From positions 1 to 37,410 of the forward strand of contig CAMDJV010000035.1 in NCBI GenBank assembly GCA_945901085.1: a stretch of 37,410 nucleotides of DNA. Reading direction: 5' to 3'. The notes beneath the pieces are model-generated. The model saw only the letters and a program-made list of their open reading frames with translations. It had not been told where the DNA came from and ran no database searches. This DNA is from Rhodovarius crocodyli (GTDB lineage Bacteria > Pseudomonadota > Alphaproteobacteria > Acetobacterales > Acetobacteraceae). Below are positions 1 through 37,410 of the stretch, piece after piece. The position numbers and the translations under genes are program-made. Positions within the stretch are counted from its first letter, which is position 1. Each line of letters begins with the position of its first letter.

Positions 1-19
1 GAGGGGCAAAGCCCCTCGA
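1..19 (-). terminator. Hairpin downstream of the chromate transporter pair
   Basis: A 7-bp perfect stem, GAGGGGC/GCCCCTC with loop AAA, lies at positions 1-17. It is 50 bases beyond the stop of the leftmost minus-strand gene. There is no clear U tract, so intrinsic termination is only a possibility. A near-identical hairpin lies after proA at 8381-8401, which suggests a recurring 3'-end element. Confidence 0.4.
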
Positions 20-66
20 CCACCCCCCCCCTCACCCTTCATTTCTCCCCAACCACAAGCCAATCA

Positions 67-597
67 TCACCCCAGCGCATACACGCCAAGCCCGATGATG
101 CCACCGGCCAGCAGCACGAAAAGCGGGCTGCGGTCGCTGCGCCAGATGAACAGCGCGCTGCCCGCCGTGATAAAGGGTGCGAGCGTAAAAAATGCCGCCG
201 CCTCGCCCAGGATAAAGCCCGAGGCGCCCATCAGGCCCAGCGCCAGCGGCACCAGCCCGGCCTGGGCCGGCTTGATCCACCAGGCACCCTTCAGCGCCTC
301 CAGCCAGCCCGCCACCGTCCAGGCCAGGCAGGCCGCAGGGGTGAGAATGCCAATGGTCGCCAGCGCCATACCGCCCCAGCCGCCAATCGCCATGCCCATC
401 ACGCTGGCCGAGAGGATATTCGGCCCCGGCGCCGCCTGGGCCAGCGCATAAAGCTGCGAGAAGGTGGCGTCATCCATCCAGCCACGGCTCTCGACCAGAA
501 TGCGATGCATCTCCGGCGAAAGCGCATTGGCGCCGCCCACCGCCAGCAGCGAGAGCATCGCGAAGGTGGACAGGATATCGAGCGGGGAGGGGCTCAT
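67..597 (-). CDS. chrA: Chromate transporter, half-size ChrA domain (second of pair)
   Basis: A 176-residue inner-membrane protein of the CHR family, which exports chromate or related oxyanions. It carries the family's conserved PGPN segment (QAAPGPNIL, about residue 50) and four to five hydrophobic stretches. At about half the length of classical ChrA it is a single-domain short-chain form, which is expected to work with the neighbouring half as a heterodimer. The start at 597 was chosen because it overlaps the stop of the upstream half by four bases (ATGA), implying translational coupling. The open frame extends further upstream, but that part overlaps the neighbour and is not transporter-like. 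Chromate as the true substrate is unproven; the family call is firm. Confidence 0.88.
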   Translation of the reverse strand: MSPSPLDILSTFAMLSLLAVGGANALSPEMHRILVESRGWMDDATFSQLYALAQAAPGPNILSASVMGMAIGGWGGMALATIGILTPAACLAWTVAGWLEALKGAWWIKPAQAGLVPLALGLMGASGFILGEAAAFFTLAPFITAGSALFIWRSDRSPLFVLLAGGIIGLGVYALG

Positions 598-1154
598 GCC
601 CCCGGCCTCGCAGCAAAGGCCCGGCGCAGCGACATCCCCACACAGATCGGCGCGAAAACCAGAATGATCCACGGCAATGGCACCCGCCAGAAAGCCGCCA
701 GCGCCGCGATCACCAGGATAGCAAGAATCTGCTCAGGCGGCGGCTTCAGCCGAAACCCCGATTTCAGCGCCGCCCCCAGCGCCATCCCCGCCGCCGCCGC
801 CGCCACCCCCTTCATGAAGGCGCCGATCCAGGGGTTCTGGCCAAATTCCTGCCAGACCACCACCAGCCCCAGCACGACGCAAAGCGGCAGCAGAAAGAAC
901 CCGCCCACCGCCGCCAGGCTGCCCATCAGCCCATGGCAGCGCCGGCCATACATCACCGCGAAATTGCCGATATTCGGCCCGGGCAACACCTGGGACAGGC
1001 CCAGCAACTCGGCATATTCGCGCTCCGTCATCCAACCGCGACTATCCACCAGCACCTGACGCGCCCAGGCCACTGCCCCGCCAAAGGCAAGGCCGCCGAT
1101 TTGCAGAAAGCCCATGAAGAGTTCGCCAGGGCTGGGGGTGCGGGATTCACTCAT
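594..1154 (-). CDS. chrA: Chromate transporter, half-size ChrA domain (first of pair)
   Basis: A 186-residue CHR-family membrane protein, the amino-terminal partner of the half-size pair. It shows the GGLAFGG motif near residue 25, the PGPN motif (QVLPGPNIG) near residue 60, and several hydrophobic helices including a long alanine/glycine-rich one. The start MSESRT at 1154 is preferred to an in-frame ATG four codons upstream (1166), because CHR proteins usually have short cytoplasmic leaders; both are possible. It lies 40 bases downstream of sua5, probably in one operon, and its stop overlaps the start of the second half. The two halves retain similar motifs, consistent with an old tandem duplication. 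Confidence 0.88.
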   Translation of the reverse strand: MSESRTPSPGELFMGFLQIGGLAFGGAVAWARQVLVDSRGWMTEREYAELLGLSQVLPGPNIGNFAVMYGRRCHGLMGSLAAVGGFFLLPLCVVLGLVVVWQEFGQNPWIGAFMKGVAAAAAGMALGAALKSGFRLKPPPEQILAILVIAALAAFWRVPLPWIILVFAPICVGMSLRRAFAARPGA

Positions 1155-1194
1155 GGCCCAAGCCAAGGCGCTCGCCGCCCCGCTGTCCAGCCCC

Positions 1195-2145
1195 CTATCG
1201 TGGCGCCGCCGCGCGCATCAGCCGGTCATTGATCGCAGCGCCCAGCCCCTCATCGGGCACGTTCTGGGCGGCAATGCCGCGCAGCCCCAACCGCGCCCCC
1301 TCGGCATCCAGCCAGCGCAAACCGCTGAACAGCCGGGCCGCCGCTTCCACCGCATCGCCACCCTGGGAAAGGTTCCAGGTGATCGCCGCCCCCGGCAGCG
1401 CCGGGCCAAAGGCCAACAAAGCCTCATCGCCGCGCACTTCGCCCGCCGCCAGCCGCAGCGGCAGGGAGGGCGCGTAATGCGACAGCATCATCCCCGGGCT
1501 GCGCAAGGTGGGCGCCGGTCCGGCATTGATCGGCAAGGCCACGCCCACAGGCCCGATCACCGCCTCAATCGCCGCCCGCGGCACCCCCCCCGGCCGCAGC
1601 AAGACCGCGCCCGCGCCGGAAAGATCCAGCACCGTGCTCTCCACCCCCACCGCACAGGGGCCGCCATCCAGCACAGCGGCGATGCGCCCCGAAAGCTCCT
1701 CCATCACATGCGCCGCCGTGGTCGGGCTGACCCGGCCCGAGCGATTGGCCGAGGGTGCCGCCACCGGCAGCCCCGCCGCGCGCAGCAGGGCCGCCGCACC
1801 GGGATGCGCCGGCACCCGCACCGCCAAAGTGTCCAACCCGGCCCCAGCCAGCAGGTCCACCCGGCTGCGCGGGTGGCGCGGCAGCACCATGGTCAGCGGC
1901 CCAGGCCAGAAGGCGGCGGCCAGGGCGCGCGCCCGCGCATCGGGGATGATCTCGGCGAAAGCCGCCTCAGCCTCGGCGAAATGGCAGATCAGCGGGTTGA
2001 AATGCGGCCGGCCCTTGGCCGCGAAAATCCCCGCCACCGCGGCCCCATTGCGCGCATCGCCGCCCAGCCCATAGACCGTCTCAGTGGCAAAGGCGACGAG
2101 CCCACCCGCCCGCAGCAGCGCCGCGGCGGCCTCGGGGTCGGTCAT
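1195..2145 (-). CDS. sua5: L-threonylcarbamoyladenylate synthase, long Sua5 type
   Basis: Makes threonylcarbamoyl-AMP from threonine, bicarbonate and ATP, the first step of the universal t6A37 modification of ANN-decoding tRNAs. The YrdC fold covers about residues 1-190, with the KGRPHFNPL nucleotide/threonine-binding segment near residue 44 and APSANRSG near residue 130. A C-terminal Sua5 domain follows, announced by SPGMMLSHYAP. The total of 316 residues matches the two-domain Sua5 class rather than the short TsaC. The ATG at 2145 lies 8 bases after the stop of the cysQ-like gene; a TTG at 2157 overlapping that stop is an alternative. No strong Shine-Dalgarno is visible, so coupled translation from cysQ is likely. 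Confidence 0.93.
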   Translation of the reverse strand: MTDPEAAAALLRAGGLVAFATETVYGLGGDARNGAAVAGIFAAKGRPHFNPLICHFAEAEAAFAEIIPDARARALAAAFWPGPLTMVLPRHPRSRVDLLAGAGLDTLAVRVPAHPGAAALLRAAGLPVAAPSANRSGRVSPTTAAHVMEELSGRIAAVLDGGPCAVGVESTVLDLSGAGAVLLRPGGVPRAAIEAVIGPVGVALPINAGPAPTLRSPGMMLSHYAPSLPLRLAAGEVRGDEALLAFGPALPGAAITWNLSQGGDAVEAAARLFSGLRWLDAEGARLGLRGIAAQNVPDEGLGAAINDRLMRAAAPR

Positions 2146-2153
2146 CAGTTGGG

Positions 2154-2915
2154 TCAATCGGCACCCCAAGCGATAAAGCCGGCATTTTTGAAATCCGGCT
2201 TGCCATAGGCTAGGCGCGCGCCGGCCATATCGGTCACCCGCCCGCCAGCCGCCTCCACCACCGCCTGGCCCGCCGCACTGTCCCATTCCATCGTGGTGCC
2301 GGGGCGCGGAATCACATCGGCCAACCCCTCGGCAAGAACGGCGAATTTCATCGCCGAGCCCATATGCCGGGTCTCGGCCAGGGCATGGCCTGCGAGAATA
2401 CGCTCCACCCGCGCCGGGTTGGGATGGCTGCGGCTATCCAGCACCGTCAGCCCAGCCTGCGGCCGCCGCCGGGCGCTGATCGGGCGGTGGATGCCATCAT
2501 GGCGTTTCCAAGCCACCCCTTCGGTCACCAACCCGCCCACCACGCTGCCCTCCACCGGCAGGGCAATCACGCCCAGCCGCGGAAAACCATCCTCGATCAA
2601 GCCGATGCACACGACGAATTCATCAATGCCCTTGGCGAATTCCTTGGTGCCATCCAAGGGATCAACCAGCCAATAGCGGGCGCTGGGCTGCATCGCGGCG
2701 CCGGCCGCCATCATCTCCTCGGCCACCACCGGAATGCCGGTCTCGCGCAAACCCTCGATGATAATCGCCTCGGCGATGGTGTCGGCCACGGTCACCGGGC
2801 TCGCATCCGATTTGCGCTCGACCACGAAACCTTGGGCGCGCACGGCCATGATGGCCTGGCCCGCCGCCTCGGCGAGGCGCGCTGCGATGTCGATCAGGTC
2901 CTGCGGCGTGTGCAT
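2154..2915 (-). CDS. cysQ: 3'(2'),5'-bisphosphate nucleotidase / inositol monophosphatase family (CysQ-like)
   Basis: A magnesium-dependent, lithium-sensitive type phosphatase. CysQ members remove the 3'-phosphate of PAP/PAPS formed in sulfate assimilation. Visible metal-site motifs are an acidic pair in VVAEEM (about residue 68), DPLDGTKEF (about residue 88) and WDSAAGQAVVEAAGG near the C terminus, all in the expected order. Length is 253 residues from the ATG at 2915. A GAGGAG sequence abuts this ATG with almost no spacing, so an upstream ATG at 2960 (15 residues longer) cannot be excluded. It is the first gene of the leftward group cysQ-sua5-chrA-chrA and is divergent from pepA. HisN-type histidinol phosphatase is an alternative, but the DGTKEF spacing favours CysQ. 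Confidence 0.87.
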   Translation of the reverse strand: MHTPQDLIDIAARLAEAAGQAIMAVRAQGFVVERKSDASPVTVADTIAEAIIIEGLRETGIPVVAEEMMAAGAAMQPSARYWLVDPLDGTKEFAKGIDEFVVCIGLIEDGFPRLGVIALPVEGSVVGGLVTEGVAWKRHDGIHRPISARRRPQAGLTVLDSRSHPNPARVERILAGHALAETRHMGSAMKFAVLAEGLADVIPRPGTTMEWDSAAGQAVVEAAGGRVTDMAGARLAYGKPDFKNAGFIAWGAD

Positions 2916-3002
2916 CTCCTCTCGATGCCCATCTGGCGGGGGATGCGCAAGGGAACGCATCGGCTTAATGTGCCTCCAGCGAATTTTGTGATGGATAACA
3001 CA
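2916..3002. promoter_or_regulatory. Divergent cysQ/pepA intergenic region
   Basis: About 87 bases separate the divergent cysQ and pepA starts and must hold both promoters unless transcripts are leaderless. The only AT-richer stretch is around 2968-3003. I could not pick convincing -35/-10 boxes. An in-frame ATG at 2991 upstream of the annotated pepA start also lies here. Confidence 0.35.
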
Positions 3003-4472
3003 ATGCCCGAGATTTCCTTCGTCAAGGCAGCCCTGCCCAAGGCCGGCGCTGTGGTGGTGCTGATGGCTGAGGGGGGTGAACCCTCGGCGCTGCATCTCGC
3101 CCTCGATGCGGCCAGCGGCGGCGCCGTGGCGCGCGGGCTGGAGGCGGCGGGCTTCAAGGGCAGCAAGGGCCAATCTGCCACCATCTGGGCGCCGGCCCCG
3201 GGCATCACCAAGCTGGTCGCCCTGGGCATGGGCCCGGCCGCCGCACTCACGCCCGATTCGGCCGAGGCGGTGGGCGGCGCCGCCTACCCCCTGATCCGGG
3301 CCGAAAAGGATGTGCTGCTCGCCGCCGATGGCATCGAAATGCCGGTGGCGCTGCGCGTCGCCCTCGGCGTGAAACTGCGCAGCTACCGCTTCGACCTCTA
3401 CCGCACCACCCAAAAGCCGGATGATCTGCCCAAGCTCGCCCGCCTCGCGGTGGCGCTGGCCGAACCGACGGCGGCGCGCGCCGCCTATGCCCCCTTCCGC
3501 GCGGTGGCCGAGGGCGTCTTCCTCTCGCGCGATCTAGTCAGCGAGCCGCCGAATGTGCTGCATCCGGTCGAAATGGCCGAGCGCTGCCGTGGGCTGGAGG
3601 CGCTGGGCGTCACCGTTGAAATCCTCGGCCTGAAGGAAATGAAGAAGCTGGGCTTCGGCGCCCTGCTCGGCGTCGCCATGGGCTCGGCCATCGAGCCGCG
3701 CATGGTGGTGATGAAGTGGAATGGCAGCAAGAAGAAGACCGAAAAGCCGATCTGCTTCATCGGCAAGGGCGTCACCTTCGACACCGGCGGCATCTCCATC
3801 AAACCCGCCGGCGGCATGGAAGACATGAAGTGGGACATGGCGGGCGCTGGCACCGTGGTGGGGCTGATGGCAGCCCTTGCCGGCCGCAAGGCGCGGGTGA
3901 ATGTCGTGGGCCTTGTCGGCTTGGTGGAAAATATGCCCTCCGGCACCGCCCAGCGCCCGGGCGATGTGGTCAAGACCGCCTCCGGCCAGACGGTGGAGGT
4001 GATCAACACCGATGCCGAAGGCCGCCTCGTGCTCGCCGATGTCATCCACTACGCCATCACCAAGCATGATCCGAAATGGATGATCGACCTCGCCACCCTG
4101 ACCGGCGCGATCATCGTCGCCCTCGGCCATGAGCATGCCGGGTTGTTCAGCAATGACGACACGCTGGCCGCCCAGGTGGAAGCCGCCGGCCGCGCCACCG
4201 GCGAATTGTGCTGGCGCCTGCCGCTCTCGGATGCCTATGACAAGCAAATCAAATCCGACATCGCCGATATGAAGAATGTCGGCACAAGGGCGGGTGGGTC
4301 GATCACCGCGGCGCAATTCATCCAGCGCTTCGTGCAGGGCCGCCCCTGGGTGCATCTGGACATCGCCGGCACCGCCTGGTCGGCAAAGGACCTGCCCACC
4401 ACGCCCAAGGGCGCCACCGCCTTCGGCGTGCGGCTGCTCGACCGGCTGGTGGCGGATCATTTCGAGGGCTGA
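3003..4472 (+). CDS. pepA: Leucyl aminopeptidase PepA (M17)
   Basis: A cytoplasmic hexameric two-metal aminopeptidase that removes N-terminal residues, preferring leucine. An N-terminal macro-like domain covers about residues 1-170 and the M17 catalytic domain about 180-489. The metal and catalytic segments are all present: GKGVTFDTGGISIKP, MKWDMAGAG and the exact family signature NTDAEGRLVLADV. The C-terminal GGSITAAQFI segment is also intact. Length (489 residues) is normal. The start at 3003 (MPEISFV) matches typical family N termini; an in-frame ATG at 2991 would add four residues, and neither has a strong Shine-Dalgarno. A second M17 gene follows after four bases. Some PepA proteins also bind DNA, but nothing here shows that. 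Confidence 0.96.
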   Translation: MPEISFVKAALPKAGAVVVLMAEGGEPSALHLALDAASGGAVARGLEAAGFKGSKGQSATIWAPAPGITKLVALGMGPAAALTPDSAEAVGGAAYPLIRAEKDVLLAADGIEMPVALRVALGVKLRSYRFDLYRTTQKPDDLPKLARLAVALAEPTAARAAYAPFRAVAEGVFLSRDLVSEPPNVLHPVEMAERCRGLEALGVTVEILGLKEMKKLGFGALLGVAMGSAIEPRMVVMKWNGSKKKTEKPICFIGKGVTFDTGGISIKPAGGMEDMKWDMAGAGTVVGLMAALAGRKARVNVVGLVGLVENMPSGTAQRPGDVVKTASGQTVEVINTDAEGRLVLADVIHYAITKHDPKWMIDLATLTGAIIVALGHEHAGLFSNDDTLAAQVEAAGRATGELCWRLPLSDAYDKQIKSDIADMKNVGTRAGGSITAAQFIQRFVQGRPWVHLDIAGTAWSAKDLPTTPKGATAFGVRLLDRLVADHFEG

Positions 4473-4476
4473 GGCC

Positions 4477-5772
4477 ATGTTGCCCGTCGCGGTGCGGTTT
4501 CAGGCCGCGCCGGGCAATGCGCCAAACCGCGCCGGCCCAGAACAGCAGGATGGTTTTGACGCCCAGGGTCAGACCATCAGGCTCGACCTCACCCAGGGGC
4601 CACAGGCGGCAGGCGCCCTGGCCTGGGCAGCCCTGGCCGAGGGCCGGCACGCGCTTGATATCGACGCAAGTGGCTTGGCCGATCCGGTGGCGCTGGCCGC
4701 CGGGGCGACCCTGCGCGCCTGGTCGCCCCGCCCCGCCCCGCGCGGCACGCTGAGCATAATATGCGAGGCCCCGCGCCTGGCTGCCCGGCTCTGGGCCAAA
4801 ACCTGGCCCTGCATCGCCGGCAATCTCTTCGCCCGCAGCCTCGTGGTGCGCCCGGCCAATGACCTCACACCCGCCGCCTTCGTCCAGGCGCTGCAAACCC
4901 TCTCCCGCCATGGGCTGCAGGTGACGGTGCATGACCGCGCCTGGCTGGAACATAATGGCTATGGCGCCCTCAGCGCCGTCGGCCGGGCGGCGAAGAGCGG
5001 CCCCTACCTCGTCACCCTGCATTGGCCGGGTGAGGGCCCGCCCATCGCCCTGGTGGGCAAGGGGCTATGCTTCGACACGGGCGGCATTTCCATCAAGCCA
5101 GCGGGCGGGATGGAAGCGATGCGCGCCGATATGGCCGGGGCCGCCGCCTGCGCCGGCGCCATGCTGGCCCTGGCGCTGGGCCGCACCCCGCGCGCAGCCG
5201 TGGCCGTGCTCGCGATCGCCGAAAACACCACCAGTGCCGATAGCTACCGCCCCGGCGACGTCCTGCACACCGCCAAGGGCCTGACCGTGGAGGTGGTGGA
5301 CACCGATGCCGAGGGCCGCCTCGCCCTCGCCGATGCCCTGCACCATGCCATCACCCGGCACAGCCCGCGCGCGGTGCTGGATGCGGCAACGCTCACAGGC
5401 TCCATCGTCACCGCGCTCGGCCATCATCATGGTGGCCTGTTCAGCAATGATGCGAGGCTGCAAAGCGCCACCCTCGCCGCCGGCCGCGCCGAGGGCGAAC
5501 CCCTCTGGCCCATGCCGATCGGCGAGCGGCACCGCGAGGATCTCAAAAGCGCCATCGCCGATCTCCGGCAATGCATGCCCGCTGGCCTTGGGCGCCAGCC
5601 CGATGCCTGCCACGCCGCCGCCTTCCTGCGCGAATTCGTCGGCACCACGCCCTGGGCGCATCTGGACATCGCCGGCATGGACCTGGCCGAGGCCGACAAC
5701 CCGCTGGCCGCCAAGGGCATGCCAACCGGCTTCGGCGCCCGGCTATTCGCCCGGCTTATTCAAGAATATTGA
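4477..5772 (+). CDS. Second M17 aminopeptidase, divergent PepA paralog
   Basis: A 431-residue M17 metallopeptidase four bases downstream of pepA. The catalytic domain keeps GKGLCFDTGGISIKPAGG and the second metal segment MRADMAGAA. The signature reads DTDAEGRLALADAL, so the usual first Asn is Asp while the catalytic Asp, Glu and Arg remain. The N-terminal domain is shorter and unlike that of the neighbour. In place of the usual GG-S/A-ITA segment it has GRQPDACHAAAFL. It is probably an active but specialised aminopeptidase; this two-gene arrangement suggests duplication followed by divergence. The start at 4477 is taken from the ATG following GAGGCC, a weak ribosome site, so translation is likely coupled to pepA. 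Confidence 0.9.
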   Translation: MLPVAVRFQAAPGNAPNRAGPEQQDGFDAQGQTIRLDLTQGPQAAGALAWAALAEGRHALDIDASGLADPVALAAGATLRAWSPRPAPRGTLSIICEAPRLAARLWAKTWPCIAGNLFARSLVVRPANDLTPAAFVQALQTLSRHGLQVTVHDRAWLEHNGYGALSAVGRAAKSGPYLVTLHWPGEGPPIALVGKGLCFDTGGISIKPAGGMEAMRADMAGAAACAGAMLALALGRTPRAAVAVLAIAENTTSADSYRPGDVLHTAKGLTVEVVDTDAEGRLALADALHHAITRHSPRAVLDAATLTGSIVTALGHHHGGLFSNDARLQSATLAAGRAEGEPLWPMPIGERHREDLKSAIADLRQCMPAGLGRQPDACHAAAFLREFVGTTPWAHLDIAGMDLAEADNPLAAKGMPTGFGARLFARLIQEY

Positions 5773-5988
5773 CCCGCGCCGCCGCCTGGCGGGCAAACAG
5801 CCCCGGCGGCGAAATTCCTCACCCGCGAAAACCCCAGCCAGCCAAGGTGTCAGATCCTCCCTCGCATCCAGCTCCTGCGCCGCAAGGCTGACGGTGAGCG
5901 CCGGCACATCCATCGCGCCAGGATGCTGGAAAAAAGCCCCCTATAGCCAAGCCGTGACCATGGGCGCGAGTTCGGGCTGCTCAGACAT
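5756..5988 (-). pseudogene. Decayed GNAT-family N-acetyltransferase
   Basis: Reading leftward from an ATG at 5988, 11 bases past rlmH, the product starts MSEQPELAPMVTAWL and then meets TAG (5943-5941). The same frame continues GAFFQHPGAM, so the TAG probably replaces a Trp codon. Further on it gives ELDAREDLTPWLAGVF, the classic GNAT acetyl-CoA-region approach, then GEEFRRRG. After that a frameshift restores LFARQAAARVNILE before a stop inside the end of the aminopeptidase gene. At about 77 codons it is half the normal length, implying an internal deletion as well. Nonsense, deletion, frameshift and 3' truncation together mark a dead gene. The GNAT identity rests on remembered family consensus. 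Confidence 0.7.
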
Positions 5989-5999
5989 GGCAACAATGC

Positions 6000-6461
6000 T
6001 CACGGCCGCCAGGCGCGATGATAAGGGTGGCCCTCGCGAATGCACTGCGCCCGGAACAATTGCTCAGCCAGCAAGCCGCGCACCAGAAAATGCGGCCAGG
6101 TCAGCGGCCCGAGCGAAAGCCGCGCCTCGGCCCGCGCCAGCACGGCAGGGTCCAGCCCCTCGGCACCACCAATGGCAAAGGCCAGCGGCCGGGCCGCTTC
6201 CATCCACCGCGTGGTCAGCGCCGCCAGCGCCTCGGAGGTCGGCGCAGCCCCGCCCAGATCCATCGCCACCAGCAATGCACCGGCCGGCAGCGCCGCCAGA
6301 ATGGCCGCACCCTCACGCCTGCGAATCTCCGCCGGGCTGCCACGCGCCTCGGCAAATTCGCTCACCTCCAGCGGCGGGCGCAGGCGGGCATTATGCTGGG
6401 CGAAGAGCGCGGCCTCAGGGCCCGGCTTGATGCGCCCTATCGCCAGCAGCCTCGCCTTCAA
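6000..6461 (-). CDS. rlmH: 23S rRNA (pseudouridine1915-N3)-methyltransferase RlmH
   Basis: A SPOUT-class methyltransferase that methylates pseudouridine 1915 in helix 69 of 23S rRNA on assembled 70S ribosomes. The knotted SAM-binding segment is clear: [14 protein letters not shown] (about residue 95), [12 protein letters not shown], then the C-terminal [11 protein letters not shown]. Length of 153 residues is normal. The start is a TTG at 6461 inside a TTGA overlap with the rsfS stop, giving [14 protein letters not shown] as expected for the family; there is no ATG that fits. It is the last intact gene of the nadD-rsfS-rlmH ribosome/NAD group, a common alphaproteobacterial order. Confidence 0.95.
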
Positions 6462-7480
6462 GCGGGCTCGTAGCCCGAGCCGATCTCCGCATTCGGGCTG
6501 TCATCGCCCCACATCTTCTCCAGCCGGAAGGTATCGCGCGCTTCAGGCTTAAAAAGATGGATCACCATGTCGCCGCAATCGATCAGCACCCATTCCGAAC
6601 TGGCCTGGATGGCATCGCGCTTGAGCTTCATGCCCTCCTTCGCCAGGGTTTCCTGCAGATGCGTCGCCATCGCCTGAATCTGCCGATCTGCCAGGCCGGT
6701 GGCGATGATGATCCGGTCCGCATAGGAGGCGCGGCCGGTGACATCGAGCACCTTGATATCCTCGGCCTTGTCATCCTCGAGCGATTTTTTCGCCGCGGTG
6801 ACGAGCAGTTCAAGCCGGTCGGGCGAGAGCGGCGCGGGCCGCTTGCGGCCACGCACGCGCTTGGGCTCGGCGGCAGCCATGGCCTCGGCCACCTTGATAT
6901 CGGCCGGGCTGATCTTGCTGGCGCGTGGCTTCACCTGGGCATTGCCAGCCCCCAGGCTGGTGCGGGCGCGGCCGGTGGGCGCGGGCTTGGCGGCGGCGCG
7001 CGCCGGAGCCTTGGCGGCCACCGGCTTCGTGGCGGCAGGCTTCGCCGCAGCACGGGCCTTCGCCGCAACCGGCTTGGCGGCTGCAGCGCGGGCCGGAGCC
7101 TTCTCAGCCACCGGCTTCGTGGCCGCAGGCTTCGTAGCAGCAGGCTTCGCCGCAGCACGGGCGGGCGCGGCCTTCGCCGCAGCCGGCTTGGCGGCTGCAG
7201 CGCGGGCCGGAGCCTTCTCAGTCGCAGGCTTCGTGGCCACCGGCTTCGTAGCAGCAGGCTTCGCCGCAGCACGGGCGGGCACGGCCTTCGCCGCAACCGG
7301 CTTGGCGGCTGCAGCGCGGGCCGGAGCTTTCTCAGCCATCGGCTTCGTGGCCGCAGGCTTCGCAACGGCGCGCGCCGGCAGCTTCGTGGCAGCAGGCTTA
7401 GCCGGTGCGGCCTTCGCTTTCGGCACTCGGCGCGGTTGTTCAGCCTCGGGGCTGGGGGATGTTTTCGGCGTGCGGGCCAT
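6458..7480 (-). CDS. rsfS: Ribosome silencing factor RsfS with long H1-like basic N-terminal tail
   Basis: The C-terminal domain (about residues 220-330) is RsfS, which binds L14 on the large subunit and blocks subunit joining when nutrients are scarce. Recognisable parts are [36 protein letters not shown] and [17 protein letters not shown]. Typical RsfS is about 110-150 residues, but here 340 are encoded. Residues about 20-175 are a low-complexity Ala/Lys/Pro tail of four imperfect units built on KPAATKP...[12 protein letters not shown], resembling histone H1 or AlgP tails. The tail is translated: AGGAG lies 7 bases before the ATG at 7480. It is in an operon with nadD (15 bases) and rlmH (TTGA overlap). 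Confidence 0.93.
6990..7425. repeat. In-frame tandem repeats encoding the RsfS basic tail
   Basis: Four imperfect units of about 100-115 bases, each encoding roughly 33-38 residues of the pattern KPAATKP-(V/M)[13 protein letters not shown]-(V/A)AAKA. Unit borders vary by insertion of extra KPVATKP or APARAA blocks in whole codons, so the array is likely to vary in length between strains. Confidence 0.8.
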
Positions 7481-7495
7481 GGCAGGCTCCTTTTC

Positions 7496-8104
7496 TCAGC
7501 GCTCACTGCCAGAATTCGGCCGTTTGCGCCACTCTTCCCGAATCGCCGTGGCCGATGCGCCATGCAGCGGCGCCGCCACAAAGCACCAGGGCGCATGCCG
7601 TGCGGGGGCGAAGAGCGCCGCCGGCCGCCGCCGATGCCGCCGCAGCACCGCCGCCGCCCGCCCCGCCAGCGCCTGGCGCGTGCTGCCCGGGCGCGGCAAA
7701 ATCGCCAGCCGCGTGCCGGCCACCAGCTGCCGCCAGCGATTCCAACGCGGCAATTGCACCAGATTATCGGCGCCGATGATCAGCACAAACGCCACCCGCG
7801 GAAACCGCCGCCGCAGCCCTTCCAGCGTCTGCCAAGTGATGCGGGTGCCAAGCCGCGCCTCAATATCGCTGGCGATAATGCGCGGCGGCGCCGCCACCGC
7901 CCGCGCCGAGGCCAGCCGCTGCGCAAAGGGCATCATGCCCAGCGCCGGCTTCAGCGGATTGCCCGGCGAGACCATGAGCCAGACCGCATCCAACCCCAGC
8001 GCCCGCAGCGCCAGGCGCGCCACATGCCGGTGCCCCTCATGCGCCGGGTTGAAACTGCCGCCCAGCAGGCCGATGCGGGCCCTTCGCCTATCGCCGCCGA
8101 TCAA
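7496..8104 (-). CDS. nadD: Nicotinate-nucleotide adenylyltransferase NadD
   Basis: Transfers AMP from ATP to nicotinate mononucleotide, giving deamido-NAD in NAD biosynthesis. The nucleotidyltransferase fold is marked by GLLGGSFNPAHEGH (residues about 12-25, the HxGH-type ATP site), FVLIIGADNLVQLPRW in the middle and SATAIREEW near the C terminus, equivalent to the ISSTxIR motif. Length is 202 residues. In this frame the only plausible start before the motif is a TTG at 8104; the frame upstream has no ATG or GTG before a TGA. That TTG sits in a TTGA overlap with an 18-codon ORF that has an excellent Shine-Dalgarno, so nadD is probably translated by re-initiation. Confidence 0.94.
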   Translation of the reverse strand: MIGGDRRRARIGLLGGSFNPAHEGHRHVARLALRALGLDAVWLMVSPGNPLKPALGMMPFAQRLASARAVAAPPRIIASDIEARLGTRITWQTLEGLRRRFPRVAFVLIIGADNLVQLPRWNRWRQLVAGTRLAILPRPGSTRQALAGRAAAVLRRHRRRPAALFAPARHAPWCFVAAPLHGASATAIREEWRKRPNSGSER

Positions 8105-8157
8105 CGCGTGCGCAAGCTCACGCTGACGGGTTCGGCCAGCAGGTTCTCATAGCGCAT
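8101..8157 (-). CDS. 18-codon ORF upstream of and overlapping nadD
   Basis: Encodes MRYENLLAEPVSVSLRTR. The ATG at 8157 has GGGAGG seven bases upstream, the best ribosome-binding site in this gene group. Its TGA (8103-8101) overlaps the nadD TTG as TTGA. It may be a coupling or leader peptide that loads ribosomes onto nadD. Alternatively it is the true NadD N terminus separated by a frameshift, natural or a sequencing error. No function of the peptide itself is evident. Confidence 0.55.
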   Translation of the reverse strand: MRYENLLAEPVSVSLRTR

Positions 8158-8436
8158 GGTGATACCTCCCATTATTCGGGCGATGCTAGCCATGCGCCGC
8201 AGCAGTTGCAAAGCCGCCTGACAAATGGCCGAAAACCGCTGATGGCGTTCGCCCTATCGCCCTCTCCCACCAGCATCGACATAGATATCGACAATCTTCC
8301 CGGACCTTCGAATATTTGAAAATAATCCAACGAAGGTGCAGGAAACTCGTCGCCATACATGTTGACGCTGCCTGGGGTGCTCGAGGGGCAAAACCCCTCG
8401 ATCATGTTCCCCGGCCATGATCGTCTGAGCCGCCAG
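8158..8436. promoter_or_regulatory. Intergenic region between nadD leader ORF and proA
   Basis: About 280 bases without a credible gene. The part nearest proA holds the 8381-8401 hairpin. The middle (about 8285-8345) is AT-richer than its surroundings and includes an inverted pair, CTTCG/CGAAG, around ATATTTGAAAATAAT. It is the likely promoter area for the leftward nadD-rsfS-rlmH operon, but I could not choose specific boxes. Confidence 0.4.
8381..8401 (-). terminator. Hairpin terminator candidate after proA
   Basis: Perfect 8-bp stem TCGAGGGG/CCCCTCGA with loop CAAAA, 36 bases past the proA stop. It is nearly the same as the hairpin at 1-19, also after a minus-strand gene and in the same orientation. 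There is no U tract. Confidence 0.45.
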
Positions 8437-9702
8437 CTAAGCCCGCACCTGCCCCGTACCAATCACCTGATAGCGATAGGTGCAAAGCTGCTCCAACCCC
8501 ACCGGCCCGCGCGCATGCATCCGGCCGGTGGCGATGCCGATCTCCGCACCAAACCCAAATTCCCCGCCATCGCAGAATTGGGTGGAGGCGTTCCACATCC
8601 CCACCGCCGAGGCGAGGCCATTGAGGAATTGCTCCGCCGCCGCCGCATCCTCGGTCACAATCGCCTCGGTGTGCTCGGTGCCAAAGCGGCGGATATGGCC
8701 AAGCGCCGCCGCCACCCCATCCACCACGGCAATGTTCAGCACGCTGTCCAGCCATTCGGTGTGGAAGGATTCTTCGCTTGCCGCGCCAAGTTCCGGGCAG
8801 ATCGCCCGGGCGCGCGCATCGCCCAAAAAGCGGCAGCCCAATTCCGCCAGATCAGCCACCAGCAGCGGCAGCAGCGCCGGCGCAATGGCCGCATCGATCA
8901 ACAGCGTCTCGGTCGAGCCACATACCCCGGTGCGGCGCATCTTGGCATTGGCCAGGATGGCGCGCGCCATCCCAGGCGCGGCCGCGGCATGGATATAGGT
9001 GTGGCAAAGCCCCTCGGCATGGGCCAGCACCGGCACCCGGCTATCCGCCTGCACCCGCTGCACCAGCCCCTTGCCGCCGCGCGGAATGATGAGGTCGATC
9101 AACCCCGCCGCCTGCAGCATGGCGCCCACAAAGGCGCGGTCGGCATTCGGCGCCACCTGAATGCAGCCCTCCGGCAGCCCAGCCGCCTGCAACCCCGCCA
9201 GCATTGCGGCATGAATGGCGCTGACCGAGCGCACACTCTCCCGCCCGCCACGCAAAATCACCGCATTGCCCGATTTCAGGCAGAGCGCCCCGGCATCGGC
9301 CAGCACATTCGGCCGGCTTTCAAACACCATGCCGATCACGCCAATGGGTTGCGCCACGCGGCGGATGCGCAGCCCATTGGGCCGGCTCCATTCCGCCAGC
9401 ACCCGCCCGGCGGGGTCCTCCAGCGCGGCCACCTCCTCCACCCCCCGGGCCATCGCCTCGATCCGCGCGGGGGTGAGGGTCAAACGGTCCTGAAAGGCGG
9501 GCGACAGATTCTCCGCCGCCATCAGATCCTCGGTATTCGCCGCCAGAATTCTCGGCCCGGCGGCGCGAATGGCGGCGGCGGCGGCCAGCAGCGCCCTATC
9601 CTTCTGCGCCCGCGGCGCGGCAGCCAGCGGCACGCAGGCGGCGCGCGCGGCTTGGGCGGCGGCATTGAGGGCTTCGGCAGCGAGGTCGGGCAGCGCGTTC
9701 AT
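8437..9702 (-). CDS. proA: Gamma-glutamyl phosphate reductase ProA
   Basis: NADPH-dependent reduction of L-glutamate 5-phosphate to glutamate semialdehyde, the second step of proline biosynthesis in the cytoplasm. An aldehyde-dehydrogenase-type protein of 421 residues. Recognisable segments are IGVIGMVFESRPNV (about residue 105), SGNAVILRGGRE, PRGGKGLV, the catalytic-cysteine region MRRTGVCGSTETLLID (about residue 260) and TEHTEAIVTED. The start MNALPDLA at 9702 was chosen because it begins the conserved N-terminal helix; the open frame continues upstream into non-homologous sequence. No proB lies next to it. A hairpin follows the stop. Confidence 0.96.
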   Translation of the reverse strand: MNALPDLAAEALNAAAQAARAACVPLAAAPRAQKDRALLAAAAAIRAAGPRILAANTEDLMAAENLSPAFQDRLTLTPARIEAMARGVEEVAALEDPAGRVLAEWSRPNGLRIRRVAQPIGVIGMVFESRPNVLADAGALCLKSGNAVILRGGRESVRSVSAIHAAMLAGLQAAGLPEGCIQVAPNADRAFVGAMLQAAGLIDLIIPRGGKGLVQRVQADSRVPVLAHAEGLCHTYIHAAAAPGMARAILANAKMRRTGVCGSTETLLIDAAIAPALLPLLVADLAELGCRFLGDARARAICPELGAASEESFHTEWLDSVLNIAVVDGVAAALGHIRRFGTEHTEAIVTEDAAAAEQFLNGLASAVGMWNASTQFCDGGEFGFGAEIGIATGRMHARGPVGLEQLCTYRYQVIGTGQVRA

Positions 9703-9739
9703 GGCGCCATCATAGCGCCAGCGCGCAGCCGAAGCGATA

Positions 9740-10177
9740 TCAGCCCTGAATCGGCACGCCCATCGGATCGCCGGAGCCGCTGCGATAGCGATGCGTGCTG
9801 GCGCCAAAGGCAATCAGCGCGCCCGTCTCATCCCGCACCTCGGATTTGGCAAAAAACACATTGCGCCCGGCCGTCGCAATCCGCCCCTCGGCAATCAGCA
9901 GCGAGCCAATCTTCGCCTGGCCGGTGAAGCGGCAATCCAGGTCCAGCGTCACCGCGCTGCGCTTGCGCCCCGGATGGGGGCACCACAGCCCGGCAAAGGC
10001 CCCAGCCTGATCAAGCATCGACAGCATCACCCCGCCATGGGCAATGCCACCGCGATTGGCATGGGCCGGCACCAGGCGGCATTCCAGCCGGGCCAGCCCA
10101 TCCTCCCAATGCACCACCTGCATGCCCATCAATTCATGATAGGGCGAGAGGGTCTGCCCCCGGCTATGCTGATCCAT
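9740..10177 (-). CDS. PaaI/YbgC-like hotdog-fold acyl-CoA thioesterase
   Basis: A 145-residue single-hotdog protein. The conserved active-site helix segment NRGGIAHGGVMLSMLDQAG (about residues 41-59) is typical of PaaI-like thioesterases, where the HGG loop and a following Asp support hydrolysis of acyl-CoA thioesters. Its substrate cannot be read from the sequence. The start ATG overlaps the accA stop as TGATG, so translation is coupled to the fatty-acid-synthesis gene accA. That suggests housekeeping of malonyl- or acyl-CoA pools, which is inference. Confidence 0.85.
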   Translation of the reverse strand: MDQHSRGQTLSPYHELMGMQVVHWEDGLARLECRLVPAHANRGGIAHGGVMLSMLDQAGAFAGLWCPHPGRKRSAVTLDLDCRFTGQAKIGSLLIAEGRIATAGRNVFFAKSEVRDETGALIAFGASTHRYRSGSGDPMGVPIQG

Positions 10178-11133
10178 CAGGCGATTCCGCTGCGGCCCAT
10201 ATCCAGGAATTTCTCCCGCCGCCGAATGCGCAGCGTCGCGCCATCCTGTTCCAGCAGCGGCTCCAGCGCGGCCCAGATCGCCCGGCTCACGCTCAACATC
10301 GCCTCGGCCGGGGAACGATGCGCACCGCCCAGCGGCTCGGCCACAACGGTATCGATCAGCCCGAGTTTCTTCAGATCCTCAGCGGTGAGTTTCAGCGCCT
10401 CGGCCGCCGTTGGCGCCATGGCCGCATCACGCCAGAGAATGGAGGCACAACCCTCGGGGCTGATCACGCTGTATATCGCGTGTTCAAGCATCAAAACCCG
10501 ATCCGCCGCCGCCAGCGCAATGGCCCCGCCCGAGCCGCCCTCGCCAATGATGGTGGCAATGAAGGGCACCGGCGCCTCCAGCCCCGCCTCGATGGAACGC
10601 GCAATCGCCTCGGCCTGGCCGCGCGCCTCCGCCTCAATGCCGGGAAAAGCGCCGGAGGTATCGACAAAGCTGAGAACCGGCAGGCCAAACCGCCCGGCCA
10701 ATTCAATAATACGCCGCGCCTTGCGATAACCCTCGGGCTTCGCCATGCCAAAATTATGCTTCACCCGGGTTTCGGTGTCGCGCCCTTTCTCGGTGCCCAG
10801 CACCGCCACCGCGCGGCCACGAAACCGCCCCAGCCCGCCAATCACCGCCGCATCATCACCAAAGGCCCGGTCACCGGCGAGCGGCACAAAACCATCGATC
10901 AGGCTGGCAATGTAATCCAGCGCCTTGGGCCGTTCCGGGTGGCGCGCCACCTGGGCCTTCTGCCAGGGGGTCAGCTTGGCATAGGTGGCGGCGAGCAACT
11001 TCTGCGCCTTGTCCTGCAGCTTGCCCACCTCCTCGGCGAGGTCGATGCTGCCGGCATAGGTCGCCCGGCGGAGTTCCTCGACCTTGCCTTCCAGCTCGGC
11101 GATCGGCTTTTCGAATTCCAGAAAATGGCTCAT
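10177..11133 (-). CDS. accA: Acetyl-CoA carboxylase carboxyltransferase subunit alpha AccA
   Basis: With AccD forms the carboxyltransferase that moves the carboxyl group from biotin to acetyl-CoA, yielding malonyl-CoA for fatty-acid synthesis. A protein of 318 residues with the usual N terminus (FEKPIAELEGKVEELR). Crotonase-type core segments include GRDTETRVKHNFGMAKPEGY, FVDTSGAFPGIEAEARGQ, IGEGGSGGAIALAAADRV and YSVISPEGCASILWRD. The start MSHFLEF at 11133 fits the family. It is followed by an overlapping thioesterase gene (TGATG). accD is not in the window. Confidence 0.97.
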   Translation of the reverse strand: MSHFLEFEKPIAELEGKVEELRRATYAGSIDLAEEVGKLQDKAQKLLAATYAKLTPWQKAQVARHPERPKALDYIASLIDGFVPLAGDRAFGDDAAVIGGLGRFRGRAVAVLGTEKGRDTETRVKHNFGMAKPEGYRKARRIIELAGRFGLPVLSFVDTSGAFPGIEAEARGQAEAIARSIEAGLEAPVPFIATIIGEGGSGGAIALAAADRVLMLEHAIYSVISPEGCASILWRDAAMAPTAAEALKLTAEDLKKLGLIDTVVAEPLGGAHRSPAEAMLSVSRAIWAALEPLLEQDGATLRIRRREKFLDMGRSGIA

Positions 11134-11185
11134 CACGCCTCGGGTATCAGACTTGCACAGGCCGCGCCACAGGGGGGGGGTAGGA

Positions 11186-12145
11186 TTACAGGGTGAACAG
11201 CTTGCCCACGGCGGCGGGCACCACCACGGGCTCGCCATAGGCACGCTCCAGCGCATTGACCGCCCGCCAGCCGGTGCAATGCGCCGGGATGATCAGCTCC
11301 AGCCCAAAGCCACCCAGGTCGCGCACCGTCTGCGGGATGATCGCCTCATTCTCGCCCGAGAGGTGAAACCCGCCCATCACCGCATGCAGCCTCTCACCCG
11401 GAAACAGCCGGCGGGCCTCATGCAGCACATTCACCACCCCGGCATGCGAGCAGGCGGAGAAGATGACCAACCCCTTGCCCTTCAGCCGCACCGCCAGAAA
11501 CCGCTCATCCATCAGCAATTCATCCGCCACCCAGGGGGCGGTGTCATCGGCGCGCGCCACCTGGCCGGGCAGGCCGCGCTCATAGCCCGTCACCCGGGGA
11601 ATTTCGCCGCTGATCTGGAACAACCCATCCAGCACGCTCAACGGCTCAGCGCTCACCACCGGATCAGCCCCCATCGCCGCCCAACCCGCCGGGGTAGGCA
11701 CCGGGTCCATCGGCAGCACGCCACCATCGGATTGGCGCATCCCCCGCTCGGCGAACATGCCCGGATGCAAATACAGCGGCACCCGTTTGCCCTCGGGCAG
11801 CATCGACAGCGCCTGCGGCAGCCCGCCCGCATGGTCCCAATGGCCATGGCTGAGCATCATCGCGTCGATGCCGGCAAAATTCACCCCCAGCCGCGGCGCG
11901 TTGCGCGCCATGGACATATCCACCGGCCCACCATCGAACAGCATGCTGCGCGGCCCGCCCGGCCCATGCGCGGTGATGAGCAGCGAGAGGCCATGGCTGG
12001 CACAGCACAGGCACTCACCCGCCGTGCGCGTCATGCCAAAGCGGCGCAGCACCTGGGTCTCCCGCTGCACAAAGCGCGGCGTGCTGGAGAGCATATCCAG
12101 CACATTATCGACAATGACGAGAATCTCGAGGCGTTCAGCTTCCAT
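11186..12145 (-). CDS. MBL-fold metallohydrolase, DHPS/RFAP-synthase-like
   Basis: A 319-residue metallo-beta-lactamase-fold protein. The zinc-binding motif HxHxDH appears as LSHGHWDHAGG (about residue 100). Further metal ligands are probable in FSACSHAGVVN, VMGGFHLSG and IIPAHCTGW. This spacing and the ACSHAG segment resemble the archaeal/bacterial group loosely annotated as 7,8-dihydropterin-6-methyl-aminobenzene-phosphate synthase; the true substrate is unknown. It starts 6 bases after an Lrp-type regulator gene, so the regulator probably controls it together with itself. Confidence 0.82.
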   Translation of the reverse strand: MEAERLEILVIVDNVLDMLSSTPRFVQRETQVLRRFGMTRTAGECLCCASHGLSLLITAHGPGGPRSMLFDGGPVDMSMARNAPRLGVNFAGIDAMMLSHGHWDHAGGLPQALSMLPEGKRVPLYLHPGMFAERGMRQSDGGVLPMDPVPTPAGWAAMGADPVVSAEPLSVLDGLFQISGEIPRVTGYERGLPGQVARADDTAPWVADELLMDERFLAVRLKGKGLVIFSACSHAGVVNVLHEARRLFPGERLHAVMGGFHLSGENEAIIPQTVRDLGGFGLELIIPAHCTGWRAVNALERAYGEPVVVPAAVGKLFTL

Positions 12146-12151
12146 GGCGCG

Positions 12152-12625
12152 CTACTCGTCCCCCTCCTCATCCTCCGGCGCCACCGGCAGCAGGCTTGTC
12201 TCCTTGATCGAAGACAACGCCACATCCACCGCCAGCCGCTCCAGCCCCGGCAAGGTGCGCAATTCAGCCGAAACAAACTCCTCCAGCGCCGGCATATTGG
12301 CCAGCCGCAGTTTCACCAAATAGCTCCAATTGCCGGTCACATGGTGGCATTCCAGCACCGCCTCATGCGCCGCCATGGCCGCACGAAACGCGATATCAGC
12401 CGCCCCAGGCTTCAGCGCCAGGCGCACAAAAGCCAGCAACGGGCAGCCCGCCTCGGTCGGGTCCAGCCGGGCATGCCAGCCGATGATGACGCCCCGCTCC
12501 TCCAGCCGCTTCTGCCGCTCAGCGGTGGCGGAGACGGAAAGCCCCGCAATCTTCGCCAGTTCCGCCAGCCCCGCCGCACCATCCTGCTGCACGGCAATGG
12601 CAATTTTTCGGTCGATCTCGTCCAT
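12152..12625 (-). CDS. Lrp/AsnC-family transcriptional regulator
   Basis: A 157-residue regulator. The winged helix-turn-helix covers about residues 4-60, with LAELAKIAGLSVSATAERQKRLEERGVI as the HTH and opening MDEIDRKIAIAVQQDGA as in Lrp. The ligand-binding RAM-like domain spans about 65-140 (ECHHVTGNWSYLVKLRLANM). The tail is acidic. Such proteins form octamers that respond to amino acids. The neighbouring metallohydrolase is the obvious target, and the adjacent ornithine decarboxylase is a further candidate; both are inference. Confidence 0.92.
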   Translation of the reverse strand: MDEIDRKIAIAVQQDGAAGLAELAKIAGLSVSATAERQKRLEERGVIIGWHARLDPTEAGCPLLAFVRLALKPGAADIAFRAAMAAHEAVLECHHVTGNWSYLVKLRLANMPALEEFVSAELRTLPGLERLAVDVALSSIKETSLLPVAPEDEEGDE

Positions 12626-12932
12626 GGCCGTATTCTATCCGGTTTTTTCTGGTTTAGGGAAACATGCTCCTGGGCTGGCCGGCGAGACAGGGCAGAATGC
12701 CATGCTCACCGGCCAGGACAGCCCATCCGGGCGGGCCAATCACCACCACGCCGAAGGTTTCTCTCGCCCAAAGGGCGCGTGCGAGCACGGCCACGGAAGG
12801 CCCGTCACCGCAGTGACGGAGTATCCGGGGCGGAAACACGACATGGCAGCAGCCACCAGCGCCACGCAGAGGCAGCACCGAAGGCCCGGATGGGAATCTG
12901 GCGCGCGGGGCAGCAAACCCCGCGCGGATCAA
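12626..12932. other. Intergenic region rich in inverted repeats (possible structured RNA)
   Basis: About 300 bases with no credible ORF. CCCATCCGGGC (12722-12732) is the exact reverse complement of GCCCGGATGGG (12884-12894) and could close a 170-base domain. Inside lie CCGTCAC/GTGACGG (12802-12819) and CGCCC AAA GGGCG (about 12765-12777). Upstream, GGCCGGCGAG at about 12677 faces CTCACCGGCC at about 12705 (9 of 10 pairs). Because the region is very GC-rich some pairing is expected by chance, but an 11-bp perfect distal match is noteworthy. The strand is undetermined. Confidence 0.35.
12902..12926 (-). terminator. Terminator-like hairpin after the ornithine decarboxylase gene
   Basis: A 9-bp perfect stem CGCGCGGGG/CCCCGCGCG with loop CAGCAAA, starting 7 bases past the stop codon. 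It is very stable but lacks a long U tract. Confidence 0.55.
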
Positions 12933-14063
12933 TCAGATGTAGTGCTCAGCCAGCGGCGCGAAGCCATTGAACTTCTGGCTGGCATAGGTGGTGACGTAAG
13001 CACCGGTGGAGAGAATCTCCACCCGGTCCCCATCCGCCAGCGCCTCGGGCAGCCGGTAGTTGGACTTCTCATACAGCGTATCCACGCTGTCGCAGGTCGG
13101 CCCCGCAATCGTCACCGGGCCTTCGGGCGTGCCATCATGCGGCGTGCGGAAGGCATAGCGGATCGCCTCGCCCTCAGTCTCGGCCAAGCCACCAAAGCGG
13201 CCAATATCGAGATACACCCAACGCACCGGGTCAGCCTCACCCTTGCGGGAGACCAGCACGACCTCAGCCACCACCGTGCCGGCATCGGCCACCAGGAAGC
13301 GGCCAGGCTCGATCACGATCTCCGGCAGCGCATTGCCGAAATGCTCGGCCATCGCACCCATGATGGCAGCGCCGATCTCCTCGATCTCCGGCACTTCCGA
13401 CTTGTAGCGCACCGGATAGCCACCGCCGAGATTGACCATGCGCAGCTTCACGCCAGCCGCCTCCAGGTCAGAGAACAGCATGCCCACCTTGGCGATGGCG
13501 GCCTTGTAAGGCGCCGTGCCGGTCTGCTGGCTGCCGACATGGAAGGAGATGCCGAAAGCGTCGAGCCCGAGTTCACCGGCCAGCACCATCAGCGTCTTCG
13601 CCATCTCGGCCTCACAGCCGAATTTCTTGCTCAGCGGCCATTCCGCACCCTCGTTTTCCACGAAGACGCGGCAATAGACGCGCGCACCAGGGGCCGAGCG
13701 CGCCAGCTTGCGCAGCTCCGCCTCGCTATCAAAGGCGAACATCCGCACGCCAGCGGCATAGGCCGCGGCAATATCGCGCTCTTTCTTGATGGTATTGCCA
13801 TAGCTGACGCGCGACGGATCGGCACCGGCCTCGAGGCACATCTGCACCTCCTGCCAGGAGGCGGCGTCAAAGAAGGAGCCCAGCCCGGTCAGCCGCTCCA
13901 GAATCGGCGCGCCCGGATTGGCCTTCACAGCGTAATAGATCCGCGCCAGGGGCAAGGCCGTCTGCAGCCGCCGATAATTCTCAGCGACCCGGTCCACATC
14001 CAGCACGAGGCAGGGCGTGGCGGGAACAGTTTCAGCGAGAAAGCGAGCAACCTTATCGGTCAT
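12933..14063 (-). CDS. Ornithine/lysine decarboxylase, alanine-racemase-fold (type III PLP)
   Basis: PLP-dependent decarboxylation of L-ornithine to putrescine (some relatives also act on lysine), the entry step of polyamine synthesis. A protein of 376 residues. The PLP lysine is in IYYAVKANPG (about residue 47). Further marks are FHVGSQQTG, the glycine loop LGGGYPV, IEPGRFLV and the C-terminal GPTCDSVDTLYE, whose Cys completes the active site across the dimer. The ATG at 14063 has AAGGGG seven bases upstream. An ORF in the leader ends across this ATG (ATGA). The long structured leader suggests feedback control by ornithine or polyamines, as known for alphaproteobacterial speF leaders. Confidence 0.93.
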   Translation of the reverse strand: MTDKVARFLAETVPATPCLVLDVDRVAENYRRLQTALPLARIYYAVKANPGAPILERLTGLGSFFDAASWQEVQMCLEAGADPSRVSYGNTIKKERDIAAAYAAGVRMFAFDSEAELRKLARSAPGARVYCRVFVENEGAEWPLSKKFGCEAEMAKTLMVLAGELGLDAFGISFHVGSQQTGTAPYKAAIAKVGMLFSDLEAAGVKLRMVNLGGGYPVRYKSEVPEIEEIGAAIMGAMAEHFGNALPEIVIEPGRFLVADAGTVVAEVVLVSRKGEADPVRWVYLDIGRFGGLAETEGEAIRYAFRTPHDGTPEGPVTIAGPTCDSVDTLYEKSNYRLPEALADGDRVEILSTGAYVTTYASQKFNGFAPLAEHYI

Positions 14064-14275
14064 CGCAATACCCCTTCCAATTCAAAAGGAACCAGGCCCG
14101 GTTTCAGCCGGGTGGCCCCCAAGTTGACGAACGGTCGAACGAACCAGCGACCAAGTAGAAACCGACCCACTTGCGCGGACCGGGGTTGCCAGAACACTTG
14201 ACGTCGTTGCGTAAACCTTGCGCCGCGGTGTTGGGCTAAAGAGCCAACCCGTGGGCCTGGGGCCAGGGGCACGTG
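14064..14275 (-). ncRNA. Structured 5' leader of ornithine decarboxylase, speF-motif-like
   Basis: Alphaproteobacterial ornithine decarboxylase genes are known to carry a conserved leader RNA called the speF motif. This 200-base leader occupies the right place. On the minus strand it has a run of hairpins: 14230-14248 (GTTGG/CCAAC), 14152-14173 (CAAGT/ACTTG), 14133-14152 (GGTCG/CGACC) and 14097-14112 (CCCGG/CCGGG), with the ribosome site following. A GTG-started ORF of 70 codons (14272-14060) runs through the leader and overlaps the decarboxylase ATG as ATGA. Assignment to speF rests on position, size and structure, not on a covariance search. Confidence 0.55.
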
Positions 14276-14453
14276 CGTACTGCGTCTGCGCGCTTATTAC
14301 GCGCAGGGGGCTGGGGCTGCAAGAGGAATTTTGCCCTCAACCGTATTTTTTACGCGTCCCCCCCGGGGGGTAACAGGAAAGCCCCCTGTCACACCCCCAG
14401 GATAGCGGGGGGGAATGCCGGAAGGCCCGGGGGGCCTTCCGGATCGTTTCCGG
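14276..14453 (-). promoter_or_regulatory. Likely promoter region of the ornithine decarboxylase leader
   Basis: The stretch between the phasin terminator and the leader holds a 7-bp inverted repeat CTGCGCG/CGCGCAG around TAATAAG (about 14284-14307), AT-richer sequence at about 14325-14352, and C/G homopolymer runs at 14358-14370. It probably contains the promoter for the leader, but no box pair is convincing. Confidence 0.35.
14418..14442 (-). terminator. Terminator hairpin after the phasin gene
   Basis: A perfect 11-bp stem CCGGAAGGCCC/GGGCCTTCCGG with a 3-base G loop, 12 bases past the phasin stop. The stem is very strong but there is no U tract. Confidence 0.6.
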
Positions 14454-14867
14454 TCAGGCCTTGACGACCAGGCCCTTCACTTCTTCCATCGCTGCGGTGA
14501 AGCGGGCATTCAGCACGCCCAGCGCTTCGCCATTGGACTTCTGAATCAGCTCGCTGATCTCCTGCATATTGGCCACCGCCTTCTCATAGGCAGCCTTCAT
14601 CATCTCGGCCTGGCGGGCGGCCTTGGCGGCCGGGGCTTCCTGGCTCGCCATGCTCTGCACAGCTTCGCTCATCTCAGCCATCGACTGCTGCATGATTTCC
14701 ATGTTGCGGCGGGCAACGGCCTGCGCGCCTTCCATGGCCAGCTTATTGGCGGCGGTCAGCGCCTCGATATTGCGCTTCTGCGCCTCAGCGAAGGCCGACA
14801 TATCGGGCATCGCGGGCATCTTGAACTCGGAGAACAGCTTCATGAATTCGTCTTGCGGGCTGGCCAT
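14454..14867 (-). CDS. phaP: Phasin family protein (PHA granule associated)
   Basis: A 137-residue, almost wholly helical amphipathic protein with no cysteine, typical of phasins that coat polyhydroxyalkanoate granules. It opens MASPQDEFMKLFSEFKMP, has the family segment FAEAQKRNIEALTAANKLAMEGAQAVARRNMEIMQQSM (about residues 26-63), then an Ala/Gln-rich helix and a C-terminal KSNGEALGVLNARF segment. It stands alone with its own terminator. It suggests PHA storage, although no PHA synthase is in the window. A TetR-fold protein lies upstream, whose relation is unproven. Confidence 0.92.
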   Translation of the reverse strand: MASPQDEFMKLFSEFKMPAMPDMSAFAEAQKRNIEALTAANKLAMEGAQAVARRNMEIMQQSMAEMSEAVQSMASQEAPAAKAARQAEMMKAAYEKAVANMQEISELIQKSNGEALGVLNARFTAAMEEVKGLVVKA

Positions 14868-14962
14868 GGAAAAAATCCTTGCAGGGTTAAGAGTGACAAA
14901 CCCTTAGCCCCCCCGGCGGCCCACGTCAAAAGATTTTGCTGCACCGCAACATAACAGCGAAA

Positions 14963-15598
14963 TCAATCCGTCATCACATCTGGTTCAGCAGCCTCGGCCG
15001 GCTTGCGCCGGGCGGCAGGGTCCAGGCTGCGCGCCACCTGGTCGGCACGGTCCAGCGCCCGGTCCAGCGCCGCCATGGTGGCGGCGAGATCCGCGCTGTC
15101 ATCCTTCAGCCAGGCCCGCAGCGTATAGACCCACACCGCCGTCAGCCCCTTGATCCGCGCCAAGCCGGCGGGCCCATGCGAATCCAGCCCCGCCGCCTCC
15201 AGCATCCAACCCATGCTGCGCTCCATCGCCGCCCCCAGGCTCAGCACCAGGAAAGGATGGAAGGGCAAGTCCTTCATGAAGCGCAGAATGCCCTCGCGGT
15301 GCGGCTGCATCGCATCCAGCCGGCGCATCAGCACGTCAAACAGCCTGTCGCGCGCCGTCTCACCTTCAGTGGGGATGGTGCCATCCAGCACCAACCTGTC
15401 CACCATGGCGGTGTAGCGCAGCATGATCCCCTCCGGGCAGGAGGCAAAGCCGCGCATCTCCCCCAGCGAGACGCCAGAGGCCGCGGCAATGCGCGACAGC
15501 GTGGTGCCGCGCCAGCCCTGCTCGGCCACCACCGCAAACAGGCCATCAAAAATGCGTGCCTTCAGCGCGCCTGCAGAATCTTGGGATATATCGCTCAT
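14963..15598 (-). CDS. COQ9-family / TetR-fold protein
   Basis: A 211-residue helical protein. The N-terminal 60 residues form a TetR-like helix-turn-helix (ARIFDGLFAVVAEQGWRGTTLSRIAAASGVSLGEM). The C-terminal half carries the COQ9 signature LTAVWVYTLRAWLKDDSADLAATMAALDRALDRADQ. COQ9 proteins have a TetR fold that has lost DNA binding; they bind lipids and assist COQ7-type hydroxylation in ubiquinone synthesis. In Rhodospirillales the HTH remains well formed, so a regulator role is the alternative. The start at 15598 has GAGGTGG upstream. Confidence 0.82.
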   Translation of the reverse strand: MSDISQDSAGALKARIFDGLFAVVAEQGWRGTTLSRIAAASGVSLGEMRGFASCPEGIMLRYTAMVDRLVLDGTIPTEGETARDRLFDVLMRRLDAMQPHREGILRFMKDLPFHPFLVLSLGAAMERSMGWMLEAAGLDSHGPAGLARIKGLTAVWVYTLRAWLKDDSADLAATMAALDRALDRADQVARSLDPAARRKPAEAAEPDVMTD

Positions 15599-15651
15599 GC
15601 CACCTCAGTTTGGTCCGCAGCCGCCACTTGGAAAGCCCCCCCGGCGAGGTT

Positions 15652-16824
15652 TCACGGCCTGGCCTCCGTCACCCAGCCCGGCCGCAGGGTGATGGCCGCA
15701 TTGCGGCACATGTCAAAGCCCCGCAGCTCCTCGGCGGCATTATTGTCGAAGACGATGCGCAAATCGGCCTGGCAATCGCCATCCATGCTGATCTCGGCCG
15801 TGCCGCCATTGCCCAGGGGGGCGGAAATCTGGTTCCCGCCCCAATCGCCGCTCTCCACCGGCGAGAGATAAATCCCGGTGATCGCCCGCTCATAGACCGA
15901 TCCCAGCGCCATGCGCCGCGCGCCCTGAAAAATAATCGGCTGGCCGCCACAGATATCCACCGCCTCGCGCAGCTCCTCGCGGCGGTCCTGGAACACCGCG
16001 CGCAGCCGAAACTGGCACTCGCCCGAGCGCACCCGCAGCGGGAAACTCTGCCCCGGCTGCAGCACCGCCGCCCCCAGCCGATCCGCGCCCCAATTCGGCG
16101 TGCGGCTGGCATAGAGGCTTTGCAGCGTCACCGCACTGCGGTTGGTCACCGTCACCTCGCGCAGCGGAATGGTGGAATCACCAAAAGAGAGCCGCGGCTC
16201 GGCGCAGATATCGGCCTGCCTCGTCTCAGCCTCGGCCCCCTGGAAGGCGGCACGCACCGTCACCTGACAAGCCGCGAAACCGCGCAGGCGCAGGCGAAAA
16301 CTGTCACTCGGCGCCACCGTCGCCGCGCCCAGCCTATCCGGCCCCGGCTCCTGGCTGCCACGCTCGAAAATGAAGATCTGCATCAGCTGGTTGTCGGTGT
16401 CATTCACCACCTGAATGTCGCGCCGGCGCTCATCGGTCAGGGTGAGTTCCTGCTGCCGGCAAACATCGAAGGCCACAATCTCCTCCGTCGCATCCTCCCA
16501 CACCGCGCGCAGTTGCTGCTGGCAGGGCGTCACGCGGCCCAGGCGAAGGGTATAGCGCTGGCCGGCGGGCAGCATATCGGTGCCCAGCCGGTCCGGCCCC
16601 TCACCTCGCCCGGCCTGGCCCTGGGCAAAAACAAAAACCTGGCGAATCGCCGTATCGGTGCGGTTGATCAGGTTCAGTTGACGATCCGCCGGCGGCGCCG
16701 TGCGATTGGGCGGGGCTGGCGGCGGGCTGCCAGAGGGGCTGCCAGAGGGCTTCTGCGCCAGAGCCGCCGCCATGGGCAGCACCAGCAGCGTGACGGCGAG
16801 GATGGAACCCAGATGGCGGCGCAT
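15652..16824 (-). CDS. Secreted protein with four tandem two-cysteine repeats, function unknown
   Basis: A 390-residue exported protein. A signal peptide (MRRHLGSILAVTLLVLPMAAALA) is followed by a Pro/Ser-rich linker and four consecutive repeats of about 75-80 residues. Each repeat runs: V-N-R-T-like strand, a hydrophobic (V/I)FVF-type strand, GPDRLG, a PG-x-x-F-x-LRLR strand, Cys, LRAVF-x-D, (D)-(I/V/M)-C. The two cysteines in each repeat (for example TPCQQ and FDVC in repeat 1, GDCQA and FDMC in repeat 4) suggest one disulfide each. Repeat 4 is the most divergent and lacks GPDRLG (GGNQIS). The start at 16824 has GAGGA six bases upstream; earlier ATGs at 16836 and 16857-16863 do not. Confidence 0.8.
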   Translation of the reverse strand: MRRHLGSILAVTLLVLPMAAALAQKPSGSPSGSPPPAPPNRTAPPADRQLNLINRTDTAIRQVFVFAQGQAGRGEGPDRLGTDMLPAGQRYTLRLGRVTPCQQQLRAVWEDATEEIVAFDVCRQQELTLTDERRRDIQVVNDTDNQLMQIFIFERGSQEPGPDRLGAATVAPSDSFRLRLRGFAACQVTVRAAFQGAEAETRQADICAEPRLSFGDSTIPLREVTVTNRSAVTLQSLYASRTPNWGADRLGAAVLQPGQSFPLRVRSGECQFRLRAVFQDRREELREAVDICGGQPIIFQGARRMALGSVYERAITGIYLSPVESGDWGGNQISAPLGNGGTAEISMDGDCQADLRIVFDNNAAEELRGFDMCRNAAITLRPGWVTEARP

Positions 16825-17006
16825 GCTTATCCTCATTGATCGTGGCGCTGAGAGCATTTTCAAGCCTTGCGGCTTCGCAAGGCGACTCGGAAAATGCGTA
16901 AAAACAAAAACCAGAACCGTTTCACCGTCTTCGCTGTCGCCGAAACGCCTCTAACATGCCGTGGCAACAGCGCTGCCGTCCAGCATTCTCGCAAACCAGC
17001 CTGCCG
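16825..17006. other. Intergenic region with nested inverted repeat
   Basis: The minus-strand promoter/leader of the four-repeat protein and the 3' end of the OmpA-like gene share these 180 bases. It contains a nested hairpin (16854-16897) annotated separately. The remainder (about 16898-17006), moderately AT-rich, shows no gene. Confidence 0.4.
16854..16897. repeat. Nested hairpin, dispersed-repeat-like
   Basis: Outer arms GCATTTTC (16854-16861) and GAAAATGC (16890-16897) are exact reverse complements. Inside them GCCTTGCG/CGCAAGGC (16864-16883) forms an 8-bp stem with a GCTT loop. It lies downstream of the OmpA-like gene and upstream of the four-repeat gene. It could be a terminator, a leader structure or a dispersed palindrome; similar GCATTTTC palindromes are common between genes of alphaproteobacteria. 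Confidence 0.6.
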
Positions 17007-17420
17007 TCACGGCAGAATGATGATGGTGGCGCCACGCCCCGGCCGGGCGGCGGTGCTGCGGGTAAAGCCGGCCACCCGGGCCTCCGCCCGCACCCGGTCG
17101 CGTTCAATGCCAAGCTGCGCCAGTTCCAGCGCCACCGCGCGCGCCCGGGCGGCGGCCAGGCGCTGGCCGGTGGTCGCGCCCCCCTCGGAGGAAAGCGCAT
17201 GGCCGAGCACGCAGATATTGCGCTCCGGCGCCTGCCGGGCCAGTTCCGCCGCCGCCGCAAGCGGGCTGCGCGCCTCTTCGCCCAGCCTGGCCGAGCGGGG
17301 GGCAAAGCCAATCGCGAAATGATCATCCTCCAACTCGGCCGCGCCCACGCAATTGAAGGGGCGAATCTGCCCCGCAGCCGGCAGTGCCATCGCCAGCAGC
17401 AGCGGCAGGATGAGGCGCAT
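17007..17420 (-). CDS. Small periplasmic OmpA-like domain protein
   Basis: A 137-residue protein. The signal peptide MRLILPLLLAMALPAAG is followed by an OmpA/MotB-C-type domain: a strand with FAIGFAPRSARL, then NICVLGHALSSEGGATTGQRLAAARARAVALELAQLGI, which corresponds to the GHTD...N...LS..RA core, and a final strand GRGATIIILP. The Asp of GHTD is absent (GHAL), so peptidoglycan binding may be weakened or lost. The start ATG overlaps the cupin gene stop as TGATG, so it is coupled to that gene. Function is unknown beyond cell-envelope location. Confidence 0.75.
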   Translation of the reverse strand: MRLILPLLLAMALPAAGQIRPFNCVGAAELEDDHFAIGFAPRSARLGEEARSPLAAAAELARQAPERNICVLGHALSSEGGATTGQRLAAARARAVALELAQLGIERDRVRAEARVAGFTRSTAARPGRGATIIILP

Positions 17421-18640
17421 CAGCCGGCCAATACCAGGCCAGCACCGGCCAGACGGGCCAGCAGCGCCTTGGCATCCACCGCCGGATAGGCCACCTGCAA
17501 CTCCGCCTCGGTCACATCCGGCCGCGCCAGCAGCCAGCCCGCCGCCTCGGCCTCGGCCGGCGCCAGAGCCAGCGCACCGCCCTCGGTCTTGAGCACCCAT
17601 TCAGCGCCGCGCCGCACCGGCCGCGCCCCCGCGGCGATCACCCGAAAGCCCAGCGCCTCGGCATCCCCCGCCGGTGCAGCCGGCGCCATCAGCCCCCGCG
17701 CCGCCAAAAGATCATTGCCGCCGCGATGAAAGCGATGCCCGGCGATAAAGCCCTCAATCACCGAGAGCACCTTGGGGTCACGCGCCAATTCGGCCAGCTT
17801 GGCACCCATCTGCCCCACACGCTGGGTCAGGGCGAATTTGGCCGCCGCCGAGCCATCCTGCCGCGGCAAAGGCTGGCGGAAGCTGGTCTCATACAGCACC
17901 CGCTCCATCAGGATGTTCATCACATCCATCCCCAGCACCGCATGCGCGCCATAGGCGACATGAACCGAGGCCGGCGCCTCCGCCAGGGCATCATGATACC
18001 AGCCGCGCGGCAGATAGAGCAGGTCGCCCGTCTTCAGCAGCACCTTCTCCCGCAGCCGCCCCTTGGCCTGTTCGTGATGCGCCTGGTCCTGGCTGCGGAA
18101 GACAGGGTGGGAGATCGGCCATTCCGCCCGGCCCTCCCAGATATTCCAGGTCTTCTCGCCCTCCACCTGCACGGCCCAGACATCATGCGTGTCGTAATGC
18201 GCAGGAAACGCCTTATGGCTCTGCCAGGAGATATAGACATTGGCCTGGGCCTTCCCCAGCCCCGCCCCCTCCAGCGCCGCCGAAACCCCAGCAAGGCCAG
18301 GCGTGAGGCTATCCACATCATTCATCACCACCGAGCAGCCCCGGGCGATATGCTGCGCCAACTTGGCCGCATCGGGCTGCATCAGCGTCTGCGAATCGCG
18401 CGAGAGGGCGGAGACGCAATATTGCTCGGCCGGGATGGGCGTGCCGTCCAGATACAGCTTCAGCGACTGGCTGGACCAGGCATGGGTCATATCCAGCAGC
18501 CGGTTGATGCCGCGCCAACCCAGCACGGCGGCGAATTTCGCCGCACCACCTTTGACATGCAAAGGCTGCTTGTCGTGATACTCGGCGAAGAATGTCTCGG
18601 GCGAGACCGGGGCGAGAAGCTCTGCGAGGTTCATAGCCAT
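17420..18640 (-). CDS. JmjC/cupin 2-oxoglutarate oxygenase (ribosomal oxygenase-like)
   Basis: A 406-residue protein of the cupin_4/JmjC group, which includes the ribosomal protein hydroxylase YcfD/RoxA and the MINA/NO66 enzymes. The iron ligands are visible as HYDTHDVWAVQVEGEKTW (His and Asp of HxD, about residue 165) and a later His in LPRGWYHDA (about residue 230), followed by ASVHVAYG. A helical dimerisation-type region and a small C-terminal domain follow. A peptide or protein hydroxylase role is inferred from the family; the substrate is unknown. The start may be MAMNL at 18640 or MNL two codons later; neither has a clear Shine-Dalgarno. It is divergent from NAD-GDH. Confidence 0.82.
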   Translation of the reverse strand: MAMNLAELLAPVSPETFFAEYHDKQPLHVKGGAAKFAAVLGWRGINRLLDMTHAWSSQSLKLYLDGTPIPAEQYCVSALSRDSQTLMQPDAAKLAQHIARGCSVVMNDVDSLTPGLAGVSAALEGAGLGKAQANVYISWQSHKAFPAHYDTHDVWAVQVEGEKTWNIWEGRAEWPISHPVFRSQDQAHHEQAKGRLREKVLLKTGDLLYLPRGWYHDALAEAPASVHVAYGAHAVLGMDVMNILMERVLYETSFRQPLPRQDGSAAAKFALTQRVGQMGAKLAELARDPKVLSVIEGFIAGHRFHRGGNDLLAARGLMAPAAPAGDAEALGFRVIAAGARPVRRGAEWVLKTEGGALALAPAEAEAAGWLLARPDVTEAELQVAYPAVDAKALLARLAGAGLVLAG

Positions 18641-18901
18641 AGTATTAGCACCAAGCCGCGCCCGCCATCACTCCCGCGTCAGGGGCCGGAGGATAAAATC
18701 TCGCTCCCCTGCCAGGCAGCGTCACGCGGGCCACGGCGTATTGCCCTCCCGCGCAGCAATCCAGGGGCCACATCCTGCGCCCCATTGGCCGTTTTAGCGG
18801 ATGATCATGACCAAAGCATGAACGGCTTCACGGAAATTTCTTGTTGTCCGTCCACGACTTGGCCAATGATGCCGCCAAGCACCGCCTCTGGAGGGCCGTC
18901 C
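18641..18901. promoter_or_regulatory. Divergent cupin / NAD-GDH promoter region
   Basis: About 260 bases with no credible gene. AT-richer sequence at about 18790-18850 (ATGATCATGACCAAAGC, GAAATTTCTTGTTGTCC) is the likely rightward promoter zone for NAD-GDH. GGAGG lies seven bases before the GDH ATG. I could not identify a definite operator. Confidence 0.4.
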
Positions 18902-21900
18902 ATGCCAGACCACAATCACACCACCCTGCCTGACCCGGTGCGCGAGGAGGCCCTGCGCCTTGCCGCCGCCGCCCTGCCTTCGGGCATGGATGCCCCCCTG
19001 GCCCTGCTCCGTCCCCTCCTCGCCGGTATTCCGCTGGCCGAAATGGCCGCCATTGCGCCCGATGAACTCGCCGCCATGGTCGTCTCCCTCGCCGGCCTCG
19101 CCCAGCACCGCCTGCCCGGCGAGGCCCGCATCCGCGTCCTCCCCGCCGGCCGCTTCCCCCATCCGGTGGTCGAGATCATCACCGATGACATGCCCTTCCT
19201 GGTCGATAGCGTGCTCGCCGCCCTCGCCCATCATGGCCGCAAGCTGCGCCAGGTGCTGCACCCGGTGCTGCCCGTCACCCGCGCCGAAGATGGCACCCTC
19301 CAAGCCATGGGCGAGGGGCCATTGCGCGAGAGCATGATGCGCATCAGCTTCGCCAATACCGATGCCGCCACCGGCCAGACCGAGGCCCTCATCGCCGCCA
19401 CCCTCGCCGATGTGCGCGCTGCGGTGGCGGATTTCGCCCCCATGCTGGCGGAGCTGCGCGGCGCCGAGGCCGGGCTCGAAGGCGACCCGCGCGCCTTCCT
19501 CGCCTGGTTGGCCGAGGATAATTTCGTCCTGCTCGGCCATCGCCGCCTGATGGTCGATGGCACGGGCTTCCGCGCCGAGGCCGGGCTGGGCCTGCTGCGC
19601 AACCCCACCCTGCCGGTCTTCGACGCGCTGCGTGACCTCGCAGCCCTGCCCGAGGCCGCGCGCGGCGGGCTGCTGGAACGCCTGCCCATCTCCGTCGCCA
19701 AGGCGAATATGCGCAGCACCGTCCACCGCACCCAGCATGCCGATGTGATCGCGGTGCGGATCTTCGCCGAGGATGGCGCGGTGCTCGGCATCCGCCTCTT
19801 CCTCGGCCTCTTCGCCGCCGGCGCCTATAATCGCAACCCGCGCTCCATCCCCATGCTGGCCGCCAAGGTGGAGCGGGTGCTGGCCGCCTCGGGCGTCGCC
19901 CCCGGCAGCCATGATGGCCGAGCCCTGCGCAATATCCTCGACACCTGGCCGCGCGATGAACTCTTCCAGGCCAGCGAGGCGGAAATCCTGCATGGCGCCC
20001 GCCGCGCCCTTGACCTCGCTTTGATGCCCCGCACCGCCATGGTGCTGCGGCCAGACCCCTTCGGCCGCTTCGTCTCCGCCATTGTCTGGCTGCCGCGGGA
20101 GAATTTCGACACCCGCCTGCGCAGCCAGGTGGCCGAGCTTCTCGCCCGCGCCCATGGCGGCCGCCTCTCCGCCTTTTACATCGCCCTCGGCGACACCCCC
20201 CTCGCCCGAATCCACTACATCATCGGCACCGACCCGATGCACCCCGCCCAGGTCGATGCCGGCGCGCTGGAAGCGCTGGTCTGCGAAATGGCCCGCAGCT
20301 TCGCCGACCGCGTGGCCGATGCCCTGCTGCAGGCGCGTGGCGAGGCGCAGGCCGCCGCCACCATGGCGCTCTGGGCCCAGGCCTTCCCGCCCGGCTATCG
20401 CGAGCGCATCACCGCCAGCCAGGCGCTCGCCGATATCGCCCTGGCCGAAGAGGCGCTGGCGCAAAACCGCCCCGCCATGGCCTTCCTCCGCCCACCGGGC
20501 AGCGATGCGCGCATGGTCCAGTTGCGCCTGGTCAATATCGGCGGCCCCCTGCCGCTCGCTGATACAATGCCGCTCTTCGAAAGCCTGGACCTGCGCGCCA
20601 TCGAGGAAACCCCGCACCACTTCACCCTCGCCAATGGCCGCCGGGTGGTGCTGCATATCTTCACCCTGGAAGCGGGTGCCGGCGCGGCCGAGACCAGCTT
20701 CGACGAATTGCTCGGCGGCCTCGCCGCCCTGCTGGCCGGCGAGGCCGATGCCGATGGCTTCAACCGCCTCATCCCCCGCGCCGAACTCGATTGGCGCGAA
20801 TGCTGGCTGCTGCGGGCGATGTATCGCTGGACCAAGCAGGTGGGTTTTGCCTTCTCCCAAGGCAGCGTCGAGGCCGCACTCTGCGCCCACCCCCAGGCCG
20901 CGCGCCTGCTCGTGGACCTTTTTCACGCCCGCTTCGACCCTGCCTTGCCGCGCGACCCTGCCCGCGAAGAGCGCATCGATACCGCCTGGAAAACCCTGCT
21001 CGATGGCGTCGAAAACCCCGATGAGGACCGCATCCTGGCCCGGCTGCGCAATGTGCTCGACGCCATGCTGAGGACCAATTTCCACCAGCGCAAAGCCTAT
21101 CTCTCCTTCAAACTGGAAAGCCTGCAGGCCGGCGATATGCCCGAACCCCGGCCCTGGCGGGAAATCTTCGTCCATTCCGCCCGGATGGAGGGCTGCCACC
21201 TCCGCGCCGGGCCGGTGGCACGCGGCGGCATACGCTGGTCCGACCGGCGCGAGGATTTCCGCACCGAAATCCTCAGCCTGATGAAGGCACAGCGCCTGAA
21301 AAACGTCGTCATCGTGCCCACCGGCGCCAAGGGCGGCTTCATCCTCAAAAACCCGCCCCCCGCCGCCAATCGCGAGGCCTTCCTCGCCGAAGGCATCGCC
21401 TGCTACCGCCTGCTCGTGCAGGGCATGCTCGACATCACCGATAATCTCGACGGCACCACCATCCTGCCGCCCCCCGCCGTGGTCAGGCGCGATGGCGATG
21501 ACCCCTATATCGTCGTCGCCGCCGACAAAGGCACCGCCACCTTCTCCGACATCGCCAATGGCATCTCGGCCGATTACAATTTCTGGCTGGGCGATGCCTT
21601 CGCCAGTGGCGGCAGTGCCGGCTACGATCACAAGCATATGGGTATCACCGCCCGCGGCGCCTGGGTGATGATCGCCCGCCACTTCGCCGAAATGGGCCAC
21701 GACATCTTCGCGCAACCCTTCACCTGCGTCGGCGTGGGCGACATGTCGGGCGATGTCTTCGGCAATGGCCTGCTGATCACACGGCAAACCCGCCTGCTCG
21801 CCGCCTTCGACCACCGCCACATCTTTCTCGACCCCACCCCCCCCGAAGCGGCCTACGAGGAGCGCGCGAGGCTCTTCGCCCTGCCCCGCTCCTCCTGGGC

Positions 21901-23473
21901 GGATTATGATTCGGGCCTGATCTCAGCCGGCGGCGGCGTCTTCCCCCGCTCAGCCAAAGCCATCACCCTCAGCCCTGAGGCCCAGGCCATGCTGGGCCTG
22001 GCCGGCGCGCGGCACGAACCCACCGCCATCATGCAGGCCATCCTCAGGATGCAGGCGGATCTGCTGTATTTCGGCGGCATCGGCACCTACATCAAAGCCA
22101 GTGCCGAAACCCAGGCCGATGCGGGCGACCGCACCAATGACACCATCCGCGTCAATGGCGCCGATATCCGCGCCCGGGTGGTGGGAGAGGGCGCCAATCT
22201 CGGCGTCACCCAGGCCGGGCGGATCGAGGCCGCGCAAATCGGCGCCAATGGCCAGGGCGTGCGGATCAACACCGATGCGCTGGATAATGCCGCCGGCGTC
22301 TCCACCTCGGATCACGAGGTGAACATCAAAATTCTGCTGGCCGATGTGGAAGCAAAGGGCGGCATGACCCGCACCCAGCGCGACGCCCTGCTCAAGACCA
22401 TGACCGATGACGTGGCGGCGCTGGTGCTGGTGGATAACGCGCTGCAATCCCTGGCCATTTCGCTCGAAGTGGCGGCCGGGGCCGCCGCCCTGCCCGCCCA
22501 GGCCGCGCTGATGGCAAGGCTGGAACAGGCAAAACTGCTCGACCGCGCCCAGGCCGGCCTGCCGGATGACGCGACCATCACCCTCCGCGCCGCCGAAAAC
22601 ACAGGCCTCACCCGGCCCGAGGCCGCGTCGCTGCTGCCCTTCGCCAAGCTCTGGCTCAACGAGGCCATCGGCCAAAGCGACCTGCCCGATGACCCAGCCT
22701 TCCTGCCGCTGCTGCGCGCCTATTTCCCGCCCGCGCTGCGCGAAAATTTCGCCGCCCATATCGAGACCCACCGGCTGCGGCGCGAATTGGTTTCCATGGC
22801 CCTGGCCAATCAGGTGGCCAATCGCCTGGGCTGCGCCGGGCTGGGCCGGCTGACCGCCGAGGCCACACCCGCCGCCGCCGCCCGCGCCATCTGGCTGGCC
22901 GGCGCGCTGCTGGGGCTGGAGGACGCCGCCATCGAGGCCGATGCCGCCCCCCGCCCCGCCAGCGAGCGCCTTTGCACCCAAGCCGCGCTGCGCGCCCTGC
23001 TGGAAAACGCCGCGCAATCCCTCCTCGCCGAAACCGCCCCCTTGGGCGAGACACTGGCCGCGCTCTCCCCCGGCCTGCCCGCCCTGCTCGATGGCCGCGT
23101 GGGCGCCGATGCGCTGGCGGCCGCCCCCAAACTCGCCGCCGCCCCGGCCATTCTGCGCCTGGCCCTCACCTCCGGCGCCAGCGCCCTGGCCGCCGCCGAA
23201 GCCTGGGAGGCGGTGGCAAGACGCTTTCACCTCCCCGCGCTGCGGGCGGCGGCGAATATGGCCCGCGTCTCCGGCAGTTTCGGCAATCGGGCGCGGGCGG
23301 CGCTGCTGGCCGATATCACCGCCGCGCAGGCTAGGCTCGCCGCGGCAAACCTGGCCGGCCAGCCGGAAGCCCCCAGCACCGAAATGGCGGCAAGGCTGGT
23401 GGAGGAGGCCGCCAGCGTGCCCGATCTGGCCGCGGTAACGGTGGCGGCACGGGCCCTGGCCGCGCTGGCCTAG
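18902..23473 (+). CDS. NAD-specific glutamate dehydrogenase, large 180-kDa class
   Basis: Catalyses L-glutamate + NAD+ to 2-oxoglutarate + ammonium, mainly for glutamate catabolism. A protein of 1,523 residues, in the large multidomain class of proteobacteria. An N-terminal ACT-rich regulatory region comes first (about residues 1-600, VVEIITDDMPFLVDS at about 95). The catalytic core follows: HLRAGPVARGGIRWSDR (about residue 764), IVPTGAKGGF (about 804), DMSGDVFGNG, FIDPTPP-like FLDPTPP and VVGEGANLG (about 1094). The long C-terminal helical domain, ending VAARALAALA, is intact. The start was chosen for GGAGG seven bases upstream of the ATG at 18902. It is transcribed alone or with the following DUF1244 gene. 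Confidence 0.96.
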   Translation: MPDHNHTTLPDPVREEALRLAAAALPSGMDAPLALLRPLLAGIPLAEMAAIAPDELAAMVVSLAGLAQHRLPGEARIRVLPAGRFPHPVVEIITDDMPFLVDSVLAALAHHGRKLRQVLHPVLPVTRAEDGTLQAMGEGPLRESMMRISFANTDAATGQTEALIAATLADVRAAVADFAPMLAELRGAEAGLEGDPRAFLAWLAEDNFVLLGHRRLMVDGTGFRAEAGLGLLRNPTLPVFDALRDLAALPEAARGGLLERLPISVAKANMRSTVHRTQHADVIAVRIFAEDGAVLGIRLFLGLFAAGAYNRNPRSIPMLAAKVERVLAASGVAPGSHDGRALRNILDTWPRDELFQASEAEILHGARRALDLALMPRTAMVLRPDPFGRFVSAIVWLPRENFDTRLRSQVAELLARAHGGRLSAFYIALGDTPLARIHYIIGTDPMHPAQVDAGALEALVCEMARSFADRVADALLQARGEAQAAATMALWAQAFPPGYRERITASQALADIALAEEALAQNRPAMAFLRPPGSDARMVQLRLVNIGGPLPLADTMPLFESLDLRAIEETPHHFTLANGRRVVLHIFTLEAGAGAAETSFDELLGGLAALLAGEADADGFNRLIPRAELDWRECWLLRAMYRWTKQVGFAFSQGSVEAALCAHPQAARLLVDLFHARFDPALPRDPAREERIDTAWKTLLDGVENPDEDRILARLRNVLDAMLRTNFHQRKAYLSFKLESLQAGDMPEPRPWREIFVHSARMEGCHLRAGPVARGGIRWSDRREDFRTEILSLMKAQRLKNVVIVPTGAKGGFILKNPPPAANREAFLAEGIACYRLLVQGMLDITDNLDGTTILPPPAVVRRDGDDPYIVVAADKGTATFSDIANGISADYNFWLGDAFASGGSAGYDHKHMGITARGAWVMIARHFAEMGHDIFAQPFTCVGVGDMSGDVFGNGLLITRQTRLLAAFDHRHIFLDPTPPEAAYEERARLFALPRSSWADYDSGLISAGGGVFPRSAKAITLSPEAQAMLGLAGARHEPTAIMQAILRMQADLLYFGGIGTYIKASAETQADAGDRTNDTIRVNGADIRARVVGEGANLGVTQAGRIEAAQIGANGQGVRINTDALDNAAGVSTSDHEVNIKILLADVEAKGGMTRTQRDALLKTMTDDVAALVLVDNALQSLAISLEVAAGAAALPAQAALMARLEQAKLLDRAQAGLPDDATITLRAAENTGLTRPEAASLLPFAKLWLNEAIGQSDLPDDPAFLPLLRAYFPPALRENFAAHIETHRLRRELVSMALANQVANRLGCAGLGRLTAEATPAAAARAIWLAGALLGLEDAAIEADAAPRPASERLCTQAALRALLENAAQSLLAETAPLGETLAALSPGLPALLDGRVGADALAAAPKLAAAPAILRLALTSGASALAAAEAWEAVARRFHLPALRAAANMARVSGSFGNRARAALLADITAAQARLAAANLAGQPEAPSTEMAARLVEEAASVPDLAAVTVAARALAALA

Positions 23474-23532
23474 CCCCGCCCGCTTGATGCGCGCCCCCTT
23501 CCCCCGCACATAGCAGGCAAAGGAGCCCCATC

Positions 23533-23880
23533 ATGCCGCCCGTCCAACCCGAAGCCGATCTCGCCCTCGGCGCCGCCGCCCAACTCACCCCCGAGCAGCG
23601 CGACCGCATCGAGGCCGCCGCCTTCCGCAAACTCGTCCAGCACCTGCGCGAGCGCTCGGATGTGCAGAATATCGACATGATGAACCTCACCGGCTTCTGC
23701 CGAAACTGCACCAGCCGCTGGTATCAGGAGGCCGCCGCCGATGCCGGCGTGGCGCTGGAAACCCCCGCCGCGCGCGAAGTGATTTACGGCATGCCCTACA
23801 AGGCCTGGCAGGCCGCCTTCCAAAAAGAGGCCTCGCCCGAGCAGCAAGCCGCCTTCGCCGCCAAAAACCCGGGCCACTAA
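23533..23880 (+). CDS. DUF1244 domain protein
   Basis: A 115-residue cytoplasmic protein with the DUF1244 core: AAFRKLVQHLRERSDVQNIDMMNLTGFCRNC and RWYQEAA, ending in a segment with EVIYGMPYKAWQ. The CxxC of GFCRNC is conserved in the family and could bind metal or act as a redox pair. Function is unknown. AAGGAG lies about seven bases before the ATG. It is 60 bases after NAD-GDH and 66 before gapR, so a loose co-transcription unit is possible. Confidence 0.9.
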   Translation: MPPVQPEADLALGAAAQLTPEQRDRIEAAAFRKLVQHLRERSDVQNIDMMNLTGFCRNCTSRWYQEAAADAGVALETPAAREVIYGMPYKAWQAAFQKEASPEQQAAFAAKNPGH

Positions 23881-23946
23881 AGCCCCACCCTGGGCGGCCG
23901 CCCCGGCTTCGGCTAAACACCTCGCTCGTTTTCAGGGGATTTCTTC

Positions 23947-24219
23947 ATGGCCATCAAACCAGGCGAAACGCTTGCCGGCCCCGATGTCGGCGGCATCGCG
24001 GCCGAGCGGCTGCGCAGCATCGTCGAGCGCGTCGAGCGTCTCGAGGAAGAGCGCAAGGCGCTGGCCTCCGACATCAAGGATATTTTCGCCGAGGCGAAAT
24101 CCGCCGGCTTCGACGTCAAAGTGCTCCGCCAAATCCTCTCCCTGCGCAAAAAGGAACCAGCCGAGGTAGAGGAGCAGGAAACCCTGCTAGACCTCTACAA
24201 ACGCGCCCTGGGCATGTAG
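23947..24219 (+). CDS. gapR: GapR-family nucleoid protein (DUF2312)
   Basis: A 90-residue protein, the length of Caulobacter GapR. GapR-family proteins encircle overtwisted, AT-rich DNA ahead of replication and transcription forks and stimulate type II topoisomerases. The family core is visible: LRSIVERVERLEEERKALASDIKDIFAEAKSAGFDVKVLRQILSLRKK (about residues 22-69), a coiled coil followed by the basic DNA-binding region. It ends EEQETLLDLYKRALGM. The ATG follows AGGGGA with about seven bases spacing. Function here is inferred from family membership. Confidence 0.93.
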   Translation: MAIKPGETLAGPDVGGIAAERLRSIVERVERLEEERKALASDIKDIFAEAKSAGFDVKVLRQILSLRKKEPAEVEEQETLLDLYKRALGM

Positions 24220-24280
24220 GCCAAGCGCCGCCGCCGCTGCGGGCTTGACCCCCGCCCGGCCCGGGCAGAGCATCCCACCC

Positions 24281-25330
24281 ATGGACCACACGCTCTCCCC
24301 CATCGGTGGCCCCCCCGCCTGGCGCGGCCGCGAACTCGAATATCGCGGCTTCTGGCCCCGCAAATTCCTCGGCCTCGAAATCGCAGCACTCGACGAAGCC
24401 CTGGCCCGCGCCACCGCCGCCCCCCCCGCCCTGCGCGCCAAGGGCTTTGCCATCCCCGCACTCCGCCCGCTGCTCGAAACCCTGGCGCGCGAGCTGGAAA
24501 CCGGCGCAGGCGTCATCCGCCTCTCCGGCCTGCCGGTGGAGCGCTACACCCACGCCCAACTCCGCACCCTGTTCTGGGGCTTCTGCGCCAATCTGGGCAC
24601 GCCGCTGCCGCAAAACACCACCGGCGAATTCATCGGCGAGGTCAAGGATGAAGGCGCCGCAGCGCTCAGCATCGAAAACGGCATCCCCTCCGCCCGCGCC
24701 CGCAGCCGCTCCACCGGCCCGCTGCGCTTCCACACCGACAAATGCGACCTGCTGGCCCTGCTCTGCGCCTCCAACGGCATCTCCGGCGGCGTTTCTCGCG
24801 TGGTGTCCACCATCGCAATCCACGACGAATTCGCCCGCCGCCGTCCCGACCTACTCGAAATCCTCTATTGCGACTTCTGGCGCAAACGCCCCACCGATGA
24901 GGAAGGCCCACAATCCCGCCCCGAAGACGCCGTCTTCCCCATGCCAGTCTTCTCCCGCGGCCCCACCGGCGCCTTCACCAGCCAATATTCCCGCACCTAT
25001 GTGGAAATGGCCGCCGCCATCCCCGGCGTGCCGCCCCTCCCCCCCGCACAGATCGAAGCCATGGACCTCCTCGCCCAATTGGCCGAGGAACTCTGCACCG
25101 AAGCCCCCTTCACACCGGGCGATATCCAAATCCTCAACCAGCACACCACCTATCATGGCCGCACCGCCTATGCCGATGGCGAGGCCGGCCGCCGGGTGCT
25201 GATGCGCATCTGGATAGCACCCCCCTTCTCCCGCGCCCTGCCCGAAGGCCACCGCGTGCAATGGGGGAGCGTGGCACCAGGCGCACTGCGCGGCGGCGCC
25301 ATGCCAGGGCAAAGCGCCTTCCCCGGCTGA
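24281..25330 (+). CDS. TauD/TfdA-family Fe(II)/2-oxoglutarate dioxygenase
   Basis: A 349-residue protein. Iron ligands are probable at His and Asp of LRFHTDKCD (about residue 150) and the distal His in LNQHTTYHGRTAYAD (about residue 290), followed by the RRVLMRIWIAPP strand with the 2-oxoglutarate-binding Arg. Members hydroxylate taurine, alkyl sulfates, herbicide ethers and many others, so the substrate is open. The start at 24281 (MDHTLS) was preferred over an in-frame TTG at 24245. It is followed by DUF1330 and nitronate monooxygenase genes in the same direction, suggesting a small catabolic group. Confidence 0.88.
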   Translation: MDHTLSPIGGPPAWRGRELEYRGFWPRKFLGLEIAALDEALARATAAPPALRAKGFAIPALRPLLETLARELETGAGVIRLSGLPVERYTHAQLRTLFWGFCANLGTPLPQNTTGEFIGEVKDEGAAALSIENGIPSARARSRSTGPLRFHTDKCDLLALLCASNGISGGVSRVVSTIAIHDEFARRRPDLLEILYCDFWRKRPTDEEGPQSRPEDAVFPMPVFSRGPTGAFTSQYSRTYVEMAAAIPGVPPLPPAQIEAMDLLAQLAEELCTEAPFTPGDIQILNQHTTYHGRTAYADGEAGRRVLMRIWIAPPFSRALPEGHRVQWGSVAPGALRGGAMPGQSAFPG

Positions 25331-25373
25331 AATCCATAGGCTAGCCTCACCGCAACGATAAACGAGGAAACCC

Positions 25374-25667
25374 ATGGCCGCCTATCTCATCGCCAATATC
25401 GAGGTGCATGACCCCGAAGGCTTCGCCCGCTACGGCGCCCTGGTCGCACCCATGGTGGCACGCTTCGGCGGCCGCTACCTCGTGCGCGGCGGCCCATTGC
25501 AAACACTCGAAGGCCAACCCGGCCTCAACCGCCTCGTCATCCTCGAATACCCCGACATGGCAACCCTGCGCGGCTTCTACTTCAGCGAAGAATACAAGCC
25601 GCTGCTGGCCATGCGCGAAGCCGCCACCACCTCCCACGTCACCCTCGCCGAAGGTTATGCCCCATGA
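25374..25667 (+). CDS. DUF1330 ferredoxin-like protein
   Basis: A 97-residue protein matching DUF1330: AYLIANIEVHDPEGFARYGALVAP, then GGRYLVRGGP and RLVILEYPDMATLRGFYFSEEYKPL. The family has a dimeric alpha/beta barrel fold with unknown chemistry. GAGGAA lies about seven bases before the ATG. Its stop overlaps the nitronate monooxygenase start by four bases (ATGA), so the two are translationally coupled and may act in the same pathway. Confidence 0.9.
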   Translation: MAAYLIANIEVHDPEGFARYGALVAPMVARFGGRYLVRGGPLQTLEGQPGLNRLVILEYPDMATLRGFYFSEEYKPLLAMREAATTSHVTLAEGYAP

Positions 25668-26647
25668 GCCTGCTCAACATGCTGCAAGGCCGCCTCCGGC
25701 TGCCCGTCATCGCCTCGCCGCTCTTCATCATCTCCGTGCCCGATCTGGTGGTGGCGCAATGCACCTCGGGCATCATCGGCTCCATGCCATCCCTCAATGC
25801 CCGCCCACTCGAACAACTCGACGAATGGCTCTCCGAAATCAAGGAACGCCTCGCCGCACACGACGCCGCCCACCCCGAACGCCCCTCCGCACCCTTCGCC
25901 ATCAACCTCATCGTCCACAAATCCAACGACCGCCTCGAAGAAGACCTCAAACTGGTCGTCAAACACAAAGTACCACTCATCATCTGCAGCCTCGGCGCCC
26001 GCAACGAAGTCTATGACGCCATCCACTCCTATGGCGGCTACGGCATCCACGACGTCATCAACCAATTCTTCGCCCATAAAGCCATCGAGAAAGGCGCCGA
26101 TGGCCTCGTCCTGGTGGCCTCCGGCGCCGGCGGCCACGCCGGCAACCTCTCACCCTTCGGCCTGGTGCAGGAAACCCGCGAGTGGTTCGACGGCCCCATC
26201 GCCCTCTCCGGCGCCATCGCCCATGGCCGCTCCATCCTCGCCGCCGAAGCCATGGGCGCCGACTTCGCCTATATGGGCAGCGCCTTCATCGCCACCCACG
26301 AAGCCCGCGCCGTCGACGAATACAAAGCCATGATCGCCGGCCACGGCGCCGAAGACATCGTCTACACCAACCTCATCACCGGCGTGCACGGCAACTACCT
26401 CCGCCCCAGCCTCCAAGCCGCCGGCCTCGACCCCGATAACCTCGACCAATCCGACAAAAACGCCATGAACTTCGGCTCCGGCCGCGTCAAAAAATGGAAA
26501 GACGTCTGGGGCTCCGGCCAAGGCATCGGCGCCGTCAAAGACGTGCTGCCCACCGCACAACTGGTCGACCGCCTGGCACAGGAATACGCGGCTGCCCGAA
26601 CACGACTGGGCACGCACTCGCCGCTGGTGAATCCGGGTTGGAGGTAG
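25664..26647 (+). CDS. Nitronate monooxygenase (2-nitropropane dioxygenase family)
   Basis: An FMN-dependent TIM-barrel oxidase that detoxifies alkyl nitronates such as propionate-3-nitronate. A protein of 327 residues. Conserved parts are MLQGRLRLPVIASPLFIIS, FAINLIVHKSND, VLVASGAGGHAGNLSPFGLV (FMN phosphate site), IALSGAIAHGRSILAAEAMGADFAYMGSAFIAT and a C-terminal WGSGQGIGAVKD segment. This belongs to the longer class with the GSGQG segment. It is coupled to the DUF1330 gene. Directly after the stop comes the double-hairpin repeat E1. Confidence 0.94.
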   Translation: MSLLNMLQGRLRLPVIASPLFIISVPDLVVAQCTSGIIGSMPSLNARPLEQLDEWLSEIKERLAAHDAAHPERPSAPFAINLIVHKSNDRLEEDLKLVVKHKVPLIICSLGARNEVYDAIHSYGGYGIHDVINQFFAHKAIEKGADGLVLVASGAGGHAGNLSPFGLVQETREWFDGPIALSGAIAHGRSILAAEAMGADFAYMGSAFIATHEARAVDEYKAMIAGHGAEDIVYTNLITGVHGNYLRPSLQAAGLDPDNLDQSDKNAMNFGSGRVKKWKDVWGSGQGIGAVKDVLPTAQLVDRLAQEYAAARTRLGTHSPLVNPGWR

Positions 26648-26650
26648 CGC

Positions 26651-26719
26651 TGGTGGCCCTTGGGTAGGGCTCTGCCCTCCCCAAACCCCTCCCGCAAGGG
26701 GCGAGCCGCCCCTTGACCG
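26651..26719 (+). repeat. Double-hairpin 3'-end repeat, copy E1
   Basis: Begins 3 bases after the nitronate monooxygenase stop. Hairpin 1 is AGGGC TCT GCCCT with flanking GGG/CCC; hairpin 2 is AAGGGGCG AGC CGCCCCTT (8 bp). The linker reads CCCCTCCCGC. Same family as E2-E4. Confidence 0.75.
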
Positions 26720-26730
26720 CCGTTGAGTTT

Positions 26731-26808
26731 ATGGAGTGGTGAAGGGAGGGGGCAGGGGGGCTTTTCATCAAGGCCGCACCAGTGAGCCCCCTCCCTTCAC
26801 CACTCCAT
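26731..26808. repeat. 23-bp perfect inverted repeat between convergent genes
   Basis: Left arm 26731-26753 begins ATGGAGTGGTGAAGG; right arm 26786-26808 is its exact reverse complement, with 32 bases between. It lies between repeats E1 and E2, so the whole interval 26651-26885 is an imperfect palindrome. It may be a bidirectional terminator or a REPIN/MITE-like miniature element. No ORF of note. Confidence 0.8.
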
Positions 26809-26814
26809 CATATT

Positions 26815-26885
26815 GGGATCAAAGGGCCTTTCGGCCCTTTGCGGATGGGGGCTGGGGAAGGCAGAGCCTTCCCCAGGGGCCACCA
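26815..26885 (-). repeat. Double-hairpin 3'-end repeat, copy E2
   Basis: Read on the minus strand: hairpin 1 GGGGAAGGC TCT GCCTTCCCC (9 bp), linker CCCCATCCGC, hairpin 2 AAAGGGCC GAAA GGCCCTTT (8 bp), then TGATCCCAATA. It overlaps the 3' end of gluQRS, whose stop lies inside the element. Confidence 0.8.
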
Positions 26886-27697
26886 GCACCACCCCCCACC
26901 CGTTCCACCACCGCCGCCGCTGTCACCCCAGCCGCGCGCAGGCTGCGCAGTGTCGGTGCTCCGTCCCGTTTGGCCAGGCGTTTGCCGTTGGCGTCCAGCA
27001 GCAGCCTGTGGTGTTCGTAGGTTGGTTCGGGCAGGCCCAGCAGGTGTTGCAGCAGGCGGTGGACTGAGGTGGCACCCAGCAAATCCTCGCCGCGCGTGAC
27101 CAGGGTAACCCCTTGGGCCGCATCATCGCAGACCACGCAGAGATGATAACTCAGCCCGGCATCCTTCCGCGCCAGCACCACATCGCCATGCTGCTCGGGC
27201 GTGCAGCGCAGCCGCCCGCGGGCGAGGTCGGTGAAGAATAGCGCCCCCGGATTGGCCCGGGCCACATCCAGCCGCCAGGCATGCGCCTGCCCCGCGGCAA
27301 TCCGCCGCCCAGCCTCGGCCGCAGCCAACCCACGGCAAGTGCCAGGATAAACCGGCCCATCAGCCCCTTGGGGTGCCCCACCCGCCGCCGCAATATCCGC
27401 CCGGGTGCAAAAGCACGGGTAGAGCCATGGCCGCAGCCGCACCAAAGCCGCCCGATGTTCCGCCGCATGCGCGCTTTGCACCCGCACCGGCCCATCCCAA
27501 CTCACCCCCAGCCAAGCCAAATCTTCGGCAATCGCCGCCGCATATTCCGCCCGGCACCGCCCCTGATCGATATCCTCCAGCCGCAATAGAAACCTCTCCC
27601 CCCGCGCGCGCGAAAACAGCGCCGAGAAGGCGTGGCCGAGATGCAGATAGCCGGTCGGGCTCGGGGCGAAGCGGGTGGTGTGGTTCACACCCCCCAT
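26819..27697 (-). CDS. gluQ: Glutamyl-queuosine tRNA(Asp) synthetase GluQRS
   Basis: Attaches glutamate to queuosine at position 34 of tRNA-Asp, without anticodon-binding domain. A protein of 292 residues related to the GluRS catalytic domain: RFAPSPTGYLHLGHAFSAL (class I HIGH-like), RLEDIDQGR, a zinc-type insertion with CFCTRAD...CRG, and the KMSKS equivalent KRLAKRDGAPTLR. The start at 27697 (MGGVNHTTRF) is preferred; a GTG at 27688 is possible. The last 20 residues (GGPWGRLCLPQPPSAKGRKA and a final Leu) are encoded by repeat E2, so the native stop seems to have been lost and replaced by one inside the repeat. Confidence 0.93.
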   Translation of the reverse strand: MGGVNHTTRFAPSPTGYLHLGHAFSALFSRARGERFLLRLEDIDQGRCRAEYAAAIAEDLAWLGVSWDGPVRVQSAHAAEHRAALVRLRPWLYPCFCTRADIAAAGGAPQGADGPVYPGTCRGLAAAEAGRRIAAGQAHAWRLDVARANPGALFFTDLARGRLRCTPEQHGDVVLARKDAGLSYHLCVVCDDAAQGVTLVTRGEDLLGATSVHRLLQHLLGLPEPTYEHHRLLLDANGKRLAKRDGAPTLRSLRAAGVTAAAVVERVGGGAGGPWGRLCLPQPPSAKGRKAL

Positions 27698-27796
27698 TCT
27701 CCCCACAGCACCACCCACCGACAACACTAAGGATTTTATTGCTATTTCCGGCTTTTTATCGTAACCTGCGCGCAACCCCCGCCCAGGAGCCCCCCG
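27698..27796 (+). promoter_or_regulatory. Promoter region of the prfA operon
   Basis: The divergent gap between gluQRS and the transposase-derived gene holds an AT-rich core (27729-27763, with GGATTTTATTGC and CTTTTTATCG) that stands out from the GC-rich surroundings. It is the probable start of the prfA-prmC transcript. Exact boxes are uncertain because no pair has good spacing. Confidence 0.4.
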
Positions 27797-28522
27797 ATGT
27801 CCCGCTTCTTCAAAAACTTCCGCCAGACCCCACCCGGCATCCAGGCCCGCCTCACCCGCCCCGTCCCCTGGCGGCCCATGGATGATGAGGAGTGGGAGGC
27901 GGTGATGCATTTCATGGTCTTCGTCCATCCCGGCCCGGGCCGCCCCACCATCCACGGCGCCCGCCGCGCGCTCGATGCCTGTTTCCACGCCGCCTGTTTC
28001 CCCGGCCCGTGGAAAAAACTCCCCGCCGCCTTCGGCAAACCCGATTCCATCCACCGCCTCTTCCGCCGCTGGACCCATGCCGGCCTGTGGAAAATGATGC
28101 TGAAATTCGTCGCCAAGGAGCGCCCGGGCCTGCAGGCCATCCAATACTGGGTCTGCCGTGCCTTCCGCCGCGCCTGGCGCATCCAGGGCCTGGCCGGCCT
28201 CAGCCTTGCCCGCCGCCTGGGGCTGGATAGCGCACTCCGCGCCCCCAGTTGGTTGCTGCCCGATGCGGATTTGTCCGCTTTCCTGCATTCCAGGATTTTG
28301 CCCCGCGCTGAGGCCGGCCTGCTCAACCCCAACCCCCGCATCCAGCGCCAATGGGTTGATCTGCTGCTGCGCCTGCACAGCCAATGCATCGGCCGCCGCA
28401 CCCTACCCCGCCACCTTCTTCTCACCCATCAGGAAACCCTCTGGCCCGAGCGCTTCGGCCCCGTCCTTGCCCCGCCCTCGCCGCCCTGGCATGCACCCGC
28501 CATGGTAGCTTTCCCGTCATGA
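27797..28522 (+). CDS. Transposase-derived protein (IS5-type N-terminal domain) coupled to prfA
   Basis: A 241-residue basic protein. Residues about 28-105 resemble the N-terminal DNA-binding domain of IS5-family transposases (DUF4096): a MDDEEWEAV opening, [28 protein letters not shown] and a [13 protein letters not shown] segment. The DDE catalytic domain is absent; instead comes an unfamiliar helical Arg/Leu-rich region ending VAFPS. It looks like a working host gene, not debris: AGGAG lies seven bases before the ATG, codon use and GC match neighbours, the frame is intact, and its stop overlaps the prfA ATG (ATGA). A DNA- or RNA-binding role near translation termination genes is conjecture. 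Confidence 0.72.
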
Positions 28523-29583
28523 GCCATTCCGGCCTCTCCCTCCGCCTCGACCAGATCACCCGCCGGGCGCAGGAGCTGCGCGCCCTGCTGGAAACCGCCC
28601 AGGGCTCCCAGGTCGCCGCCCTCTCGCGGGAGCTGTCCAATCTCGACCCCATCGTCGAGAAGATCGCCGCCTGGCGCGCCGCCGAAACCGCCCAGGCCGA
28701 GGCCCAGGCCATGCTGACCGACCCTGAGATGCGCGAATTGGCCGAGGCCGAGCTGGCCGAAACCGCCGCCCGCCTGCCGGTGCTGGAGCGCGAAATCCGC
28801 CTCGCCCTTCTCCCCAAGGACGAGGCCGATGCCCGCAGCGCCATCCTCGAAATCCGCCCCGCCGCCGGCGGCGACGAGGCGGGGTTGTTCGCCGCAGAAC
28901 TCTTCCGCGCCTACCAGAAATACGCCGAAACCCAGCGCTGGCGCTGGACCCTGCTGGATTACGAGGAGAACGAACTGGGCGGCGTGAAAAACGCCTCTGC
29001 CGAGGTCGAAGGCACCAATGTCTTCGCCCGCCTCAAATTCGAAAGCGGCGTCCACCGCGTCCAGCGCGTCCCCGCCACCGAAAGCCAGGGCCGCATCCAC
29101 ACCTCCACCATCACCGTGGCGGTGATGGCCGAGGCCGAGGAGGTGGATGTCCAGATCAATGAGAGCGACCTGCGCATCGACACCTACCGCGCCCAGGGCG
29201 CCGGCGGCCAGCACGTCAACAAGACCGACAGCGCGGTGCGCATCACCCATATCCCCACCGGCACCGTGGTGGCGATGCAGGAGGAGCGCAGCCAGCACAA
29301 GAACCGCGCCAAGGCGATGAAAGTGCTGCGCGCGCGCATCTACGAAGCCCAGCGCGCCCGGCTCGACGCCACCCGCAGCGCCGAGCGTAAGGGCCAGGTC
29401 GGCACCGGTGACCGCAGCGAGCGCATCCGCACCTACAACTTCCCCCAAGGCCGGGTGACCGACCACCGCATCGGCCTCACCCTGCACAAGATCGAGCGGG
29501 TGATGCTGGGCGAAATGGATGAGATCATCGAGGCCCTGATGGCCGAGGATGAGGCGGCCCGCCTGGCCGCGGCGGAAGGGTGA
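28519..29583 (+). CDS. prfA: Peptide chain release factor 1
   Basis: Recognises UAA and UAG in the ribosomal A site and triggers peptide release. A protein of 354 residues. An N-terminal helical domain is followed by the codon-recognition region with [13 protein letters not shown], containing the RF1-type PAT tripeptide. Then comes the catalytic GGQ in [18 protein letters not shown] (about residue 230), and the C-terminal [22 protein letters not shown] rather than SPF distinguishes it from RF2. The start overlaps the preceding gene's stop by four bases and its own stop overlaps prmC (GTGA). This gives a tightly coupled three-gene set. Confidence 0.97.
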
Positions 29584-30434
29584 GCCCCCCTGCCTGCCAG
29601 CCCGGCGAGACGGTGGGCGCCTGGCTCTGCCAGGCCGGCCAGGTGCTGCGGGCGGCGGCGATCGAGAACCCCCGCATGGAGGCGCGCTGGCTGCTCGGCC
29701 ACGCCATGGGCGTCACCGCCGAGACCCTGCTGCGCGACCCCCGCGCCGCCGTCCCCGCCCCCGCCGCCCAAGCCTTCACCACCATGCTGGCCCGCCGCGC
29801 CCGGCGCGAACCCATGGCCTATATCACCGGCAGTGCGGGCTTCTGGGGGCTGGAATTCGAAGTCTCCCCCGCCACCCTCATCCCCCGCGCCGATTCCGAG
29901 GCCCTGGTGGAAGCCGCTTTGGAACTGGCCCCGCAGGCCCGGCGCGTGCTCGATCTGGGCACCGGCACCGGCTGCCTGCTGCTGGCGGTGCTGTCCGAAT
30001 TGCCGGCGGCGCGTGGCATCGGCGTGGACCTCAACCCCGAAGCCGCCGCCCTGGCCCGCCGCAACGCCCAGGCCCTCGGCCTGCCCGCCCTCTTCCTGGC
30101 CGGTGACTGGGCGGATGCGCTCGATGCCAGCTTCGACCTGGTGCTCAGCAACCCGCCCTATATCGAAGCCGCCGCCATCCCCACCCTCATGCCCGAAGTG
30201 GCCGGCCACGAGCCGCCCGCCGCCCTCGATGGCGGCGCCGATGGGCTCGACGCCTATCGCCGCATCATCGCCGCCCTGCGCCGGCTGCTGGCCCCGGGCG
30301 GGCTGGCGGTGCTGGAACTCGGCCAGGGCCAGGCCCCCGCTGTGGCCCAATTGGCCCGCAATGGAGGGCTCACCTGGCTGGAAGCTCGGCCGGATTTGAA
30401 CGCCATCCCCCGCGCCGGGCTGATCAGGCGATGA
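29580..30434 (+). CDS. prmC: Release-factor glutamine methyltransferase PrmC
   Basis: Methylates the glutamine of the GGQ motif of RF1 and RF2. A protein of 284 residues. The N-terminal helical bundle contains [16 protein letters not shown] and [21 protein letters not shown]. The SAM-binding motif is [16 protein letters not shown] (about residue 123) and the catalytic NPPY is in [14 protein letters not shown] (about residue 194). The start is GTG at 29580, overlapping the prfA stop as GTGA. Enzyme and substrate are thus made from one coupled message. Confidence 0.96.
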
Positions 30435-30614
30435 TGCCCGCTTGCTTTCCACCGCGGAGAGGCCCACAACTGCGAAACGAGACGCGCCCCGGCGTGGTCG
30501 GCATGGTGGCCCGGTTTTGGCTCCACGCCTTTCGTGATCGCCCGCAGGGACGCGGGCACCCAAAGCAGCACAACTTCGAATTGCTTCAATTCGAACCACA
30601 GAAGCGCGAACCGA
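30435..30614 (+). promoter_or_regulatory. Leader of the DUF4167 gene with a 9-bp perfect hairpin
   Basis: 180 bases between prmC and DUF4167. TTCGAATTG (30575-30583) and CAATTCGAA (30587-30595) are exact reverse complements with loop CTT, 20 bases before the start codon. A second small stem CCCGC/GCGGG lies at about 30541-30556. The position suggests terminator or control of the downstream putative RNA-binding gene. An alternative ATG at 30534 lies inside this leader. Confidence 0.5.
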
Positions 30615-31196
30615 ATGAACATGAAACGCATGCGTGGCCGCGGATACCGTCAGGGTGGGGGCGGCGGCGGCGGCGGCGGGGGTGGCGGCGGTCAATACCG
30701 CTCGGCCGCCACGCCCAACCAGCAGCCGTTGAACCGCAACCACGTCTTCGACAGCTCAGGCCCCGATCTGCGCCTGCGGGGCACGGCCCAGCAGCTCTTC
30801 GAGAAATATCTCCAGCTCGGCCGCGACGCGACCGGCGGCGGCGACAGGGTGATGGCCGAGGCCTATTTCCAGCATGCCGAGCATTATTTCCGCATCCTCG
30901 GCGCGATGAACCAGGCGCAGCTCGCCCAGGGCGGCCAGCACCAGCCGCAGCAAGGCCAGAACCAGCAGCATCGCCGCTACCATCAAGACGACCAGCAGGG
31001 CGGCGAGGAGCCAGGGGACGAGGCCCAAGGGGAGAACCAGGGGGAGAACCAGGGCGAGGCGCATGGCGAGGCACAAACCGTGCCGCCGGTGCGTGGCGAG
31101 GGCTCGATCGAGCATGGCGAGCGACTGGCCCAGGCGATCGAGGCCGAGCTTGCCGCCGAGGCCGAGGCCGAGGCTGCGGCGCGCGGGGCCCGCTAG
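30615..31196 (+). CDS. DUF4167 protein with polyglycine and acidic repeats
   Basis: A 193-residue protein. The basic start MNMKRMRGRGYRQ leads into a run of 13 glycines. The DUF4167 core follows (RLRGTAQQLFEKYLQLGRD and RVMAEAYFQHAEHYFRIL, about residues 53-95). Then comes a Gln/His-rich linker and a Glu/Gly-rich acidic tail with GENQGENQGEAHGEA. The family is alphaproteobacterial and thought to bind RNA on the basis of its arginine/glycine-rich start; that is inference. The ATG at 30615 was chosen as the start because it begins the conserved MKRMRGR segment. Confidence 0.85.
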   Translation: MNMKRMRGRGYRQGGGGGGGGGGGGGQYRSAATPNQQPLNRNHVFDSSGPDLRLRGTAQQLFEKYLQLGRDATGGGDRVMAEAYFQHAEHYFRILGAMNQAQLAQGGQHQPQQGQNQQHRRYHQDDQQGGEEPGDEAQGENQGENQGEAHGEAQTVPPVRGEGSIEHGERLAQAIEAELAAEAEAEAAARGAR

Positions 31197-31224
31197 CCCC
31201 CACCGCGCAGCAAGGGAGGTCTCG

Positions 31225-32184
31225 ATGGAAGAGCCAGTGATGGACGTGGCCCATCTGGGCCATGTGGAATTACTGACCCCGCGCTTCGAGGCATCCCGTC
31301 GCTTCTTCACCGAGGTGATGGGCATGGTGGAAAGCGGCCAGCAGGGTGACAGCGTCTTCCTGCGCGGCTGGGATGATTACGAGACCTATTCACTGCAACT
31401 GACGGCCGCCGCCACCTCCGGCCTTGGCCATGCCGGCTGGCGCACCCGCAGCCCAGCCGCGCTGGCCCGCCGGGTGGCCGCGCTGCGGGCTGATGGCGTC
31501 ACCGCCACCGAGCATGCGGGCAGCTTCGGCCATGGCAAAGCCTTCCGCTTCCGTGACCCCGATGGCCATCTGGTGGAGCTGTATTACGACACGCAATGGT
31601 ATCAGCCGCCCGAGGCGCTGCGCCCGGCGCTGCGCAACCAAGCCCAGCGCTACCCCGCGCGCGGGGTGAATGTCCGCAGGCTCGACCACTATAATTGCCT
31701 CGCGGTGGATGTGCGTGGCTGCCGGGAATTCTACGAGCGCAACCTCGGGCTGCGCTGTACCGAGCGGATCGAGTTCGATGACGGCACCGAGATGGGCATG
31801 TGGCTGACCGCCACCAATAAATCCTACGACGTCGCCTTCGCCCGCGAGGGCAATGGCGTGCCGGGCCGGCTGCACCACATCACCTTCGCCCTCGATAGCC
31901 GCGAGGCCATCCTGCAGGCGGCCGATACCTTCCTGGAAGCCTCCGTGCCGATCGAGAATGGCCCGCATAAGCACGCCATCCAGCAGACTTTTTTCCTGTA
32001 TGTTTATGAACCAGGCGGCAACAGAATTGAGCTGGCCCATTCCGGCGCCCGGCTGGTGCTCGCACCGGATTGGAAGACCATCACCTGGACCGAGGCCGAG
32101 CGGAATCGCGGCCAGGCCTGGGGCCTGAAACTCACCGATTCCTTCCGCACCCACGCCACCCCGCCGCTGGCGGGAGAGGGCTGA
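31225..32184 (+). CDS. VOC-family extradiol ring-cleavage dioxygenase (catechol 2,3-dioxygenase type)
   Basis: A 319-residue two-domain vicinal-oxygen-chelate protein, the size of type I extradiol dioxygenases. Each half has the beta-alpha-beta-beta-beta pattern: LGHVELLTPRFEASRRFFTEVMGM in the first, RRLDHYNCLAVDVRGCREFYERNLGL in the second. Probable Fe(II) ligands are His in LDHYN, His in RLHHITFAL and Glu in GGNRIELAHSG, all in the C-terminal half as expected. GGGAGG lies five bases before the ATG. The downstream genes encode a GalB-like hydratase and a Pht5-like protein, so a hydroxylated aromatic acid is a likely substrate. Exact substrate is unknown. Confidence 0.87.
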   Translation: MEEPVMDVAHLGHVELLTPRFEASRRFFTEVMGMVESGQQGDSVFLRGWDDYETYSLQLTAAATSGLGHAGWRTRSPAALARRVAALRADGVTATEHAGSFGHGKAFRFRDPDGHLVELYYDTQWYQPPEALRPALRNQAQRYPARGVNVRRLDHYNCLAVDVRGCREFYERNLGLRCTERIEFDDGTEMGMWLTATNKSYDVAFAREGNGVPGRLHHITFALDSREAILQAADTFLEASVPIENGPHKHAIQQTFFLYVYEPGGNRIELAHSGARLVLAPDWKTITWTEAERNRGQAWGLKLTDSFRTHATPPLAGEG

Positions 32185-32220
32185 GATGGGTGCCGCCACC
32201 CCCGCCTATAGGAGCCTCCC

Positions 32221-32940
32221 TTGAGCAAGCCCACAGCCCTTGTCGTCAGCGCCCACTCGGCCGATTTCGTCTGGCGCGCCGGCGGCGCCATCGCGCTGCA
32301 CGCCGCGAAGGGCTTCGATGTCACCGTGGTGTGCCTGAGCTATGGCGAGCGGGGTGAGTCCGCAAAACTCTGGCGCCAGCCGGGCATGACGCTGGAGCGG
32401 GTGAAGGCCGAGCGGCAGAAGGAGGCCGAGGCCGCGGCGCGGGTGCTCAATCTGCATGACATCCAGTTCTGGGACCTCGGCGATTATCCGATCACGCTCA
32501 GCGAGGCCTCGCTGTTCCGGCTGGTGGATGTGATGCGCACGGTGCGGCCGGCCTTCATCCTCACCCACTCCAAGGAAGACATCTACAATCACGACCACCC
32601 GGCGGTGACCGATTTCGCCCAGCATGCCCGCATCACGGCACAGGCGCATGGCCATAAGCCGGAGCAAAAAGTGCTGGGCGCGCCACCCGTCTTCCTCTTC
32701 GAACCGCATCAACCCGAGCAATGCAATTGGAAGCCCGATATGCTGCTGGGCATCGATAGCGTCTGGCCGCTGAAGCGCCAGGCGATTGAGTGCATGGCGG
32801 GGCAGGAACATCTTTGGGAATATTACACCCGGGTCGCCCTGCAGCGCGGCGCGCAGGGGGCACGCAACTCTGACCGCGCCATGACCTATGGCGAGGGGTT
32901 TCAGTCGGTCTTCCCGCATGTGGTGGATAGCCTCGTTTGA
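32221..32940 (+). CDS. galB: 4-oxalomesaconate hydratase, GalB type (PIG-L family)
   Basis: A zinc-dependent PIG-L-fold protein of 239 residues. The usual AHPDD motif reads AHSADFVWRAGG, and the distinctive segments LSYGERGESAKLWR, FILTHSKEDIYNHDHPA, PPVFLFEPHQPEQCNWKP and MAGQEHLWEYYTRVALQRG match my memory of Pseudomonas GalB. GalB hydrates 4-oxalomesaconate to 4-carboxy-4-hydroxy-2-oxoadipate in gallate/protocatechuate 4,5-cleavage. The start is a TTG at 32221 with GGAG upstream. Its stop overlaps the next gene's TTG start (TTGA). A general deacetylase is the alternative, but the AHSAD variant argues for the hydratase. Confidence 0.82.
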   Translation: MSKPTALVVSAHSADFVWRAGGAIALHAAKGFDVTVVCLSYGERGESAKLWRQPGMTLERVKAERQKEAEAAARVLNLHDIQFWDLGDYPITLSEASLFRLVDVMRTVRPAFILTHSKEDIYNHDHPAVTDFAQHARITAQAHGHKPEQKVLGAPPVFLFEPHQPEQCNWKPDMLLGIDSVWPLKRQAIECMAGQEHLWEYYTRVALQRGAQGARNSDRAMTYGEGFQSVFPHVVDSLV

Positions 32941-33773
32941 GGGTGCTGAGCGCCGCCATCGGCCGCTATCCGCACACTGCGGCGCTGCTCGATGGCGCCG
33001 TGACCATGCCGGGGTTGCGGCTGGAATGCGCGGAGGTGCCCGTCATCTCCCGCGCCTTTGCGCCCATGGTGCGGGAGGGCCGCTACGCGATCAGCGAGAT
33101 GGCCATCGCCACCTGGCTGCAGGCGCGAGAGCACGATAAGGGGCTGGTGCTGCTGCCCTGGGCGCTGGCGGCGCGGTTTCAGGACAGCGCGATGCTCTGC
33201 CGGGCGGATACGCCCCTGACGCCGGGCGCCTTGGCGGGCAAGCGGGTGGGGGTGCGGGCCTATAGCCAGACCACGGGGATGTGGCTGCGCGGCATCCTCG
33301 CCGGGCAGGGTGTGGCGGCGAGCGATATTGCCTGGACCACCTTCGAGGATGCGCATGTGGCGGAGTATCGCGATCCGCCATGGGCCACGAGGGCGGCACC
33401 GGGCAGTGACCTGCAGGCGATGCTGGAGGCAGGCGCGCTGGATGCTGCCATCTTTGGCGCTGATACGCCGAAGAGTGATGCGCTGCGCCGGGTTTTCGCC
33501 GATGACGCGGCGGGGGATTTTCGGCGGGTTTATGGTTTTATGCCGGTGAACCATTTGTTGGTGGCGCGGGCGGATGCTGCCGATGCGGCGGCTGATGTGC
33601 TGGGCTTGATGGCGGCGGCGGAGGCCCAGGCACCCTCGGGGCTGCCGCGGGGACGCGCTGCGCTGATGCCGAGCCTGTGTTTTGCGGCGCATTTTTGTGT
33701 GCAGCAGGGGCTGATTTCGCGGATGCCCAGCTTTGAGGAGATTTGGGCGGGGCTGCCTGCTGCGGTTGCCTAA
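32937..33773 (+). CDS. Pht5-like / NMT1-type substrate-binding-fold protein
   Basis: A 278-residue protein without signal peptide. Segments such as AIGRYPHTAALLDGAV, YAISEMAIATWLQAREH, LPWALAARFQDSAMLCR, KRVGVRAYSQTTGMWLRGIL and TTFEDAHVAEYRDP match the family that includes 4,5-dihydroxyphthalate decarboxylase (Pht5), which has a periplasmic-binding-protein fold but acts in the cytoplasm. With an extradiol dioxygenase and GalB next to it, decarboxylation of an aromatic acid is plausible. The start TTG (32937) lies in a TTGA overlap with galB; GTG at 32943 is an alternative. Repeat E3 follows immediately. Confidence 0.75.
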   Translation: MRVLSAAIGRYPHTAALLDGAVTMPGLRLECAEVPVISRAFAPMVREGRYAISEMAIATWLQAREHDKGLVLLPWALAARFQDSAMLCRADTPLTPGALAGKRVGVRAYSQTTGMWLRGILAGQGVAASDIAWTTFEDAHVAEYRDPPWATRAAPGSDLQAMLEAGALDAAIFGADTPKSDALRRVFADDAAGDFRRVYGFMPVNHLLVARADAADAAADVLGLMAAAEAQAPSGLPRGRAALMPSLCFAAHFCVQQGLISRMPSFEEIWAGLPAAVA

Positions 33774-33776
33774 GGC

Positions 33777-33849
33777 CCAGGGGTTGCTCTTGGGAAGGCT
33801 CTGCCTTCCCAAACCCATCCGCAAGGTGCCAGGGGCACCTTGACCGCCG
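33777..33849 (+). repeat. Double-hairpin 3'-end repeat, copy E3
   Basis: Begins 3 bases after the Pht5-like stop. Hairpin 1 TTGGGAAGGC TCT GCCTTCCCAA (10 bp, 33790-33812), linker CCCATCCGC, hairpin 2 AAGGTGCC AGG GGCACCTT (8 bp). Stem bases differ from E1, E2 and E4 but pairing is kept. Confidence 0.8.
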
Positions 33850-34050
33850 GTTTGTTGCGTGATGCGAGGGTTACCGCGTGATGGTCAAAAACCGGAACAA
33901 GAACTCTGGTTAGTGTGATCGGACGGGGTCGTTAGCGCTCGACTCGACCTTGCATTTGCATTCGCCAAAGGGGGGGCTGCCCAAGCCTTGCCCCATCAAT
34001 TTGGACGATTACGCACTTCGCAAACTGGAGGATCGTATGTGCAGAAAATC
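33850..34050. other. Left part of low-GC island, no gene seen
   Basis: From repeat E3 to the TTGACA box. Composition shifts to lower GC. Only short meaningless ORFs are present. I see no recognisable element apart from small inverted repeats such as TTGCATTTGCA-like sequence at about 33950. Confidence 0.4.
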
Positions 34051-34081
34051 TTGACACTTGGTTGGTGCTACGGCATATATT
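34051..34081 (+). promoter_or_regulatory. Sigma-70-like promoter before the permuted tRNA
   Basis: A perfect TTGACA -35 box (34051-34056) is followed by TATATT (34076-34081, 19-base spacing) or CATATA (34074-34079, 17-base spacing). Either would start transcription at about 34086-34090, just before the tRNA-like sequence. This is the best promoter match in the window. Confidence 0.6.
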
Positions 34082-34087
34082 TCTCAT

Positions 34088-34229
34088 GCGATGAAAGTCG
34101 CACGCTAAGCGCTTGGTCGTGGGTTCGATCCCCATCCGGTCCATTTGGGGGCTGGTAGCTCAGCGGTAGAGCAGGCGTCTGATTTGAGGCAAAGCGCCAG
34201 TCCTCTTTGAGGACTGGCGTCTCTTTTCG
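34088..34229 (+). ncRNA. Circularly permuted tRNA-like gene: 3' half, 5-base linker, 5' half, terminator
   Basis: After a GCGAT-GAAA-GTCGC hairpin (34088-34101) comes a tRNA 3' half: anticodon 3' strand GCGCT (34109-34113), variable loop TGGTC, T stem GTGGG/CCCAT with loop TTCGATC, acceptor strand CCGGTCC (34136-34142), discriminator A (34143). A linker TTTGG follows. The 5' half is: acceptor GGGCTGG (34149-34155), TA, D stem GCTC/GAGC with loop AGCGGTA, A26, anticodon 5' strand GGCGT (34174-34178), then CT. The halves pair in acceptor (7 of 7, two G-U) and anticodon stems (5 of 5, two G-U). Canonical bases T8, A14, G18G19, A21, T33, G53, T54T55C56, A58, C61 are kept. No CCA is encoded. Joining CTGAT to AA would give anticodon GAU (Ile). 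It may be functional, or a relic of rearranged tandem tRNAs. Confidence 0.6.
34195..34227 (+). terminator. Intrinsic terminator after the permuted tRNA
   Basis: An 11-bp perfect stem CGCCAGTCCTC/GAGGACTGGCG with loop TTT (34195-34219) and U-rich tail TCTCTTTT. It is the only textbook Rho-independent terminator I found in the window. Its CGCC arm could alternatively pair with GGCG of the anticodon 5' strand (34174-34177), which would compete with terminator formation. Confidence 0.85.
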
Positions 34230-34684
34230 TTCTGGAAAGGCCGTCGTTTGCTTCGCGCTTCACCGGCTGGCGCAGAATCAACTTTAGCCTCTGGGCGAAA
34301 TTTGCCCCACTCCCGTCCGCGCCATCTGGATTGCCGTGTCTCGTAACCGGTCAGCTTGGGAGGTTTTCTCTGCTCCGGCCATGGGCCTGTATCCCTCTCG
34401 CTAAGATTTTGCGGGGAATGTTCCACTGAAATATGTAAGTCCCAATTCGAATTTACCTTAAGTCCAGCGCTTCTATCGAAATTGATTTGGCCGTTATCGA
34501 TGCATAGAGATATATTTGTAGAATCAGCCAAGCCGATAGATACGATCATTCTGTCCATTTTTATATTCTGCCAATTTCCATAATGGACTGAACTCTTTTC
34601 GCCATTAGCAATTGTGCTTCTTATTATTTCCGTAACCGAGATGGGTCTCCATAGTATTTAACGAATGGGCCGATACTATTTATT
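34230..34684 (-). other. Low-GC orphan segment with a coding-like fragment
   Basis: AT-rich compared with the rest of the window, especially 34420-34684. On the minus strand one frame is open from just after TAA near 34653 to 34160, containing EIIRSTIANGEKSSVHYGNW and, further on, GLADSTNISLCIDNGQINFD. This reads like real protein, with AT-rich codons, but the first ATG (34558) is internal and the 3' part becomes low-quality and runs into the terminator and tRNA half. It is probably the truncated remnant of a foreign gene. I do not recognise the family. Confidence 0.4.
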
Positions 34685-34756
34685 GGGATCAAAGGGCCTC
34701 TCGGCCCTTTGCGGATGGGGTTTGGGGAAGGCAGAGCCTTCCCCAAGGGCCGCCCC
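34685..34756 (-). repeat. Double-hairpin 3'-end repeat, copy E4
   Basis: Begins directly after the fhs stop on the minus strand. Hairpin 1 TTGGGGAAGGC TCT GCCTTCCCCAA (11 bp), linker CCCATCCGC, hairpin 2 AAAGGGCC GAGA GGCCCTTT (8 bp), ending TTGATCCCAATA like E2. It faces E3 across the low-GC island. Confidence 0.82.
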
Positions 34757-36430
34757 TTAAAACAGCCCGTCGATCCGCCCCTCAGCGTCCAGACCGATGG
34801 TCTCGGCCGCGGGGACCCGTGGCAGGCCGGGCATGGTCATCACTTCGCCGCAGATGGCCACCACGAAGCCTGCGCCGGCGGAGAGCCGGACATCGCGCAC
34901 CGGCAGGGTGTGGCCGCTGGGGGCGCCGAGGGCCGTGGGGTCGGCTGAGAAGCTGTATTGTGTCTTGGCGATGCAAACTGGCAGGGCGCCGAAGCCTTGC
35001 GCCTCGAAGCGCTTGAGTTTTTCGGCGGCGGTGGGTGCCAGGTCGATGCCGGAGGCGCGGTAGATTTCGCGGGCGATGGTGTTGATTTTGTCGGCCAGGG
35101 GTTGTTCGGCGGGGTAGAGGGGGGTGCAGCGTGCTTCGGCGCTGGCGATGCGCGCCATCACTGCCCGGGCCAGGTCTTGTGCGCCGGCGGCGCCATCGGC
35201 CCAATGGCGGCAGAGGATGGCTTGGGTGCCCATGGCGGCCATGGCGTCGATCACCGCTTGCTGTTCGGCGGGGGTATCGGCGGTGAAGTGGTTCAGCGCC
35301 ACGACCGGGGTGATGCCGAATTTGCGGATATTCTCGACATGGCGGGCGAGGTTGACCACGCCGCGCTGCACCGCCGCCACATCTTCCTTGCCGAGGGCCG
35401 ATTTGGCCACGCCGCCATGCATTTTCAGTGCCCGCACGGTGGCGACGATGACGACCGCATCGGGGGCGAGGCCGGCGATGCGGCATTTGATGTCGATGAA
35501 TTTCTCGGCGCCCAGATCGGCGCCGAAGCCGGCCTCGGTGACCACCACATCGCTCAGATGCAGGCCGAGTTTAGTGGCCATGACGGAGTTGCAGCCATGG
35601 GCGATATTGGCGAAGGGGCCGCCATGCACCAGGGCCGGGGAGCCGGCGAGGGTTTGCACCAGGTTGGGCGCCAGGGCATCGCGCAGCAGGGCGGCCATGG
35701 CGCCTTCGGCTTTGAGGTCTCGGGCGGTGACGGGGGCGCCATCGCGGGTATAGCCGACGATGATGCGGCCAAGGCGGGCCTGGAGGTCGGCCAAATCATC
35801 GGCGAGGCAGAGGATGGCCATGACTTCGGAGGCGACGGTGATGTCGAAGCCATCCTCGCGCGGGAAACCGTTGCGCACGCCGCCCAGGCTTTGGGTGATC
35901 TGGCGCAGGGCGCGGTCATTCATGTCGAGTGCGCGGCGGAAGGCGATGCGGCGGGAATCCAGCCCGAGCGCATTGCCCCAGTAGATGTGGTTGTCCAGCA
36001 TGGCCGCCAGCAGGTTGTGGGCGGAGGTGATGGCGTGGAAATCGCCGGTGAAGTGGAGGTTGATATCCTCCATGGGCACCACCTGGGCATGGCCGCCACC
36101 GGCCGCCCCGCCCTTCACGCCAAAGCAGGGGCCGAGTGATGGTTCGCGCAGGCAGATCATGGCGCGGTGGCCTAAGCTGTTGAGCGCGTCGCCTAGGCCG
36201 ACGGTGGTGGTGGTCTTGCCTTCGCCCGCCGGGGTGGGGCTGATGCCGGTGACCAGCACGAGCTTGCCGGCGGGGCGGGTGGCCCGGGTTTCGGCGACGA
36301 AATCGAGGGCGATTTTGGCCTTGTATTTGCCGTAGGGCTCCAGCGCCTCGTCGGGGATGCCGGCGCGGGTTGCAATCGTGGCGATGGGGGCCAGCTTGGC
36401 TTGCCGGGCGATGTCGAGATCTATGGACAT
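34757..36430 (-). CDS. fhs: Formate-tetrahydrofolate ligase
   Basis: Forms 10-formyl-THF from formate, THF and ATP, feeding one-carbon units to purine and methionyl-tRNA formylation. A protein of 557 residues, the normal length. The P-loop-like ATP motif is [18 protein letters not shown] (about residue 67), followed by [19 protein letters not shown] (about 96), [12 protein letters not shown] and [14 protein letters not shown] (about 285). The C-terminal segments [16 protein letters not shown] and [17 protein letters not shown] are intact. The start MSIDLDIAR at 36430 has GGAG-like sequence upstream and is divergent from exoD. Confidence 0.97.
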
Positions 36431-36589
36431 GGGTTTTCTCCGCTTATGGCCACATCTGCGCGAAAGGCGCCGATGCGTCCACCGGGCGGCGAAACAAAAT
36501 TGCCGCTGGACTACCGGATTCTTATCGCTAGTTTAGATTTGCCGGGTGTAAAAAGACACATTGCGCGCAAAGGGGCTTCATTTCGGATT
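36431..36589. promoter_or_regulatory. Divergent fhs/exoD promoter region
   Basis: About 160 bases. An AT-richer stretch at 36522-36562 (TTATCGCTAGTTTAGATTTG, then GTGTAAAAAGACAC) probably contains the rightward promoter. An in-frame GTG/ATG extension of exoD runs through this area but does not look coding. Confidence 0.4.
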
Positions 36590-37231
36590 ATGGACGGTCT
36601 CAGCAAGTCTCCCGAGGAGGCAGCGACGCATGGCTCGGATGCCGCACCGATTTCACGCATTATCCAGGAGGTGGTCACCCGCTTCCCCGGGGAGCGCATC
36701 AGCCTAGCCGATATGGCTGAGGTGTTTGGCGACCGGGCCTTTGGGCTGCTCATTCTGCTGCTTTGCCTGCCCTCGCTGATCCCTGGGATGGCGAGCGTTT
36801 TTGGCACGCCCATGCTGGTGTTGGGGGTGCAGATGGGCATGGGGCGGCGCACGCCCAAGCTGCCCGGTTTTATCGCCCGGCAGACCATCAAGCGGTCCGA
36901 CCTGCTGAAGCTGGGTGGGGCTGATTCGAAGTGGCTGAAGCGCATCGAAGTCTATGTGAAGCCGCGGCCTGGGTTTTTCACCGGCCCCACTGGCGACAAG
37001 CTGGTGGGTTGGTTGACGGTCTATACCGCGCTGATGCTGATCCTGCCCGGGCCTGGCACCAATGGACCGCCGGCTTTTGGCAATATCATCATGGCGCTGG
37101 GCGTGGTGGAAAACGATAATCGGGTGATCGGGCTTGGGGCGCTGGCCACGCTGCTGGGCTGCATCTTCGCCACTGTGGTGATCGGGGCGCTGCTCTGGGT
37201 GGCGTTCACGGCGATGGGCTACGTGCTGTAG
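36590..37231 (+). CDS. exoD: ExoD-family exopolysaccharide synthesis membrane protein
   Basis: A 213-residue inner-membrane protein matching ExoD, required for succinoglycan production and alkaline growth in Sinorhizobium. The N-terminal cytoplasmic part has ISRIIQEVVTRFPGERISLADMAEVFGDRAFG. Hydrophobic segments follow: LLILLLCLPSLIPGMAS (residues about 52-68), LVGWLTVYTALMLILP (about 142-157) and two close to the C terminus (LGALATLLGCIFATVVIGAL and WVAFTAMGYVL). The start at 36590 was chosen because sequence upstream loses coding character, though the open frame extends to 36401. The molecular activity of ExoD is unknown. Confidence 0.85.
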   Translation: MDGLSKSPEEAATHGSDAAPISRIIQEVVTRFPGERISLADMAEVFGDRAFGLLILLLCLPSLIPGMASVFGTPMLVLGVQMGMGRRTPKLPGFIARQTIKRSDLLKLGGADSKWLKRIEVYVKPRPGFFTGPTGDKLVGWLTVYTALMLILPGPGTNGPPAFGNIIMALGVVENDNRVIGLGALATLLGCIFATVVIGALLWVAFTAMGYVL

Positions 37232-37261
37232 CCAGGCGGTGCGCCTGTGGTAGGGTTGGCT

Positions 37262-37410
37262 CATGCGACGGTGACCCGAAAGGGTTGAAACGGGAACGCG
37301 TGGATGGGGGCAACCCCAGTGCCGCGGCTGCCCCCGCAACTGTAGGCGGAGATCTCGCCCCTGATGCCATTGGTGCCACCGGCACTGAGAAGGCGGGGCG
37401 AGCGGGGATT
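37262..37410 (+). ncRNA. Cobalamin riboswitch (cut by window edge)
   Basis: Conserved blocks appear in the correct order: GACGGTGACCCGAAAGGG, GTTGAAACGGGAA, the B12-box CCCCGCAACTGT (about 37338-37349), the GCCATTGG segment (about 37372) and CACTGAGAAGGCGGG (about 37383). It binds a cobalamin and reduces expression of B12 synthesis or uptake genes. The controlled gene, on the plus strand, lies beyond the window. The expression platform is not visible. Confidence 0.92.

Follow-up and report, generated by a model that had tools for sequence, protein, structure and literature searches.

What does a bacterial genome encode where the 3′ half of a canonical tRNA lies in front of its 5′ half? Such an element occupies part of an intergenic region of Rhodovarius crocodyli, within the window analysed here, that is, the whole stretch of 37,410 nucleotides of contig CAMDJV010000035.1, and had originally been predicted to be a circularly permuted tRNA gene with its own promoter and terminator. 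Comparison of its sequence with known and newly found RNAs leads us to regard it as probably the gene for an orphan tRNA mimic that has the architecture of the bacterial Y RNA YrlA and is independent of Ro.

Organization of the locus

The permuted core lies at 34109–34178 on the + strand, and direct reading of the sequence confirmed that the 3′ half precedes the 5′ half at the predicted coordinates. The 3′ half (34109–34143) consists of the anticodon 3′ strand, the variable region, the T arm with a TTCGATC loop, the acceptor 3′ strand and an A, and the 5′ half (34149–34180) of the acceptor 5′ strand, TA, the D arm, the anticodon 5′ strand and CT. The acceptor strands are connected by a link of 6 nt, A plus TTTGG (34143–34148), without CCA, of which TTTGG (34144–34148) loops the acceptor stem closed. 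According to our pair list, the acceptor strands CCGGTCC (34136–34142) and GGGCTGG (34149–34155) pair 7/7 and the anticodon strands GCGCT (34109–34113) and GGCGT (34174–34178) pair 5/5, each with two G-U pairs as had been predicted; the T stem (34119–34123 with 34131–34135, 5/5, one G-U) and the D stem (34158–34161 with 34169–34172, 4/4) are complete as well. AA and CT of the anticodon loop are retained at the open ends of the core. They permit a junction CTGAT|AA, which would yield the anticodon GAU, without fixing it, and no single anticodon is defined.

Upstream of the core, a promoter-like sequence (34051–34081, +) is formed by TTGACA (34051–34056), the sole + strand copy in the intergenic stretch of 983 bases, a 17-nt spacer and CATATA (34074–34079), with TATATT (34076–34081), 19 nt from TTGACA, as an alternative −10 box. 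The TTGACA part of the predicted promoter is therefore present but its −10 box is poor: both candidates deviate from the consensus and the promoter is absent from the list of our consensus scan. The predicted U-tailed terminator was recovered by the terminator scan as a hairpin at 34194–34220 (+) followed by CTCTTTTCGT, with 12 pairs instead of 11, where 1.3 such sites are expected by chance across the intergenic stretch. With both ends taken from promoter and terminator, the predicted transcript would comprise ~141 nt (34086–34226, +) and would start with a hairpin at 34087–34102 (pair probabilities 0.72–0.96).

The intergenic stretch between the upstream gene and the FTHFS stop (34757) is AT-rich, with a GC content per 200 bases down to 0.375 at 34401–34600 compared with 0.67 for the window. 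Antisense frames across the T arm (33932–34350, −) encode GIEPTT, GDRTHD and WGSNPRPSA, which we take to be strings familiar from doubtful protein annotations. The longer antisense open reading frame of the intergenic stretch, searched for remains of phages or transposons, had no match in Pfam or PHROG. Elsewhere in the window, an open reading frame at 27797–28519 (+) weakly resembles a PHROG transposase (E 1.1e-5), its match to a family of unknown function being stronger (3.4e-15), and a cobalamin riboswitch aptamer (37252–37410, +, 63.2 bits) is truncated by the end of the window.

Predicted fold and comparison with tRNA genes

The computed fold of the predicted transcript has a minimum free energy of −61.4 kcal/mol; for 34087–34230 the z-score against shuffled sequences was −2.58, and 3 of 200 shuffles were equally low. 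The ensemble favours the 5′ hairpin, the acceptor and T stems and the terminator (pair probabilities 0.67–1.0) and disfavours the anticodon (0.12–0.18) and D (0.02) stems, both of which are missing from the minimum-energy fold. This is weak evidence against these stems, since a tRNA-Lys of the same genome, the one gene folded as a yardstick, did not form a cloverleaf in the same computation either.

ARAGORN detected no tRNA gene in the window, and the tRNA model RF00005 gave 19.6 bits, under its cut-off of 29. With R3, a covariance model made without the window sequence, the element reached 68.4 bits (E 4.9e-18). Like tRNA genes in tandem hold the same permuted arrangement between them, and neighbouring tRNA genes nearly match the score of the window (66.9 bits for tandem tRNA-Arg genes), so that R3 alone cannot separate the element from adjacent tRNA genes. 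Unlike such tandems, the window contains no whole tRNA, and no remnant of outer halves is seen in the flanks of the element. The permuted two-piece tmRNA and the window element are both permuted and acceptor-bearing. The element has a canonical D arm and scored 11.3 bits with RF04321 (cut-off 47, E 8.6) and 12.9 bits with RF01850 (cut-off 84).

Similarity to the bacterial Y RNA YrlA

Among the Rfam matches only that to YrlA (RF02553) is informative; it spans the whole element (34095–34203, +) and lies below the curated gathering cut-off (36.5 bits, E 3.9e-6, gathering 69). Y RNAs in bacteria are described in PMC8394870 as a tether that joins a Ro-binding stem to a tRNA-like effector domain. 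In YrlA, according to the same source, a large stem of both ends binds Rsr, a relative of Ro60. The tRNA-like domain is similar to the D, T and acceptor arms; it is a target of the modification enzymes DusA and TruB and is bound by PNPase. Competition with an anticodon nuclease is a role proposed for YrlA in PMC7790460.

The permuted order of arms in the tRNA-like domain of YrlA can be read off the Rfam alignment, and the window RNA has the same T arm, acceptor hairpin and D arm inside the anticodon-stem helix; Rfam alignment, pair list and R3 agree on the presence of this domain. The predicted length of ~141 nt also falls inside the 90–150 nt that PMC8394870 gives for YrlA. Unlike YrlA, the window RNA has no recognizable large stem of 5′ and 3′ ends, scores under the gathering threshold and possesses its own 5′ hairpin and terminator, and no rsr was found in the genome. 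The absence of rsr and rtcB matches from the draft is, like the anatomy of the element, its pairing potential and the existence of related RNAs, an observation: a TROVE/Rsr search of this genome (a 96.8% complete draft in 91 contigs) returned nothing at E ≤ 1, and RtcB had no match either.

Relatives within the family

Matches to the YrlA model were obtained in 59 of 299 sampled genomes of the same family at E ≤ 0.05, none of them above the cut-off. ARAGORN called tRNA genes in 22 of 29 YrlA-matched loci and none in the other 7. What look like full permuted cores without a tRNA call were present in the genomes G107 (two), G091 (two), G139 and G154 and in the window. Four further places matched by YrlA, in G312 (L062), G313 (L066), G088 (L070) and G278 (L099), likewise had no tRNA call but reached only 22–30 bits with R3 and are left out of the count of permuted RNAs. 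R1, a covariance model from six tRNA-free permuted cores, added G025. It matched 373 of 397 family genomes, and among 30 retrieved loci tRNA genes occupied the place in 25 and were absent in 5; in 60 further regions examined, 56 had a tRNA somewhere. Within the retrieved places that were checked, tRNA-free permuted RNAs occur in at least six genomes of the family. A BLAST search over 60 relatives matched 14 genomes, the own genome included, and each of the 13 loci checked had a tRNA call. A class-wide pattern search of 385 genomes that required a TTGAC box matched five genomes, with a permuted RNA in the window genome and in G543 and none by the scanner in the other three. BRock scored 29.4 bits with R1.

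Of 397 family genomes, no more than 5 gave a TROVE match. In four of these (G107, G091, G139, G025) a TROVE/Rsr match lies 0.4–1.6 kb from a permuted RNA, and RtcB was found in all four, on the same contig for five of six rsr-linked places. In the fifth, G412, two loci of ~3 kb that were examined held no permuted RNA. The YrlA cut-off of 69 is also missed by five rsr-linked places (33.2–46.4 bits), and the sub-gathering score of the window is thus not decisive. Two minor observations concern the TROVE genomes. A match to the nematode sRNA family RF01656 at its cut-off (38.0 bits) sits between two permuted RNAs in a TROVE genome (L063, 573–646, −) and may represent one more Y-type RNA. An isolated 3′ half of a tRNA with GCCA (L184, G107:C37, 301–384, −) gave 35 bits with R3 and follows a stretch that presumably resembles the end of RNase P RNA.

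At the six rsr-linked places, continuous helices of 8–12 bp occur in comparable positions, and both of their strands vary from genome to genome. Taken singly, these helices were equalled by 4–145 of 500 shuffles and few places were significant; p values for the duplex ranged from 0 to 0.06, with 0.07 for G107 and 0.265 for G139 in one test variant. For an Rsr-binding outer stem in the window p values of 0.69, 0.725 and 0.775 were obtained, and its longest continuous outer helix of 6 bp was equalled by 414 of 500 shuffles; the p values for G154 were 0.254, 0.23 and 0.65. The relatives also drew attention to a UUAUC/UACUUC-like motif 5′ of the core, which is only a hint and no established mark of Y RNAs. 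A loose pattern for it matched 5 of 6 rsr-linked places and 23 of 44 candidates of the collections described below, but neither the window nor G154.

Conservation of stem pairing, a further check named along with the original prediction, was observed together with covariation in the related RNAs. Six sequences (the window and five others) had 96% of cells paired and double changes in 10 of 21 pairs, and 20 sequences without the window had 95% paired and double changes in 16 of 21 pairs, a level reached by none of 500 shuffles. This support is partly circular, because 13 of the 20 sequences were chosen by scanner or model matches that reward pairing; the other seven (G107, G091, G139, G154, G025, RcXuper and Alone3) came from Rfam, R1 or BLAST.

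A second locus in the family, L052 of G154, resembles the window in its layout. It has a TTGACT box at a similar distance (~64 nt from box to core by hand count, compared with 58 nt in the window), a possible leader hairpin recognized by eye, a permuted core with 7/7 acceptor and 5/5 anticodon pairs and, at similar spacing (~8 nt instead of 15 nt), a U-tailed terminator. Sequence and neighbourhood (HTH and HipA-like genes) differ from those of the window, and the link comprises 13 nt and begins with GCCA, in contrast to 6 nt without CCA. G154 is 99% complete and has neither a TROVE nor an RtcB match. A layout common to two unrelated places is the best sign of a real orphan form; this form rests on two isolated cases, and G154 shares the architecture of the window, not its sequence or locus.

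Assessment of alternative explanations

The main rival to an orphan mimic is a non-functional relic, which we consider unlikely. Such a relic could be a Y RNA gene after loss of Ro stem and partner, or the inner part of a tandem tRNA duplicate whose outer halves were deleted, with the promoter-like box and terminator inherited or due to chance. Tandem copies of like tRNA genes contain the same core and score almost as high, the AT-rich surroundings suggest acquired DNA, and the GCCA after the acceptor strand of G154 corresponds to a tRNA 3′ end. A normal full tRNA at this locus in related strains, one of the checks proposed along with the original prediction, was looked for in the syntenic loci of the genus: none of seven holds a copy of the element or a tRNA, and the intergenic stretch is unmatched there; an eighth congener without an FTHFS match lies outside this comparison. 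The missing copies agree with a relic, but outer halves have left no trace in the flanks of the window or G154, where the best alignments were equalled by 190–710 of 1000 shuffles. A remnant of a deletion between two different tRNA genes was judged unlikely as well: among 870 ordered pairs of crossed halves, drawn from 30 of the 39 tRNA genes of the window genome, 14 had a 7/7 acceptor stem and only 2 were full in both stems. The recurrence of box, leader hairpin and terminator in G154 further argues against a relic. Compared with 2033 tRNA genes, the core most resembles a tRNA-Lys(UUU) (60/69 identical; 28/32 in the 5′ half and 32/37 in the 3′ half with two preceding A), a best of 2033 and hence a selected match that does not prove descent. 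All nine differences are transitions, and by hand comparison the seven in stems all keep pairing, one pair by a double change from A-U to G-C, which speaks against a relic. The six other permuted cores are identical to their nearest tRNA in 54–58 of 67–71 positions, and the window core appears somewhat more tRNA-like.

We judge it improbable that the element is a genuine Y RNA with a Ro protein that is too divergent or absent from the draft and with a Ro stem formed by sequences that escape recognition. The draft is incomplete and has no 16S rRNA match, the Rfam alignment to YrlA runs from end to end including the outer stem, though with weak pairs there, and the outer-stem tests are blunt, because G139 (0.265) and candidates of the collections also miss 0.1. 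On the other hand, the TROVE search was negative in this genome as well as in the nearly complete G154, the linked genomes have rsr near the RNA, and the p values for the outer stem of the window are high. Least credible, and highly improbable, is a working circularly permuted tRNA. Its ~141-nt transcript would be cut and rejoined in the anticodon loop by some ligase, RNase P and RNase Z would remove the link, and a junction CTGAT|AA would provide the anticodon GAU. For algae and Thermofilum, PMC3978253 describes permuted tRNA genes as 3′ half, short intervening sequence and 5′ half, opened in the anticodon loop, and the window has the same order and opening. Its permuted halves allow cloverleaf pairing in all stems, CT and AA are kept at the open ends, and the 39 tRNA genes of the draft do not include a canonical tRNA-Ile(GAU). 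However, tRNA-Ala(UGC), tRNA-Asn, tRNA-Gly(GCC) and 16S rRNA are missing together with tRNA-Ile(GAU), as expected if rRNA operons and repeats were unassembled, which is probably the case. In contrast to the algal and Thermofilum genes, the element has no RtcB match as a joining enzyme in its genome, no defined anticodon and Y-like relatives, which offer a simpler account; CCA is not encoded, and the best tRNA-Ile match (57/69) falls behind tRNA-Lys. With the YrlA layout and the rsr-linked relatives, these points leave the permuted tRNA gene of the original prediction unsupported; among the alternatives of that prediction the tRNA-like regulator fits best.

If the element encodes an orphan mimic of YrlA architecture, its RNA would be open in the anticodon loop, its acceptor stem would be closed by the short loop and both ends would be protected by the 5′ hairpin and the terminator. 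It would stay uncharged and stable and would presumably serve as a decoy or scaffold. Without Ro, a role as Ro tether would be impossible for the window RNA. The mimic would probably bind proteins that recognize the tRNA elbow or the acceptor, T and D arms, analogous to TruB, DusA and PNPase for YrlA. Transcription, ends, fold in the cell, partners and function of this RNA are what we infer from the locus and its relatives. The window and G154 could, tentatively, be two members of a class of permuted tRNA mimics that stand alone and do without Ro; such a class is possible and likelier than a working permuted tRNA. In the literature surveyed on bacterial Y RNA, YrlA and permuted tRNA, outside of which several primary Y RNA papers lie, no paper had a Ro-free permuted tRNA mimic in its title or in the opening of its abstract, a weak negative. 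A free-standing mimic with its own promoter and end hairpins and without Ro would imply that the mimic is useful alone, and the window RNA would then be a simple RNA for asking what the mimic binds.

Permuted RNAs in phages and viral contigs

In a BLAST search of phage sequences, the whole element matched 9 records, none covering 80%, and neither the element nor the intergenic stretch matched any plasmid record. The core by itself matched 152 phage records. Six of these were examined: Alone3, RcXuper and pSt2308 hold a permuted RNA, and in each of the other three the match coincides with a normal tRNA call. TROVE proteins together with tRNA-like partners have been described for some phages (PMC7824862). 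In the Streptomyces phages Alone3 and pSt2308 the permuted RNA precedes an annotated Ro-like gene by ~0.5 kb. Rhodobacter phage RcXuper (OP186293, L562, ~3.6–4.3 kb) has an unannotated permuted RNA with a 10-bp outer helix (equalled by 7/500 shuffles). This RNA is followed by three more CATACTTC stretches, and together they look like a phage Y RNA array; it lies upstream of a gene for a 720-aa protein without Pfam match and of an RlaP-like RNA repair gene.

Candidates were collected by pattern scans, three on viral contigs and one on genome contigs, followed by R1 and an ARAGORN filter; 132 of 348 model matches were tested, plus eight places from the own family. The 132 places yielded at least 44 distinct permuted candidates, and 88 were dropped for tRNA overlap or as repeats. 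Among the matches listed, 39 of the 44 are in viral contigs (L205–L489), and the five non-viral ones are in L513 (two), L525 (two) and L534. The outer stem had p < 0.1 in 29 of the 43 candidates tested and missed this level in 14. From this survey, permuted tRNA-like RNAs appear to be common in viral contigs, at least some of them without annotation in phage records, and the Rfam cut-off for YrlA appears to miss rsr-linked members. L423, L425 (forward match) and L513 (5078–5146) are likely false positives, two of which are still counted within the 44. In several viral candidates (L237, L337, L341 and L366) the acceptor strand is still followed by GCCA, which would fit excision from tandem tRNA copies.
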